64,000 bases of DNA, from NCBI GenBank assembly GCA_030704425.1, contig JAPDHM010000002.1:868001-932000 (forward strand), in the 5' to 3' direction. A program made the translations under genes and the position numbers. How positions within the stretch are numbered: position 1 is the first letter of the stretch; the number at the start of each line of letters is the position of its first letter. The stretch is from Rhodobacteraceae bacterium IMCC1909. GTDB taxonomy: Bacteria > Pseudomonadota > Alphaproteobacteria > Rhodobacterales > Rhodobacteraceae. The notes under the pieces were generated by a model, which was not told where the DNA came from, did not search any database, and saw only the letters and a program-made list of their open reading frames with translations. Shown here piece by piece: positions 1 through 64,000 of this stretch.

Positions 1-509
1 GCACAGTTGACCAGCGCCTGCGCACCGGTCGCCTTGGCCTGTGCGTTTAACGCCTTTGACAACTCCTGCCCCCAATAGGCATAAAGAGATCCGCCGCGAT
101 CCGTTTTCAGGCGGCTGCCCATTTCAAGCCGGTAGGCTTGGATTTGATCCAAAGGCCGCAAAACACCGTAAAGCCCAGAGAGAATGCGCAGATGCTCCTG
201 TGCCCAGCGCATATCATCCTCGCTGAAGCTAGCCGCTTCCATGCCTTGGTAAGTGTCTCCCGCAAAGGCCAAAGCGGCGGGACGCAAAGCTTCATCCGCT
301 GGCTTGTCCGCAAAGGCCACAAAGCGCTTGTGGTTCAGCCGCGCAAGATTTTCGCTGATCGACATCAGCTTTTGCAACTGAGGCACCGAAAGATCCCGCG
401 CCGTTTTCGCCAAGTTCAAGGCATCAGCAGAAAAATCTGGTGTGGTGACATCTGAGCGCGGCGCCTCTGACCAGTCCAGCTTTTTCGCCGGTGAAATACA
501 AACCAACAT
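1..509 (-). CDS. yaaA: Peroxide stress protein YaaA (DUF328), 3' end outside the window
   Basis: The reverse strand from the ATG at 507-509 reads MLVCISPAKKLDW, the hallmark YaaA amino terminus, and stays open for about 169 residues to the window edge. The usual length is about 250, so the carboxy-terminal third is missing only because the window stops. YaaA proteins limit free intracellular iron and oxidative damage to DNA and protein during peroxide stress. It lies downstream of recQ on the same strand, 37 bases away, so co-transcription is possible; a shared DNA-damage role is an inference from position only. Confidence 0.9.
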   Translation of the reverse strand, partial: MLVCISPAKKLDWSEAPRSDVTTPDFSADALNLAKTARDLSVPQLQKLMSISENLARLNHKRFVAFADKPADEALRPAALAFAGDTYQGMEAASFSEDDMRWAQEHLRILSGLYGVLRPLDQIQAYRLEMGSRLKTDRGGSLYAYWGQELSKALNAQAKATGAQALVNC

Positions 510-546
510 CGTGTGTCTCTCCTCTGAACCCTTAACCTAGAGCAGT

Positions 547-2592
547 CTAGGCAGACTGCAAGATTTCTAAAAAGGCCAAGCCAAAACGTTCAGTGCGGGC
601 GGGCGTCATTCCGGAAATTTGCGCCAATTGTTCTAATGAGCTTGGTCGCCTTTGTGCGATCATACGCAGGATTGCGGTCGAACAGCTCAACGGTTTTTCC
701 CCATCAAAGGCCCCACGGGCCAATTGCAATTGCCGCTCTAGCAGCTGATCAAAAAGCTCCCCCTCTGGGCGCCCGGCCATTTTGCGCCGTGCCGGGTGGA
801 CTGGGGGCTGCTCTCCTGTGATCACGGATAGAAAGGCCTGCCCATAGCTTTCCAATTTCTTCGCCCCCACACCACCAATTGAGGCCATTTGATCCAAGTT
901 CTGCGGGCGGCGTTCTGCCATTTCAATGAGGGTTTTATCATTGAAAACAATATAGGCCGGGACTTTCTGTTGTTCGGCCAAAGCGCGCCTCTTGGCTTTA
1001 AGCGCGGATAAAAGTGGCGCATCTTCCTCTGACACCAAGGATTTGACCGCGGGACGCCGTTCTTGACCTGCGGCGGTGATGCTGTCCTTGCGCAACTGAA
1101 TTTGAGCCTCCCCCTTCAATAGGGGCCGGGCGTTCTGGGTGAACCGCAAACCCCCATGGCGCTCTGGGTCTGGGCGGATAAGATCAAACCCCATCATCTG
1201 CCGAAAAATCGCCTGCCATTGCGCCTTGCTGATGGCCTTTCCAACCCCAAAGGTCGGCAATTCATGATGGGCGCGTTGCCGTACTTTATCAGTGGCATTG
1301 CCACGCAATATATCAATCAAATGACCTGTCCCAAACCATTCTCCGGTGCGCAAAATGGCCGATAGCGCCATGCGCACCGGTTCTGTTCCGTCAAAAACTT
1401 CAGGCGGCGCATCGCAAAGATCACAATTGCCGCAGTTCGATGCTGTTTCGCCAAAATAGGTTAGCAATGCAGATCGGCGGCAACTCAACGCCTCTGCCAA
1501 ACCCAACAAAGCATTGAGCCGCGCATGATCTGCCATTTTTCGATCCGCAGGTGCCAGCCCTTCATCAATTTGCGCACGGCGCAGGCGAATGTCATCTGCA
1601 CCAAAGAGGGTCAAAGTCTCAGCCGGCGCGCCATCACGCCCACCTCGGCCAATTTCTTGATAATAGGACTCAATGGATTTGGGCAAATCCGCATGGGCCA
1701 CCCAACGGATATCCGGCTTATCCACCCCCATACCAAAGGCGACAGTGGCCACAACGATGAGGCCATCTTCTTGCTGAAACCGTGTTTCGACAATTCGGCG
1801 ATCTTCGGCATCCATACCGCCGTGATAAAAACAGGCCGAATGCCCCGCCTCGCGCAGCGCTTGTGCCAGGGTTTCCGTCTTGGCCCGCGTGCCGCAATAG
1901 ACAATGCCTGACTGCCCCTTTCGGGCCGCTGCAAAAGCAAGAATTTGTTTGCGCGGTTTATCCTTAGCGGCGAAAGCCAAATGGATATTGGGGCGATCAA
2001 ACCCATGTAAAAAGCTTGCCGGGGCCTGCCCATCAAATAGCTTGTTGACGATTTCTGCTTGGGTTTCTTCATCGGCTGTAGCGGTGAAGGCGGCGAGCGG
2101 GACATTCAGTGCCCGGCGCAACTCGCCAATCCGCAGATAATCCGGGCGAAAGTCATGGCCCCATTGCGAGACACAATGCGCCTCATCCACTGCGATCATC
2201 GACACGCCAACCCGCCGCAACATCCCCAAAGACGATCCGGCCGCCAGCCGCTCTGGAGCGATATACAAAAGTTTGAGGGTGCCTTGCTCCAACCCTTCCC
2301 AAACCGCATCTGTCTCCTCGGGCGTATTACCGGAGGTTAGAGCCCCCGCTCCGACCCCGGCGGCCTGCAAAGCGCGGACTTGGTCGCGCATCAAAGCAAT
2401 CAGTGGCGAGATCACCACCGTCACCCCGTCGCGCATCAAGGCGGGCAACTGAAAACACAAGGACTTCCCACCCCCAGTGGGCATTATAGCCAGTACATTT
2501 TGCCCTTCCGTAACCGCACGCACAATCTCCTCCTGACCGGGACGAAAGGCATCGAATCCGAAGACATCCCTCAGAAGGGTGGTATAGGGCAT
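547..2592 (-). CDS. recQ: ATP-dependent DNA helicase RecQ
   Basis: A 681-residue superfamily 2 helicase that unwinds DNA 3' to 5' in recombination and fork repair. Walker A (MPTGGGKS) sits at residues 37-44 and the DEAH box at 136-139, followed by the RecQ signature CVSQWGHDFRP. A zinc-binding cluster CRRSALLTYFGE...CGNCDLC follows near residues 365-390, then the winged-helix region. The carboxy terminus carries two similar HRDC-like modules, one around the phrase IGGVGAKKLESYG and a second ending in ARTERFGLAFLEIL, which makes the protein longer than the roughly 610-residue enterobacterial form. The ATG at 2592 is the only start upstream of the conserved region. Confidence 0.96.
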   Translation of the reverse strand: MPYTTLLRDVFGFDAFRPGQEEIVRAVTEGQNVLAIMPTGGGKSLCFQLPALMRDGVTVVISPLIALMRDQVRALQAAGVGAGALTSGNTPEETDAVWEGLEQGTLKLLYIAPERLAAGSSLGMLRRVGVSMIAVDEAHCVSQWGHDFRPDYLRIGELRRALNVPLAAFTATADEETQAEIVNKLFDGQAPASFLHGFDRPNIHLAFAAKDKPRKQILAFAAARKGQSGIVYCGTRAKTETLAQALREAGHSACFYHGGMDAEDRRIVETRFQQEDGLIVVATVAFGMGVDKPDIRWVAHADLPKSIESYYQEIGRGGRDGAPAETLTLFGADDIRLRRAQIDEGLAPADRKMADHARLNALLGLAEALSCRRSALLTYFGETASNCGNCDLCDAPPEVFDGTEPVRMALSAILRTGEWFGTGHLIDILRGNATDKVRQRAHHELPTFGVGKAISKAQWQAIFRQMMGFDLIRPDPERHGGLRFTQNARPLLKGEAQIQLRKDSITAAGQERRPAVKSLVSEEDAPLLSALKAKRRALAEQQKVPAYIVFNDKTLIEMAERRPQNLDQMASIGGVGAKKLESYGQAFLSVITGEQPPVHPARRKMAGRPEGELFDQLLERQLQLARGAFDGEKPLSCSTAILRMIAQRRPSSLEQLAQISGMTPARTERFGLAFLEILQSA

Positions 2593-2607
2593 AACAGGTC
2601 TGATGGG

Positions 2608-2886
2608 TCAGCGGCCGTAATAGGCCAAAGTATATTGCAAAGCGGCTACGATCAGCAGCGCGATCAAAGGCGTCAAATCAAGCCCGCCCATATTTGGCAG
2701 GAACTGCCGAATACGGCCATAGATCGGATCTAAAAGACGGTTCAACCCCGACCAAATCTGCGCAACAATGGGCTGATAAAGGTTCAAAACATTGAAAGCG
2801 ATCAACCAACTCATGATCAAATGGGCAATGATAAAGAACCAAATGACGTTCAAAACCATGTAAGGTATCGCGAAAATAGGAGCCAT
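2608..2886 (-). CDS. YggT family membrane protein
   Basis: A 92-residue protein starting at the ATG at 2886 (MAPIFAIPYMVLNVIWF). It has two hydrophobic segments, at about residues 8-30 and 70-88, separated by the family motif region LNRLLDPIYGRIRQFLPN. YggT proteins are small inner-membrane proteins linked to osmotic tolerance and, in some bacteria, to cell-division or photosystem assembly; the exact role here is not evident. A longer reading frame upstream exists but its extra residues are basic and unlike the family, so the internal ATG is preferred. It ends 15 bases before recQ and probably shares its transcript. Confidence 0.88.
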   Translation of the reverse strand: MAPIFAIPYMVLNVIWFFIIAHLIMSWLIAFNVLNLYQPIVAQIWSGLNRLLDPIYGRIRQFLPNMGGLDLTPLIALLIVAALQYTLAYYGR

Positions 2887-3028
2887 GTGAAACCTCGACA
2901 GAATACGTTTGCTTTTACCTAAGCGCTTCGGCCCCCATCGGCAAGTCGCTTGACAGATCGGGTTCAAAATCATGGGTTGACCTGCGGGCCTGCGCGCTCT
3001 TTTGTGACCAAAATTTGGAAAGCCTTCT

Positions 3029-3568
3029 ATGTACCCTTTCGTCCGTCTCGCTTGGCAATTTTTCATTCACCGCAAGACGGGCTCGCTTGCCATTGGACAA
3101 ACCCACTATAGCACGCATTACTGCCTGCCTTGGGACTTGGATCTTTGGCGCGAACTCAACAATGGCCGCACCCTGTCGATCTATGACATGGGCCGCCTGC
3201 CCATGGCGCGTCGCTCTGGCTTATTAGCGATTTTGAAACGAAAGGGCTGGGGCCTCACCATAGCCGGCAGCTCCGTACGCTACCGCAAGCGCATCCGTGT
3301 GTTTGACAAAATCGAAATGCGCAGCCGCGCCCTTTGTGCCGATGCGCGGTTTATGTATCTGGAGCAAAGCATGTGGGTGAAGGGAACCTGTGCCGGGCAC
3401 GCGCTTTATCGCACCGCGGTGACTAATGCCGATGGAATCGTGCCTATTGAAAACCTGCGGGCAGAACTGAACCCAAACACGCCCCTGCCTCCAATTCCCG
3501 AATGGGTCGCCGCATGGATCACTGCAGAGGACCTACGCCCCTGGCCACCGATGCAGGACACCCATTAG
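3029..3568 (+). CDS. Acyl-CoA thioesterase-like protein (THEM6-type hot-dog fold)
   Basis: A 179-residue protein of the 4HBT-like group related to THEM6. The region PWDLDLWRELNNGRTLSIYDMGR matches the family pattern of a D-D-N-x-H/N-x-N-N-G-R loop before the long central helix, and the following segment GLTIAGSSVRYRKRIRVFDKIEMR is the strand region seen in these proteins. Hot-dog thioesterases hydrolyse acyl-CoA thioesters; the substrate cannot be told from sequence. The ATG at 3029 begins MYPFVRLAWQFF, typical of the group. The gene is divergent from yggT across a 142-base spacer and precedes the UMF1 transporter gene by 59 bases. Confidence 0.75.
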   Translation: MYPFVRLAWQFFIHRKTGSLAIGQTHYSTHYCLPWDLDLWRELNNGRTLSIYDMGRLPMARRSGLLAILKRKGWGLTIAGSSVRYRKRIRVFDKIEMRSRALCADARFMYLEQSMWVKGTCAGHALYRTAVTNADGIVPIENLRAELNPNTPLPPIPEWVAAWITAEDLRPWPPMQDTH

Positions 3569-3627
3569 GAAACCCTTGCTTTGGCCATTTCTCTCAGCCA
3601 AACTTGAAGCATTATTAGGGGCGCCAT

Positions 3628-5007
3628 ATGTCGAAATCAACAACAGAGCAGGCCATTTTAGTCAAACGCGTGCGCGGCTGGATGATGTTCGACTGGGCCA
3701 CGCAACCCTTTTACACCCTTGGTTTGACATTCATCTTTGGGCCCTATTTTGCCGGTGTTGCCGCAGAGCATTACCTGTCCAGCGGATTGGATCCCACCAG
3801 CGCCAAAGCCAACGCGCAATCAATATGGTCTTGGGGTCAGGCTTTGGCCGGCTTTGTCGTTGCGATCATAGGCATTCTTGCCGGTGCCTATGCCGATAGT
3901 ACCGGCCGGCGGATGCCTTGGATTTGGGCCTCCTCATTGGTCTTTGTAATCTGCTCTTGGATGCTCTGGTACATGGTGCCAGATGGATCTGCGATGTGGT
4001 CCTCTTTAATCTTCTTCTCCATCGCCTTCATCGCCGCTGAGCTCGCGCTTGTATTCACCAATGCCATTCTCCCCAGCCTAGGAGACAGGCGGGAGGTCGG
4101 AAAAATCTCAGGCAGTGGCGCCGCACTGGGCTATGCCGGCGGTATCATCAGCCTATTTATCATGCTATTTTTCTTTTTTGACGAAGGCGGCAAGACCTTT
4201 CTGATCGGCTTGGATCCCGGCTTCGGGTGGTTGGATGCCCAAAGCCGCGAAGGCACGCGGGCGGTCGGCCCCTTGATCACGATTTGGTTCGTCATTTTTA
4301 TGCTGCCATTTTTCCTTTGGGTGCAAGAAAGCAAGGCCCCCAATCGCCAGGGCGGGTTGCAACGATCGCTTGCGGACTTAAAAGACACGCTCAAGAGCAT
4401 GGTTAAACGGCCTAGCCTCTTTGCCTTCATGGGCGCGCAAATGTTCTATCGCGACGCCCTCAACGGGCTTTATGCCTTTGGTGGGGTTTATGCGGTTTTG
4501 GTCCTGAGCTGGGGGCAAACGCAGCTTGGTGTTTTTGGAATACTCGGCGGATTATCCGCTGCAATTGTCACCTGGATTTCGGGAAAATTTGATCGGAAGC
4601 TGGGGCCGTTGCCCGTGATTTACTTTCACATCTATGTGCTGATCTTTGTCTCACTTTGCATCATTGGCATGTCCAGAGACAGCTTCTTCGGTCTGGCCTT
4701 GCCGGAAGGCTCCGCACTGCCCGATATCATTTTCTACATTTGCGGTGCGGCCATTGGTGGCTCCGGCGGAGGGATTTATGCCGCCAGCCGCTCCATGATG
4801 GTGCACCACACCAATCCTGACCGTCCAACCGAAGCCTTTGGCCTATTTGCCCTCGCCGGAAAGGCCACCGCCTTTTTGGCACCGCTTCTTATCGGTTTAT
4901 TTACCTACTTGCTTAACGATGCCCGCCTAGGCTTTGCTCCCGTTGTGGGACTGTTCGTCTTAGGGATGCTTTTGCTGCGCTGGGTGAACCCAAATGGAGA
5001 TCAATAG
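3628..5007 (+). CDS. MFS transporter, UMF1/Atg22-like family
   Basis: A 459-residue polytopic membrane protein with about 12 hydrophobic segments. The opening phrase RGWMMFDWATQPFYTLGLTF is diagnostic of the UMF1 family, whose fungal relative Atg22 effluxes amino acids from the vacuole. A loop DSTGRRMPWIW after the second helices corresponds to the MFS signature. Substrate of the bacterial members is unknown. The next gene, mepA, starts two bases after the stop, so the two are translationally close and may be one operon, although a functional link between them is not evident. Confidence 0.88.
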   Translation: MSKSTTEQAILVKRVRGWMMFDWATQPFYTLGLTFIFGPYFAGVAAEHYLSSGLDPTSAKANAQSIWSWGQALAGFVVAIIGILAGAYADSTGRRMPWIWASSLVFVICSWMLWYMVPDGSAMWSSLIFFSIAFIAAELALVFTNAILPSLGDRREVGKISGSGAALGYAGGIISLFIMLFFFFDEGGKTFLIGLDPGFGWLDAQSREGTRAVGPLITIWFVIFMLPFFLWVQESKAPNRQGGLQRSLADLKDTLKSMVKRPSLFAFMGAQMFYRDALNGLYAFGGVYAVLVLSWGQTQLGVFGILGGLSAAIVTWISGKFDRKLGPLPVIYFHIYVLIFVSLCIIGMSRDSFFGLALPEGSALPDIIFYICGAAIGGSGGGIYAASRSMMVHHTNPDRPTEAFGLFALAGKATAFLAPLLIGLFTYLLNDARLGFAPVVGLFVLGMLLLRWVNPNGDQ

Positions 5008-5009
5008 AC

Positions 5010-5930
5010 GTGAGACCGATTGTCGTCAGATATTTTTTTGCACTGGTGCTCTTCGCAGCCTGCCTGCCCTTTGCGCTTCAAGCACAAACGCAATCTGACC
5101 GTCCGCAAGCGCGGACAGATCGGGCTATGACCGTGGCTGCAAAAACCCTTTTCGGTGCGGCTGAGATCGGATCAAAACATGCATCCGAATCCTTTGGAAG
5201 CTACGCTAAGGGCTGTTTGGCCGGCGGGGCCGCTCTGCCAGAAACTGGCCCCACATGGCAGGCCATGCGCCTATCACGAAACCGAAATTGGGGACAGCCT
5301 ATCACGATTGACTACCTACAAGATCTCTCGCGCAAAGTGGCCCAAAACACGTCTTGGTCGGGTCTTTACATTGGAGATATTTCTCAACCACGCGGTGGGC
5401 CGATGCTGTCAGGCCATGCCAGTCACCAAATTGGCCTAGACGCGGATATATGGCTACGGCCAAAAACGGATCGCGTTTTAACCCGGGCAGAACGGGAAGA
5501 GATTTCCTCTATATCCATGCGTCGAGCCTCTGGCGCTTATACAAATGACCGTTGGACAAAAGACCATGAAACAGTTCTCAAATTGGCCGCCTCAGATCCA
5601 CGGGTGGCGCGCATATTTATTTTCCCAGGCGCCAAGGTCGCCATGTGCAAATCAGCGACAGGCGACCGCAGCTGGCTGCGCAAAATTCGTCCTTGGTACG
5701 GGCATCACTATCATTTCCACGTCCGCCTAAAATGCCCAGAAGGCCAAGAGGATTGCATCAACCAGGCCCCGCCACCGCCCGGCGATGGCTGCAAGGAGGC
5801 GGCCGGATGGGTCAAACGTATCTTGACCCCCCCCCCACCTAACCCGAATGCCAAGCCGCGCAAACCTAAGCCGCCGATCACCTTGGCCAAATTGCCCCAA
5901 CAATGCAGCGCGGTTTTGTCAAACCTCTGA
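5010..5930 (+). CDS. mepA: Penicillin-insensitive murein endopeptidase MepA
   Basis: A 306-residue secreted peptidase that cuts the D-Ala to meso-DAP crosslink of peptidoglycan. It starts with GTG at 5010. A signal peptide (RYFFALVLFAACLPFALQAQ) ends near residue 25. The LAS-peptidase zinc motif is intact: SGHASHQIGLDADIW supplies His and Asp ligands, and HYHFHVRL supplies the second histidine motif. Paired cysteines CPEGQEDC follow. The carboxy-terminal part is proline-rich (runs of PPPP and PKPRKPKPP), encoded partly by a stretch of ten cytosines at about 5828-5838 that could be slippage-prone. Confidence 0.95.
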   Translation: MRPIVVRYFFALVLFAACLPFALQAQTQSDRPQARTDRAMTVAAKTLFGAAEIGSKHASESFGSYAKGCLAGGAALPETGPTWQAMRLSRNRNWGQPITIDYLQDLSRKVAQNTSWSGLYIGDISQPRGGPMLSGHASHQIGLDADIWLRPKTDRVLTRAEREEISSISMRRASGAYTNDRWTKDHETVLKLAASDPRVARIFIFPGAKVAMCKSATGDRSWLRKIRPWYGHHYHFHVRLKCPEGQEDCINQAPPPPGDGCKEAAGWVKRILTPPPPNPNAKPRKPKPPITLAKLPQQCSAVLSNL

Positions 5931-5997
5931 GGGCCCACTGTACGGAAATCGCTTGCAATATGTCCTATGGGCTCGTATCCGAACACGTCAAATCTGA

Positions 5998-6028
5998 CCA
6001 AGTCGCCGCTACCTTGGCTAAAAAACGG
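5998..6028 (+). promoter_or_regulatory. preQ1-I riboswitch controlling yhhQ translation
   Basis: The 31 bases ahead of yhhQ fold exactly as a minimal class I preQ1 aptamer. P1 is CCAAG (5998-6002) with CTTGG (6013-6017). The loop TCG (6003-6005) is followed by CCG (6006-6008), then CTAC (6009-6012), whose last C would be the ligand-pairing cytosine. The A-rich tail CTAAAAAA (6018-6025) precedes CGG (6026-6028), which pairs with CCG to make the H-type pseudoknot. Loop lengths equal those of the Thermoanaerobacter tengcongensis aptamer. The pseudoknot strand CGGA lies 7-8 bases before the ATG at 6037, so ligand binding should hide the ribosome-binding site and repress translation. Confidence 0.88.
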
Positions 6029-6036
6029 AATAAAAC

Positions 6037-6681
6037 ATGAAAACTCTCTATCTCCCTGGCATTCTTGCCATGGCTGCCGTCGTTGTGGCCTCCAACATCC
6101 TGGTTCAGTTCCTTCTTGGAGACTGGCTGACCTGGGGTGCATTCACCTATCCCATCGCCTTTCTCGTCACCGATGTGATGAACCGCGTCTACGGTGTTTC
6201 TGCCGCGCGTCGTGTGGTCTTTGCCGGCTTTGCCGTTGGTATTCTTTGTTCACTCATTGGCACGCAAGTCATGCTGCAAGGGGATGGCTATAGTTTCCCA
6301 GCGGTCACACTGCGCGTGGCTTTGGGATCTGGCACCGCCTTTCTGGTGGCTCAGTTGCTGGATGTTCAAATCTTCGACCGCTTGCGGCATGGCACATGGT
6401 GGCGGGCCCCTCTGGCCTCAACGCTGATCGGCAGTGCTGTGGACACCTTCCTCTTTTTCAGCATCGCTTTCTCCGCCCTCTTTAATGGACTGGAAACCAG
6501 CAATATTCCAGACTGGGCACAGGGTGCTGTGCCGCTGCTCGGCGCGGGTATGGAGTTGCCACTTTGGGCCTCGCTGGCCGTTGCAGATTGGCTTGTGAAA
6601 CTGTCCTTAGCTCTCATCGCTTTGGTGCCGTTCCGATTCTTGGTGCTATATCTTGTGGGACGTACAGCAAAAAATCATTGA
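6037..6681 (+). CDS. yhhQ: Queuosine precursor transporter (YhhQ/VUT family)
   Basis: A 214-residue inner-membrane protein with about six hydrophobic segments. The phrase YPIAFLVTDVMNRVYG matches the family motif in which a helix end carries TDxxNxxYG, and VALGSGTAFLVAQLLDVQIFDRLR matches the second conserved block. YhhQ imports queuine precursors (preQ0/preQ1) used for the wobble modification of GUN-anticodon tRNAs. The preQ1-I riboswitch directly upstream supports this function and indicates feedback control by the imported compound. The ATG at 6037 is fixed by both the aptamer geometry and the protein family. Confidence 0.93.
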   Translation: MKTLYLPGILAMAAVVVASNILVQFLLGDWLTWGAFTYPIAFLVTDVMNRVYGVSAARRVVFAGFAVGILCSLIGTQVMLQGDGYSFPAVTLRVALGSGTAFLVAQLLDVQIFDRLRHGTWWRAPLASTLIGSAVDTFLFFSIAFSALFNGLETSNIPDWAQGAVPLLGAGMELPLWASLAVADWLVKLSLALIALVPFRFLVLYLVGRTAKNH

Positions 6682-6740
6682 CTTTGTGTCTCTCTCTGGC
6701 AAGCTGTGGACAAATGTAACAGCTGAAAGGAGGTGATCCA

Positions 6741-6797
6741 GTGTCAAGAAAGGTATTGGAGAATGGAGTCGTAACAGGTTTGGAGGCGAATTTCTGA
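6741..6797 (+). CDS. Putative 18-codon leader peptide upstream of arfB
   Basis: A GTG-started frame of 18 codons (VSRKVLENGVVTGLEANF, then TGA). It is preceded by GAAAGGAGGTGATCCAG at 6725-6741, which is perfectly complementary over 17 bases to the conserved 3' end of alphaproteobacterial 16S rRNA and places GGAGG seven bases before the GTG. Between the stop and the terminator at 6870 lie two potential small hairpins (CTTGG 6805-6809 with CCAAG 6820-6824; GGTC 6836-6839 with GACC 6846-6849). A TTGACT hexamer at 6678-6683 could be a -35 element, with no clear -10. That it is translated is an inference from the ribosome-binding site; it could instead be a structured small RNA. Confidence 0.5.
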   Translation: MSRKVLENGVVTGLEANF

Positions 6798-6869
6798 GGC
6801 AACCCTTGGAGTTTTAACGCCAAGCTTGGGCAAACGGTCCTAAACGACCCGCCCTCCGCACAACTTTCG

Positions 6870-6898
6870 AAGGGCCGTCCTGTCTGGGCGGCCCTTTT
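6870..6898 (+). terminator. Rho-independent terminator between leader ORF and arfB
   Basis: AAGGGCCG (6870-6877) and CGGCCCTT (6889-6896) form an 8-bp stem with an 11-base loop, ending in a run of four T. It lies 73 bases after the leader ORF stop and about 22 bases before the arfB ATG, so it must be bypassed, or a promoter must lie within it, for arfB to be expressed from upstream. Confidence 0.8.
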
Positions 6899-6919
6899 CC
6901 TTTGTGGCATAGTAGCCCC

Positions 6920-7342
6920 ATGTTGCAAATCAATGACGAAATAATGATTCACGATTGGGAGCTGACCGAAAGTTTCACCCGTGCGCAGGGACCTGGAGGA
7001 CAGAACGTCAATAAAGTGTCGACCGCCGTCGAATTGCGCTTCGAAGCGGCCCGCAGCCCAAACCTCCCGGGCCCGGTAAAAACCCGACTCAAAAAATTGG
7101 CTGGCCGCAAGTGGACCTCCAATGGCGCCATAATTTTTCGCGTCGAAGACACCCGCTCACAGGCACGCAACCGAGAGATTGCAAAAGAGCGCTTGAAAGA
7201 GCTGATCCTTCAGGCTTTGATACGGCCAAAGCGCCGGATCGCCACACGCCCCACACTCGGATCGCAAAAACGCCGACTGGCAGGAAAAGTTCAGCGCGGC
7301 GTGGTCAAATCTCTGCGCGGAAAGGTGAAAGATGTCGAGTGA
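6920..7342 (+). CDS. arfB: Ribosome-rescue peptidyl-tRNA hydrolase ArfB (YaeJ)
   Basis: A 140-residue release-factor-like protein that hydrolyses peptidyl-tRNA on stalled ribosomes lacking a stop codon. The catalytic GGQ is at residues 27-29 in the context RAQGPGGQNVNKVSTAVELRF, and the basic carboxy-terminal tail (RRLAGKVQRGVVKSLRGKVK) is the part that enters the empty mRNA channel. The ATG at 6920 gives the usual start MLQINDEIMIHDWELTESF; an upstream TTG would add six unrelated residues and overlaps the terminator tail. Its last 11 bases overlap the start of the aminotransferase gene. Confidence 0.95.
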   Translation: MLQINDEIMIHDWELTESFTRAQGPGGQNVNKVSTAVELRFEAARSPNLPGPVKTRLKKLAGRKWTSNGAIIFRVEDTRSQARNREIAKERLKELILQALIRPKRRIATRPTLGSQKRRLAGKVQRGVVKSLRGKVKDVE

Positions 7343-8588
7343 TCTCGCGGCGCGGCGTGCCGCAGTTTTGGGGCCAAATGTGCCTACTTTTTATGAAACC
7401 CCAGTGCATTTGGTCAAAGGTGACGGTGTTTGGGTGTGGGATGCAGACGGGCGTAAATACCTCGATTGTTATAACAACGTGCCGCATGTCGGCCACTGTC
7501 ATCCCCATGTCGTCTCAGCCATCGCCGCACAGGCCGCACAGCTGAACACCCATACCCGCTATTTGCACGCGGGAATTGTGGAGTATTGCGAGCGGCTCAC
7601 CGCCAAATTTCAAACGCAATTGGATCAGGTCATCATGGTGTGCAGCGGATCAGAGGCCAATGACATTGCCCTGCGCATGGCCCAAGCTGTGACCGGGAAA
7701 ACTGGCATCATCGCCACAGATAATACCTACCACGGCAATACGATGGCCGTGTCACAGCTCTCGTCGCGCAAGCCCCCCATCGGCGGCTATGCCGACCATA
7801 TCCGCCGTATCCCTGCGCCAGACACCCTGCGCCCGGTTGGTGGTACTGCCGACGATCAGGCCGCGGCTTTTGCACGGGAGCTGCAAACTGCCATTGATGA
7901 TCTTGAGGCCTCAGGCCACGGGTTTTCGGGTTTTCTATTTTGCCCAACCTTCGCCAATGAAGGCCTGCCAGATTTGCCGCAGAATTTTATGAAGCCCGCC
8001 GAGCAAGTGGTCAAAGCCGCCGGAGGGCTGTTAATCGCAGATGAGGTTCAGCCCGGGTTTGGCAGAGGCGGCGAGACGTGGTGGGGCCATGAATGGCTTG
8101 GTATATCACCTGATGTTGTGACATTGGGCAAACCAATGGCCAATGGGCATCCAGTTGCAGCAGTGGTCGCACGCCGGGTAGTCATGGCTGAATTTCGCAA
8201 CGCCTTTGGCTATTTCAACACCTTTGGTGGCAATCCAGTAAGCTGCGCCGCGGCTGCGGCCACTTTGGACGTCATTGAACAGGACAATTTGGTAAATCAC
8301 GCCAAAAACGTCGGTGCTGTTTTTTTGCGCGAGCTGCACTCTATTGACCACCCCAGCATCGCCAGCCGGCGCGGACGTGGTTTGTTTTTCGCTTTGGAAT
8401 TGGAAACGGATGGTGCTGCAGATGAATCCTTGGCCGCCCATGTCGTCGAATATGCACGCAATCATGGCCTGTTGATGGGACGCTCGGGGCGCAATCGCAA
8501 TATTTTGAAACTGCGCCCGCCCATGCCCTTTTCCAATGAGAATGTTGCCATGGCCTGTGACATCCTACAGGCCGCCTTCAAAGCATGA
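7332..8588 (+). CDS. Class III PLP-dependent aminotransferase, phospho-lyase-like (AGXT2L/PHYKPL type)
   Basis: A 418-residue fold-type I PLP enzyme. The phrases VCSGSEANDIALRMAQ, NTYHGNT and LIADEVQPGFGRGG match class III enzymes, and the lysine in VTLGKPMANGHP is the expected PLP-binding residue. The region PHVGHCHPHVVSA resembles the subgroup of phosphoethanolamine and 5-phosphohydroxylysine phospho-lyases. It overlaps the next gene, a hydroxylysine-kinase-like phosphotransferase, by ATGA. Kinase plus phospho-lyase is how animals degrade hydroxylysine, so this pair may degrade a hydroxylated amine. An ordinary omega-transaminase cannot be excluded from sequence. Confidence 0.85.
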   Translation: MSSDLAARRAAVLGPNVPTFYETPVHLVKGDGVWVWDADGRKYLDCYNNVPHVGHCHPHVVSAIAAQAAQLNTHTRYLHAGIVEYCERLTAKFQTQLDQVIMVCSGSEANDIALRMAQAVTGKTGIIATDNTYHGNTMAVSQLSSRKPPIGGYADHIRRIPAPDTLRPVGGTADDQAAAFARELQTAIDDLEASGHGFSGFLFCPTFANEGLPDLPQNFMKPAEQVVKAAGGLLIADEVQPGFGRGGETWWGHEWLGISPDVVTLGKPMANGHPVAAVVARRVVMAEFRNAFGYFNTFGGNPVSCAAAAATLDVIEQDNLVNHAKNVGAVFLRELHSIDHPSIASRRGRGLFFALELETDGAADESLAAHVVEYARNHGLLMGRSGRNRNILKLRPPMPFSNENVAMACDILQAAFKA

Positions 8589-9517
8589 ATAATCTTTCAG
8601 AAATCGCCGCCAAATGGGGCGCGAATGGTCAGATAGAGTTGATCGCCGAGCGGGAAAACGCAGTGTATAAGATCCTGCACGACGGCACACCGATGGCGCT
8701 GCGCCTGCATCGGGCGGGATATCAAAGTGAAGCGGCAATCTTGTCAGAATTGCGCTGGACGCTACGGCTGGCGGAGGCGGGTTTTGCCTGCCCCAAACCC
8801 CTCGCGCAGACGGATGGATCCTTATTGGCAAAGTTGGCCGATGGACGTTTTGTCTCTGTGATTACCTGGGTGGAGGGCGCGCCAATTGGGGCTATGGACA
8901 CCCCCGTTGATACGGATGTCACCGCCCATTGTGATCTTTATCACCAATTGGGCCGTCTCTTAGCTCAGCTGCATGAGACCAGCGATCGCATAAAAACCGA
9001 CGATCTCACACGCGCCGCCTGGGATCTGCCGGGCCTGCTGGGAAAATCCCCCTTTTGGGGTCGATTTTGGGACAATCCATCGCTGTCGGCCAGTGAAAAG
9101 AAGTTCATGGTCTATGCCCGACAGACCGCTCACGCCCATTTAAGCGCCATGAAGGGCGCGGATTTTGGCTTGATTCATGCGGATGCCTTGCAAGAAAATG
9201 TCTTTCAAACAAAGTCAGGGCTGACGCTGATTGATTTTGACGATGCGGGATTTGGCTATCGCGGTTACGACCTTGGGGTCTGTCTGTCGCAACATTACGC
9301 CGCAGGGCATTTGAACGATCTGATCGCCGCCGTTGCAGAGGGCTATGGAACGCTCCGCAAAGCCCCATCGATAGATGATATCAAATTTTTCCTTATGTTG
9401 CGTGGGCTTGCCTCTTGCGGATGGGTGATTGCGCGGCAGCCGAAGAAAAACCCTGTCCAAAGGCGCTATGCAGAACGCGCGCTGCATTTGGCACATCAAT
9501 GGCTGACAACCACTTAA
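8585..9517 (+). CDS. Aminoglycoside-phosphotransferase-fold small-molecule kinase (hydroxylysine kinase-like)
   Basis: A 310-residue APH/choline-kinase-fold protein. An N-lobe with ENAVYKILHDGTPMALRLHR supplies the nucleotide-binding strands. The Brenner catalytic motif appears as LIHADALQENVF (H-x-D-x5-N) and the metal-binding motif as LIDFDDAGFGYRGYDLG. The start overlaps the preceding aminotransferase stop by ATGA, a strong sign of translational coupling. Its likely role is to phosphorylate a hydroxyl-bearing amine such as hydroxylysine or ethanolamine for the neighbouring phospho-lyase; that substrate is inferred from the pairing. A homoserine or choline kinase-like activity is an alternative. 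Confidence 0.8.
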   Translation: MNNLSEIAAKWGANGQIELIAERENAVYKILHDGTPMALRLHRAGYQSEAAILSELRWTLRLAEAGFACPKPLAQTDGSLLAKLADGRFVSVITWVEGAPIGAMDTPVDTDVTAHCDLYHQLGRLLAQLHETSDRIKTDDLTRAAWDLPGLLGKSPFWGRFWDNPSLSASEKKFMVYARQTAHAHLSAMKGADFGLIHADALQENVFQTKSGLTLIDFDDAGFGYRGYDLGVCLSQHYAAGHLNDLIAAVAEGYGTLRKAPSIDDIKFFLMLRGLASCGWVIARQPKKNPVQRRYAERALHLAHQWLTTT

Positions 9518-10806
9518 ACGATGACGCTTTGCGGGTTTTGACGTCCAACTTCAAACACCCGTCTGTAGCGCGCAATTTCATCTTCTGGACCCATCGCCTT
9601 GTTGGGATTGTCGGACAATTTGACCGTGGGTTTGCCATTGGCTGACGCGGCTTTGCAGACCAAAGAGAAGGGCTTCAACCCATCATTTGGCACCAAACCA
9701 CGAAAATCATTGGTCAGCAGCGTGCCCCAACCAAAAGAGACTCTGACCCGTCCAGCGAACAATCGATGCAGCTCGGCGATCTTCTCCACGTCCAAACCAT
9801 CAGAAAAAATCAGCAGTTTTTGACTGGGATCTTCATTGCGGCTTTTCCACCATTTAATCGCATGTTCTGCCCCTTGAATTGGATCTCCAGAATCGATGCG
9901 CATGCCCGTCCATGTGGCCAGCCAATCAGGCGCATTGTCTAAAAACCCGTCTGTGCCATAGGTATCTGGCAAGATGATCCGCAGGTTTCCATCGTGCTCC
10001 TCATGCCAATCAGATAGAACGTCATAGGGGGCCTGGCGCAAGGCTTGATCATCGGAGGCCAGCGCAGAATAGATCATAGGCAACTCATGCGCGTTGGTCC
10101 CAATCGCCGCCAAGTCCCGATTTTTCGCAATCAAACAATTGGATGTACCAATAAATTTGTCTCCCAATCCTTCAGTCATGGCCTGCACAGCCCAATCTTG
10201 CCATAAAAAGGAATGTCGTCTGCGCGTGCCAAAATCCGCAAGGCGCAAGTCCTCAATGTCGCGCAGTGTCTCAATTTTTTCCCAGAGCTTGGCCATGGCC
10301 CGCGCATAGAGAATTTGAAGCTCAAAGCGGCGCATGTCACGCAGCACCGCGCGGCCGCGCAGCTCCATAAGAACCGCCAAAGCAGGAATTTCCCACAACA
10401 TCACCTCGGGCCAACTGCCTTGAAACGTCAGCTCATATTGCCCATCACGTTTCTCAAGGTGATAGTCAGGCAATCTAAGCGCCTCGAACCAATCCATAAA
10501 CTCGGGCGTAAACATCTGGCGTTTGCCATAGAATGTATTTCCGCGCATCCATGTGCTTTCGCCACGCGACAGGGACAAAGAGCGTACATGATCCAACTGT
10601 TCGCGCAGCTCTCCCTCATCAATCAATTCTGCTAAGCGAATATCGCTTGACCGATTGATCAAACTAAAGGTCACCTCCGTTTTTGGGTGATTGCGGAGCA
10701 CCGATTGGCACATCAACAATTTATAGAAATCATTGTCGATTAACGACCGCACGATAGGGTCGATTTTCCATTTGTGATTCCACACTCGGGTGGCAATATC
10801 TACCAT
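9514..10806 (-). CDS. pncB: Nicotinate phosphoribosyltransferase
   Basis: A 430-residue enzyme that converts nicotinate and PRPP to nicotinate mononucleotide in NAD salvage. The amino-terminal phrase LIDNDFYKLLMCQSVLRNHP, the block FGTRRRHSFLWQDW with FIGTSNCLIA after it, and IDSGDP are typical of PncB. Length fits the family. The ATG overlaps the stop of pncA by one base (TAATG), so nicotinamidase and this enzyme are made from one message. Its 3' end overlaps the convergent kinase gene by four bases. Confidence 0.96.
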   Translation of the reverse strand: MVDIATRVWNHKWKIDPIVRSLIDNDFYKLLMCQSVLRNHPKTEVTFSLINRSSDIRLAELIDEGELREQLDHVRSLSLSRGESTWMRGNTFYGKRQMFTPEFMDWFEALRLPDYHLEKRDGQYELTFQGSWPEVMLWEIPALAVLMELRGRAVLRDMRRFELQILYARAMAKLWEKIETLRDIEDLRLADFGTRRRHSFLWQDWAVQAMTEGLGDKFIGTSNCLIAKNRDLAAIGTNAHELPMIYSALASDDQALRQAPYDVLSDWHEEHDGNLRIILPDTYGTDGFLDNAPDWLATWTGMRIDSGDPIQGAEHAIKWWKSRNEDPSQKLLIFSDGLDVEKIAELHRLFAGRVRVSFGWGTLLTNDFRGLVPNDGLKPFSLVCKAASANGKPTVKLSDNPNKAMGPEDEIARYRRVFEVGRQNPQSVIV

Positions 10807-11396
10807 TACAAAAGGCTCACTTTCGCGGCCACCATGTCGCGCCGTGCTTGGTCCAGCGATCCGCCCATATCAATGGCGCGGCATAGGGCGGTGTCGACGC
10901 TGACCGCAAAGCCCAGCCGCGCCGCATCGAGCGCTGAATAAGCGACGCAATAATCCGTCGCCAATCCAACGAAGGTCACATCCCGAACCCCACGGGTCGT
11001 CAAATATCCTTCAAGCCCGGTCGCTGTGCTACGGTCGTTTTCAAAAAAAGCAGAATAACTGTCGATGCCTGGCCGATAGCCCTTGCGCAGAATCAAATCT
11101 GCCCGATCCGTGGCCAAATCTTTGTGAAAGGCTGCACCAAAACTGCCCTGCACGCAGTGATCTGGCCAAAGCACTTGGGGACCATAGGGCATTTCAATGC
11201 TGGAAAACACATCGGCCTTATGGGAGCTGGCAAAGGAGGAATGCCCCGCAGGGTGCCAATCTTGGGTGAGGATCACCGCGTCAAAATCAGCCATGCGGTT
11301 GTTAATTTGCGCCACAATCTCATCACCGCCGGCAACCGCCAAAGCGCCGCCCGGACAAAAGTCGTTTTGAACATCAACCACAATCAGAGCACGCAT
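10806..11396 (-). CDS. pncA: Nicotinamidase
   Basis: A 196-residue isochorismatase-fold amidase that deaminates nicotinamide to nicotinate, the substrate of the following pncB product. The catalytic aspartate is in VVDVQNDFCPGG, the metal-binding Asp and His in LTQDWHPAGHSSFAS, and the nucleophilic cysteine in FVGLATDYCVAYSALDA. The gene is first of a two-gene NAD salvage operon and is divergent from trhO across about 130 bases in which no regulatory site was recognised. Confidence 0.96.
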   Translation of the reverse strand: MRALIVVDVQNDFCPGGALAVAGGDEIVAQINNRMADFDAVILTQDWHPAGHSSFASSHKADVFSSIEMPYGPQVLWPDHCVQGSFGAAFHKDLATDRADLILRKGYRPGIDSYSAFFENDRSTATGLEGYLTTRGVRDVTFVGLATDYCVAYSALDAARLGFAVSVDTALCRAIDMGGSLDQARRDMVAAKVSLL

Positions 11397-11526
11397 TTGG
11401 ATCCCCCATCCAAGCTTCGCGCACAGAGGTAATGATCCGCGCCCATAAGGTCAATGTTATCAAAGCACCCATAAAGCACTAGCAGAGCTTTAGCTATGTA
11501 TCTTGCAGCAAAGACGACTTCAGATT

Positions 11527-12438
11527 ATGACGCAGATCATGTTTACAGTCTCCGCTCTTTATCACTTCACCCGCTTTGACGATCCGGGCGCTCTGCGCGC
11601 GCCGATGGTGTCGCTTTGTGAGCATGAGGGCATCAAAGGCACAATTCTGCTCGCCAAGGAGGGAATCAACGGCACAGTCGCAGGCCCGAAACAGGGGGTT
11701 GCACGTCTTTGGGCGCATATCGCCGCGCTGCCTGGCTGTTCGGACTTTGAACATAAAGAAAGCACAGCCAGCATCATGCCCTTCAAGCGCATGAAAGTCC
11801 GCTTGAAAAAAGAGATTGTCACAATGGGCCAACCCAATGTCGATCCGCGCGCGGGCACAGGCCACTATGTCGATCCCCATGAGTGGAACGCGCTAATTGC
11901 CGCTCCGGATGTCGCGGTGATTGATACGCGCAACGATTATGAGGTGGGCATCGGCACGTTTGAAGGGGCGATTGATCCCAAGACCAAAACCTTCCGTGAA
12001 TTTCCCCAGTGGTGGGCTGAAAACAAACATCGTTTTCACCACAAAAAGATCGCCATGTTTTGCACCGGCGGCATTCGTTGTGAAAAATCTACTAATTTTC
12101 TGCTCGGTGAAGGGGTTGAGGAGGTCTATCACCTCAAGGGTGGAATCTTAAAATACCTTGAAGAGATGCCGCAAGAAAAGAGCACCTGGCGCGGTGAATG
12201 TTTCGTCTTCGACAATCGCGTGTCCGTCGGTCACGGCTTGGTCGAGGGCAGTTTTGATCAATGCTATGCCTGCCGCAGACCGATCACAGAGTCGGATAAA
12301 AATCGTGTCGAATATATCAAAGGCGTGCAGTGCCACCAATGTGTAGACGAATATTCCGATGAGGACCGTGCACGTTTTGGTGAGCGCCAAAGGCAAATCG
12401 ACGCCGCCGCAAAATACGGCCGCCTCAATGAGATTTGA
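11527..12438 (+). CDS. trhO: tRNA uridine(34) hydroxylase TrhO (rhodanese-domain)
   Basis: A 303-residue protein that hydroxylates the wobble uridine of tRNA to ho5U. The amino-terminal acylphosphatase-like part contains YHFTRFDDPGALR and LLAKEGINGTVAG. The central rhodanese domain carries the active-site loop FCTGGIRCEKST, whose first cysteine is the catalytic one. Four cysteines in CYACRRP and CHQC form the carboxy-terminal zinc site. Translation probably begins at the ATG at 11527 or at 11539; an upstream TTG would add eight residues. The last 14 bases overlap the convergent oxidoreductase gene. Confidence 0.94.
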   Translation: MTQIMFTVSALYHFTRFDDPGALRAPMVSLCEHEGIKGTILLAKEGINGTVAGPKQGVARLWAHIAALPGCSDFEHKESTASIMPFKRMKVRLKKEIVTMGQPNVDPRAGTGHYVDPHEWNALIAAPDVAVIDTRNDYEVGIGTFEGAIDPKTKTFREFPQWWAENKHRFHHKKIAMFCTGGIRCEKSTNFLLGEGVEEVYHLKGGILKYLEEMPQEKSTWRGECFVFDNRVSVGHGLVEGSFDQCYACRRPITESDKNRVEYIKGVQCHQCVDEYSDEDRARFGERQRQIDAAAKYGRLNEI

Positions 12439-13795
12439 TCCAAACTCCAAGCCGCGCAAGATGCGGTGCATGGGCTTTGCCATTGGCTTCTGCCCGATCT
12501 GCGGCTTTTAACATCGCGTATAGACCGCGCACCGCCATCCACCGCAAAGGCTCACGCTCCCAAGCTCGAACCGCGCGGTTGACCCAAGGCAATTCGGTCA
12601 AAGCTGTAGGCTCTGATAGCACCAAGTCACGCAGCGTGCGCCCAGCGAGATTCGCCGAGGACAAACCGACCCCCACATATCCGCCCGCCCAACCAATCTT
12701 GGTTTCAGGATCCAAGCCAACAGTGGCGCACCAATCGCGTGGAACGCCCAAGACCCCCTCCCAAGCATGGGCCAAGGGAACATGGGCCACCGCAGGAAAC
12801 AAACGCGCAAGAATCCCCCGCAATTCTGAAATTGTGCCCGCGGTGGGTCGGCCATCGTGTTGAATTTTGGAATTCAAAAGATAGGGCAGCCCGCGGCCTC
12901 CAACCGCGATACGCCCATCTGCTGTGCGCTGGCAGTAGCAATAGGCATGCGCCATATCTCCAATCAGCTCCGCACCCGACCAACCGATGTCCCGCCACAG
13001 CTCTAAGGGCAAAGGTTCCGTCACAATTTGAGCGGAGTTGAGAGGCAGCCAATCCCGCTCATATCCGGGCAATTGGGCGCTATAGCCTTCGGTTGCTTTC
13101 AAGACCACCGCGCAGGCCACTCGGCCCTGATGGGTTATGACCTGACCTTTGGAAATTTCATGGGCCCGGGTCGCTTCGTAAATCGTAACTCCTAATCGCA
13201 CCACTGCATCAGCCAATCCGCGCACCAATTTGGCCGGCTGTACCCGTGCCACACCAGAGGTCACAAGCGCGCCCCTGGCGCTTGGAATGGCAATCCGTGT
13301 ACGCAATTGCGCTTCACTTTCAAGCCGGCTGCGATGATCACCCCAGTGGTGCAACCGCTTCAACTCAGGTGCAAGACGCTGAAATTGATACGCATTCATG
13401 GCAATGGCCAATTCCTGTGTGCGGTGGATATCAGCATTGATACCTTCCATCTCAGCCGCGGCAATGACCTCATCAACAGTTCCATGAAACGCCTCTACCA
13501 TGGCCTTGACCTGCTCGGCCGTACCGCTGCTCAGATATTTTTCATGCTCCCAAGCAAAATTACCCGACAGCCAGCCGCCATTTCGACCCGAGGCGCCAAA
13601 GCCCGCGAAATGCTCTTCAACAATAACAATGTTCAAAGATGGGTCGGCTTTTTTAAGATAATAGGCGGCCCAAAGCCCGGTATAGCCCGCCCCAATGATG
13701 CAAATATCAGAGCTTACAGAGCGGTCCAACGCCGGGCGCGGCTTTGGCAACCCGCCCAGCTCTTGATACCAAAAGGAAACGCCACCGCGTTGCAT
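12425..13795 (-). CDS. FAD-dependent oxidoreductase of the DAO family
   Basis: A 456-residue flavoprotein of the D-amino-acid-oxidase superfamily. The dinucleotide-binding motif CIIGAGYTGLWAAYYLKKA lies near residue 30, followed by GFGASGRNGGWLSG, typical of gamma-glutamylputrescine oxidase and related amine oxidases. The carboxy-terminal GWAGGYVGVGLSSANLAGR is the second FAD-contact motif. Such enzymes oxidise secondary or primary amines with release of hydrogen peroxide; the substrate is not deducible. A GTG four codons upstream (13807) is an alternative start; the ATG at 13795 has a better-spaced GGGG ahead of it. Confidence 0.83.
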   Translation of the reverse strand: MQRGGVSFWYQELGGLPKPRPALDRSVSSDICIIGAGYTGLWAAYYLKKADPSLNIVIVEEHFAGFGASGRNGGWLSGNFAWEHEKYLSSGTAEQVKAMVEAFHGTVDEVIAAAEMEGINADIHRTQELAIAMNAYQFQRLAPELKRLHHWGDHRSRLESEAQLRTRIAIPSARGALVTSGVARVQPAKLVRGLADAVVRLGVTIYEATRAHEISKGQVITHQGRVACAVVLKATEGYSAQLPGYERDWLPLNSAQIVTEPLPLELWRDIGWSGAELIGDMAHAYCYCQRTADGRIAVGGRGLPYLLNSKIQHDGRPTAGTISELRGILARLFPAVAHVPLAHAWEGVLGVPRDWCATVGLDPETKIGWAGGYVGVGLSSANLAGRTLRDLVLSEPTALTELPWVNRAVRAWEREPLRWMAVRGLYAMLKAADRAEANGKAHAPHLARLGVWIKSH

Positions 13796-13824
13796 TGCCC
13801 CATGCACCCCCTGTTTGGTCAGTT

Positions 13825-17007
<3,183 letters not shown>

Positions 17008-17011
<4 letters not shown>

Positions 17012-18114
17012 TGTAAATCCACTTTTGATTTCCCCTCAACCTCTGTCACCAAAAGATGCTGCGCCCTATCGCCAAGTTCTTCAAACAATTCAGGCCCTGT
17101 GCCACTCATCCAAGCCTGAGCACCCAGCGCGCAAATTTCGTCATAGAGCGCCGCTCTGCGGGCAGCATCCAAATGCGCTGCCACCTCATCCAAAAGTAAA
17201 ATTGGCGGCAGGCCGGTTTGTTCTTTCAGGGCACGACCGTTGGCAAGGATGAGCGAAATCAAAAGCGCCTTTTGCTCGCCGGTGGAGCTGTCTTTTGCTG
17301 GAACATCTTTTGCCGCAAAAACACCGAAAACATCATCGCGATGCGGACCGGCAAGGGTACGACCTGCGGCCAAATCGCGACTACGATAATCGGCCAGAAG
17401 TTCCGCGAGATCATCGCTATTGGCTGAAAATTCTATGTTTTCCGGATTAGTAAGGGTCAAATGCGCAGTTGGAAAGGCTGTTTCTGCCTGATCTTGCGCC
17501 GCGTGGATATACTCCAAAGCCTCCTCCCGAGCTTTTCGGATCTTCACGCCTGTAGCGGCTATTTGCCCCTCAATAGCCCGGTACCAATGGGCATCGGTCA
17601 CCTGGTTTTTCAACAGACGATTGCGCTCGCGCATGGCTTTTTCATAGATGAGCACCTGCTCACCGTGGTTTGGATCAAAAGAGAGCGTCGTGCGATCCAG
17701 AAACCGCCGGCGCCCCTCCGCGCCTTCAATCCAGAGACGGTCCATCGCAGGGATCAACCACAGGACACGGGCAATGCGCCCCAACATGACTTGAGTGGCC
17801 GCTTTGCCATCAATCCGCAACTGACGCGCCGTACCATTTTGCGACCAGGTTTCTATCTCATGCAGCCGATCTTGCGTGCGCAGAACAGCCGAGACCTTCC
17901 AGCCCAGCGCCTCGGGACGGCGGGTCATTTCTTCCGCACTCGACCGCCGCACACCGCGACCAGGCGAAAGCAAGGATATTGCCTCTAAAATATTGGTCTT
18001 GCCAGCCCCATTAGCGCCATAAATCGCCACAGGTCGCGGGTCACACTCGATCTGCACCACATGATGCGACCGAAAGTGCGAAAGGTTTAAAGATTCAACA
18101 GCAAGATTGGGCAT
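17008..18114 (-). CDS. recF: DNA replication and repair protein RecF
   Basis: A 368-residue SMC-like ATPase that loads RecA at gaps with RecO and RecR. Walker A is AIYGANGAGKTNILEAIS at the amino terminus, the signature motif STGEQKALLISLILANG and Walker B PPILLLDEVAAHLD are in the carboxy-terminal third. Length equals the family norm. It follows dnaN by 25 bases and is translationally coupled to the LysE gene. Confidence 0.97.
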
Positions 18115-18139
18115 CTGCGCCCTTCACATTCACGCCAGC

Positions 18140-19258
18140 TTAAACGCGCATGGGCATGACGACATAAATGGCCGATGTATCATTGCCCTCACGCATCAAG
18201 GTTGGGTCCCCTGATGTGTTGAATAAGAACACCGCATTTTCCCGATCAACCTGACTGGCAATTTCGAGCAGATATTTCGCGTTAAAGCCAATTTCCAATT
18301 TTTCATCACCATAGGCAACGGCCAATTCTTCTTCGGCAGCGCCACTGTCTGGTGCATTCACCGACAGGACCAAGCGATCTTCATCCAATGCCAGCTTCAC
18401 AGCTCGCGACCGCTCTGAGGACACTGTGGCCACGCGGTCAACTGCCTTGGCAAATTCGGTCGCATCCACTTCCAACTTGCGCGTATTGCCCGAAGGAATG
18501 ACGCGTGTGTAATCTGGGAAGGTGCCATCAATCACTTTTGAGATGAGCGTAACATTTGGCGTGGCGAAGCGCACTTTGGCTTCTGAGACTGAAACGGCAA
18601 TTTGCGCGTCATCGTCATCAAGCAATTTGCGCATTTCACCAACAGTTTTACGCGGCACAATAACGCCGGGCATATCTCCGGCATCTGTTGGCAGATCCGC
18701 ATCAATCCGCGCCAACCGGTGACCGTCGGTGGCGACACAGCGCAGCTTTTGACCCCCATCACCCTCAGCCACATGCATATAGACACCGTTCAAATAATAA
18801 CGAGTCTCTTCGGTGGAAATGGCAAATTTCGATTTATCAAAGAGCCGGCGCAAGGTCATCGCGGAAGCGGTGAAATTAGAGGTATATTCCGAGGTCGCCA
18901 TAACCGGGAAATCTTCCTTCGGCAGCGTCGTCAAAGAGAAATTTGACCGGCCAGCTTCCACGGTCAAACGGCCAGAGGCGCCGTCATCTGTCAAGGTCAC
19001 CAAAGCCCCATCTGGCAATTTACGCACAATCTCATGCAAGGTCACCGCGGATACCGTGCTGGCTCCTGCGCGCTCCACCATTGCTGTCACACGATCTACA
19101 ACCTCGATGTCCAAATCTGTCGCACGAAAAGACGCATGATCGCCGCTCGCCTCAATCAATACATTTGCCAAAATTGGAATTGTATTCCGACGCTCCACAA
19201 CAGACTGCGCTTGGGACACAGCCTTCAACAAAGTTGCGCGTTCAATAGACAGTTTCAT
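18140..19258 (-). CDS. dnaN: DNA polymerase III beta subunit (sliding clamp)
   Basis: A 372-residue clamp with three similar domains. The amino terminus MKLSIERATLLKAVSQAQSVVERRNTIPILANVLI and the last residues YVVMPMRV are typical; the carboxy-terminal MPMRV/MPMRL end is part of the clamp hydrophobic pocket region. The start ATG at 19258 is followed by normal clamp sequence with no extra residues. It lies 102 bases downstream of dnaA in the same direction; that spacer has one DnaA-box-like nonamer, TTTTCCACA at 19300-19308. Confidence 0.98.
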   Translation of the reverse strand: MKLSIERATLLKAVSQAQSVVERRNTIPILANVLIEASGDHASFRATDLDIEVVDRVTAMVERAGASTVSAVTLHEIVRKLPDGALVTLTDDGASGRLTVEAGRSNFSLTTLPKEDFPVMATSEYTSNFTASAMTLRRLFDKSKFAISTEETRYYLNGVYMHVAEGDGGQKLRCVATDGHRLARIDADLPTDAGDMPGVIVPRKTVGEMRKLLDDDDAQIAVSVSEAKVRFATPNVTLISKVIDGTFPDYTRVIPSGNTRKLEVDATEFAKAVDRVATVSSERSRAVKLALDEDRLVLSVNAPDSGAAEEELAVAYGDEKLEIGFNAKYLLEIASQVDRENAVFLFNTSGDPTLMREGNDTSAIYVVMPMRV

Positions 19259-19360
19259 TGCCGTTCTCCGTCACGTATTTGAAGACAAACCGTAAAGAGT
19301 TTTCCACAGGACACAAGAGTGTGTTAACGGGTTTTAACCCTTAATGGCTTTGAAAGGCTG

Positions 19361-20707
19361 CTAAGCCTCCAATGAACGCCACAAGAGATCCAGGTCGTCG
19401 GACATTTGACTGTCTTTATTCCGTAAATCCTCAATTTTCCGCACGCCATGCATCACCGTCGTATGGTCTCGACCGCCGAACCTACGGCCAATTTCCGGCA
19501 ATGAGCGGCTAGTCAATTGCTTGCACAGATACATAGCAATCTGGCGCGGCCGTGCAAAACTGCGCAGGCGCTTTGGTCCCAGCATATCTGACAGGCGAAT
19601 ATTATAGTGATCGCTCACTTTACGCTGAATTTCCTCAACCGTAACCTTGCGATCCGAGGCACGCAAAATATCAGAGAGACAGTCTTGGGTCAGCTCAACG
19701 GTAATTTCACGCCCCACCAGTGAGGCAAAGGCAAAGAGCCGGGTCAAAGCCCCCTCGAGCACACGCACATTGGTTGAAATGCGATGTGCTAAAAATTCAA
19801 CAACTTCCTGACGCACGTTAATGCCCGGGTAGCTGGACTGATACAGCTCAATTTTAGACTGCAAAATACCAAGACGCAGCTCATAGGTGGTGGGATGCAA
19901 ATCCACCACCAAACCGCATTGCAAGCGGCTCGCGATGCGATCTTCTAATTGCTTTATTTCCCCCGGGGCGCGATCAGCCGAGATAATAATCTGCTTGTTT
20001 TGATCAACCAAGGCATTGAATGTATGAAAAAATTCTTCTTGGGTGCTGTCTTTTCCGCCGATGAATTGCACATCATCTACCATTAGGACATCGACCGAGC
20101 GGAACAGCTCTTTAAAATCCATCATCTTACGCTCACGCAAGGCCTGAACGAACCGATACATGAATTGTTCAGCAGAAAGATACATCACATTGATATCGGG
20201 ACGATTTGATTGCAGCTCCCAAGCGATGGAATGCATCAAATGGGTTTTTCCCAAGCCAACGCCACCGTACAAAAAGAGGGGATTAAAAGTGACTGGCCCC
20301 GCTTCCGCAACACGTTTCGCCGCCGCATGAGCCAACTCGTTGGGTTTGCCCACAACGAAATTGCCGAACACAAAGCGCTTGTCGAGCTTTGCCCCTTGGA
20401 TTTCGCGCGGCTTTACTGGCACGACCACAGCGGGGGAAGACGGGCGCGCGACAGTTTCTTGATCCAAGCGCCCTACTGAAAACGTTACACGGGTCACTTC
20501 AAACCCAGATTCGCGCATTTGATAGAGGATTTGATCTTCGAAATGCTGCCGTACGTAATTTCCAAAAAAACTCGTCGGCACGAAAAACTCTGCCGTACCG
20601 GCCAATTCTCCCACAAATTGCAGAGGTTCGATCCATGACTTGTAGTTGTTGTTCCCGAGAGACTTGCGCAAGCGATCCGCGGCGATATCCCAAAACTCTA
20701 GTGCCAT
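19361..20707 (-). CDS. dnaA: Chromosomal replication initiator DnaA
   Basis: A 448-residue AAA+ initiator. Domain I begins FWDIAADRLRKSLGNNNYKSWIEPL; Walker A is LYGGVGLGKTHLMH, Walker B VLMVDDVQFIGGKD, and the DNA-binding helix-turn-helix contains RFGGRDHTTVMHGVRKIE. Domain II is short. The ATG at 20707 puts the conserved tryptophan at residue 6, as in related DnaA proteins; a GTG three codons upstream is possible, and neither start has a strong ribosome-binding site. The upstream spacer is GANTC-rich, which suggests control by CcrM-type methylation. Confidence 0.97.
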   Translation of the reverse strand: MALEFWDIAADRLRKSLGNNNYKSWIEPLQFVGELAGTAEFFVPTSFFGNYVRQHFEDQILYQMRESGFEVTRVTFSVGRLDQETVARPSSPAVVVPVKPREIQGAKLDKRFVFGNFVVGKPNELAHAAAKRVAEAGPVTFNPLFLYGGVGLGKTHLMHSIAWELQSNRPDINVMYLSAEQFMYRFVQALRERKMMDFKELFRSVDVLMVDDVQFIGGKDSTQEEFFHTFNALVDQNKQIIISADRAPGEIKQLEDRIASRLQCGLVVDLHPTTYELRLGILQSKIELYQSSYPGINVRQEVVEFLAHRISTNVRVLEGALTRLFAFASLVGREITVELTQDCLSDILRASDRKVTVEEIQRKVSDHYNIRLSDMLGPKRLRSFARPRQIAMYLCKQLTSRSLPEIGRRFGGRDHTTVMHGVRKIEDLRNKDSQMSDDLDLLWRSLEA

Positions 20708-20716
20708 ACGTTTCAC

Positions 20717-21094
20717 TTAATCCCAATACAAACGACCATTCGTCTGGCCCGACTTCAACGCGGCCCCATGACAACGTCGCTCAAATTTCTATGCCACTGC
20801 CCACCCGAGCAGGCAGACTAAATTCCCGGAAAATAGCACCCATGATCCATAAAATGGATTTATCATGTTTTGTGAACCCAAGATCATGTCGCCGTGCAGC
20901 AGTGGCAATCTCTTGGAGTAATTATCCCCCGGAGCACTCAAAGTGACTCGCTGACACTTTTTTATCCCTCGGCCAAGTGACTCTGCAACAGATCTTAATT
21001 CTTGACTCGGTGTTTTTTGAAAAAGAATCTCTTTCCACCTGTGGTTGAAACAATCGAGTTTAAAAAAAATAACTCTTTTACTGTTACTTAAACG
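20717..21094. promoter_or_regulatory. dnaA upstream region with clustered GANTC sites (candidate dnaA promoter/origin region)
   Basis: A non-coding AT-rich spacer between dnaA and rpsT. Four GANTC sites, the target of the alphaproteobacterial CcrM methylase, lie within 85 bases: GACTC at 20945, 20979 and 21004 and GAATC at 21025. Two are in direct repeats AAGTGACTC at 20941-20949 and 20975-20983. DnaA-box-like but imperfect TTATCC nonamers occur near 20931 and 20961, and a CCACCTGTGG near-palindrome at 21035-21044. No perfect TTATCCACA was found, so origin function is only suggested by position. The remainder holds no gene I can recognise. Confidence 0.5.
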
Positions 21095-21123
21095 AAAAAG
21101 GGCGCGGGAAATATCCCACGCCC
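21095..21123 (-). terminator. Rho-independent terminator of rpsT
   Basis: On the reverse strand GGGCGTGGGA and TCCCGCGCCC form a stem of about 10 bp, with one G-U pair, around the loop TATT, and are followed by five T. The hairpin begins 26 bases after the rpsT stop codon. Confidence 0.85.
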
Positions 21124-21148
21124 AATATTCATAAATTTGTAACAATTA

Positions 21149-21412
21149 TTAAGACAGAGCTTTAACCCGTGAGGCCAAACGCGAAACTTTTCGTGACGCC
21201 GTGTTTTTGTGGAAGATGCCTTTTGTAACTCCGCGCATCAGCTCTGGCTGTGCGGCACGAAGAGCTGCGGTTGCTGCGGCCTTGTCGCCGGAAGCGATGG
21301 CCTCTTCAACAGCGCGCAGAAATGTGCGGATACGGGATTTGCGGGCTTTATTGACCGCTGTGCGGCGCTCAATTTGACGTGCGCGCTTCTTTGCTTGTGG
21401 TGAATTTGCCAT
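21149..21412 (-). CDS. rpsT: 30S ribosomal protein S20
   Basis: An 87-residue basic protein of the small subunit, beginning [30 protein letters not shown], diagnostic for S20. The ATG at 21412 is fixed by the family; an upstream in-frame start would add unrelated residues. It has its own terminator and points toward dnaA, the arrangement common in this order. Confidence 0.98.
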
Positions 21413-21561
21413 GTTATCAGGTCCCAACTTAATCTTGTGCCACACGTATCACCGCTAGGCCCATACCGTTTGGACCGGATTATCTAAAGCCAAGCGGGCC
21501 ACACGCGCATTTTCTGAAGCTGTCTATAGCTACTTTCTATGGAGATGCAAAGCAATTTTGC

Positions 21562-22338
21562 TTATTTATCGCGAAAATGTGGCTCTCTTTTCTCGACAAA
21601 GGCCGCCATACCCTCTTTTTGGTCTTCTGTTGCGAACATCGAATGAAACACACGCCGTTCAAACAAAAGGCCTTCCGCCAAAGTGGTCTCATAGGATCTG
21701 TTCACCGCATCCTTAGCGGCTTTGATGGAGATTTGCGATTTCTCAGCAATTTTTCCAGCAACCTCTAGGGCAACTTCCATCAATTTTTTAACCGGCACCA
21801 CACGGCTGACCAGACCAGAGCGCTCCGCTTCCTCCGCATCCATAAAGCGCCCGCTCAAATGCATATCCATGGCTTTGGATTTTCCGACGAATCGGGTCAA
21901 ACGCTGGGTGCCACCAATGCCAGCGATGACGCCAAGATTGATCTCTGGCTGTCCAAACTTCGCGTTATCAGCGCAAATGATAAAATCACAGAGCATCGCC
22001 AACTCGCAACCACCGCCCAATGCATAGCCTGCAACCGCTGCTATTGTTGGCTTCCTAGCCTCGTGCAAAGGGCTCATACTCGCGCCGAATAAATCGTCAG
22101 ACACAACGTCCACAAAGCTCTTTTCCGCCATCTCAGTGATATCGGCACCGGCGGCAAAGGCTTTCTCCGATCCAGTAATCACCATGCAACGGACTTTATC
22201 GTTCGCTTCCGCCTGGCGCACCGCATCGCCAAGCTCCGCCACCAACTGACTGTTTAGCGCATTCAATGCCGATGGGCGGTTCAATTTGATGACGCAGATA
22301 TGATCTGCAATCTCTACGATGATTGTCTCATAAGCCAT
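21562..22338 (-). CDS. Enoyl-CoA hydratase
   Basis: A 258-residue crotonase-fold enzyme that hydrates 2-enoyl-CoA in beta-oxidation. The oxyanion-hole segments are [12 protein letters not shown] and [18 protein letters not shown], and the second catalytic glutamate lies in [20 protein letters not shown]. Length equals the family. It stands alone between rpsT and mutM, a placement seen near rpsT in related genomes. The particular acyl chain length cannot be stated. Confidence 0.93.
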
Positions 22339-22400
22339 GTTGGTCCCAGCATTGCCTCTGTCAGACGTTTAAGCCTATCACGTTCGCCACCTATTTCAAG

Positions 22401-23252
22401 CTATCTCTGACAGGTCGGACAATAGAAGCTGGAGCGTCCCGATTGGCTCACTCGCGCAATTGTGCCGCCACATCCCGTATGTTTGCAGGGCTCGGATTCT
22501 CGGTCATAAACCTGAAAATTATGTTGAAAATAGCCCAACTCCCCGCCCGTTTGACGGTAATCTTTAAGACTAGATCCACCGGCTTCAATCGCTTCTTCCA
22601 GCACGGTCCGAATGATCGGCACCAAAGCGCCCACTTGGCGTTTTGATAGGTCCTTCGCCTTGCTCATAGGTGAAATTTTCGCACGGAAGAGCACTTCACA
22701 GACATAAATATTGCCCAAACCCGCAATGAGTCGTTGGTCCAAAAGCGCCGTCTTTATCGGCGTATTGCGCCCTGCCAAAGCTGCGAACAAATAGCTGTCG
22801 TCTAAGTAATTGCTCAATGGCTCCGGTCCAAGGCTGCAGAGCATCTTATGCGTTTCAACTTCCGCGGTCGGCGCAAGATCCATCGCGCCAAACCGTCTGG
22901 CGTCGTTGAAGGTCACCCGTGTCTCATTTTCCATGTGAAACACCACATGATCGTGTTTTTCTGGCGCGGGATGGTCTTGGTAAAACTCCCTAAGTTGCTG
23001 GCCCGAAATCAACATTCGGCCAGACATGCCAAGATGCACAATCAAAGTTTCCTGAGTATCCAAGTCCAACAGAATATATTTTGAGCGCCGCCAAAGCCGC
23101 AAAACCCGCGCCCCAGTTAAGCGCTGCGCCATATCCGGCGGAAAGGGCCAGCGCAAATCGGGCCGGTTCACCTCTGCACGCATGATTTTCTGGTCCTGCA
23201 TCGCCGGTTGCAAGCCGCGGCGGACTGTCTCAACCTCTGGTAATTCGGGCAT
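22401..23252 (-). CDS. mutM: Formamidopyrimidine-DNA glycosylase
   Basis: A 283-residue base-excision enzyme removing 8-oxoguanine and formamidopyrimidines. The amino terminus is [13 protein letters not shown] after the removed methionine, with catalytic proline 2 and glutamate 3. The carboxy-terminal zinc finger is [19 protein letters not shown]...CPTCQR with all four cysteines. Helix-two-turn-helix region contains [12 protein letters not shown]. It is divergent from ubiE with an 82-base spacer. Confidence 0.97.
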
Positions 23253-23334
23253 CTCTTGCTTCCTTCTGGTACATCACATTGTATCAGCCGTCCGGCGTAT
23301 TATAAGGGGGGTGAAGTCACAAAAGGCCTGTTCC

Positions 23335-24087
23335 ATGCAAGACACTGGTGAAGACACAACCCATTTTGGTTTTGAAACCGTTCCAGAGGCTGAAAAAGCC
23401 GGCAAGGTGCAGGGTGTTTTCACCTCCGTAGCCAGCAAATATGACGTTATGAATGACGTCATGAGTGTTGGCATCCACCGCATTTGGAAAGAAGCGATGA
23501 TGGATTGGCTGGCCCCAAGACCTGGGCAAAAGCTTCTCGATGTCGCTGGCGGCACTGGCGACATCAGCTTTAAGTTCCTCAAGCGCGCGGGGTCTGGCCA
23601 TTCCACGGTGCTTGATATCACTGAAAATATGCTCATCGAAGGACGGAAACGCGCTGAAGCTGCGCAGATGGTGGATAACTTGGATTGGGTTGTCGGTGAT
23701 GCAATGGCCCTGCCCTTTGCCGACAACAGCTTTGATGTCTACACAATAAGCTTTGGCATTCGGAATGTAACACGACCGCAAGAAGCCTTAGATGAGGCCT
23801 TCCGCGTCCTGCGTCCTGGGGGTCGGTTGATGGTTTTGGAATTCAGTCAAATACCCGTGCCCTTAGCGCAAAAGGCCTATGATCTCTATTCCTTCAATGT
23901 GATTCCACGCATGGGCCAGATGATCGCCGATGACCGCGATAGCTATCAGTATCTTGTCGAATCGATTCGCAAGTTTCCCAATCAAGAGACATTTTTAAGC
24001 ATGGTGCAGCAGGCAGGGTTTGAAAATACCAGCTATCGAAACCTATCGCTCGGGATCGCAGCCTTGCATTCGGGATGGAAAATTTAA
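23335..24087 (+). CDS. ubiE: Ubiquinone/menaquinone C-methyltransferase UbiE
   Basis: A 250-residue SAM-dependent enzyme that methylates the ring carbon of the ubiquinone precursor. The phrases [34 protein letters not shown] and [15 protein letters not shown] are family signatures. The ATG at 23335 ([16 protein letters not shown]) suits the family; the frame is open further upstream into the spacer. The following ubiB begins directly after the TAA, so the two act as an operon. Confidence 0.96.
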
Positions 24088-25617
24088 ATGCGTGGTCCGC
24101 ATAACATTTTTCGCCTGATCCGCACCGGCGCAACATTTGAGCGCACGGGGGCGATGAATGTAATCCTCGACGCCTATCAAGCACCCGTTGGCCTGCGCCT
24201 AGCCGCGAAAATTCTGGGATGGCCATTTCAATGGTTGGGTTACAAAGGTGATCCTGCAATGCCACCCGTCACCCGGGCGCTGACCGCTTTAGGCCCGGCC
24301 TATATCAAATTTGGACAAATCCTATCGACCCGCCCCGATGTGGTCGGCGATGAGCTGGCCGTACAATTGCGGGTGCTGCAAGATAAATTACCGCCCTTTC
24401 CGATCGAAGAGGCGCAAAAAATGATCGAGGCAGAGCTCGAACGACCTTTAGCATCCATTTTTCAAGACTTTAGCGCGCCCGTTGCCGCCGCCTCTATTGC
24501 TCAGGTCCACCGCGCAAAATTAGCCTCCGATGGTGCAGATGTTGCAGTGAAAGTCTTGCGCCCCGGCATTGAACGCGCCTTTCGCAGAGATATTGACGCG
24601 TTTTACTTTGCAGCCCGGATGGTTGAGGTTCTAGCCCCCGGCGCGCGCCGTCTACGTCCACTCGATGTGATCGCGCATTTCGAAGGCGTGGTTCTCGGCG
24701 AATTGGATCTTCGGCTGGAAAGCAGCGCGGCAGGAGAATTTGCCGCCAACACCGAATCTGATGAAGGATTTCAATTGCCTCAGATCAATTGGAGCCTGTC
24801 TGGCAAAAACGTCATGACCATGGATTGGGCCGAGGGAGTCTCTGCAGGGGACAATGCCGCCCTTGATGCGGTTGGACATGACAGACGGCGAATTGGTGAG
24901 CGGATTTTACAATTGTTTCTGTCTCATGCATTGCGCGACGGTTTTTTTCATGCGGATTTACATCAAGGAAATATCAAAATCGCGGCCAATGGAGATGTGA
25001 TTGCCTATGATTTTGGCATTATGGGCCGAATTGATGAATATACCCGTCGGGTCTATGCGGAAATTCTCTTCGGCTTTATTCGCCGTGATTACAAGCGCGT
25101 GGCGGAGGTGCATTTTGAGGCTGGATATGTGCCGGCTGACAAAGATGTCGATGAATTTGCCCGCGCCCTCCGGGCGGTCGGGGAACCGATTTTTGGCATG
25201 GATGCCACACAGATCAGCATGGGACGCGTATTAACCTATTTATTTGACGTCACAGAACAATTTGGCATGGAGACCAGAACGGAGCTCATCTTGCTGCAAC
25301 GCACGATGGTTGTGGTTGAGGGGGTTGCACGCAGCTTGCATCCTCAGATTAACATCTGGGAGGTCGCCAAACCCATTGTGGAAGACTACATCAAACAAAG
25401 TATCGGCCCGAAAGCCTTGTTAAAAGACCTGCTGAAAACAGCCCGCGTGCTGTCACGTTTCGGGCCAAAGCTTCCCCAGCTTGCGGAAGCGGCCTTGATA
25501 CGCACCTACAACACCGCGCAACCCAGCGCGCAAAAATATGGGATCAAAAAGCGGTGGCTTTTGCTCGCCTTGCTTGTTGGAGGTGGAGGCGGTTGGCTTG
25601 CAGCACATTTGGTTTAA
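24088..25617 (+). CDS. ubiB: Ubiquinone biosynthesis kinase-like protein UbiB
   Basis: A 509-residue ADCK/UbiB-family atypical kinase required for ubiquinone synthesis. The KxGQ motif appears as YIKFGQILSTRPD, the modified P-loop as AAASIAQVHRA (alanine-rich instead of glycine-rich), and catalytic motifs as HADLHQGNI and YDFGIMG. The carboxy terminus has a hydrophobic anchor (WLLLALLVGGGGGWLAAHLV). Its ATG abuts the ubiE stop codon. Confidence 0.96.
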   Translation: MRGPHNIFRLIRTGATFERTGAMNVILDAYQAPVGLRLAAKILGWPFQWLGYKGDPAMPPVTRALTALGPAYIKFGQILSTRPDVVGDELAVQLRVLQDKLPPFPIEEAQKMIEAELERPLASIFQDFSAPVAAASIAQVHRAKLASDGADVAVKVLRPGIERAFRRDIDAFYFAARMVEVLAPGARRLRPLDVIAHFEGVVLGELDLRLESSAAGEFAANTESDEGFQLPQINWSLSGKNVMTMDWAEGVSAGDNAALDAVGHDRRRIGERILQLFLSHALRDGFFHADLHQGNIKIAANGDVIAYDFGIMGRIDEYTRRVYAEILFGFIRRDYKRVAEVHFEAGYVPADKDVDEFARALRAVGEPIFGMDATQISMGRVLTYLFDVTEQFGMETRTELILLQRTMVVVEGVARSLHPQINIWEVAKPIVEDYIKQSIGPKALLKDLLKTARVLSRFGPKLPQLAEAALIRTYNTAQPSAQKYGIKKRWLLLALLVGGGGGWLAAHLV

Positions 25618-25730
25618 ATTTTATCACATTTAGACCAAACATCTTTTAACCAATAATTCGGCAAGGTTACACCAAGACTGATAGCCGCTTTGAGTCAATC
25701 TAAGATCAAAGCGATTTGAGAGGGAACTTT

Positions 25731-27074
25731 ATGACACGACACCTATTTGGAACGGATGGCGTCCGCGGCACGGCGAATACTTATCCCATGACCGCTGAAA
25801 CCGCGCTGCGGCTTGCAGCGGCGGCAGGCCGGTTTTTTCGGTGTGACGCCTCCCCCGGCCACCGTGTCGTGATCGGTAAGGACACACGCAGATCGGGCTA
25901 TATGATTGAAAACGCCCTCACCGCTGGATTTTTGTCAACGGGCATGGATGTCGTCCTCTTAGGGCCAGTTCCAACACCTGCCGTTGGAATGCTCACCCAT
26001 TCCATGCGCGCAGATGTCGGTGTCATGGTCACTGCCAGTCACAATCCGCATCACGACAATGGCATCAAGTTTTTCGGTCCAGATGGTTATAAGCTGTCAG
26101 ACGCCGCCGAGATGGAGATCGAAGCTCTGTTTGCCGGAGATGTGGATCTCTGCTTGCCAGAAAATATTGGACGCGCCAATCGCATAGAAAGCGCGATCGG
26201 TCGCTATGTCGAAGCTGCAAAGGCAACCTTTCCAACAGGAAAGCGCTTGGATGGGTTGAAGGTTGTCATTGATTGCGCCAATGGCGCCGCATATCGCACC
26301 GCCCCAGAAGTCCTTTGGGAACTTGGCGCTGAGGTCATTGCCATTGGCGTGCAACCCAACGGCTATAACATCAACAAAGGTGTGGGTTCTACCGCACCAC
26401 AGGCGGCCGTTGATGCGGTGCTACAGCATGGTGCTGACATTGGGATCTGTCTGGACGGTGATGCAGACCGGATCGCCATTATTGACGAGAAAGGCCATAT
26501 CGCCGACGGGGATCAACTCATGGGGTTGATCGCTGCGCGCTGGGCTAAGAGCGGAGAGCTCCGGGGCGGCGCGTTGGTGGCCACGGTTATGTCCAATCTA
26601 GGCCTTGAGCGCTGGCTAGGTGGACAAGGAATTGATCTACGCCGCACCGATGTTGGCGACCGTTATGTGGTGGATGCCATGCGTCAAGGCGGGTTCAATC
26701 TGGGTGGTGAGCAATCTGGCCATATCGTGATGAGTGATTACGCCACAACCGGCGATGGGCTTCTGGCTGGATTACAATTTCTTGCCGCTATGGTCGAAAC
26801 GGGCCAGCGGGCCAGCGAATTGTCCAATATCTTTTCACCCTGTCCACAAGTGCTGAAGAACGTAAGATTTTCCGAGGGTATATCGCCGCTGGAGGTGGCT
26901 TCTGTGCAATCGGCCATCCAAGATGCAGAGGCCTCTTTGCTGGGCAAGGGGCGTCTGCTCATTCGCAAGTCGGGCACCGAGCCACTGATCCGCGTGATGG
27001 TGGAGGCTGAGGATGAAACCCTGCTCAACGAGGTTGCAGAAACTGTATCGCAAGCGGTGAAAGACACCGCCTAG
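25731..27074 (+). CDS. glmM: Phosphoglucosamine mutase
   Basis: A 447-residue enzyme making glucosamine-1-phosphate for peptidoglycan and LPS. The catalytic serine is in [16 protein letters not shown], the metal loop is DGDADRI, the sugar-binding loop GGEQSGHIV, and the phosphate loop [12 protein letters not shown]. The ATG at 25731 is preceded by GAGAGGG. In related genomes glmM often follows folP; here it sits 113 bases after ubiB, and the region usually occupied by coaBC and dut downstream of ubiB is absent. Confidence 0.97.
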
Positions 27075-27199
27075 GGCCAAACCCACATCCAGCGTGAAAA
27101 GTTTAACATTTGTTATCGCGCCCGCCCTCTCTGAATAGAATTCCATTGACTCTTTGCGAGATGATCGCCGAAACGTCATCTTGCAAAGGGTCTTGAACC

Positions 27200-28140
27200 A
27201 TATCCACTGTCTCGCCCAATCTCTCCCTGCCTTATATTCTACAAAACCAAGCGCAAAAACATGTCACCCATAATGAGGGTATGCGCCTGCTGGATGGTGT
27301 GGTGCAGCTTAGTGTTCTCAGCCGGGCCCAAACTGCGCCCCCCACGAACCCTATTGCCGGGGATCGCTATATTCTGCCTAGCGGCGCGACCGGCGCTTGG
27401 GCCGGGTTTGAAGATTCGCTGGCCCATTGAGAAGAAAATGCCTGGCGGATTATCCCGCCAAAAGAGGGTTGGGTGGCATGGGATCAAAACGGGCTGGCCT
27501 TGCTGGCCTTTTCCCAGGGTCAGTGGACCGACGCCACCGCTGCGGATGTCGAGCGCATGGACAAGCTTGGACTCAACACATCCACCGATTTGACAAACCG
27601 ATTGGCGGTTTCCTCCGATGCAACATTGCTGACCCACGGCACAACAGGCGGGCATCAACTGAAAATCAACAAGGATCAGCCCGGGGACACCGGCAGCCTG
27701 TTGTTTCAAACCGGCTGGTCGGTCGCGCCGAAATGGGCCTCACCGGGTCAGATAACTTCGAAATCAAAGTCAGTCCAGATAGCAGCAATTTTCATCAAGC
27801 CCTGACCGTTGACCGGGCAACGGGTGCAGTCACCCTGCCCAATACAACCCTTTCTCAGGCGGAGTTTGGAACAAGCCCGATTGTCACGGTCGATCATACC
27901 AATTCGAAAACAGGCAATTTGGTCAGCAATGGCAATGGCGATTTGGGCAATTCCTATAATATGCCCAGCGCTTTAAGCTATGATGCCAGCGACACCCCAG
28001 GCTTGCCTGGCAGCTTTCTGTTCACAGGATACCATGGTTTAAATTTTACAACATCAGAATTTATCGCGGTGGACGCGCAGAAAACCTACCGCTTAGAGAG
28101 CTATATCAAACAAGCCACGGGCGATCGCTCAATCGGCGCA
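27200..28140 (+). pseudogene. Decayed DUF2793 phage/GTA-type tail-associated gene
   Basis: The frame reads STVSPNLSLPYILQNQAQ, then KHVTHNEGMRLLDGVVQL and DRYILPSGATGAWAG, the DUF2793 signature of phage and gene-transfer-agent tail proteins. Four lesions are visible: the expected start codon is ATA (27200-27202); a TGA at 27428-27430 replaces what should be tryptophan; a one-base deletion at about 27720 shifts the frame, after which GRAEMGLTGSDNFEIKVS continues the domain; and the downstream domain (AVDAQKTYRLESYIKQATGDRS) stops where the acyltransferase gene begins. No other phage gene is nearby, so it is a relic. Confidence 0.82.
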
Positions 28141-29302
28141 ATAATTTCATGGTGGGAATTTCTATATAACGCAGCAGCAGTTGTGCAAAAATTATAGAAA
28201 ATATAGCAGTGAGCGTGAATATCATCCAAGTTTGTGCAGCTGAAATAGTGGCAAGCTGTGCCTTATCTGTCGATCGTATGACCATTACTGCTGCAAGCGC
28301 CAAAAATGGCATGTGGAATAAATAGATTCCAAAAATACATTGGGAAATAGTTTTGCAAGCCTGCCTTAATGGACGCATCCATTTTGCACCAAACACAAGT
28401 GAATTCCAAATTATCATTGATAATCCAAAAGAAAATGTCGTTATTGAAGACCCAAAATAAACTACAAGAACCGGTTCTGGTAACCTGTATAACCACGCGT
28501 CCTCAATGTGTACGGGAGTATAACAGCAGATAATAATCACGAATAACCCAGCAAAACCTAGGCCACGCCACGAGTGCTTTACGGCGCTGCTTGACGCTCT
28601 GTAAAACGCAATCGCTAATCCCATTCCAACGAGGAAGGGAGGCAAACGGAACCACGGGTGGTAATACAAATGTTTGGCAGCATCTGATGCCGGTAAGCTT
28701 TGGTACGTATCCAAAAACACGCGCCCGGCAGAAATTTCTGATATGTGTAAATAAGCCACCCGAGACCCTGTCGTAATCAGTATGGCCAATCCTAAAATAA
28801 GCAAGGGGCGCGTGCATTTCAAAATGAGAGTTAACAGGATTGGCATAAGCAAAAAGAACAGCATCATCACTTCCATTGACCAACCAACCGGAATGACATT
28901 GCCTACACCTAGGGTGACGCCCAGAAATACAGCGGAGAGAGCAAACTGCAAAGGATCAAATGGTGATCCTAGTTGAAACAGGAGAAGTGCTAAGTAGTAG
29001 AGTGGTAAGATACGCGACAGACGCTTCAAAACAAAACTTCGCACGTCGATGCGCCCGAAACGCGCATGCTCATCCAGCAATGTCGAAGTTAACAAAAACG
29101 ATGAGACAAGAAAGATCGCGTCTACGCCAAAAGGTTGCCAAGCGAATGTCATCCATGTTGGCAGTTGCTCAATGAGAGCAAGGGCTGCATTGCTTCCTCC
29201 ATAGCTGAAGACACCAAATACAACATGAAATAGGACAACTTGCAAAATACCAATAGTGCGAACTAAATCCAGAAAATGGTAATGCTCAGTATGCGTTGAC
29301 AT
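28106..29302 (-). CDS. Acyltransferase 3 family membrane protein (OafA/YrhL-like)
   Basis: A 398-residue protein with about ten hydrophobic segments that probably O-acylates a cell-surface or exported sugar. The first helix FLDLVRTIGILQVVLFHVVFG carries the family's conserved arginine and histidine, and RIDVRSFVLKRLSRILPLYYLAL is the second conserved block. Codon use and base composition are visibly more AT-rich than the neighbours, suggesting horizontal acquisition. Its last ten or so codons run antisense into the DUF2793 remnant, so the native carboxy terminus may have been replaced. No glycan-synthesis genes accompany it. Confidence 0.83.
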   Translation of the reverse strand: MSTHTEHYHFLDLVRTIGILQVVLFHVVFGVFSYGGSNAALALIEQLPTWMTFAWQPFGVDAIFLVSSFLLTSTLLDEHARFGRIDVRSFVLKRLSRILPLYYLALLLFQLGSPFDPLQFALSAVFLGVTLGVGNVIPVGWSMEVMMLFFLLMPILLTLILKCTRPLLILGLAILITTGSRVAYLHISEISAGRVFLDTYQSLPASDAAKHLYYHPWFRLPPFLVGMGLAIAFYRASSSAVKHSWRGLGFAGLFVIIICCYTPVHIEDAWLYRLPEPVLVVYFGSSITTFSFGLSMIIWNSLVFGAKWMRPLRQACKTISQCIFGIYLFHMPFLALAAVMVIRSTDKAQLATISAAQTWMIFTLTAIFSIIFAQLLLRYIEIPTMKLLRRLSDRPWLV

Positions 29303-29567
29303 CAGCCTGATTTTTCACATGTAAATGAATGTTTTAATCAAGACGATTTATCAGAGCGTGGATATTGTATCTTTTTAAAAATCAATTTCTCAACCACAGT
29401 CGCCTCCAGTTTGTGTCTTCCCAGCTTCATTTAGACACATTAGGACACTAAATTTGCTGTGAGCTCAAGAGACGTTACTGAGGCGCTATGGGCTTTGGGA
29501 TGTAAAATCTGGCGCCTTTGTCTCAGCATCTTGCGTTGTCTGCGGTGGCAGCTGTTCTTGAGCAGAT

Positions 29568-32252
29568 TTATATACGCCCATGGCAATGTTTGAATTTTTT
29601 ACCAGACCCACACGGGCAGGCCTCGTTCCGGCCAGGATTGCCCCAGGTGGCGCGATCATTTTCGTCAAAAGCACCAGGTTCTGACGGGGTGTCATCCACT
29701 GATTGCGCCGCGGCTGCAATGGCCGCTTGTTGCCGGGCCATTTCTTCCATAATCGCCTTTTGCTCTTCGGCCGTGCGCATACGCACATGGGCCAAAAGCT
29801 GGGTCACCCGCTCACGCAATCCATCGAGCAAATTCTGAAACAATTGAAAAGCTTCAGATTTATACTCATTGAGCGGATCACGTTGCGCATAGCTGCGAAA
29901 CCCAACCACAGAGCGCAGATGCTCCAGAGTTAGCAAATGCTCTCGCCATTTGCTATCAATGGTTTCTAGCAAAATTTGCTTTTCAATCATCCGCATATTT
30001 TCAGGTCCAAACTCGACCGCCTTGCGGGCCATAAAATCATCACTAAGATCTTCGAGCTTTTCGCGGATCGTGTCATCATCGACACCCTCTTCCGCCGCCC
30101 AGTCCACTACTGGCGCATCAAGCCCTAAGTTCTCTGCAAGGGCCGCTTGCAGGCCCTCCACATCCCATTGATCGGCATAGGATTTCGGCGGCATAAATTG
30201 CGTCACCAAGTCATCAATCACCTGATGGCGCATATCCTGTGTGATTTCTGCCAAATCATCGGCTTCCATGATCTCGCGACGTTGGCCGAAAATCACTTTA
30301 CGCTGATCATTCATCACATCATCGAATTTCAAAAGCTGTTTGCGGATGTCAAAGTTGCGACCTTCCACTTTGGCCTGCGCGCGTTCTAGGGATTTATTGA
30401 CCCAAGGATGCACAATTGCCTCGCCCTCTTTCATGCCCAAAGTGTTGAGCACTTTTTCCAAACGCTCCGAGCCGAAAATCCGCATCAAATCATCATCCAA
30501 AGACAGGAAAAAGGAGCTGCGACCAGGATCCCCTTGCCGGCCAGATCGACCACGCAATTGGTTATCAATGCGGCGCGACTCGTGCCGTTCAGTGGCCAAA
30601 ACATAAAGCCCGCCAGCATCTTTGACCGCCTGCTCATCGCTGGCGTGTTCTTCTTCGATCCGACTGCGAATATCATCTGGGTTCGCCTCAGGGTCCGCCG
30701 CAATGGCCTCCATAATGGAGAACTCAAAATTGCCGCCCAATTTGATGTCCGTACCCCGCCCGGCCATATTGGTCGCAATCGTCACTGCACCCAGCTTACC
30801 TGCATCGGCAACGATTTTGGCCTCTTGCTCATGCTGGCGCGCGTTCAAAACATTGTGCGTGATGCCAGCAGCGGTCAACAATTCTGACAGAAACTCTGAC
30901 TTCTCAATTGAGGTTGTGCCGACCAAAACAGGTTGCTTTTTCTCATGAGCCACTTTGATAGCGTCAACGACAGCATTGTATTTTTCACCGGCGGTCCGAT
31001 AAACTTGATCATCCTCATCCACCCGCGCAACCAAGCGATTGGTGGGCACTTCCACAACACCCAAGCCATAAATTTCATGAAATTCATCAGCCTCGGTCAA
31101 GGCTGTGCCCGTCATGCCGCCCAATTTATCGTATAGGCGGAAATAATTTTGAAAGGTGACCGAAGCCAAAGTGACATTTTCGGCCTGAATGGTGCAGCCT
31201 TCCTTAGCTTCAATGGCCTGATGCAACCCATCAGAGAGGCGCCGACCAGCCATCATCCGGCCCGTAAATTCGTCGATCAACACCACTTCACCATCCCGCA
31301 CGATATAGTCTTTATCCCGGGTGAAGAGCTTATGCGCCCTCAGACCTTGGTTGACGTGGTGCACAATGGTCGTGCTTTCTGGATCATAGAGCGATTGACC
31401 TTCCGGCAGAATGCCCTTGCCACTCAGCACCTCTTCCAACCATTCGTTGCCTTCATCGGTGAAGGTCACATTTTTGGTCTTTTCATCTAACGTATAATGG
31501 GCCTCCAGAACATCTGGGATCAGCTGGTCAATGATCTTGTACAGCTCCGAGCGATCTTGCGATGGGCCAGAAATAATCAGCGGGGTGCGCGCCTCATCAA
31601 TCAAAATGGAATCCACCTCATCCACAATCGCGAAATTGTGGAATCGTTGATGCATTTGGCTCAACTCGGCCTTCATATTGTCGCGCAAATAATCAAACCC
31701 AAGCTCGTTATTCGTCGCATATGTGACATCACAGGCATAGGCTGCGGCTTTTTCATCATCGGGTTGCTGAGGGTAAACCACCCCAGTGGTCAGGCCCAAA
31801 GCCCCATAGACTTTCGACATCCAGTCCGCATCGCGGCGCGCCAAATAGTCATTGACTGTTACAATATGCACACCCTTGCCGGTCAAAGCATTAAGATAAG
31901 CCGGGAAAGTCGCAACCAAGGTTTTACCCTCACCGGTTTTCATTTCTGCAATATTGCCTTCATGCAAGAATATGCCACCCATCAGCTGCACATCAAAGGC
32001 ACGCAAACCCAAGGCGCGCTTGGCGGCCTCGCGACAATTGGCAAAAGCCTCTGGCAGCAGGCTGTTTAAATCCTCACCAGATGTGGCGCGATCTCGCAGT
32101 TCAGCCGTCTTAGCCACCAGGCCCTCATCACTCAGAGCCTCAAACTCAGGTTCAAGCGCGTTGATTTTCTCGATCAACGGCCGGGTCGCTTTGACCTTGC
32201 GATCATTTGGTGTGCCAAAAACTTTTTTAGCAAGTGTTCCTAGACCCAGCAT
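29568..32252 (-). CDS. secA: Protein translocase ATPase SecA
   Basis: An 894-residue motor that pushes preproteins through SecYEG. Walker A is [16 protein letters not shown], with [20 protein letters not shown] as the DEAD-like motif and [15 protein letters not shown] in the second motor domain. The carboxy-terminal zinc site [15 protein letters not shown], which binds SecB or ribosomes, is intact. The start and length match the family. It is divergent from the parvulin foldase gene, an arrangement that links export with folding of exported proteins. The 265-base spacer downstream shows no convincing terminator or gene. Confidence 0.98.
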
Positions 32253-32440
32253 ATTCGCTCCGCATGGTTATTCAAATCAAATGAGGGATTTGCTTGCCCA
32301 CCGCGCCACCGCAGCTTATGAAAAGCCAAAGGCGTGTGCAGAGTTGAGCCGGCCCCCTCAGGGCCACCCAAACGATGTATGGGTCCCGCATTACAGTGTC
32401 AACGGCGCGGGAGAGTCCGTGCGCATCAAAGGATAAAACA

Positions 32441-33274
32441 ATGGCAAAATCATCCACAATCTTCCGCAACATAGCCTTCACTTTGTTCTTATCCACACCC
32501 TTGGCCGCTCAAGAAGCTAATTTGACCACCGTGGTTGCCACCGTAAACGGCACAGAACTGACGCTCGCCCATGTGCTTGACATCAAACGGCAGCTTCCAG
32601 AACAATACAGAAACCTTGAAGACAGCGTATTGTTCAATGGAATAATCGAACAATTGGTTCAGCAACAACTCTTGGCCAGCTCCGTAGAAACTCCGCCAAG
32701 CTGGCTGCCCACAGCGATGGAAAATCAAGAGCGCAACCTGCTGTCTACAACTGTCATTGAGGACATTCGCGCAGGCGCACTCAGTGACGCGGCCCTGAAA
32801 TCTGCCTATGAGGCCAAATTCCCTGCCGGTGGCGGCGAAGCAGAATATCAAGCCTCACATATTTTGCTCGAAACCGAGGACAAAGCACGTGAGCTTTTGA
32901 AGCTTTTGGATGAGGAAGCAGATTTTGCAACGCTCGCCCAGGAACATTCAACTGGCCCCTCCGGCCCGCGCGGTGGTGATTTGGGCTGGTTTGGCAAGGG
33001 TCAAATGGTGAAACCCTTTGAAGATGCAGTTCTCAACATGGAGCCAGGCAACTATACCGGCCCAGTGCAAACCCAGTTTGGCTATCATCTCATCTTGTTG
33101 AGAGACCGCAGAGTAATGGCACCCCCCAGCTTTGAAGAGATTCGGAGCGAGCTGGAAGTTGAGCTGCAAAATGCCGCTGTCGAAGCACATTTGCGCGCCT
33201 TAATGGATGAGGCGGATGTCACCCTACTGAGCGATGGCATTGATCCGTCCGTGCTATCAACCTTGGATCAATAA
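32441..33274 (+). CDS. Periplasmic parvulin-type peptidyl-prolyl isomerase
   Basis: A 277-residue exported foldase. A signal peptide (FRNIAFTLFLSTPLAAQE) ends near residue 22, followed by a SurA/PrsA-like chaperone helix region and the parvulin domain beginning EYQASHILLETEDKAREL and ending FGYHLILLRDRR, with the GGDLGWFGKGQMVKPFEDA core. It should assist folding of proteins delivered by SecA. The ATG at 32441 follows GGATAAAACA; a longer frame would put 22 unrelated residues before the signal peptide. argJ starts four bases after its stop. Confidence 0.92.
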   Translation: MAKSSTIFRNIAFTLFLSTPLAAQEANLTTVVATVNGTELTLAHVLDIKRQLPEQYRNLEDSVLFNGIIEQLVQQQLLASSVETPPSWLPTAMENQERNLLSTTVIEDIRAGALSDAALKSAYEAKFPAGGGEAEYQASHILLETEDKARELLKLLDEEADFATLAQEHSTGPSGPRGGDLGWFGKGQMVKPFEDAVLNMEPGNYTGPVQTQFGYHLILLRDRRVMAPPSFEEIRSELEVELQNAAVEAHLRALMDEADVTLLSDGIDPSVLSTLDQ

Positions 33275-33278
33275 CATC

Positions 33279-34496
33279 ATGACACAGATATCCCCTCTGG
33301 CCCCCGCAAATTTTCCGAATCTGCCCGGCATTGACGGGGTGCGCTTCGCCACGGCAGCTGCTGGGGTGAAATACCCCGGACGGACCGACGTCATGCTGGC
33401 CGCCATTGCGCCTGGAGCGGCCATCGCAGGCGTCTTCACCCGCTCCGCCACCCGCGCGGCCAGTGTCTTGGACTGTCAAGATAAAATTGGCGGTGATATG
33501 TCAAAAGGTGCTGCAATACTTGTCAATTCCGGCAATGCAAACGCCTTCACAGGCGCTGCGGGAAAGGCCTCGGTTGGCCGTATCTGTGCCGCTGTCGCCG
33601 CCCGGCTCAATATTCCCGCTGAAGCGGTTTTCACCTCCTCAACCGGGGTGATTGGTGAGGTCTTGCCAGATCAAAGAATCACAGATTGCCTTGACCAACT
33701 GACAGCCTCCCTAAACCCGGCGGCGCAGGAAGAGGCCGCACGGGCCATCATGACGACCGACACCTTTCCCAAAGGTGCGCCAAAGATACTGGAAATAGAT
33801 GGACAGCCCGTTACCATCAGTGGCTTTGCCAAAGGATCCGGCATGATCGCCCCGGATATGGCTACTATGTTGGTCTATATCTTCACAGATGCAAAAATTT
33901 CACAGCCAGATCTGCAAGCTCTGCTCGGGCATTTGACCGATCAAACCTTCAATTGCATCACCGTCGATAGCGACACCTCAACCTCTGACGCGCTCATCTG
34001 TGCTGCAACAGGAGCATCAGGTGTAGATGTAACGGAAAGCCGTGATTTCGCAGAAGCATTGAAAAAGGTCATGCTTGACCTGGCCCATCAAGTGGTCAAA
34101 GACGGCGAGGGCGCAACAAAATTTGTCACGGTTGAAGTGACCGGTGCCAAAAATGATGCCGACGCTCGCAAAGTGGCGATGTCTATCGCGAACTCTCCCT
34201 TGGTCAAAACGGCGATTGCTGGTGAAGATCCCAACTGGGGCCGCATTGTCATGGCTGTTGGGAAATCCGGCGCCGAGGCAGATCGCGACCGGCTTTCCAT
34301 TTGGTTTGGACCGCATCTGGTGGCCGAAAATGGCTGGGTTGCCCCAAGCTATACAGAGGAAGCGGGCGCGAGCTATATGCAGCAAGCTGAGTTGATTATT
34401 CGCACAGATCTCGGAGTCGGCACGGGGCAAACCACGGTTTGGACATGTGATTTGACGCATGTCTATATTGAAATTAACGCGGATTACCGCTCGTGA
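33279..34496 (+). CDS. argJ: Bifunctional glutamate N-acetyltransferase/ornithine acetyltransferase ArgJ
   Basis: A 405-residue self-cleaving enzyme of the cyclic arginine pathway, moving acetyl from N-acetylornithine to glutamate. The autocleavage site is DMATMLVYIFTDA, with the threonine after the alanine as new amino-terminal nucleophile. GSGMIAPDM and AGEDPNWGRIVMAVGKSGA are family signatures. The ATG at 33279 gives MTQISPLAPANF; an upstream in-frame start overlaps the previous gene. The mutT GTG overlaps its stop (GTGA). The window also carries argG at its right edge. Confidence 0.97.
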   Translation: MTQISPLAPANFPNLPGIDGVRFATAAAGVKYPGRTDVMLAAIAPGAAIAGVFTRSATRAASVLDCQDKIGGDMSKGAAILVNSGNANAFTGAAGKASVGRICAAVAARLNIPAEAVFTSSTGVIGEVLPDQRITDCLDQLTASLNPAAQEEAARAIMTTDTFPKGAPKILEIDGQPVTISGFAKGSGMIAPDMATMLVYIFTDAKISQPDLQALLGHLTDQTFNCITVDSDTSTSDALICAATGASGVDVTESRDFAEALKKVMLDLAHQVVKDGEGATKFVTVEVTGAKNDADARKVAMSIANSPLVKTAIAGEDPNWGRIVMAVGKSGAEADRDRLSIWFGPHLVAENGWVAPSYTEEAGASYMQQAELIIRTDLGVGTGQTTVWTCDLTHVYIEINADYRS

Positions 34497-34891
34497 AAAC
34501 GATCCTGGTCTCTGCAGTTGCCCTAATCGATCCAGATGGTCGTGTGCTTTTGGCACAGCGTCCCAAAGGAAAATCCATGGCCGGCCTTTGGGAATTTCCC
34601 GGCGGCAAGGTCGAAGCGGGAGAAACCCCAGAGGCCGCCTTAATTCGCGAATTAGAAGAAGAATTGGGCATTAACACTTGGCAAAGCTGCCTTGCCCCGC
34701 TGACATTTGCCAGCCATACCTATGAGGATTTTCACCTTTTAATGCCGCTCTTCGCCTGCCGGAAGTGGCAAGGTATTCCGCAGCCTCAGGAAGGGCAGTC
34801 CCTAAAATGGGTTCCAAAACAGGATCTTAGATCTTATCCCATGCCTGCCGCAGATCTACCTTTGATTCCCATCCTATACGATTGGCTCTAA
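34493..34891 (+). CDS. mutT: 8-oxo-dGTP diphosphatase MutT
   Basis: A 132-residue nudix enzyme that removes oxidised guanine nucleotides. The nudix box is GGKVEAGETPEAALIRELEEELGI, matching G-x5-E-x7-R-E-U-x-E-E-x-G-U at residues 38-60. LLAQRPKGKSMAGLWEFPGG ahead of it is typical of MutT, as is the length. It starts with GTG overlapping the argJ stop codon, so translation is coupled. Together with mutM elsewhere in the window it forms part of the GO repair system. Confidence 0.93.
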   Translation: MKTILVSAVALIDPDGRVLLAQRPKGKSMAGLWEFPGGKVEAGETPEAALIRELEEELGINTWQSCLAPLTFASHTYEDFHLLMPLFACRKWQGIPQPQEGQSLKWVPKQDLRSYPMPAADLPLIPILYDWL

Positions 34892-35001
34892 TTCTATCCA
34901 TAGTCTTAGTAACTTTTACATAATTTCAATGTAACTTGTCCCCAATAGGTTTGGGAAAAAGTGCAGTGGATCAAAAAGACAGCGCAAACAATCAATCAAT
35001 C

Positions 35002-35124
35002 ATGAAAACGATTATGATCGGATCGCGGATTTTAGCTCAGGGGATTTACAAAGGCGAAGCCGCCAAAGGAGCAATCCAAATCAAGATCGGGCAAAAACTC
35101 TATGTGGGACAACCCATTTCATAG
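35002..35124 (+). CDS. Small conserved-looking protein, function unknown
   Basis: A 40-residue frame starting ATG at 35002 (MKTIMIGSRILAQGIYK) and ending YVGQPIS, immediately before a bidirectional terminator. The pattern of alternating hydrophobic residues (IQIKIGQKLYVGQPI) suggests a small beta-sheet protein. The same frame is open upstream to a GTG at 34966 and a TTG at 34936. No strong ribosome-binding site precedes any of the starts. I cannot assign a function; its position between mutT and infB, with its own terminator, argues that it is a real gene. Confidence 0.5.
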   Translation: MKTIMIGSRILAQGIYKGEAAKGAIQIKIGQKLYVGQPIS

Positions 35125-35133
35125 AACGCAAAG

Positions 35134-35165
35134 AAAAATGGCGCCCGATGGGAGCGCCATTTTTT
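35134..35165. terminator. Bidirectional terminator between the small ORF and infB
   Basis: AAAAATGGCGC (35134-35144) and GCGCCATTTTTT (35154-35165) form an 11-bp stem around a nine-base loop with A-tracts and T-tracts on both sides. It ends 11 bases from the infB stop codon and 9 bases after the small ORF, so it serves both converging transcripts. Confidence 0.92.
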
Positions 35166-35176
35166 ATCTTTGAAAA

Positions 35177-37642
35177 TTAAGCCAGCTTGCGTTCGACTTC
35201 TTCGCGCTCAAAAATTTCGATTACATCGTTTGGTCTGATATCATCATAATTTTCAAAGGCCATGCCACATTCTTGGCCCGATTGCACCTCAGGCACCTCG
35301 TCTTTGAAGCGCTTCAGTGTTTTCAGTGTGCCTTCATGAATAACAACGTTATCGCGTAGCAAGCGTACCCCAGCGGAGCGCCGAGCCACGCCTTCGGTAA
35401 CCAAGCAACCAGCCACTTTGCCAACGCCCGACACTTTGAACACTTCTTTGATATTGGCGTAACCAATGAATGTTTCGCGAATTTCAGCACTCAATAGACC
35501 AGAGGCCGCCGCTTTCACATCATCAACCAAATCATAAATCACTGAATAATAACGAATCTCAACGCCTTTTTGGTTGGCTGTGTTCCGCGCGGAGGTATTT
35601 GCCCGCACGTTAAAGCCAAACACCGGCGCCCCAGAGGCTTCGGCCAATCCGATATCTGTTTCTGTGATCGCACCGACACCAGAGTGCAAAACCCGCACCC
35701 GAACTTCGTCATTGCCGATTTTCGCCATGGCCTGCACGATCGCTTCCGCAGAGCCCTGAACGTCGGCTTTCAAAAGAATTGGCAGCTCACTGATATCTTC
35801 ATTGGCCTTCGCATTGGCCATGAGCTGTTCCAAAGTTGTCGCGGCACCTAAGGCGGCGCGTTTATCTTTGGCCGCTTGCGCACGATATTCTGCAATTTCG
35901 CGCGCCTGGGCTTCGGTTTCAACCACATTTAGAACATCGCCCGCTTCCGGTGTGCCGTTCAGGCCAAGAACTTCAACAGGCGTTGACGGCCCAGCGGTCT
36001 TGCTCCGTTCCCCAGAGTCGCTGATCAAGGCGCGCACTTTGCCCCATTGTTCGCCAACCACGAAAATATCGCCAAGTTTCAGCGTCCCGTTTTGCACCAA
36101 AACAGTGGCCACAGGTCCACGCCCGACATCCAACTGCGCTTCAATGACAGCGCCGGAGGCTGCGCGGTTTGGATTGGCTTTCAGCTCCAAAATTTCAGAC
36201 TGCAAAGCAATCGCTTCCAGCAATTGATCCAAGCCTTGGCCCGTTGTCGCAGAGACTTCCACGTCTTGGACCTCACCTGACATTTGCTCCACGATCACCT
36301 CGTGTTGCAACAAATCGGTCCGCACTTTTTGCGGATCAGCTGCAGGGCGGTCAATTTTGTTGATGGCCACAATCATCGGCACATTGGCCGCCTTCGCGTG
36401 GGCAATCGCCTCAATTGTTTGTGGCATCACCGCATCATCTGCAGCAACAACCAAGATAACAATATCTGTAACCTGCGCACCGCGTGAGCGCATCGAGGTA
36501 AAGGCCGCGTGACCCGGGGTGTCGAGGAAGGTCAAAAGATCGCCATTCTGCTCAACCTGATAGGCGCCGATATGCTGGGTAATGCCGCCGGCTTCACCGG
36601 AGACCACCCGCGCATTACGGATCGCATCCAAAAGCGAGGTTTTCCCGTGATCAACATGGCCCATAACCGTAATGATTGGCGCACGAGGCTTAAGATCTTC
36701 AGGACTATCAACCACTTGGTCAATCACATCCTCAACATCCGCATCAGAAACGCGCACAATTTTGTGACCAAACTCTTCTACAATCAACTCAGCTGTATCT
36801 TGGTCAATGGTTTGGTTCTGTGTCACCATCATGCCCATTTGCATCAAAGATTTCACAACATCAGCGACCCGCTCAGCCATACGATTGGCTAGCTCTTGCA
36901 CCATGATCGCGTCCGGCACTTGCACGTCGCGGATAATCTTTTCACGCTCAACAGTCCCACCCATCGCTTTTTGACGGGCGCGCTCTTGCTTGCGCTTCAT
37001 CGACGCCATTGAGCGATGCCGCCCATCATTTCCAGCGCTGGCCTGATTAACAGTCAGCTTGCCAGAGCGACGATTGTCTTCCCGGCCTTTGTTGCGGCTT
37101 GGACGCGCAGGTTCCTCACGGCGCACAGGCTCAGCAACTTTATTACGCACAACGCCAGTTTTGGCAGCACGCTCTTCGGGTGTCGGTGGCGGTGCGGCTG
37201 CAAGCAGCGCAGCGGCCTCCGTTTCGCGCTTCTTTTGCTCTTCAGCAGCGATTTTTGCCTGCGTCCGCTCTTCGCGTTCGCGCAGTTCGCGCTCTTTTGT
37301 TTCCTGTTCTTCGCGGCGACGGTTGCGATCAGCCTCCCGCTCGAGATCTTCTTGCGCACGCCGTGCTGCGTCTTCTGTCTCGCGCGCTTTTGCGGCTTGA
37401 ACAGCTTTTAAACGACGCTCCATTTCCGCGTCAGAAATTCCAGCCGGCCGGCGTGCAGGATCGCCGCCCCGCACAGCTCCAGGAGCGGCAGGTTTCGCGG
37501 CACCGGGCTTGGGTACGACAACGCGTTTACGCTTGGTTTCCACCACAACATTCTTGGTCCGGCCGTGGCTGAAACTTTGTTTCACATTTCCCGAACGTGA
37601 CCCGCCCATCAAACCCAGTGTTTTTTTTCCGTCGTCGCTCAT
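35177..37642 (-). CDS. infB: Translation initiation factor IF-2
   Basis: An 821-residue GTPase that places initiator tRNA on the 30S subunit. The amino-terminal third is a long charged, low-complexity region rich in Arg, Glu and Ala (coiled coil, residues about 80-180) followed by an IF2_N-like section. G-domain motifs are [27 protein letters not shown] and AINKIDRP. It is the last gene of the rimP-nusA-ylxR-infB operon, 34 bases after ylxR, and ends at a strong terminator. Confidence 0.98.
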
Positions 37643-37676
37643 AAAGCTCTATTGTCCTTTTCAGAGGGCTATTGCC

Positions 37677-38279
37677 CTATGCCACCTTTGTGGCTTCTCG
37701 TAATCCGCGCAGTCTTGCGGCCTCATGTACTACACGTTCGCTAAGTTTGCCACCGGAGAGTGCGCAGTGTATCGCATGCCCGCGCCCAAATGCCAAACCC
37801 AATTCCTGCGCCGTTAAACACCCAAAAAATCGTCCACCCTCTGGGGTCCATAGTTTGTCTTTACCACGGGCAGATCCATCGCTGGCTTGCAGCAAAACTT
37901 TGGCCCGGCCCTCGGCCAACCACCCTTTAACCTTCTCAAAGCCTGTTACAGCTTTGCCGGCTTTGCGGGCAATTGATACAAGGTCAACCACCCGGCGCGC
38001 CAGCTGCCGGTCAATCTGAGCAATCAGATCATCTGGCACGCTCACCTGCGTTTTCGCACCACGGGCAAAAACTTTGCGCTTTACCGCGTCTTCCAAAATA
38101 TGCAGGTCGGCAGTGACATAATACCCCCTACTGGGCAATTTTTCCAGTATATCCGGCACGACCACCCCATCAGGGCTGGTCACAAAGCGGATTAACCCCG
38201 CTTTTGGACCAGACTCCTGGCTGACCAAGCATTTACGCTCGGTCAGATTTTCCGCAATGTGGGCGCCGCTGTGGCTCAT
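37677..38279 (-). CDS. YlxR (DUF448) and L7Ae-like RNA-binding protein fusion
   Basis: A 200-residue protein in two parts. Residues about 12-80 are YlxR/DUF448 (RKCLVSQESGPKAGLIRFV... LPSRGYYVTADLHILEDAVKRK), residues about 92-190 are an L7Ae/YbxF-like fold (VDLVSIARKAGKAVTGFEKVKGWL). Both parts bind RNA, and the fusion is usual in alphaproteobacteria between nusA and infB. YlxR proteins have been linked to RNase P and to transcription factors in other bacteria. The ATG directly follows the nusA TAA, so the genes are co-translated. Confidence 0.9.
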   Translation of the reverse strand: MSHSGAHIAENLTERKCLVSQESGPKAGLIRFVTSPDGVVVPDILEKLPSRGYYVTADLHILEDAVKRKVFARGAKTQVSVPDDLIAQIDRQLARRVVDLVSIARKAGKAVTGFEKVKGWLAEGRAKVLLQASDGSARGKDKLWTPEGGRFFGCLTAQELGLAFGRGHAIHCALSGGKLSERVVHEAARLRGLREATKVA

Positions 38280-39893
38280 TTAGCTCACCAGTTCCGCATC
38301 GTCTTCTGAGACTTCCGCCTCTTCATCGAGCAATTCTTCAGGGTCCACCCAGCCCAGCATTATCCGAGCCGTCATCACCATATTTTGCGCTTCTGCCAAA
38401 TCCACATCGAATTTTTCAAGCACGCCGTCATCTTTGACCCGCTCACCCTCCACAGTGGTCCAGCCACCGGCCAATTCCCAATCGGCGCAAGTGGCGAAAT
38501 CTTCCAAGGTTTTCACGCCATCATCAGCCAAAGCTTCAATCATCTGTGGCGTTAAGCCTTCGAAATTCACTAGGCTATCTTCGACACCCAACTCACGAGC
38601 ACGAGCCATTGCACGGGTGTTTTCGGCTTCAATCACGTCACGCGCACGTGCTTGCAGCTCACCTGCCGTGGCTTCATCCACCCCGTCGATGACCAAAAGC
38701 TCATCAAGCTCCACATAGGCCACCTCTTCAAGGCTGGTAAATCCTTCAGACACCAAGAGCTGTGCAAAGAATTCGTCCAGATCCAAGCTGTCGATAAAGA
38801 GCTTGGTGCGCACTTCAAATTCGGCCTGACGACGTTTGGATTCTTCTTCCTCTGTCATGATGTCGATGTCGAGGCTGGTCAGCTGGCTGGCCAAACGCAC
38901 GTTTTGACCGCGACGTCCAATGGCCAGGCTAAGCTGCTCATCTGGTACAACAACAACAATCTTGCCAGCTTCTTCATCCAGAACCACCTTGGTCACTTCC
39001 GCAGGTTGCAGAGCGTTCACCAAGAAAGTTGGTTGATCTTCATTCCAAGGGATAATGTCGATTTTTTCACCTTGAAGTTCATTCACAACCGCTTGCACCC
39101 GGCTGCCGCGCATCCCAACGCAGGCACCAACAGGATCAATGGAGCCGTCATAAGAGATCACGGCGATCTTCGCGCGCGATCCAGGATCACGAGCCACGGC
39201 TTTGATCTCAATGATGCCATCATAGATTTCTGGCACTTCCATTTTGAACAATTCCGCCATGAATTCTGGCGCCGTCCGCGACAGGAAGATCTGCGGGCCG
39301 CGTTGCTCACGGCGCACTTCCTTGATGTAGACGCGAATACGATCGTTGGGGCGATAGCTTTCACGGCCAATTTTTTCATTGCGGCGCAACACAGCTTCAC
39401 CGCGGCCAATATCGACAATGACATTGCCATATTCTTCGCGCTTCACCAGACCATTGATAATCGTGCCAGCACGGTCCTTGAATTCTTCATATTGACGATC
39501 CCGCTCGGCTTCGCGGACTTTTTGCAAAATGACCTGCTTGGCAGATTGCGCGGCGATGCGGCCCATTTCAACCGGAGGAACCTCTTCAATATACTGCTGA
39601 CCCACTTCTGGGTTCTCCATATATTGCTTGGCTTGCTCAACGGTGAATTCCGCTTGGTAATTTTCCAGCAACTCTTCTTCCACAACAGTGCGCACGCGGG
39701 TGAAGGTCGCTCGGCCAGTTTTCCGGTCAATAGAAACTCGGATATCCATTTCTGCGCCATAGCGAGACTTTGCCGCCCGCGCTAAGGATTCTTCCATCGC
39801 ATCAATCACCAGACCGGGATCAATCATTTTTTCACGAGCAACAGCTTCGGCGGTTTGTAGCAGTTCAAGCTGGTTTGCAGATGTAATGGCCAT
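38280..39893 (-). CDS. nusA: Transcription termination/antitermination factor NusA
   Basis: A 537-residue RNA-polymerase-bound factor. The order is amino-terminal domain, S1 domain (GLVKREEYGNVIVDIGRGEAVL), KH1 and KH2 (RAKIAVISYDGSIDPVGACVGMRGSR; LAIGRRGQNVRLASQL), and two helix-hairpin acidic repeats near the carboxy terminus, ending in an acidic tail. The start overlaps the rimP stop by one base (TAATG). The operon leader has a terminator hairpin that NusA itself could regulate. Confidence 0.97.
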   Translation of the reverse strand: MAITSANQLELLQTAEAVAREKMIDPGLVIDAMEESLARAAKSRYGAEMDIRVSIDRKTGRATFTRVRTVVEEELLENYQAEFTVEQAKQYMENPEVGQQYIEEVPPVEMGRIAAQSAKQVILQKVREAERDRQYEEFKDRAGTIINGLVKREEYGNVIVDIGRGEAVLRRNEKIGRESYRPNDRIRVYIKEVRREQRGPQIFLSRTAPEFMAELFKMEVPEIYDGIIEIKAVARDPGSRAKIAVISYDGSIDPVGACVGMRGSRVQAVVNELQGEKIDIIPWNEDQPTFLVNALQPAEVTKVVLDEEAGKIVVVVPDEQLSLAIGRRGQNVRLASQLTSLDIDIMTEEEESKRRQAEFEVRTKLFIDSLDLDEFFAQLLVSEGFTSLEEVAYVELDELLVIDGVDEATAGELQARARDVIEAENTRAMARARELGVEDSLVNFEGLTPQMIEALADDGVKTLEDFATCADWELAGGWTTVEGERVKDDGVLEKFDVDLAEAQNMVMTARIMLGWVDPEELLDEEAEVSEDDAELVS

Positions 39894-40465
39894 TAGTCTT
39901 CCTCTCCATCAACGATGGTTTGCACTTCATCATATTGTGTTTCATCAATTTGACCCGCGTCTTTGCGACCTTTGAGAACCGCGCGTATCAAATCATCCGT
40001 CAAGATCAGCTTGGCATCAGCCAACCAGTCAAATTTGAGACCAATCGTCCCCTCTTCGATGGTGATCAAAACCTCATCTCCATCCGTGCCTGCCAAGTCT
40101 CCCTTGAAGCGGCGGCGGCCGTCGATCAAGTGTTCAGTTTCAATCTTGGCCACATAGCCAATCCATTGGTCAAAATCTTTCAATCGAGTCAAGGGTCGAT
40201 CAATTCCAGGGCTTGAAACTTCAAGCGTATAGGCTTCAATAATCGGATCTTCCACATCCATCAAAGCGGAAACCGCTGTGCTGATCTCAGCACAGCCATC
40301 CACCTCCATCGTGCCATCAGGCTTTTGCGCCATGATTTGCAGCGTCGGGGTGTTGCCGCTCATCAAACGCAAACGCACCACCTCATAGCCCAAACCCTCA
40401 ATCATCGGGTTCAGGATCTTGAGCAATCGCTGGTCCATTGCAGCCTTGGCAATCAGATCTGTCAT
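39893..40465 (-). CDS. rimP: Ribosome maturation factor RimP
   Basis: A 190-residue 30S assembly factor. The phrases [30 protein letters not shown] and [16 protein letters not shown] are family signatures. The ATG at 40465 has AAAGG five bases upstream; a GTG two codons earlier is less well placed. First gene of the rimP-nusA-ylxR-infB operon, preceded by an intrinsic-terminator-like hairpin. Confidence 0.95.
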
Positions 40466-40481
40466 AGGCACCTTTCAGGCA

Positions 40482-40505
40482 CAAAAAAACGGGCGCGCGG
40501 CCCGT
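40482..40505 (-). promoter_or_regulatory. Attenuator-like terminator hairpin in the rimP leader
   Basis: Read on the reverse strand, ACGGGC, a five-base loop and GCCCGT are followed by seven T, a classic intrinsic terminator. The T-run ends only 4 bases before the rimP ribosome-binding AAAGG and 16 before the ATG, so it lies inside the operon leader and not at the end of another gene. In Escherichia coli the metY-rimP-nusA-infB leader also holds terminators used for NusA feedback; similar control here is an inference. Confidence 0.7.
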
Positions 40506-40685
40506 GATATTTTCCGGTGGAATTTCGGGGGTGAAAGCCGAAACGCCGCTATTAATTACCCATTACAGAGTTTGCCCAGCGGTTTCAATCCCAGAACGGC
40601 GATTCTTTCAAAAGGTTATTGAACAGGGCAGGCCATGGAAGTGGTGCAACTGAGACAACCGACTTGGCAATCACAGATGACACAA

Positions 40686-40712
40686 AAAGGCCCCGGAAAA
40701 TCCGAGGCCTTT
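40686..40712 (-). terminator. Terminator of the peptide ABC transporter operon
   Basis: On the reverse strand AAAGGCC, then CGGA TTTT TCCG-type pairing and GGCCTTT, followed by five T. The stem is about 11 bp with one mismatch, starting 22 bases after the substrate-binding-protein stop codon. Confidence 0.88.
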
Positions 40713-40733
40713 GATCTTTAAAACCCAAAGGTC

Positions 40734-42278
40734 TTACGCAAACCACCAGCGCTCAGTCAAACGGCTCGAGTCCATTTGCCAGATGTTGCCGATATCTGGA
40801 CCGTGGGCCAGTTTTGTGGAGGCCGCATCCACCGTGTTTGCAAACATTGGAATGATCGTTCCACCTTCTTGCGACAGGAGCATTTGCATTTCAGCATATT
40901 GCGCCCGGCGCTTATTGCTATCCAGCTCCGCACGGGCTGTCAGCAACAGCTCTTGGAAACGAGCGTTCTCCCAATGTGTATCGTTCCAAGGCACACCGCT
41001 CTCATAGGCCGTTGAGAACATCCAGTCTTCCGTTGCACGGCCAGACCAGTAGCAAGCGCACCAACCCTTTTTGAGCCAAACGTTGGACCAATAGCCATCT
41101 GCTGGTTCTTGCACCACGTTAATATTAATCCCGGCATTTTTAGCAGAGGCTTGATACAGTTGCGAGGCGTCAACCGCTCCGTTGAAGGCCGCGTCTGAGG
41201 CGGAAAGATCCACATTCAGCTCTGTTAATCCAGCCGCCTTCATGTGGAATTTCGCCTTATCCGAATCAAATTCAATCTGCGGAATATCGGTTGCAAGGTA
41301 TTGGTTCGCCGGGCCGATCGGGTGGTCGTTGCCAACCATGCCGTGACCTTGCAGGATTTTATCGACCATTTCCTGACGGTTCAGGCCATATTTCAAAGCC
41401 TTACGCACATTGATATCGTCGAACGGTGCCTGGTTTGTCAACATTGGGAATGTGTAGTGCATGTTGCCAGTCACTTCAAAAATCTCAACATTTGGATTGG
41501 CACGCAACAATGGCTCGGTCTTAAAGTCAACGCGGTTCACCGCATCCACCTGACCCGTCATCAAGGCGTTCATCCGCGCAGAGGAATCATTGATCGCGAT
41601 ACATTCAATCTCATCAAACCAACCGGCGCGGCCGTCTTTATAATGGCTGTCCACACGGGTGAGCACACAGCGCACGCCTGGATCAAAGCTAACAACTTTG
41701 TAAAGCCCTGTGCCAATACCTTTGGCAATGGCTTCGTCGATCATTCCGGCGGGATACATCAAGATGTGATAGTCAGACAGCAGGAATGGGAAATCAGCGT
41801 TACCCGCAGCCAAAATGAACTGGATCTGATGATCGTTCATCTTTTTCATTGTGGTGATGGCAGCCACGATGGGTTGCGCAGCAGATTTCGCACCTTCCTC
41901 AGTGTGCATATTCAAAGACGCGATAACATCGTCCGCACCAAAGGATTTACCATTGTGGAACGTCACACCTTTGCGCAGGTTAAACGTCCATGTTTTGGCA
42001 TCTGAACTGGCTTCCCAGCTTTCAGCCAATTCGCCCACCAGCTCTCCGGCGGCCGTGACCTCTGTCAGGCAGTCAAACACGGTCCCATGCCCCATATGGA
42101 TCATGAATTGATCCGAATGCGTCCGGCCGTCGAAGCTGTCAGATGTGTTCGCACCATTCAAGCCCATGCGCAGCTTGCCACCGCGTTTTGCGGCAGATTT
42201 CGCTGGCAGACCCGTCGCGGCGATCACACCGGCGGCGGCCCCTGTTTTTAAAAGTCCACGTCTACTGATTTGAGACAT
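40734..42278 (-). CDS. Peptide-type ABC transporter substrate-binding protein
   Basis: A 514-residue family 5 solute-binding protein for peptides, opines or related compounds. A twin-arginine signal SRRGLLKTGAAAGVIAATG indicates export in folded form by Tat. The body has the family block WTFNLRKGVTFHNGKSFGADDVIASL and a carboxy-terminal region with DTHWENARFQELLLTARAEL. It is the last cistron of the operon, unusual since such proteins are often encoded first, and it may be boosted by the terminator hairpin behind it. Substrate unknown. Confidence 0.92.
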   Translation of the reverse strand: MSQISRRGLLKTGAAAGVIAATGLPAKSAAKRGGKLRMGLNGANTSDSFDGRTHSDQFMIHMGHGTVFDCLTEVTAAGELVGELAESWEASSDAKTWTFNLRKGVTFHNGKSFGADDVIASLNMHTEEGAKSAAQPIVAAITTMKKMNDHQIQFILAAGNADFPFLLSDYHILMYPAGMIDEAIAKGIGTGLYKVVSFDPGVRCVLTRVDSHYKDGRAGWFDEIECIAINDSSARMNALMTGQVDAVNRVDFKTEPLLRANPNVEIFEVTGNMHYTFPMLTNQAPFDDINVRKALKYGLNRQEMVDKILQGHGMVGNDHPIGPANQYLATDIPQIEFDSDKAKFHMKAAGLTELNVDLSASDAAFNGAVDASQLYQASAKNAGININVVQEPADGYWSNVWLKKGWCACYWSGRATEDWMFSTAYESGVPWNDTHWENARFQELLLTARAELDSNKRRAQYAEMQMLLSQEGGTIIPMFANTVDAASTKLAHGPDIGNIWQMDSSRLTERWWFA

Positions 42279-42354
42279 TCATTTTCTCCCTGGTTACTTT
42301 CATTTTTGGCGGGTCGCCCCGCGCCCCCTATTTAGCAGGGGGGGTGATTCGATC

Positions 42355-44001
42355 CTACATCTTCCCAACCGCCGCGTCACCGATGTTATCCACTCCACGC
42401 CCATTTAACAGGTTTGTAAGCCAATCTGGATCCATTTCAGGCACCGATGAGAGCAAAAGATCGGTATAGGGATGGTGTGGCGGTTGGAACATCTCAGCTT
42501 TTGGCCCCTGCTCAACCACCCTGCCATCTTTCATGACCACAACCTCATCACTGATCGCACGCACAGTCGCGAGGTCATGGGTGATGAACATATAAGACAG
42601 GCCCAAGTCGTCTTGCAGCTGCGCAAGAAGTTTCAAAATTCCCTCCGCCACAAGTTGATCCAGCGCTGAGGTCACCTCATCACAGATAATAAACTGCGGT
42701 TCGGCGGCCAGAGCACGGGCAATGCCAATGCGCTGCTTTTGCCCGCCAGAGAGTTCACTGGGCAGGCGGTCAATATATTGTTCCGGCTCCAGCTCAATCT
42801 GCGCCAAGAGTTCCTCAACCCGTTTGCGTTTTGCAGAGCCGGTGAGGCCAGAATAAAACTGCACCGGCCGGCCGATAATATCACCAATCGAGCTGCGCGG
42901 ATTGAGCGCTGTATCAGCCATTTGGTAAATCATTTGCACCTGACGCAATTGATCCTTGCTGCGCTTGCGATAATCCAACGGCAAGGCTTCGCCGTTAAAC
43001 TCAATATGCCCCTGACTGGGCGGCAATAGCCCAGTGATGCAACGCGCTGTCGTCGATTTTCCAGATCCAGATTCGCCCACAACCGCCACCGTGCGGCCCG
43101 CGTGGATATCAAAGGCGACATCAAATAAAACAGGGGATTTCCCATAAGCCGCTGAGACGTTTTTCAAAGACACAATCGGCGTTACCCCAGTTGAAACCGC
43201 CGGTTTTGCGGGTCTTTGGAACGACCGCACGGCCCAAAGGGACTTGGTATAATCTTCGCGCGGCGCCAAGAGCATGGCGCGGGTCTCCGCCTCTTCCACC
43301 TCATCACCGCGCAACAATACTTTAATCCGATCCGCCATTTGGGCCACGACTGCAAGGTCATGGGTAATGTAAATGGCGGCCGTATCAAACTGCTCCACAA
43401 TGTCGCGAATGGCGGCCAGAACTTCGATCTGAGTGGTCACATCCAGGGCCGTGGTGGGTTCATCAAAGATGATCAAGTCAGGCCGGCACGACATAGCCAT
43501 CGCGGTCATCGCGCGCTGCAACTGCCCACCAGACACTTGGTGCGGATAGCGAAAGCCAATGTGATCGGGATCTGGCAGGCGTAGACGGTGGTAAAGCCCC
43601 ATACCATCTAACTCGCTTTCAGCCTTGGGCCGCAGCCTATGTTGCGTTGGCGCTTCGGTATGTTGGTCAATCAAACGATGCGCCGGGTTGAAGCTGGCCG
43701 CCGCAGATTGCGCCACATAAGCAATTCTCTTTCCCAGCATGTTGCGCTTCACCGCAGCAGAGGCGGTCACCAAATCCACCCCGTCGAAATCCACAGTTCC
43801 GCCAGAAATACGGCAGCCGTCGCGGGTAAATCCCATGGTAGCCAGACCGACCGTCGATTTTCCAGCGCCCGATTCACCAATCAATCCGAGAACTTCACCC
43901 TTTTTCAGATCAAGATCTATCCCGTTCACAATTGGCTTCCAAACCTCATCGGATTTGCCTTCGATTTTCAACCCGCGTATTTTGAGGAGCTGCTGTGTCA
44001 T
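42355..44001 (-). CDS. Dual-domain ABC transporter ATPase (Dpp/Opp type)
   Basis: A 548-residue protein with two complete nucleotide-binding domains in one chain. The first has GESGAGKST, signature VSGGQLQRAM and LIIFDEPTTALD; the second has GESGSGKST, LSGGQKQRIG and FIICDEVTSALD. It replaces separate DppD and DppF subunits. The gene sits between the permease and binding-protein genes, 4 bases after dppC, in one operon. Confidence 0.94.
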   Translation of the reverse strand: MTQQLLKIRGLKIEGKSDEVWKPIVNGIDLDLKKGEVLGLIGESGAGKSTVGLATMGFTRDGCRISGGTVDFDGVDLVTASAAVKRNMLGKRIAYVAQSAAASFNPAHRLIDQHTEAPTQHRLRPKAESELDGMGLYHRLRLPDPDHIGFRYPHQVSGGQLQRAMTAMAMSCRPDLIIFDEPTTALDVTTQIEVLAAIRDIVEQFDTAAIYITHDLAVVAQMADRIKVLLRGDEVEEAETRAMLLAPREDYTKSLWAVRSFQRPAKPAVSTGVTPIVSLKNVSAAYGKSPVLFDVAFDIHAGRTVAVVGESGSGKSTTARCITGLLPPSQGHIEFNGEALPLDYRKRSKDQLRQVQMIYQMADTALNPRSSIGDIIGRPVQFYSGLTGSAKRKRVEELLAQIELEPEQYIDRLPSELSGGQKQRIGIARALAAEPQFIICDEVTSALDQLVAEGILKLLAQLQDDLGLSYMFITHDLATVRAISDEVVVMKDGRVVEQGPKAEMFQPPHHPYTDLLLSSVPEMDPDWLTNLLNGRGVDNIGDAAVGKM

Positions 44002-44005
44002 GACC

Positions 44006-45205
44006 TTAATCCTTCAAGCCCGAAGATTTATGCAGCATCCAATCCACCACGAAATTCACCGCCACAGTGAGCAAAGCAATTGCTCCAGCCGCCAAGAGGG
44101 GTGCGGTGGCGACATTTGGCGCAAAAGCAGCAAAATTTATGAATTGCGACAGATCTTTGACCATTGTTCCCCAATCCGCGAGGGGCGGTTGAATGCCCAC
44201 ACCCAAGAAGGACAGTGACGCAATCGTGAGAAACACAAAACAAAACCGCAAGCCGAATTCAGCCAAAAGCGGCGCTGTGGCGTTGGGCAGTATCTCTTTA
44301 AAAATGAGATATCCCATACCCTCTCCGCGCAGCTTGGCCGCTTCGATATAGTCCATCACGACAATATTTTGCCCCACCGCGCGCGCCAAGCGATAGACCC
44401 GCGTGCTGTCAATCATCGCAATGATCAAGATCATAAAGATGGTGCGATCAATCCCAAGCTGGTTGGACCAGACGCTCGCGATTGTCATCAAAAGCAGTGC
44501 AAAAATAAGAGCCGGGATGGCCATCAAAACATCAACTGCGCGCGATAGGATTTGATCCAACCATCCCCCAACAATTGCAGCCAGAAATCCAAGCGAGCCG
44601 CCTACGAAAAAAGCCAGGCATGTGGTCGCAAAAGCAATGCCCACGGTATTTTGCGCGCCATAGATCAGACGGCTATAAATATCACGGCCGATTTGATCCG
44701 TACCAAGCGGAAAATTTGGATCGCCCCCCATCATCGGGTTGCCCCCTGGCACAATATTGGCATTGGCAAAAATCTCTTCCTGCCCATAGGGCGCAATCGA
44801 TCCGGCAAAAATAGATACAAGCGCGTAAATCAAAATGACCAAAACACCAAAAGCGGCCGTCAGCGGCATGGCGCGGAACAATTTTCGTGTCCCAGAGGTT
44901 CCAACGGTCCGGCCAAACAGGCGGAACAAATAGGCCGCAATCGCAAAGCCGATAAAGCCCTGCACCGCCCAGCGGAAGAAAATCACCCCAGCGGCAGGCA
45001 CGCCGTTGACCTCAACGGGTCGGAAGTAATAGCTCACAGCTCCAATCAACACCAACAGACCGACAACATAGCCAAAGGCCACCGCAAAGGGCATGTCCCG
45101 GAAGAAGGGTTTATTGCCGGTGATTTTTTGACCGGCAAAACGAAACACCCAGGCGACAACCGCCGCCACAATCAGGAGAAAAATCAGATTCATCAACCAA
45201 CTCAT
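44006..45205 (-). CDS. ABC transporter permease, DppC-like, with extended N-terminus
   Basis: A 399-residue permease. Residues 105-399 are a normal DppC-type subunit: LGTDQIGRDIYSRLIYGAQ, the coupling EAA loop near EAAKLRGEGMGYLIFKEILPNATAPL, and SFLGVGIQPPLADWG. The first 105 residues hold three more predicted membrane helices (about 3-22, 38-61, 74-98) not expected for this family. FRDMPFAVAFG at residues 35-45 and FRAMPLTAAFG at 110-120 look like a duplicated element. The gene overlaps dppB by ATGA. Confidence 0.9.
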   Translation of the reverse strand: MSWLMNLIFLLIVAAVVAWVFRFAGQKITGNKPFFRDMPFAVAFGYVVGLLVLIGAVSYYFRPVEVNGVPAAGVIFFRWAVQGFIGFAIAAYLFRLFGRTVGTSGTRKLFRAMPLTAAFGVLVILIYALVSIFAGSIAPYGQEEIFANANIVPGGNPMMGGDPNFPLGTDQIGRDIYSRLIYGAQNTVGIAFATTCLAFFVGGSLGFLAAIVGGWLDQILSRAVDVLMAIPALIFALLLMTIASVWSNQLGIDRTIFMILIIAMIDSTRVYRLARAVGQNIVVMDYIEAAKLRGEGMGYLIFKEILPNATAPLLAEFGLRFCFVFLTIASLSFLGVGIQPPLADWGTMVKDLSQFINFAAFAPNVATAPLLAAGAIALLTVAVNFVVDWMLHKSSGLKD

Positions 45206-46191
45206 TTCGGGTGCCTCAATCTTGGGTTGGAGAGAATGGATAGAATATCAGCCATCAAATTCAGCAAAATATAGGCGGCAGCAAAGATGAGGCAGCAGGC
45301 TTGCACCACCGGAATATCGCGAATTTTCACGCTGTCGACAAACAGCTGTCCAATACCAGGATATACAAACACCACCTCAACCACCACAACACCGGTGATG
45401 AGATAGGCGAGGTTGAGCGCAATCACATTGATAATCGGGGCCAAAGCATTTGGCAGCGCATGGCGCACAATCACGCGCATGGGGCTGATGCCTTTGAGGC
45501 GTGCCATTTCAATATAGGGACTGGCCAAAAGGTTGATAATCGCCGCACGGGTCATCCGCATCATATGGGCTGTCACCACTAAGGTCAGGGTCAAGGCCGG
45601 GAGCATGGTTCGGTTGAGTTTTTCGCCCAATGCCATGCCCTCATAGACATTCGACAGCGACGGAAAGATCGGGTTGAGCACCGCTAGGACCAAAATCAGA
45701 ATGTAGGCGAGGAAAAATTCCGGACTGGAAATAGACGACAGAGTCGTAATATTCACAGCCCGATCAAAAATAGAATTGCGATAAAGCGCAGCCAGAACAC
45801 CCAATGTGATCGAAATTGGCACCGCGAACATCGCTGTAACGCCAGCCAGAAACATTGTCGCTTTAAACCGCGGGGCGATTTGCTCCACCACACCCACCAA
45901 TTGATCCCCACCCATATTCGACGCAAAATTCATTTGTGCAAAGCTGATCCCCAAATTGCCGGTCACAACATTGCCCAGCCAAGAGAAATATCTCATAAAA
46001 TAATTTTGGTCCAAGCCCAAGTCAGCGCGGATTTGCGCCACGGCCTCATCTGTTGCTCCCTGCCCTAGAATCGCCTGGGCAAAATCACCCGGCAAGGCAT
46101 TCACAGCAACAAAAATAACCATCGAAACGATCAGTAGTGTTATTACACCCAGTGCCAAACGCTGAAGAATGATCTGAAAGATAGACCCCAC
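45202..46191 (-). CDS. ABC transporter permease, DppB-like
   Basis: A 329-residue membrane subunit with about six hydrophobic helices. The opening LQRLALGVITLLIVSMVIFVAVNALPGDFA and the coupling loop RLKGISPMRVIVRHALPNALAPIINVIAL are family signatures. It is the first cistron of the ABC operon and forms the channel with the DppC-like protein. The 83 bases upstream, after pip, may contain the operon promoter; no clear one was recognised. Confidence 0.93.
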   Translation of the reverse strand: MGSIFQIILQRLALGVITLLIVSMVIFVAVNALPGDFAQAILGQGATDEAVAQIRADLGLDQNYFMRYFSWLGNVVTGNLGISFAQMNFASNMGGDQLVGVVEQIAPRFKATMFLAGVTAMFAVPISITLGVLAALYRNSIFDRAVNITTLSSISSPEFFLAYILILVLAVLNPIFPSLSNVYEGMALGEKLNRTMLPALTLTLVVTAHMMRMTRAAIINLLASPYIEMARLKGISPMRVIVRHALPNALAPIINVIALNLAYLITGVVVVEVVFVYPGIGQLFVDSVKIRDIPVVQACCLIFAAAYILLNLMADILSILSNPRLRHPK

Positions 46192-46274
46192 CAGACATCT
46201 CCTAATTCAATTAATTATTTCAGCAAGGTTAACGCCTGAAGGGCATATGTAAAGCCTCTTCTCAGAGCTTCCCG

Positions 46275-47243
46275 CTAAGGACGCAAAGCATCCATAATTT
46301 TCACCAATTGCGCGCTAATGGGCGCATCAGACAATGCGTGTCCAGCCTTGCCCACCATTTGCAATCTTGCTTTTGGCCATGCCTTCGCCAATTGCCAGGC
46401 GGTTTGTGGCGGGCAAATCATGTCATAGCGACCTTGCACAATGTCGCCAGGGATCTCAGCCAGGCGGTCCATATTTTTCAACACCGCCTGATCCGCACTC
46501 AAAAACAACTGGTTTGAAAAATAGTGGTTTTCAAGCCGCGCAAAGGCGCGGGCATATTGCGATGGGGATTCTCCGGAGATTCCCGTTGAGTCAATCGACG
46601 CCAAGGCATTCTCCCAACCCGCCCAAGCACGAGCGTAGCGGGTCTCTTGCATCAAATCACCACTGAACAGACGAGCGCCATAGGCCGCGATCAGATCATC
46701 TTGCTCCTGCTCGGGGATTAAATCAGCAAATCGCGCCCAGGCTTCTGGCCAAAACCGCCCAGCGCCACCTCCATAAAACCAATCTAGCTCAGATTTCTGG
46801 CCCAGAAACACGCCACGCAATATTAAATGCCGCACGGAAGAGACATAGGCTTGCGCATAAATCAAAGCCAAGGTCGCGCCCCAACTGCCGCCGAAGACCA
46901 TCCAGCGCTCAATGCCCAAAGCCTCCCGAATTTTCTCAATATCTGACACCAAGTGCCAAGTGGTGTTATGCGCCACCTCCGCATGAGGCCGCGACCGCCC
47001 GCAGCCGCGCTGATCGAAAAGAATAACCCGGTAAACTGCGGGGTCAAAATATCGGCGCATAGACGGACTGCACCCGCCACCGGGACCGCCATGCAAAACA
47101 ACCACAGGCACACCATCGGGCTTGCCGCATTGCTCCACATATATGTGATGCCCATCGCCCACACTCAAAATTCGTTGATCGAAAGGCTCAATCGACGGAT
47201 AAAGAAGTTGAACTGCGCGTTTTTGACCTGCGACTTTGTCCAT
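46275..47243 (-). CDS. pip: Proline iminopeptidase
   Basis: A 322-residue alpha/beta-hydrolase that removes amino-terminal proline from peptides. Motifs are VVLHGGPGGGCSPSMRRYFDP, the nucleophile elbow VFGGSWGATLAL with its serine, and late acid and base residues in QGRYDMICPP and GKAGHALS. The ATG at 47243 (MDKVAGQKRAVQLLYPSIEPFD) matches the family; earlier in-frame starts run into the divergent ubiG leader. Because it precedes a peptide importer in the same direction, it could act on imported peptides; this link is positional. Confidence 0.95.
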   Translation of the reverse strand: MDKVAGQKRAVQLLYPSIEPFDQRILSVGDGHHIYVEQCGKPDGVPVVVLHGGPGGGCSPSMRRYFDPAVYRVILFDQRGCGRSRPHAEVAHNTTWHLVSDIEKIREALGIERWMVFGGSWGATLALIYAQAYVSSVRHLILRGVFLGQKSELDWFYGGGAGRFWPEAWARFADLIPEQEQDDLIAAYGARLFSGDLMQETRYARAWAGWENALASIDSTGISGESPSQYARAFARLENHYFSNQLFLSADQAVLKNMDRLAEIPGDIVQGRYDMICPPQTAWQLAKAWPKARLQMVGKAGHALSDAPISAQLVKIMDALRP

Positions 47244-47312
47244 AACTGTCCTATATAAAGCAAAGGCTGGGTGCTGCCCTGCCTGATAAGTTAAATCCAT
47301 ATGGAGATGGGA

Positions 47313-48059
47313 ATGCAAGGCAACCAATCGACCGTCGATCCCGCAGAAGTCGCAAAATTTGAAACGATGGCCGCGGAGTGGTGGGATTTAGAAGGCAAAT
47401 TCAAACCCTTGCACATGCTCAATCCCTGCCGCTTGGATTACATCACCCAGCAAATTTCCATGGAGTTTGACCGCGATTTATCCGCAGATCTTCCATTTAA
47501 GGGCTTGCGGATCTTGGACATTGGTTGTGGCGGTGGGTTGCTCTGTGAACCTATGGCCCGTCTTGGCGCAACCGTTGTGGGTGCGGATGCAGCCGCAGGT
47601 AATATCCCTGTGGCAAAATTGCACGCAGAACAATCAGGCCTCGAGATTGATTACCGCCACATCACCGCCGAAGCCTTGGCAGAAGCCAATGAGCAATTTG
47701 ACGTGGTTTTAAACATGGAGGTGGTCGAACATGTGGCCAGCCCACCGGCCTATCTCTTCGCCTGCCAACAGCTTTTGCGCCCGGGCGGCCTGCATATTTG
47801 CTCCACGCTGAACCGAAACCCCAAGAGCTTTCTCTTCGCCATCATTGGAGCAGAATGGGTCATGCGGTGGTTGCCCAAGGGTACCCATGATTGGAATAAA
47901 TTTATCACCCCAGATGAACTCTTCGGACTACTGGAGGAAGCTGGGCTCAAACCCGAAGACCGCAAAGGTTTTGTCTTTAATAAAGTGGCTTGGAGCTGGT
48001 CCATCTCAGCGCAGGATCTCAGCGTCAACTATGTCACCGCAAGCACCAAGCCCACCTAG
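47313..48059 (+). CDS. ubiG: Ubiquinone O-methyltransferase UbiG
   Basis: A 248-residue SAM-dependent enzyme that does both O-methylations in ubiquinone synthesis. The start region [22 protein letters not shown] motif [19 protein letters not shown], and [21 protein letters not shown] are family signatures. The ATG at 47313 has GGAG six bases upstream and is preferred over the ATG at 47301. Divergent from pip; its stop overlaps the convergent marR gene by four bases. Confidence 0.95.
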
Positions 48060-48499
48060 ACATCACTGGACAAGCTCAAACGCAACTCGCGCAAAATGGG
48101 TAGAATGCTCTTGATATTATCCTCCCCCGAAACACCGGTTGCGGCGGTCAAAATTGGCGCAATCTGAGCAAAGGCGTGATCACGCGCTGCGCGACCAGAG
48201 GGGCTGATCACGACCTGTTTGCGCCGAGCGTCATCCCAATCAGGCCGAATATGAACATAGCCGGCCCACTCCAACTTATTGAGCGTATTGGTCATCGCAC
48301 CGCGGGTCAGGTTAAAGGTTTTGGCCAATTGCGCCGGGGTGCGCTCTCCACCCACATGCGCCAAATGGTTGAGCACCGAAAAATGCGACAGCTCCATACC
48401 TTTTGGCAAGCCCTTTGAAATTCGACTGCGCAACAATTGCTCCAAAGCCAGAATTTCCGAAAACAAGCTGACAGATAGAGTTTCAATCGATTTTGTCAT
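48056..48499 (-). CDS. MarR family transcriptional regulator
   Basis: A 147-residue winged-helix regulator. The DNA-binding segment [30 protein letters not shown] and the wing [21 protein letters not shown] are typical of MarR. It is the last gene of a comF-grxC-nitrilase-marR run on the reverse strand and its start overlaps the nitrilase end by 17 bases. The ligand and targets are unknown; no inverted repeat that looks like its operator was spotted nearby. Confidence 0.92.
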
Positions 48500-49325
48500 G
48501 ACTTATATACCGTTTCAAAGCAAATGGGCGATCATGCTGCAAGGATGCCACACGCGCACGCGCCCTGTCCACGTTACCTAGGTCTAGTGTCGCGAAATGC
48601 AATCCAATTTCCAACCCTGCGTCCAAAATTACCTCACCCCACGGCCCGACAATCAAACTATGCCCGAATGTTTTGCGTCCAGATCCTGGATGCACACCCG
48701 TTTGCGCCGCAGCAATCACAAAACACCCTGTCTCAATCGCCCGCGCCCGCAGCAATACATGCCAATGCGCCTCCCCCGTTGGCCGGGCAAAGGCAGATGG
48801 CACCGCCAACACCTGGACCCCCGCCTGTGCGAGGACACGATGCAATGCTGCAAACCGCAGATCATAGCAAATGCTTAGCCCCAACTCAGCCCAAGGCGTC
48901 TGCACAACCGCCGCCTCTGTGCCGGGGCGATATCCCTTGGACTCGTGATACCGCTCTGTATCAGACAGGGTAACATCAAACATATGAATTTTATCATAAA
49001 ATGCGACAATTTTCCCCTCTGCATTGATCATAACAGAGCGGTTGGCAAAGCGGCCGTCATCGCCCTCGGTTTTGACCGTCACCGAGCCAAGCGCGACCCA
49101 AAGCCCCAAGCGCCGTGCCCGTTCGCAGATGCCCACAATAAAACTGTTCCCCTCATAAGGCTCCAGCGCCTGCAATTGATGTGCACGGTCCAGCGAGACG
49201 CAATTTGTCACCTCCGGTAGGAACAAAATATCCTGCCCAGCCGATTGATCCATAAGGTTCAAGACGGTTGCAAGATTCTCAGCTGGCTGATCACTGGAAG
49301 TTATTTGCGCAATTGCAACTTTCAC
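48483..49325 (-). CDS. Nitrilase-superfamily amidase (Nit1-like)
   Basis: A 280-residue carbon-nitrogen hydrolase. The catalytic triad is visible as Glu in ILFLPEVTN, Lys in YDKIHMFD and Cys in LSICYDLRFAAL. The subgroup sequence CYDLRF and SAFARPTGEAHWHVLLRARAIE fits deaminated glutathione amidase (Nit1/NagK-like repair enzyme). The neighbouring glutaredoxin gene, with which it shares ATGA overlap, agrees with a glutathione-related repair role, but the substrate is not proved. Confidence 0.88.
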   Translation of the reverse strand: MKVAIAQITSSDQPAENLATVLNLMDQSAGQDILFLPEVTNCVSLDRAHQLQALEPYEGNSFIVGICERARRLGLWVALGSVTVKTEGDDGRFANRSVMINAEGKIVAFYDKIHMFDVTLSDTERYHESKGYRPGTEAAVVQTPWAELGLSICYDLRFAALHRVLAQAGVQVLAVPSAFARPTGEAHWHVLLRARAIETGCFVIAAAQTGVHPGSGRKTFGHSLIVGPWGEVILDAGLEIGLHFATLDLGNVDRARARVASLQHDRPFALKRYISHDKID

Positions 49326-49579
49326 GGCACCAACATCGGGGCCAATTTGCCAGACCGATCCAGAGCATAAAGCTCATCACAGCCGCCAATATGCACGTCA
49401 TCTATAAAAACCTGCGGGACCGTATGCCGACCATTGGCCCGCGTTTGCATTTCAGAGCGGCGCTCCGGGCTGCGCGAAAGGTCCACTTCGACAAAGGTCG
49501 CGCCTTTAGCATCCAAAAGCCGTTTGGCGGCGTGGCAATATCCGCAAAGCGGTGAGGTATATAGTTCGATATTCGCCAT
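49322..49579 (-). CDS. grxC: Glutaredoxin 3
   Basis: An 85-residue thioredoxin-fold reductant using glutathione. The redox motif CGYC is at residues 12-15, and HTVPQVFIDDVHIGGCDEL provides the cis-proline and glutathione-binding glycines. Start MANIELYTSPLCGYC is normal. Its stop overlaps the nitrilase start. The 210-base spacer between grxC and comF contains no further gene or recognised element. Confidence 0.96.
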   Translation of the reverse strand: MANIELYTSPLCGYCHAAKRLLDAKGATFVEVDLSRSPERRSEMQTRANGRHTVPQVFIDDVHIGGCDELYALDRSGKLAPMLVP

Positions 49580-49789
49580 TTACTAAACTCCATTGGCTCC
49601 GTTGCCATTACAGCACTTCAGGTTCACACCGATTCTTCACAAGCCTATCGCGCGCTGGACACCTTGGGGGCTGTGGTGATGCCTATAACTCATCGGTCAT
49701 TGACTGGTCTGTAAATGATCCAGATGCTATATGGCAATTTTTTTCTCTCTTCACCACGCGCACCATGCCGCAGCGTTATGGAGCATAGA

Positions 49790-50422
49790 TCACGACAGTT
49801 TTGCAGCGCGGGCCAATGCAATGACAAAAACAGTTTTCGCACCAGCTTCCAAAAAAGTAGCCCCGGATGTAAAAACATCGTCCACCAAAACCACCGCACG
49901 GGCAGCCACACATCCAGCCCGCGCCGGGTTTATCGCCATAGAAGCATGCAACAATTTCCGGCGTTCCTCAGCAGTATGATCCTTAAGCTCCGGTGTACGG
50001 CGGCACTTCTTCAACCCATCCAAACAGCACTCAAGTCCCGCCATCTGCGCCACCTTCTGCGCAATGAGCGCAGATTGATTAAACCGCCGGCGCCACTGCC
50101 GTTGCCAATGCAAAGGAATTGGAATCAGCACAGGAGTGGGTGGAAAAATATCCGCGCCCCAGCGCAACATCCAATGGGCAAAAGGCGCTATGAGATCTTG
50201 GCGCTTCAGGGCCAAAATCATACTGCGGGCTTTGGCATTATATGAAAAAACCGCGCGCCCACTGATCCAGGGACGCGGGTTGTTTAAGCAATCGTCACAA
50301 AGAATATTTGCATCATTGTGATCCCCTAACATTTGCCCACCACTTTTCGGACAGGCACAGCCCGCAATAAAATGCGCCTCGCGCCAACATTCTGGGCAAA
50401 GATGCAGATGATTTTGCACCAA
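49790..50422 (-). CDS. ComF family phosphoribosyltransferase-like protein, unclear start
   Basis: A protein of about 210 residues with the PRPP-binding signature VVLVDDVFTSGAT and the middle block LIPIPLHWQRQWRRRFNQSALIAQ, typical of ComF, a factor for DNA uptake and possibly recombination. Zinc-ribbon cysteines CPECW and CDDC are present. Homology extends upstream of the listed TTG start: the frame reads AIYPHQCPGCRVL from 50458, giving the first CxxC, but a TAA at 50459-50461 precedes it and no ATG or GTG is available. Either an ATT at 50455 or the TTG at 50422 is used, or the amino terminus is damaged. Confidence 0.78.
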   Translation of the reverse strand: MVQNHLHLCPECWREAHFIAGCACPKSGGQMLGDHNDANILCDDCLNNPRPWISGRAVFSYNAKARSMILALKRQDLIAPFAHWMLRWGADIFPPTPVLIPIPLHWQRQWRRRFNQSALIAQKVAQMAGLECCLDGLKKCRRTPELKDHTAEERRKLLHASMAINPARAGCVAARAVVLVDDVFTSGATFLEAGAKTVFVIALARAAKLS

Positions 50423-50505
50423 GACCCGACAACCGGGACATTGATGAGGATAAATCGCTTACAACACACCTTGCAAATCACACGGCTCCCTTCTACCTCA
50501 GAGCA

Positions 50506-51321
50506 ATGACAGCGCCTGCACTCTTCGATCCCATAACTCAAGCCGAAGCACGCGCGCATGCCTGCGCTTCAGGCATGTTTTTGCAAGAGCTGGCCTGCAC
50601 TGAAATTCTAGAAAGACTGAAAGCGGTTAACAGCCAGTTTAAATCCGTCGCCATCGTCACCGGTTTTCCACAGGTTTGGTCGGGTGCCTTTCCCAACGCA
50701 AAACTGGTGCGCGATGAGGATCTGCTGGAATTGAGCCCCGGGCAGCATGATCTCGTCGTCCACGCAATGGCGCTGCATCATTGCAATGACCCCATAGGCC
50801 AAGTGGTACAATGCGGCCGCGCGCTGCAAGCCGATGGGCTGTTCATGGGGGTGTGTTTCGGTGGTCAGACCCTTACAGAGCTGCGCAGTGCCCTATCAAC
50901 GGCAGAGGCGGATTTGCGCGGCGGCCTTTCACCGCGGGTCACCCCTATGGCGGAAATTCGAGAGCTTGGCTCCCTCTTGCAGCGGGCCGGCCTCGCCTTG
51001 CCCGTGGCAGATTCGCTAAAAATACCGGCGGCCTATAGCGATATTTATCATCTTATGCGCGATTTACGCGACATGGGTGAAACCAATATCATGACGGCGC
51101 GTCCAAAATCCTTCACCCCCAAATCACTATTTGACCGGGCCCAAGAGATCTTTGCCACAGAATTCCCAGCAGATGACAGCCGCATTGCCTGCACCTTCGA
51201 TTTGGTTTTCCTTTCAGGTTGGGCGCCGCATGCGAACCAGCCCAAAGCATTAAAGCCCGGATCCGTGACGAAATCGCTCCAACAAGCGTTAGAAGAGGCA
51301 AAAAGCTACTTGGACAATTGA
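50506..51321 (+). CDS. Methyltransferase-like protein, BioC/NDUFAF5-type with degenerate SAM motif
   Basis: A 271-residue class I methyltransferase-fold protein related to BioC and mitochondrial NDUFAF5. The later motifs fit (HDLVVHAMALHHCNDPIGQVVQCGRALQADGLFMG), but the glycine-rich SAM-binding loop reads SVAIVTGFPQVWSG and has lost the usual E/D-x-G-x-G-x-G. NDUFAF5 is a member that hydroxylates rather than methylates a complex I subunit, so a non-methyl role is possible. The gene is divergent from comF, and hemH follows 51 bases later. Confidence 0.75.
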   Translation: MTAPALFDPITQAEARAHACASGMFLQELACTEILERLKAVNSQFKSVAIVTGFPQVWSGAFPNAKLVRDEDLLELSPGQHDLVVHAMALHHCNDPIGQVVQCGRALQADGLFMGVCFGGQTLTELRSALSTAEADLRGGLSPRVTPMAEIRELGSLLQRAGLALPVADSLKIPAAYSDIYHLMRDLRDMGETNIMTARPKSFTPKSLFDRAQEIFATEFPADDSRIACTFDLVFLSGWAPHANQPKALKPGSVTKSLQQALEEAKSYLDN

Positions 51322-51371
51322 CGAGACCCATTTTCCAGTTATTTGCAAAGGGACAGATTCAGGAGCACACC

Positions 51372-52430
51372 GTGACAGATCAAGACACCACCTATTTGCC
51401 CTTATCCGCTGCACCAGCAGATCACCCAAAGGTGAAGGCACCAAAGATTGGGGTTTTGCTGTCCAATCTGGGCACACCGGACAATTATGATTATTGGTCG
51501 ATGCGCCGGTATCTGGGCGAATTTTTATCGGATCGGCGGGTGATTGATTATAGCCCCTGGCTTTGGCAACCTTTGCTCCAGCTCATCATCTTAACAAAAC
51601 GACCATTTTCTTCCGGCGCGGCCTATAAGTCGATTTGGAACATGGAGGCCAATGAAAGCCCTTTGGCCACCATTACTAAAGCGCAAACCGAAGCTGTGCG
51701 CACAGAAATCTCCAAACGCTATGACGGCGATGTTATGGTTGAATATTGTATGCGCTACGGCAACCCGTCCACCCAGTCCGTTGTGCAAAAGATGGTGGAT
51801 GCCGGCTGCCAGAAAATTTTGTTCTTTCCACTCTATCCGCAATTCGCCGGGGCCACCTCCGCCACAGCCAATGATGAATTCTTCCGAAGCTTGATTAAGC
51901 AAACTTGGCAACCCGCCGCTCGGACTGTTAGCCCATATTTTGATCGTCCAGATTATATCAACGCGCTGGCGACCTCGATTGAGAAGGCCTATGAAACCGC
52001 CGAGCTGCGACCAGAGGTTTTGGTGTGTTCCTATCATGGAGTGCCAAAACGCTATTTGATGCAGGGTGATCCCTACCATTGCCAGTGCCAAAAAACCACG
52101 CGCCTATTGAAAGAGCGCTTGGGTTGGGATGACACAGAAATCGTAACCACCTTCCAATCGAAATTCGGTCCAGAGGAATGGTTGCAACCCTATACGGTCG
52201 AAGAAGTGGCCCGTATGGCCGAGAAGGGCCAGAAAAATATTGCAGTCTGCGCCCCAGCTTTTTCAGCCGACTGTATCGAAACGCTTGAAGAAATTAACGA
52301 AGAGATCAAGGAAAGCTTTGAGCACGCCGGTGGCGAACATTTCACATATATCCCCTGCTTGAATGACAGCAAAGAACATATTGAAACCTTTAGCAATGTA
52401 ATTTCAGAAAATCTGCAAGGCTGGATTTAA
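51372..52430 (+). CDS. hemH: Ferrochelatase
   Basis: A 352-residue enzyme that inserts iron into protoporphyrin IX. The motifs KIGVLLSNLGTPDNYDYWSMRRYLGEFLSDRRVI at the amino terminus, YPQFAGATSATANDEFF and CSYHGVPKRYLMQGDPYHCQC with its conserved histidine, and QSKFGPEEWLQP are family signatures. The GTG at 51372 follows AGGAGC; the frame continues upstream inside the preceding gene. It ends at a strong bidirectional terminator. Confidence 0.96.
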   Translation: MTDQDTTYLPLSAAPADHPKVKAPKIGVLLSNLGTPDNYDYWSMRRYLGEFLSDRRVIDYSPWLWQPLLQLIILTKRPFSSGAAYKSIWNMEANESPLATITKAQTEAVRTEISKRYDGDVMVEYCMRYGNPSTQSVVQKMVDAGCQKILFFPLYPQFAGATSATANDEFFRSLIKQTWQPAARTVSPYFDRPDYINALATSIEKAYETAELRPEVLVCSYHGVPKRYLMQGDPYHCQCQKTTRLLKERLGWDDTEIVTTFQSKFGPEEWLQPYTVEEVARMAEKGQKNIAVCAPAFSADCIETLEEINEEIKESFEHAGGEHFTYIPCLNDSKEHIETFSNVISENLQGWI

Positions 52431-52432
52431 TC

Positions 52433-52465
52433 AAAAAAGGGCCACTGAAACAGCGGCCCTTTTTT
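52433..52465. terminator. Bidirectional terminator between hemH and the small membrane protein gene
   Basis: AAAAAAGGGCCACTG (52433-52447) and CAGCGGCCCTTTTTT (52451-52465) form a long stem with one mismatch around AAA, flanked by an A-run and a T-run. It starts two bases after the hemH stop and serves the converging small gene too. Confidence 0.93.
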
Positions 52466-52489
52466 CAATTGATGCTTGCAATCAAGTAA

Positions 52490-52675
52490 TTATTTAGTTG
52501 CCAATGCCACGATTGCGATCAACGCCAGTGGGATCAACAGCGAACTTGCAGAACCAGCTGCTTCGTCCATTGTGGACGCAACAACAGGTGCTTCCATGAC
52601 CGGTTCGCTCATACCACCTGCGAAAGAAGTCGTTGCCGCTGCTACAAAGACAGTCGCCAAAATTAGTTTTTTCAT
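52490..52675 (-). CDS. Small exported membrane protein, function unknown
   Basis: A 61-residue protein. The ATG at 52675 has GGAG six bases upstream, giving MKKLILATVFVAAATTSFAGG, a clear signal peptide with a likely cut after SFA. The mature part is a short acidic, proline and valine stretch (SEPVMEAPVVASTMDEAAG) followed by one hydrophobic helix SLLIPLALIAIVALATK at the carboxy end. Predicted topology: periplasmic loop with a single terminal anchor. Small proteins of this design occur in Roseobacter-group genomes from memory, but I know no function. It shares a terminator with hemH. Confidence 0.72.
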   Translation of the reverse strand: MKKLILATVFVAAATTSFAGGMSEPVMEAPVVASTMDEAAGSASSLLIPLALIAIVALATK

Positions 52676-52820
52676 TTTATTCTCCATTCGTTTTGGTTCT
52701 CACGCATCATGTGCTGAACCGAAAAGGTAACCCATCCAGATGACGCTCCGGATAAAGCAAATTAAATTTGTTTTTGCAAATGCGGATTCGGCGTATCTTC
52801 GCCCAAAACCGCGACACTCG

Positions 52821-53420
52821 TCAAATTAGCAACACCTGCGTGCCAACCTTGGTGAGTTCATATAATTCGGCAATTTGCTCGTTGTAAAGTCCGATGCAGC
52901 CATTCGAGGATCTGCGGCCAATCTTTCGCGTGTCATGGGTGCCGTGAATACGGTAATAGGTCCAAGAAAGATATAGCGCGTGGCTTCCCAATGGATTGTC
53001 CGGCCCTGGCCCTACGAATTCAGGCCATTCCGGGTTGCGTTTGCGCATCTCTGGAGTTGGTCGCCAGGATGGGCCCACAACTTTGCGCACAACTTTCGTC
53101 CGGCCTTTGCGTGTTAAATCCGCGGTCATCGGAACAGATGTTGGGTATAACTTGTAGATCGACTCGTCTTCAGACCAGTAATGCAGCGCGCGCGAGTCAA
53201 TGTCGGACAAAATCGCCCCATTCTTAAGCGTGTCAAAATAGGGGCGCCAATCCAACATTCTAAAACTGCTGATATTGCGAAGAGCCATCTCGCTGGACTC
53301 TGTTTCTGCCTCCACAGTATCAAACACATCTGTCTCCTGCGACAGGGCAAGCGTCCCCGACAAGGATGCCGCCCCGGTCAAAAATGCCCGTCTTGGCAAA
53401 TGGTTTTCTGCTCCGCCCAT
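52821..53420 (-). CDS. L,D-transpeptidase with Tat signal
   Basis: A 199-residue YkuD-domain enzyme that makes or remodels peptidoglycan crosslinks or attaches proteins to it. The active-site block is HGTHDTRKIGRRSSNGCIGLYN, with the catalytic cysteine in SNGC; an Arg usually following the Ile is replaced by Gly. PRRAFLTGAASLSGTLALS is a Tat-type signal if translation begins at the ATG at 53420; the frame remains open to 53528 with another hydrophobic segment that is less suitable. Related to a second such enzyme 0.7 kb away. Confidence 0.9.
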   Translation of the reverse strand: MGGAENHLPRRAFLTGAASLSGTLALSQETDVFDTVEAETESSEMALRNISSFRMLDWRPYFDTLKNGAILSDIDSRALHYWSEDESIYKLYPTSVPMTADLTRKGRTKVVRKVVGPSWRPTPEMRKRNPEWPEFVGPGPDNPLGSHALYLSWTYYRIHGTHDTRKIGRRSSNGCIGLYNEQIAELYELTKVGTQVLLI

Positions 53421-53570
53421 GGTATTCACTCCACATATGTTGAGGGTGCTTACAAAGAAAATCGACAACACACAAATCAAACACGCCTGATGTACAACAT
53501 TTGTCTTAATATTGGGTTTGATTGGCAACGCTTTGCCGCTATGTACGCTGCAGAGGATTGAGGGTTCAAA

Positions 53571-54092
53571 ATGATTTATCGGATCGTTCTAGCGTTTGGC
53601 TTGCTCCTATTGATGGGATGCACACAAAATACTGGCCCCAACCTAGAGCCGGGAGATCGCCCGTTGCGTCCAGTATATGTCATCAAAGCATCTGATGCCG
53701 CGCGCATTCAATACAGCATCTTAGACGGCATAAACAGCCTTCGGCGCGCAGCTGGCCTGCAAAAATTGATCTTTAATGCCAAGCTCAACGCCGCAGCCGC
53801 CACACATGCGCGCGATATGTCGGTGCAAAACCGCGCCTGGCATTTTGGCTCTGACGGATCTTCTCCGCTCGACCGTATGGAACGCGTCGGATATGAGGGC
53901 ACGCTTCTTGGAGAAAATATTTCCGAGACCTTTGAGTCAGAGCTTGAAACCCTCGCGGCCTGGATGGAGACCCCAGCCACGCGCACAATAATCCTCGCCG
54001 CAGAAGCGCAAGAAATGGGTTTCAGCTGGTATCAAGAACCGGGCGGCAAAATTTGGTGGACTTTGGTCACCGGCATCGAGGCGCCAAACTAG
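53571..54092 (+). CDS. CAP/SCP domain lipoprotein
   Basis: A 173-residue lipoprotein. The lipobox LLLMGC gives an acylated cysteine at residue 17. The CAP (SCP/PR1-like) fold shows LDGINSLRRAAGLQKLIFNAKLNAAAATHARDMSVQNRAWHFGSDG, with the conserved His in ATHARDM and His-Phe-Gly, and GENISE. CAP proteins bind lipids or act on cell-envelope polymers; no clear enzymatic assignment is possible. It stands between two L,D-transpeptidase genes, which suggests an envelope function. Confidence 0.88.
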   Translation: MIYRIVLAFGLLLLMGCTQNTGPNLEPGDRPLRPVYVIKASDAARIQYSILDGINSLRRAAGLQKLIFNAKLNAAAATHARDMSVQNRAWHFGSDGSSPLDRMERVGYEGTLLGENISETFESELETLAAWMETPATRTIILAAEAQEMGFSWYQEPGGKIWWTLVTGIEAPN

Positions 54093-54140
54093 ACCATATC
54101 GCGCAACAATGAGACGCAAATTGCACGCCCCGAACAGGCT

Positions 54141-54644
54141 CTAGGGGTAAATCCAAATCGGCGTGCCGATGTCAACCATCGCATAAATCTCTTCAATTTC
54201 ACGATTGCTCACCGCAATGCAGCCCCAGGTCCAATCTTTGAAAAAGAAGCGATAGGGCCGGGGCGTTCCATGTATGAAAATGTCACCTCCCGGACTTCGC
54301 GTCCCAGCGGCCCGTCGATCCGCTGCATTGGGGTATGATATGCCGACAGATAGGTGAAATTGGCTGTTGGGATTCTTGCGATCAATGAAATACTGCCCCT
54401 CTGGGGTTTTGCCATCGCCTTCAAATTTCTTATGTCCAATGGGTGCGAAACCCAATTTAAAGTCGTATTCTTTGATAACCGTGTTACCTTGAAACAAGAA
54501 CATGCGGCGTTCAGCCTTGTATAAAACCAAGGCTGTTGCTTTCGGAAGATCGGTCCGCCAAATAGGCTTGGGATCGGAACAGGCGGCCAAGACCAAAGCG
54601 ATGCAAAACATCGCGACGATATTAAAAACTCTCATTGTCATCAC
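54141..54644 (-). CDS. L,D-transpeptidase lipoprotein
   Basis: A 167-residue YkuD-domain protein with a lipoprotein signal (FNIVAMFCIALVLAACS, cysteine at residue 22). The active-site block is IFIHGTPRPYRFFFKDWTWGCIAVSN with catalytic Cys in WGCIAVSN and His in IHG. It is convergent with the CAP lipoprotein gene. The second L,D-transpeptidase of the window differs in size and targeting, so the two may act at different sites. Confidence 0.9.
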   Translation of the reverse strand: MMTMRVFNIVAMFCIALVLAACSDPKPIWRTDLPKATALVLYKAERRMFLFQGNTVIKEYDFKLGFAPIGHKKFEGDGKTPEGQYFIDRKNPNSQFHLSVGISYPNAADRRAAGTRSPGGDIFIHGTPRPYRFFFKDWTWGCIAVSNREIEEIYAMVDIGTPIWIYP

Positions 54645-54694
54645 CCTAAGTCACCTAGCCCATCTCTACCTCAGAGTGATTAAAATACAACTCA

Positions 54695-55456
54695 TCACTC
54701 TTGAATTAAACGCTCCTCAATAGCTTTAAGTCGCGCCAATACCTCGTCACGATAGGTATCGGTTTTTTGATCTGCTTCTTCAGAATGCACATCCTGCATG
54801 GAGTTTACAATCAATCCCACCAGCAGGTTCACCACAGCAAAGGTGGTGACCATGATAAAGGGTACAAAAAACACCCAAGCATAGGGATATACTTCCATCA
54901 CTGGGCGCACGATCCCCATCGACCAGCTTTCCAATGTCATGATCTGGAATAAAGAATAAGCCGACTGCCCAAGCGAGCCAAACCATTGCGGAAAATCAGC
55001 GCCAAAGAGTTTTGTTGAGATTACCGATCCAATATAAAAAATGATCCCCATCAACAAAAAAACGGACGCCATACCCGGCAAGGCGGTGATGAACCCCTCC
55101 ACCACCCGGCGTAGGCGCGGCGCCACAGACACCACGCGCAATATACGTAAAATGCGCAAAGACCGCAGTACTGACAAGCTCTGAGCCGCAGGAACAAGTG
55201 ACACCGCAACAATTGCAAAATCAAAAATATTCCACCCATCGCGGAAAAACCTAAAGCGATAGGCCAACAGCTTCAGCACCAGTTCCACCACAAATATCGC
55301 CAGACAAATGCGATCCAAAATTCCAATAAACGTACCAAAGCGCGCCATGACCATCGTGGACGTCTCTAACCCAAGAATGACCGCATTAAATAAAATCACC
55401 GCGGTGATGAATTTACGAACTCCGGCGGACTCAAGAGTTGTTTGAAGATATATCAT
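54695..55456 (-). CDS. Bacterial voltage-gated sodium channel (NavBac family)
   Basis: A 253-residue ion channel subunit with the 6-helix layout. S4 has arginines at every third residue (98, 101, 104, 107) in VLRSLRILRILRVVSVAP. The pore loop reads TLESWSMG at residues 174-181, the same filter as in NavAb and the Ruegeria (Silicibacter) pomeroyi channel, so sodium selectivity is expected as a homotetramer. The carboxy-terminal acidic helix (VHSEEADQKTDTYRDEVLARLKAIEERLIQE) forms the usual coiled-coil neck. Bacterial Nav channels serve motility and pH/chemotaxis in marine or alkaline habitats. Confidence 0.93.
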   Translation of the reverse strand: MIYLQTTLESAGVRKFITAVILFNAVILGLETSTMVMARFGTFIGILDRICLAIFVVELVLKLLAYRFRFFRDGWNIFDFAIVAVSLVPAAQSLSVLRSLRILRILRVVSVAPRLRRVVEGFITALPGMASVFLLMGIIFYIGSVISTKLFGADFPQWFGSLGQSAYSLFQIMTLESWSMGIVRPVMEVYPYAWVFFVPFIMVTTFAVVNLLVGLIVNSMQDVHSEEADQKTDTYRDEVLARLKAIEERLIQE

Positions 55457-55462
55457 CGATTT

Positions 55463-56677
55463 TTAAACCTTGCTGAAATGGGCAACGATCTCGATATGCG
55501 GTGACCATCTAAATTGATCAACCACTTCAATCCATTTTAGCAAATAACCGCCGTTACAAAGCAAGGCCGCGTCACGCGCGAAACTGACAGGATTGCATGA
55601 CACCATAGCAATATCGCGCAAATCGCTTTGCGCCAATTGCCCCACTTGCTGCTCTGCGCCGGCGCGGGGTGGGTCGATGATGGCGGCATTGAACGGTTTC
55701 AAGTCCGTATGGTCAACAGGATTGCGAAACAAATCACGAGTGGAGGTTGTGACACTCTTGATCTCCTGCGTGTGACGCACGCCATGGGCCAAAGCCTCAA
55801 GCAACCCGGCATCATTCTCAAAACAATGCAGCGTCGCCCTATCCGACAGCGGCAATCCCAATGTGCCAGCGCCAGAGAACAAATCAACCACCCGATCCGC
55901 TCCCGCCAATGCACTCGCCACCGCCGCTTGGAGCGCGCGTTCACCCGCAGAGGTGGCTTGAGTGAATGCCCTGGGTGGCAGAGAGACTTTTACCCTGCCA
56001 AAGGTCATTTGCGGCGCCTGATGCTGGCAAATGATTTCATTTCCCACGGACAGCCGCGCAATTCCATTGGATCCAGCCCATTGGGAAAATGGACCAAAAT
56101 CTGTATCTGCAAGATGATCCAATCCCTCGACAGAGACATCAATCCCCCGATCTGTCGCCAAAATCCAAAAGCCCAGCTGCCCCTTGCGAGATCCAAATTG
56201 GACCGTGAATTGTTCAAGCGCCGGTATGAGACTCATGATCTCAGGCACCAGAACCTTGCAGGGCTCAATCGGCTGAATTGTGTTGCTGGCCTTGCCAAAG
56301 AAGCCCACCGTTGCACCCTTCTTTGTGCGCCGGCCTGTGAGTTTGGCGCGGCGGCGGGAATTTTCTGGTGATATGTGAAGCGCTTGGATGTTCGCTGTGA
56401 TCCCCTGCGCCGCCAAGGCCCGCACCACAACATCTTGTTTCCACTGAGCCACAAAATCAGGATGTGCATGATGTAACGCGCAGCCCCCACACCGCTTAAA
56501 TGCGCTGCACAGAGGGGTGATACGATGCTCGGAAGGCGTGACAATTCGTGTATTTTGCAACCGATCGCCCAGGAAATCCCCAGAGACCACCTCTCCAGGC
56601 AGGGCGCGATCAACAAAAAGTGGCCCCGCGGCCAAACCATCGCCCAGGTGCCCTAAACGTTCGATTGTGAGTTCCAT
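55463..56677 (-). CDS. TrmA/RlmD-family RNA 5-methyluridine methyltransferase
   Basis: A 404-residue class I RNA methyltransferase. The amino-terminal TRAM-like region ELTIERLGHLGDGLAAGPLFVDRALPGE precedes an iron-sulphur site CSAFKRCGGCALHH with a later Cys in PCKVL. SAM motif I is VDLFSGAGTLGLPL, IIDPPRAG is motif IV, and the catalytic Cys is in VSCNPVSFARD. RlmD-like methylation of 23S rRNA is most likely; TrmA is an alternative. The ATG at 56677 overlaps the ABC exporter stop (TGATG). Confidence 0.9.
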   Translation of the reverse strand: MELTIERLGHLGDGLAAGPLFVDRALPGEVVSGDFLGDRLQNTRIVTPSEHRITPLCSAFKRCGGCALHHAHPDFVAQWKQDVVVRALAAQGITANIQALHISPENSRRRAKLTGRRTKKGATVGFFGKASNTIQPIEPCKVLVPEIMSLIPALEQFTVQFGSRKGQLGFWILATDRGIDVSVEGLDHLADTDFGPFSQWAGSNGIARLSVGNEIICQHQAPQMTFGRVKVSLPPRAFTQATSAGERALQAAVASALAGADRVVDLFSGAGTLGLPLSDRATLHCFENDAGLLEALAHGVRHTQEIKSVTTSTRDLFRNPVDHTDLKPFNAAIIDPPRAGAEQQVGQLAQSDLRDIAMVSCNPVSFARDAALLCNGGYLLKWIEVVDQFRWSPHIEIVAHFSKV

Positions 56678-58515
56678 CAGGTCTCTTCCATTGCCAAAAA
56701 GCCACCAGATTGGTGCTTCCAAAATCCAGCATAGGCCCCATTGGCTTCTAACAGGCTGGCATGGGTTCCCTCTTCTACAATGCGGCCTTCGTCAAGCACC
56801 ACAATGCGATCCATACGCGCAATGGTTGAGAGACGATGCGCAATTGCAATCACGGTTTTGCCGCGCATGACACGGTATAGCGTCTCCAGAATGTCTGCCT
56901 CTACCGCGCTGTCCAGTGCCGAAGTGGCCTCATCCAACACTAAAATCGGCGCATCTTTTAAGATCACCCGGGCCAAAGCCACCCTTTGTCTCTGACCGCC
57001 TGAAAGTTTCACACCCCGTTCACCGACCTGTGCATCATAGCCTGTGCGCCCCTCCGGATCTTCCAGCTGCAAAATAAAATCATGCGCTTCGGCCTTTTTC
57101 GCCGCCTCAATCACGTCTTCCTCAGTCGCACCGGGCTTACCGTAAAGAATATTGTCGCGCACAGAACGATGCAGCAGCGCGCTGTCTTGCTGCACCACAC
57201 CAATTTGCGCCCGCAAACTGTCCTGTGTGACGTGAGAAATATTTTGCCCATCATAATAAATCGCCCCAGATTCCACATCATAAAACCGAAGCAATAGCTT
57301 TATGAGGGTTGATTTCCCCGCGCCGCTCGCCCCAACCAACCCCAGACTCTCACCAGGCTTAATCTCAAGCGAGACATTCTCAAGCCCACCAAACTCTTTG
57401 CCATAGCGATGCGTCAGACCGGCAATTGCGATATGCGCCGCCTTCATCTGCAACTCCTGAGCACCTGGCGCATCAACCAGCTCAATGGGAGCAGAAATTG
57501 TCTCCATCCCCTCGCGGATAACCCCCATTTCTCTGAAAAGGGTGGTCAGTGCCCACATGATCCAATGGGACATGCCACTCATCCGCAGGGTAAGGGCTGC
57601 ACCAGCGGCCACCACGCCCACATCCGCGCTGCCGATGCTCCAAAGGTAGGTGCCCCAACCCACAACACTGACGACCAAACAGCCATCCAACACGATGAGA
57701 CCAAATTCCATGGTCGTATAAAGCCGCATTTCCTTTTGAAAGGTCGCACGCGCCTCTTCGATCGCCTCTACCCCATAGTTCAACTCTTGATCATTCTGGG
57801 AAAACATTTTGACCGCATGAATATTGGTGTAGCTGTCCACCACACGCCCAGTCACGGCACTGCGCGCATTCGACGCCGCCGCCGATGCCGGGCTGACGCG
57901 CCGAACAGTCCAGACAACCAAAGCGAAATACAGCCCCGTCCACATCGCAAGGGGGATCATTAACCGAGGATCAGACTCGCCCAATAGGAAAAATGCCCCG
58001 ATCAAATAGACAAACGAAAAGGTGACCGCATCAATCAGCTGATAGACAAATTCACCCGTCGCAGGCGGGGTTTGCATGATCCGATTGGCAATGCGCCCAG
58101 CAAAATCATTTTCAAACCAACCCACAGATTGCCCCAACACATGACGATGCGCCCGATAGCGCACCAAAGTGCCCACATTTGGCAAAATCGTATTGTTGAG
58201 CAAAAGGGTCGAAACCATATCAATCAGCGGTCGAATCACAAGAATAAACCCGGTGACCAAAGCCAATTCTACCCAATGATTGCCCCAAAACTCAGACGGA
58301 GTTGCCTCTGTCATCAACACAATCAGTCGTCCGAAATACCAGATAAGAAAAATCTGGACCGCGGCAACAAGCGTTTGAAACAAGGCAGAAAAGCAAAATA
58401 TCGTTTTGAACGGGCGCAGATAGTCACGCAAAAAGGCCGAAAGCGCGCGCGGTGGACAATTGCTGACTGGGTAGGGTTGATAGGGATCAACCAATCTTTC
58501 AAAAAATCTAAACAT
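56677..58515 (-). CDS. ABC exporter with fused membrane and ATPase domains (MsbA-like)
   Basis: A 612-residue half-transporter: six-helix membrane domain (residues about 40-330) and a nucleotide-binding domain with Walker A VGASGAGKSTLIK, signature LSGGQRQRVALARV and Walker B ILVLDEATSALDSAVEADI. The transported compound (lipid, peptide or drug) cannot be inferred. The ATG at 58515 is the right arm of a 9-bp inverted repeat and no strong ribosome-binding site is visible. An upstream TTG at 58551 would add 12 residues. It is translationally coupled to the RNA methyltransferase. Confidence 0.93.
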   Translation of the reverse strand: MFRFFERLVDPYQPYPVSNCPPRALSAFLRDYLRPFKTIFCFSALFQTLVAAVQIFLIWYFGRLIVLMTEATPSEFWGNHWVELALVTGFILVIRPLIDMVSTLLLNNTILPNVGTLVRYRAHRHVLGQSVGWFENDFAGRIANRIMQTPPATGEFVYQLIDAVTFSFVYLIGAFFLLGESDPRLMIPLAMWTGLYFALVVWTVRRVSPASAAASNARSAVTGRVVDSYTNIHAVKMFSQNDQELNYGVEAIEEARATFQKEMRLYTTMEFGLIVLDGCLVVSVVGWGTYLWSIGSADVGVVAAGAALTLRMSGMSHWIMWALTTLFREMGVIREGMETISAPIELVDAPGAQELQMKAAHIAIAGLTHRYGKEFGGLENVSLEIKPGESLGLVGASGAGKSTLIKLLLRFYDVESGAIYYDGQNISHVTQDSLRAQIGVVQQDSALLHRSVRDNILYGKPGATEEDVIEAAKKAEAHDFILQLEDPEGRTGYDAQVGERGVKLSGGQRQRVALARVILKDAPILVLDEATSALDSAVEADILETLYRVMRGKTVIAIAHRLSTIARMDRIVVLDEGRIVEEGTHASLLEANGAYAGFWKHQSGGFLAMEET

Positions 58516-58540
58516 AGCCGCGCAGAATACTGCGGCTATG
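58513..58540 (-). promoter_or_regulatory. Inverted repeat covering the ABC exporter start codon
   Basis: CATAGCCGC (58513-58521) and GCGGCTATG (58532-58540) are perfect arms around a ten-base loop. On the transcript the second arm ends in the start codon ATG and is followed by a T-rich stretch (TTTAGATTTTTT), so it could block translation, act as a terminator for the upstream cca transcript, or be an operator. Confidence 0.55.
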
Positions 58541-58579
58541 CTTTTTTGCAAACAAAATAATGTGGTTAAACAAACAAAC

Positions 58580-58606
58580 CCTTGAGACAGGGCATGTCAC
58601 CCAAGG
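58580..58606 (-). terminator. Weak terminator after cca
   Basis: On the reverse strand CCTTGGGTGAC and GTCTCAAGG pair with a bulge around ATGCCCT, and are followed by GTTTGTTTGTTT. The left arm includes the cca stop codon TGA. The interrupted T-tract makes this a weak candidate. Confidence 0.4.
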
Positions 58607-59757
58607 CCGTCCAAATACACCAATATTTCATCTTTGGTGATCTGCATATCCCGTGCAATCCAAATGTCTTGTGCACGCTTCAAAGCCTCCCCAAGCGCTG
58701 GGCCTTGGTACTTTGGCATTAAATCAGCCGCTGAAACGGGGCAAACAGACTCGGCGCCGCAGCGCACCGCCTCTTGCTCTGTCTCTGTGACCCTGTTCTC
58801 CATCCAGGCCGCGCGCAGCAGCCAAGACGACCAGCCGTGCGCCGCGCCCAACGCATATCCATGGGCCAAGGCTTTTGATGTATTTTGCCCGTGATACCGC
58901 AGCGCTTCAACCTGGCGCGCCTGTACGTTTGACAACCGTAAGCGCTCTTGCACCGCCTCACCACCAAGACAGGCCAGACGGCGTAGCGCATCGGGCGCAT
59001 GCTCCCGCTCTAGATCCACCAAAAGCGAAACCGGGCGCGCCGAAGCCCCTGGCAGCACGCGCCCCAAGATGCCAGCAGCCTCCATTGCGGCCAGCGCTGG
59101 GGCTGGATCGGCGGCGGCCAATAGTTTGAGCAGCTCAGCGCCGATCCGTTCTTTTGAAATTCGGTCCAAACCCGATTGCAAAGCCGCACAGGCCGCGAGC
59201 GCCTGCGCATCAACACCTTCGAGGGGATCGCCATACCAAGCCCAAAACCGAAAAAACCGCAAGATACGCAGATAATCTTCCGCGATACGGGCTTGCGGCT
59301 CACCGATAAAACGCAACCGCTGCGCCTGCGCATCGGCCAGCCCGTCCAATGGATCGATCACCTGGCCCGACGCCTCTGCATAGAGCGCATTCATGGTAAA
59401 ATCGCGGCGCGCGGCGTCTTCTTCAAGCGATGTGCCAAAAACAACCTCAGCATGCCGACCGTCGGTCGTCATATCTTGACGAAATGTGGTGATTTCATAA
59501 GATTTGCCACCAAGCAAAAACGTCAATGTTCCATGATCTTCGCCAGTGTCGACAACCCGAATCCCATGGGCTTGAGCAATCCGCCGCATCTGATCTGGCA
59601 CGGCGTCACTGGTCAAATCAATATCCGTTGCCGCAACCCCCATCACCGCATTACGAATACAACCGCCCACATATAAAAGCCGCGCGCCAGCCTCCTCGAA
59701 TGCCGTAAAAAGCGGTGCTAGCGTCTGGATATCAAGCGCGGTGGGATCAATCTTCAT
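58597..59757 (-). CDS. cca: CCA tRNA nucleotidyltransferase
   Basis: A 386-residue class II nucleotidyltransferase that adds or repairs the CCA end of tRNA. The catalytic head is LLYVGGCIRNAVMGVAATDIDL, then RRDFTMNALYAEA and the helical domain LRILRFFRFWAWYG. The usual GGxxRD motif reads GGCIRN, an Asn for Asp change worth noting. The ATG at 59757 overlaps the nudix gene stop (ATGA); earlier frame residues are unrelated. Part of an hslO-nudix-cca run. Confidence 0.94.
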   Translation of the reverse strand: MKIDPTALDIQTLAPLFTAFEEAGARLLYVGGCIRNAVMGVAATDIDLTSDAVPDQMRRIAQAHGIRVVDTGEDHGTLTFLLGGKSYEITTFRQDMTTDGRHAEVVFGTSLEEDAARRDFTMNALYAEASGQVIDPLDGLADAQAQRLRFIGEPQARIAEDYLRILRFFRFWAWYGDPLEGVDAQALAACAALQSGLDRISKERIGAELLKLLAAADPAPALAAMEAAGILGRVLPGASARPVSLLVDLEREHAPDALRRLACLGGEAVQERLRLSNVQARQVEALRYHGQNTSKALAHGYALGAAHGWSSWLLRAAWMENRVTETEQEAVRCGAESVCPVSAADLMPKYQGPALGEALKRAQDIWIARDMQITKDEILVYLDGLG

Positions 59758-60350
59758 AGCGGACCCATCTGATCGGCCAAGCCGCGCAATATCCGCGCGG
59801 TCGCGCCCCAAATGTAATAGGGCCCATAAGGGACGCAATAGTAAGAGCGTCTCTGTCCACGCCAGATCCGCGACTGAACTTGAAAATTTTGCGCCGTCAC
59901 CACATGAGACAAAGGCACTTCGAACACCTCCGCCACCTCGCCAGGATCTGCCTTAACCTCCCAGGGCGTGCTGATCCAACCGATGGTTGGAATAACATTG
60001 AACCCCGTCACGGTTTCATGTGCCGGCAATTGCCCTAAGATTTCTACCAGGGATGGATCAAGCCCGGTCTCCTCATGCGCTTCACGCAGCGCTGTTGCAG
60101 AAATATTCGCGTCACCGGCATCCCGCTTGCCGCCGGGAAACGCAATCTGCCCAGGGTGGGATGACAAATGCGCCGCGCGTTTGGTTAAGACCACATAAAC
60201 GCCTGAAGAGCGCTCAATCAAGGGCACTAAAACACCAGCATCTTTCTTCGCAGGCCCAGACCCAGACGTCCCCGGATTAAGATCAAAATCCGACGATGCG
60301 CCGCCCGGCCGCGCCAATGCGCGGAGAATATCAGCGTGATGCGGAATCAT
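59754..60350 (-). CDS. Nudix CoA pyrophosphatase-like hydrolase
   Basis: A 198-residue nudix enzyme. The CoA-pyrophosphatase motif precedes the nudix box: VLTKRAAHLSSHPGQIAFPGGK, then DAGDANISATALREAHEETGL. Such enzymes cleave CoA or related diphosphates. The ATG at 60350 (MIPHHADILRALARP) fits the family; a further upstream start would extend deep into hslO. It overlaps hslO by 20 bases and cca by four, so the three are translated from one message. Confidence 0.9.
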   Translation of the reverse strand: MIPHHADILRALARPGGASSDFDLNPGTSGSGPAKKDAGVLVPLIERSSGVYVVLTKRAAHLSSHPGQIAFPGGKRDAGDANISATALREAHEETGLDPSLVEILGQLPAHETVTGFNVIPTIGWISTPWEVKADPGEVAEVFEVPLSHVVTAQNFQVQSRIWRGQRRSYYCVPYGPYYIWGATARILRGLADQMGPL

Positions 60351-61341
60351 TTTCAATGGGGGTTTTGGCCTCAAACCCAAGCGTATTTGGATCAAAGCTG
60401 TAATGGGCGCCACAAAACTGGCAATCGGCGGTGACCTCATTGTCGTCTGTGGTCATATACGCAATGTCTTTGGCCGAATAAATCGACAGGCTTTGGCGCA
60501 CACGATCAGGCGAGCAGGTACAGCCGAAAGTCACCGGCTGAGTGTCGTAAACCCGCGGTTGCTCTTCATGAAACAAACGAAGCAGCAGTTGCGTCGGCTC
60601 AATGGATGGTCCGACCAGCTCAAGCTGATCGACGGTATCGAGCAAAATATTCGCCCGGTTCCAATTTTCATTCCCATCTGAATCCAAAAGATCCGCTGCC
60701 GAGAGCAAACCATCTTCGCTCTGTGGCTCTTCAGGGATCACATGCGAACCTGCCGCAGGCATATGTTGCAGCATCACGCCGCCCGCACGCCAACCATCTG
60801 TGCCATCCGCCTCCTGCGAGTAACCAAATGCCAGGGAAAAGCGGGTCGGTATTTGTTCAGACTGCGCAAAATAGGCCTCTGCACAGGCCGAAAGAGAGGT
60901 GCCGGCAATCGGGGTGATCCCTTGATAGGGCTGCATATCTTGACCTTGATCAATCAATATGGCGAAATACCCATTGCCAATTTGATCAAAGCCCGGTGCC
61001 TCTGTGTCCAGAGTCTCAGCATCATAGCTTGCATAGGCCCGAATGCGCCCGGGCGCACCATCTGCTGTCGGGCCATAGTAGTCAGTTGCGATCAAACGCA
61101 CCGCACCGCTGCCGCGCACTTGAAGCGAGAGCTTCCAGCGCAGCTTCATGGTTTGACCAATTAACGCAGTGAGCAAAGTCATCTCTGCCACAAGCGCCTC
61201 AACAACAGACGGATAATCATGCTGCGCAAGCACCTGATCCAACACACCATCGAGCCGCGCCACACGGCCACGGATATCGGATGCGTCCAATTGAAACGGC
61301 AAAACCGTATCATCCCAACTCATTTTTACAGTTTGCGTCAT
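60331..61341 (-). CDS. hslO: Redox-regulated chaperone Hsp33
   Basis: A 336-residue holdase activated by oxidation. The four zinc-binding cysteines appear as CTCS and CQFC in the carboxy-terminal third (FGCTCSPDRV; TADCQFCGAHYSFDP). The amino-terminal phrase AEMTLLTALIGQTMKLRWKLSLQVRGSGAVRLIATDYYG is typical of the family. First gene of the hslO-nudix-cca run and divergent from the other nudix gene across about 80 bases. Confidence 0.95.
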   Translation of the reverse strand: MTQTVKMSWDDTVLPFQLDASDIRGRVARLDGVLDQVLAQHDYPSVVEALVAEMTLLTALIGQTMKLRWKLSLQVRGSGAVRLIATDYYGPTADGAPGRIRAYASYDAETLDTEAPGFDQIGNGYFAILIDQGQDMQPYQGITPIAGTSLSACAEAYFAQSEQIPTRFSLAFGYSQEADGTDGWRAGGVMLQHMPAAGSHVIPEEPQSEDGLLSAADLLDSDGNENWNRANILLDTVDQLELVGPSIEPTQLLLRLFHEEQPRVYDTQPVTFGCTCSPDRVRQSLSIYSAKDIAYMTTDDNEVTADCQFCGAHYSFDPNTLGFEAKTPIENDSASR

Positions 61342-61421
61342 GATAACTTTCCATAGATTGGCCTTGCCTTAAACTTTCCATATAAGCGCGTCTAGGCTGA
61401 CACCAAGTTTTGGAGAGAAGA

Positions 61422-61862
61422 TTGCTACGTTTTGGCACCACACCAGATCCCAATCGCCACTACACGCGGCGCCCCGGCGCCTATGCAATTTTGCCCCATA
61501 AAGGAGGGCTTTTAGCCACCTATCAAGGGGGACAAAATCAGGAATATCAATTGCCTGGCGGCGGCATAGATCCGGGCGAATCACCTCTCCACGCGTTGCA
61601 TCGTGAAGTATTTGAGGAGACCGGTTGGCGCATCACACAGCCTCGGGTGTTTTTTCGTTTTAAAATTTTCAGCTTTATGCCGGACTACGATCTTTGGGCA
61701 GAAAAGATTTGCACCATCTATGTCGCGCACCCCGTGTATCAAAAATCGGCTCCCTCCGAACCAGACCATCATCCCGTGATTTTGTCCGCTAACACGGCCC
61801 TAAACCATCTGGCCAGCCCGGGCGATCGTCAGGCCGTGGCACAGTTTTTCGGCAAGAAATAA
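61422..61862 (+). CDS. Nudix hydrolase
   Basis: A 146-residue nudix protein with box GGGIDPGESPLHALHREVFEETGW. The TTG at 61422 follows GGAGAGAAGA and gives MLRFGTTPDPNRHYTRRPGAY; a TTG four codons earlier is part of the ribosome-binding site itself, so the later one is preferred. Substrate unknown; sequence around the box is not that of MutT. It is convergent with ilvA with only 8 bases between stops. Confidence 0.85.
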   Translation: MLRFGTTPDPNRHYTRRPGAYAILPHKGGLLATYQGGQNQEYQLPGGGIDPGESPLHALHREVFEETGWRITQPRVFFRFKIFSFMPDYDLWAEKICTIYVAHPVYQKSAPSEPDHHPVILSANTALNHLASPGDRQAVAQFFGKK

Positions 61863-61870
61863 CGCAAGCC

Positions 61871-63106
61871 TTAGATAATCAAATCCACCATTGCCTCATC
61901 TCCGGTGATGTCCCGAATTGACATTCCAGCCGCTTCAAGCCGCTCCGATAAGAGCGCAAAATTCTCTGGCTTTGAGGTTTCAATTCCAAGCAAAACAGTT
62001 CCGAAGTTGCGCGCTGATTTCTTGAGATATTCAAAACGCGCAATATCATCATCCGGTCCCAAAAGACCCAAAAAATCCTTAAGCGCCCCAGGTCGTTGAG
62101 GCAGACGCAAGATAAAATATTTCTTCACACCGGCATAGCGCTGGGCGCGCTCTTTCACCTCTGGCAATCTTTCAAAATCAAAATTGCCCCCCGATGACAC
62201 ACAGACCACGGTTTTGCCTTTGATCTTGTCTTTTAGATCCTTCAGGGCGTCCAAAGCCAAAGCCCCCGCGGGCTCCAAAACAATGCCTTCTGTATTCAGC
62301 ATATCCAAAATTGTGGTGCAAATTCGATCTTCGGGGATATCCAAAACATGATCCGCATCAATACCTTTTAACGCAGCAAAGGTATTCACGCCCATCTTGG
62401 CCACCGCCGCCCCATCAACAAACGTATCCACCTGCGCCAGCGCAATAGGGGCGCCGGACTGAACCGCAGCGGCCAGGCTTTTACCCCCACTCGGCTCAAC
62501 ATAAAAGATTTCAGTCTCAGGAGCGCGCTCTGACAACAAACGCCGCGCAGAAGAAGACAGACCTCCGCCGCCCACAGGCACCACAAAAACATCTGGAGAG
62601 CGGCCCAATTGTTCGAGCATCTCATAGGTGACCGTCGCCTGCCCCTCAATCACATCGGGATCATCAAATGGCGACAGAAAATGCCCACCAACTTCCGCGC
62701 AATAGGCTTGGCTGGCGCGAAGCGTGTCGTCAAAATAGTCACCCACCAATTGCACCTGCACCCACTCGCCCCCAAACAGTCGAGTCTTGCGAATTTTTTG
62801 TTCCGGTGTGGTAACTGGCATAAAAATTACGCCTTTTTTCTGCAAATGCCTGCAAACATAGGCGACGCCCTGCGCGTGATTGCCGGCGCTGGCGCAGACG
62901 AACACGTCTTTATCCGCCTGTTTGCCCATGGCATTAAATGCGCCGCGCAGTTTATAGGAGCGCACAGGCGATAGATCTTCTCGCTTCAGCCAAATATCCG
63001 CATCATAGACATTCGAAAGATGATCGTTGCGCTGGAGCGGTGTTGCAGGAAACAACTGGCGCATGCGCTCGGTGGCCTCAGCGGCTTGGTTGCTAAAATC
63101 TGTCAT
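61871..63106 (-). CDS. ilvA: Threonine ammonia-lyase (threonine dehydratase)
   Basis: A 411-residue PLP enzyme converting threonine to 2-oxobutanoate, the first step of isoleucine synthesis. The PLP lysine is in SPVRSYKLRGAFNAMG, the glycine-rich phosphate loop is VPVGGGGLSSSARRLL, and a carboxy-terminal regulatory domain (YFILRLPQRPGALKDFLGLLGPDDDIARFEYLKK) resembles an ACT-like sensor. One regulatory domain is present, as in the shorter bacterial form. It is divergent from argG across about 160 bases. Confidence 0.95.
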   Translation of the reverse strand: MTDFSNQAAEATERMRQLFPATPLQRNDHLSNVYDADIWLKREDLSPVRSYKLRGAFNAMGKQADKDVFVCASAGNHAQGVAYVCRHLQKKGVIFMPVTTPEQKIRKTRLFGGEWVQVQLVGDYFDDTLRASQAYCAEVGGHFLSPFDDPDVIEGQATVTYEMLEQLGRSPDVFVVPVGGGGLSSSARRLLSERAPETEIFYVEPSGGKSLAAAVQSGAPIALAQVDTFVDGAAVAKMGVNTFAALKGIDADHVLDIPEDRICTTILDMLNTEGIVLEPAGALALDALKDLKDKIKGKTVVCVSSGGNFDFERLPEVKERAQRYAGVKKYFILRLPQRPGALKDFLGLLGPDDDIARFEYLKKSARNFGTVLLGIETSKPENFALLSERLEAAGMSIRDITGDEAMVDLII

Positions 63107-63267
63107 GACAGATTAGTGGCTCAAACTGCGAAATTGCGCAAGTTATCTGGCCTGCGGCGGATTATGCAACGGGCTTTACAAAATTGCTCTGCACCAACTT
63201 GCCGTGCAAACAAAAACCATATACCTCCGCGCCGACCACACTTTGCCACATTTGGATTGGAAAACGC

Positions 63268-64000
63268 ATGTCAGCCCCTAAGAAAGTTATCCTGGCCTAT
63301 TCGGGCGGATTAGACACCTCGATCATCCTCAAATGGTTGCAGACCGAATATGGCTGCGAAGTGGTTACATTCACGGCAGATTTGGGTCAGGGTGAAGAGC
63401 TCGAACCCGCCCGCGCCAAAGCCGAACTGATGGGCGCCTCCTCAATCTATATCGAGGATGTGCGTGAAGAATTTGTCCGCGATTTTGTATTCCCTATGTT
63501 CCGAGCCAATGCGCTTTATGAAGGTCTGTACCTGCTGGGTACCTCCATTGCGCGCCCATTGATCTCCAAACGCCTGGTTGAGATTGCACAGCTCGAAGGG
63601 GCAGATGCTGTTGCCCATGGCGCGACCGGCAAAGGCAATGACCAAGTGCGGTTTGAGCTGGCCGCCTACGCATTGAACCCCGATATCAAAGTCATCGCCC
63701 CCTGGCGTGAATGGGATCTTTCAAGCCGTACCAAGCTGATCGATTTTGCCGAGAAAAACCAAATCCCAATCGCCAAAGACAAACGCGGCGAAGCGCCGTT
63801 TAGTGTTGATGCCAACCTGCTGCACACCTCTTCGGAAGGTAAGGTCTTGGAAGACCCGGCCAATGAGGCACCCGATTACGTCTATCAACGCACCGTCAAT
63901 CCTGAGGATGCACCCGACACGCCAGAATATGTTGAGATTGGCTTTCAAGCCGGGGATGCTGTCTCCATCAACGGCGTTGATATATCCCCCGCAACGATTT
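63268..64000 (+). CDS. argG: Argininosuccinate synthase, 3' end outside the window
   Basis: The first 244 codons of a protein normally about 405 residues long. ATP-binding motif [21 protein letters not shown], then [15 protein letters not shown] and [15 protein letters not shown] are diagnostic. It joins citrulline and aspartate in arginine synthesis, complementing argJ at 33 kb. The ATG at 63268 gives MSAPKKVIL. Truncated only by the window boundary. Confidence 0.96.

Follow-up and report, generated by a model that had tools for sequence, protein, structure and literature searches.

The DNA between a Vut_1 transporter gene and arfB in Rhodobacteraceae bacterium IMCC1909 very probably holds a small-RNA gene that stands on its own and is related to the CC2171 RNA, as judged by sequence comparison. 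Its predicted transcript, about 185–190 nt long, occupies positions 6712–6900 of the window (the whole stretch of 64,000 nucleotides that was analysed, and whose forward strand carries every feature placed here), with its start derived from the −10 element and its end from the terminator. We read it as a separate gene because it has its own promoter and its own terminator, covarying helices, a short ORF whose frame and stop appear selected and a complement to almost the whole 16S rRNA tail, and because it is independent of arfB. The best reading of these features is that of an RNA built to engage ribosomes, for which translation itself would matter. The whole statement, namely a CC2171-related RNA gene that works via ribosome engagement, is put forward tentatively, with confidence slightly short of even. 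Note that such an RNA is easily misread as the leader of the adjoining gene.

A predicted RNA gene beside arfB

The upstream neighbour is the Vut_1 gene (6037–6681), whose product we take to be a queuosine-precursor transporter, while arfB (6920–7342), encoding an RF-1-domain protein with GPGGQ, lies downstream and outside the RNA gene. The predicted small-RNA promoter (6678–6705) consists of a −35 element TTGACT (6678–6683), a 16-nt spacer and an extended −10 element TGG-CAAGCT (−10 at 6700–6705). Indeed, TTG followed after 15 to 18 nt by NANNNT was found at the promoter position in 139 of 142 distinct Rhodobacteraceae upstream regions, compared with a mean of 4.2 and a maximum of 8 matches in mononucleotide shuffles, and 97 upstream regions aligned on TTGA gave the consensus TTGACA..TGTGN-CANNCT. 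At the other end, the first-pass annotation had placed an 8-bp terminator 21 bases before the arfB ATG; a terminator does precede arfB, with a stem of 12 pairs (6869–6897) and a TTTT tail, and 22 bases separate it from the ATG at 6920. A GC stem followed by T residues recurs 164–212 nt past the Shine-Dalgarno sequence in 120 of 148 Rhodobacteraceae loci, and the remaining 28 showed by eye mostly a stem with interrupted T runs.

In these 148 loci, among which a few species are represented twice, arfB lies within 500 nt of the element in 119, so that the fixed place directly upstream of one gene that a leader would occupy is missing in 29. More precisely, arfB is 564–2124 nt away in 13 loci that retain the element, and no arfB was seen near it in 16 (4 of which offer less than 600 nt of flank to inspect). 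When the ORFs following the terminator in non-adjacent loci were searched, 9 of 10 received a Pfam family: the genes on the same strand were EamA, amidase, hemerythrin, glyoxalase and flavodoxin-like, and those on the opposite strand were SpoIIAA-like (L016, L102), Crp-like (L121) and SLT (L128), the opposite-strand ORF of L119 being without a Pfam match. Outside Rhodobacteraceae, arfB was found within about 1.5 kb in 4 of 76 loci, which belong to two genomes; in this set of 76, many genomes contribute more than one locus.

The region before arfB itself suggests a separate start of transcription. Among 118 distinct arfB upstream regions, an A stands at −11 in 58%, TANNNT starts at −13 or −12 in 20 and 17 of them, respectively (at most 2 at any other position), and a Shine-Dalgarno-like motif occurs in 17. 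Since −10-like elements are placed at −13 or −12 in 37 of the 118 and Shine-Dalgarno-like motifs are few, the arfB mRNA looks leaderless and would start beyond the terminator, its −10 lying six or seven nt ahead of the ATG; following this position pattern, the predicted −10 of the window is CATAGT (6908–6913).

These observations bear directly on the proposal of the first-pass annotation, in which the element would act in cis as a leader or attenuator of arfB. The frequent adjacency of arfB (119 of 148 Rhodobacteraceae loci), close behind the terminator, speaks for this proposal, as does a precedent in the family: in Rhodobacter sphaeroides the small RNA UpsM is likewise terminated ahead of a gene and doubles as a terminated 5′ leader, according to the accessible part of its description (PMC5089854). 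However, UpsM is part of the dcw 5′ UTR, whereas arfB seems here to be self-starting and the RNA also occurs in its absence. A conserved promoter belongs to the element, which is retained in the loci where arfB is displaced or was not found (29 of 148) and stands ahead of convergent genes in four checked loci, the arfB upstream regions look leaderless, and most loci in other families lack any arfB link. Attenuation of arfB is therefore not supported, and we regard it as very improbable. In addition, leader-peptide attenuators such as rnTrpL of Sinorhizobium meliloti share with the element a micro-ORF, hairpins and a terminator, but the element of the window has neither a fixed downstream gene nor a run of a single codon, and no antiterminator was noticed in passing.

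Predicted ribosome-binding sequence, short ORF and RNA fold

The 17-base match to the 16S tail reported for positions 6725–6741 was confirmed (GAAAGGAGGTGATCCAG) and forms an extended Shine-Dalgarno sequence. Three copies of its 14-mer AAAGGAGGTGATCC were found in the genome, one in the window element and one on the antisense strand of each of two 16S genes. Likewise, the genome contains 23 GGAGGTGATC sites, among which more than 13 matching bases were found only in the window (17) and at the two antisense-16S sites (20), the next-best site having 13. By arithmetic, a given 17-mer is expected about 4e-4 times by chance on both strands of 3.27 Mb, and a chance match to 16S was rejected because, the antisense strands of the two 16S genes aside, the genome has no second 17-nt match. 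Among the 30 best BLAST loci, the complement retains 17 of 17 bases in 17 loci, 16 in 10 and 15 in 3. Pairing with the 16S tail past the usual core has also been described for extended Shine-Dalgarno starts in Staphylococcus aureus, where the accessible part of the report presents it as a general feature of mRNA initiation (PMC13009471), unlike the 17-nt match of the window, which is unique in its genome. As a separate observation, the stretch AGTCGTAACA (6767–6776, inside the ORF) resembles what we take to be part of the sense strand close to the 3′ end of 16S; this likeness is probably due to chance because relatives carry GTCGGAACA.

A complement this far beyond the needs of initiation, and retained across the class, could suggest that pairing with the tail is itself the function, the RNA being a 30S sponge or a 16S-tail partner in rRNA maturation, and the ORF serving merely to release the RNA. 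We consider this improbable, since the selected frame and stop described below indicate that more than pairing is kept, and since sequence comparison shows that the complementarity ends before the base adjoining GAAAGG in the 16S precursor.

The 18-codon GTG ORF noted previously is present, although its GTG begins on the final base of the 17-nt match instead of after it, so that the ORF spans 6741–6797 including the TGA stop and encodes the peptide VSRKVLENGVVTGLEANF. Exactly 18 codons were counted in 128 of 134 distinct Rhodobacteraceae ORFs, none of which was shorter, while the other two frames have stops inside the same stretch in 50 and 54 of the 134. The ORF ends with TAG, TGA or TAA; TGG is absent even though the surrounding helix would tolerate it, with 0 occurrences against 18.2 expected under independence of the two positions and, among 35 ORFs that are under 80% alike, 0 against 5.7 (the sequences being related, these expectations are not formal probabilities). 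Codons 2–12 are conserved, partly at synonymous third positions, those of codons 10 and 12 being nearly fixed despite available synonymous changes, and codons 13–18 vary freely; no run of one codon kind was found in the 18 codons.

The same frame preference extends over the class. Among 49 distinct loci, the first stop falls 18–36 codons past the start in 45 of 47 when read in frame; frame +1 gives 9 of 48 and frame +2 gives 5 of 45, the latter being biased towards early stops by the conserved first codons themselves. These patterns indicate that the frame and the position of the stop are under selection and most of the peptide is not, and the ORF is probably translated, as far as such comparative patterns can tell.

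The selected frame and stop would also be expected of a plain small mRNA encoding a functional microprotein, and the recurrence of the N-termini VSR..LE.GVGT in Rhodobacteraceae and MSS[ED] in many other families is consistent with that view. In contrast, the freedom of codons 13–18, the constraint on the third positions of codons 10 and 12, the class-wide hairpin that is read in different frames among 25 loci found with a motif pattern (see below) and, in the window, a residue change at codon 11 accompanied by a compensating base on the opposite arm of a helix all disfavour a conserved microprotein as the main function, an alternative that we judge quite unlikely.

Regarding the fold, the region 6703–6900 (198 nt) folds better than 200 of 200 shuffles (−78.2 versus −61.7 ± 4.3, z −3.8), and the first 89 nt alone (6712–6800) fold no better than shuffles (z −0.26). 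When six helices were evaluated on 62 sequences, 84.9% of cells were paired (78.9 in shuffles), 24 pairs had changed on both sides (15.2 ± 1.7 in shuffles), and 222 cells showed changes on both sides (91 ± 13.5 in shuffles, at most 113 in slid versions); not one of the observed values was attained in 500 shuffles, with the reservation that the structure was taken from the same alignment as was tested, which favours the structure. The covariation is held by helices 3 to 6, whereas helix 1, between the Shine-Dalgarno and the internal anti-Shine-Dalgarno sequences, and helix 2, the start-codon hairpin, display one-sided changes only.

The start-codon hairpin (6737–6760) comprises 9 pairs with the GTG within its 5′ arm, has pair probabilities of 0.73–0.84 in the window and is paired in 94.8% of cells, its changes being one-sided. 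Downstream, a helix between GUCGU (6768–6772) and ACGAC (6844–6848) encloses the inner hairpins, with both sides changing in 6 of 7 consensus pairs and a pair probability of 0.39–0.42 within 6703–6900, and a hairpin with a CARC-type loop contains the stop codon (6790–6813), both sides changing in 9 of 10 pairs.

Helix 1 would be formed by CCTCC (6853–6857), an internal mimic of the 16S tail that may pair with GGAGG (6729–6733). Seven pairs to GGAGGUG are possible in 120 of 145 distinct Rhodobacteraceae loci, the window having 5. In this family the mean length of the longest stretch complementary to GGAGGUGA is 6.93, compared with 6.03 in shuffles and 6.1–6.2 for scrambled words; class-wide it is 6.67, which lies inside the scrambled-word range (6.25–6.73) and is no enrichment. 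This pairing was accordingly rejected as a class-wide mechanism, the scrambled controls showing enrichment in Rhodobacteraceae only. In the window, the probability of the helix is 0.22–0.25 within 6703–6900, 0.36–0.41 within 6712–6900, and 0.85–0.97 within 6712–6860, i.e., when the terminator is not yet made; in the lowest-energy fold of 6703–6900, GAAAG pairs with CUUUC and the helix is not formed.

The internal anti-Shine-Dalgarno sequence could also be viewed as part of a 3′ half that pairs with target mRNAs, in which case the element would be a conventional trans-acting small RNA comparable to Pos19 or Spot 42, with the micro-ORF secondary or the RNA dual-function. A small RNA with a terminator, whose anti-Shine-Dalgarno is enriched in Rhodobacteraceae, fits this description. 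The coding small RNA Pos19 of Rhodobacter sphaeroides, likewise small, terminated and equipped with an sORF, acts without translation of that sORF according to the accessible part of its report, and differs by its length (219 nt), its 150-nt sORF and its induction by stress, the comparison being made by description only (PMC5036791). Nevertheless, the most constant parts of the element are the ribosome site, the frame and the stop, and not a 3′ seed, and the anti-Shine-Dalgarno is not class-wide; we consider this alternative unlikely, yet the one that deserves most attention after an RNA built to engage ribosomes.

Probable relationship to CC2171 and occurrence in Alphaproteobacteria

Rfam searched at its own cut-offs gave zero matches in the window. 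The CC2171 model (RF01867) nevertheless aligns over its entire length (positions 1–159) to 6717–6895 with 44.6 bits and an E-value of 2.7e-8 (5.2e-8 in a search of the own genome), far below chance, and short of the gathering cut-off of 75 bits. The next matches in the own genome were the antisense-16S sites, with 16.9 bits. The same model matched 10 of 10 Rhodobacteraceae loci at 27–45 bits, 13 of 20 loci of a mixed set and 10 of 12 of another, 3 of these above the cut-off; at E ≤ 1 it also found something in 6 of 14 control genomes, one above the cut-off. When the consensus structure was laid on the window, the terminator and the 5′ part agreed, and the middle aligned poorly, with many non-standard pairs. 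Because 44.6 bits is less than 75, we call the element a distant relative of CC2171 and not a filed member. The two share a terminator, a nearly identical 5′ part (AAC..GAAAGGAGGUGAUCCAGUGUC) and the whole-length match, whereas the Rhodobacteraceae elements differ by their 18-codon ORF, their 16S-tail mimic and their location adjoining arfB.

The literature search, in which most subscription papers lay beyond reach, found no paper on CC2171 function. In their accessible parts, the Rfam 15 paper mentions one added covarying pair for RF01867, a Mesorhizobium huakuii study lists one transcript of the family, and Schrader 2014 describes most Caulobacter ncRNA regions as untranslated and two formerly predicted ncRNAs as translated. 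A possible further lead is the BjsR3 RNA of Bradyrhizobium, which has a terminator with relatives in Rhodobacterales, as the accessible text of its description states (PMC5082802).

Within Rhodobacteraceae, BLAST with a 233-nt stretch gave matches in 233 of 295 genomes, and a covariance model built from 62 loci identified the element in 102 of 120 genomes (91 of the 108 of good quality). The conservation in relatives on which the first-pass annotation had made its proposal depend was thus found, as the 16S complement, the ORF frame, the stop position and the hairpins are all kept. A pattern scan of named genomes added at least 118 further loci, including Ruegeria, Cereibacter, Roseobacter, Jannaschia and Sulfitobacter, with the Shine-Dalgarno and the first codons being part of the pattern, so that their conservation among these loci is built in. 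We also observed one genome (G306) with two different Rhodobacteraceae-type elements (L227 and L228), whose ORFs have 18 and 24 codons.

Over the class, 13 of 385 genomes gave a match to the Rhodobacteraceae model at E ≤ 1e-3, and 8 of these belong to other families, one match in another family (L160) being discounted as it does not resemble a member. A motif pattern demanding GGAGGTG, RTGTNNA and GRGCARCCT, features that are therefore built into its matches, was found in 25 of the 385 genomes, all outside Rhodobacteraceae, and 0 times in the reversed control. Nearly all of these 25 loci carry AAGGAGGTGATC, and by eye most have the AAC motif a few nt upstream and most a terminator; their ORFs count 22–26 codons in 25 of 25 and 26 codons in 17, and 26-codon ORFs make up 20 of 47 in the larger class-wide set. 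With R2, a model built from 22 of these loci, matches appeared in 155 of the 385 class genomes when the limit was E ≤ 0.1. At E ≤ 1e-4 there were 90, a figure that includes the 22 genomes from which the model came and leaves out the matches at 18–20 bits, among which antisense 16S occurs. Although built outside Rhodobacteraceae, R2 matches the window element at 40.5 bits.

Among 24 inspected R2 matches, the ORF has 18–36 codons in 21, the exceptions being L231 (56 codons), L236 (a long ORF) and L233 (which ends before a stop); six further class loci were inspected, among which L294 has 14 codons only. In a sample of the phylum, 65 of 299 genomes were matched, 59 of them in Alphaproteobacteria; among the 6 matches outside the class, 2 (family f186) resemble the element, whereas the other 4 (L287–L290) are normal genes with long ORFs. 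RNAs of the same anatomy are thus, as judged from these searches, widespread in Alphaproteobacteria.

Several loci merit a separate mention. Outside the class, L285 and L286 (family f186) carry AAGGAGGTGATC, 18-codon ORFs (MSRVKVFGQAAMSEGRSS and MSSVLKIRKSAMSEGRVY) and a terminator, and have no Rfam match; their likeness may stem from transfer, common descent or convergence. In three genomes (L287, L289 and L290), AAGGAGGTGATC stands as an unusually long Shine-Dalgarno directly before a long ORF of one kind (MS.AALNKV...WCPGCGHHG), presumably a 2-oxoacid oxidoreductase subunit. In family f174, L275, L278, L280 and L281 display GAAAGGAAGGTGATCC, a Shine-Dalgarno with one extra base, before ORFs of 23–24 codons. 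One 23-codon ORF of this family has a computed pI of 4.15–4.22 with three pK sets and 4.41 with a fourth set and with Biopython, and the other f174 peptides have 5.3–7.4. The accessible part of a study of S. meliloti describes SEP1 as a Western-positive product of 23 aa with the top translation efficiency of 54 candidates and a pI of 4.18 (PMC10117765), and a link between the f174 elements and SEP1 is possible.

Possible mechanism and biological meaning

For an RNA built to engage ribosomes, the following sequence of events can be proposed. A 30S subunit would dock on the extended Shine-Dalgarno, the start-codon hairpin would open and the ORF would be translated. The peptide would be mostly a by-product, and what would count is that a ribosome travels as far as a stop codon whose position is fixed, within or shortly after a hairpin. 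In Rhodobacteraceae, an RNA free of ribosomes would close through pairing of the Shine-Dalgarno with the internal copy of the 16S tail, and would thereby alternate between an open, ribosome-bound form and a closed form. Finally, the balance between the two forms may report or buffer the supply of initiating ribosomes and set the stability or the activity of the RNA. As an account of function, everything after docking and translation is offered as a conjecture, one that we would sooner doubt than assert.

Several results count against this explanation, namely the CC2171 score below the cut-off, the one-sided changes in the Shine-Dalgarno/anti-Shine-Dalgarno helix and in the start-codon hairpin, an anti-Shine-Dalgarno that is not class-wide, the shuffle-like folding of the first 89 nt, the mostly untranslated ncRNAs in the accessible part of Schrader 2014, and the ORFs of 14 (L294) and 56 codons (L231). 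Moreover, our confidence in it is lowered because the full-length fold of the window favours the closed form weakly. The idea of a ribosome sensor or sponge raised by the first-pass annotation survives insofar as ribosomes appear central, the 16S complement, the frame, the stop and the hairpins being conserved, and loses its tie to arfB. The RNA may regulate mRNAs, buffer 30S subunits or act as a sensor.

A product of 18–36 codons is short enough to remain largely in the exit tunnel of the ribosome. In its broadest and rather speculative form, which we think unlikely to hold in full, our proposal would be that of an old alphaproteobacterial RNA made for ribosome loading, with a maximal Shine-Dalgarno, a throw-away ORF, mostly of 18–36 codons, and a terminator, whose translated and untranslated states gauge or buffer free 30S subunits, and which in Rhodobacteraceae gained a competing copy of the 16S tail. 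If the element is indeed an RNA built to engage ribosomes, the Rfam RNA that came from a Caulobacter screen would represent a single lineage within an RNA of broad distribution. What stays constant in this RNA would be a near-complete complement of the 16S tail and a selected frame, little of the peptide being conserved. To translate an ORF without conserving its product would be uncommon as a design, and would provide a directly testable handle, in harmless laboratory strains, on how bacteria may sense or buffer their initiating ribosomes.
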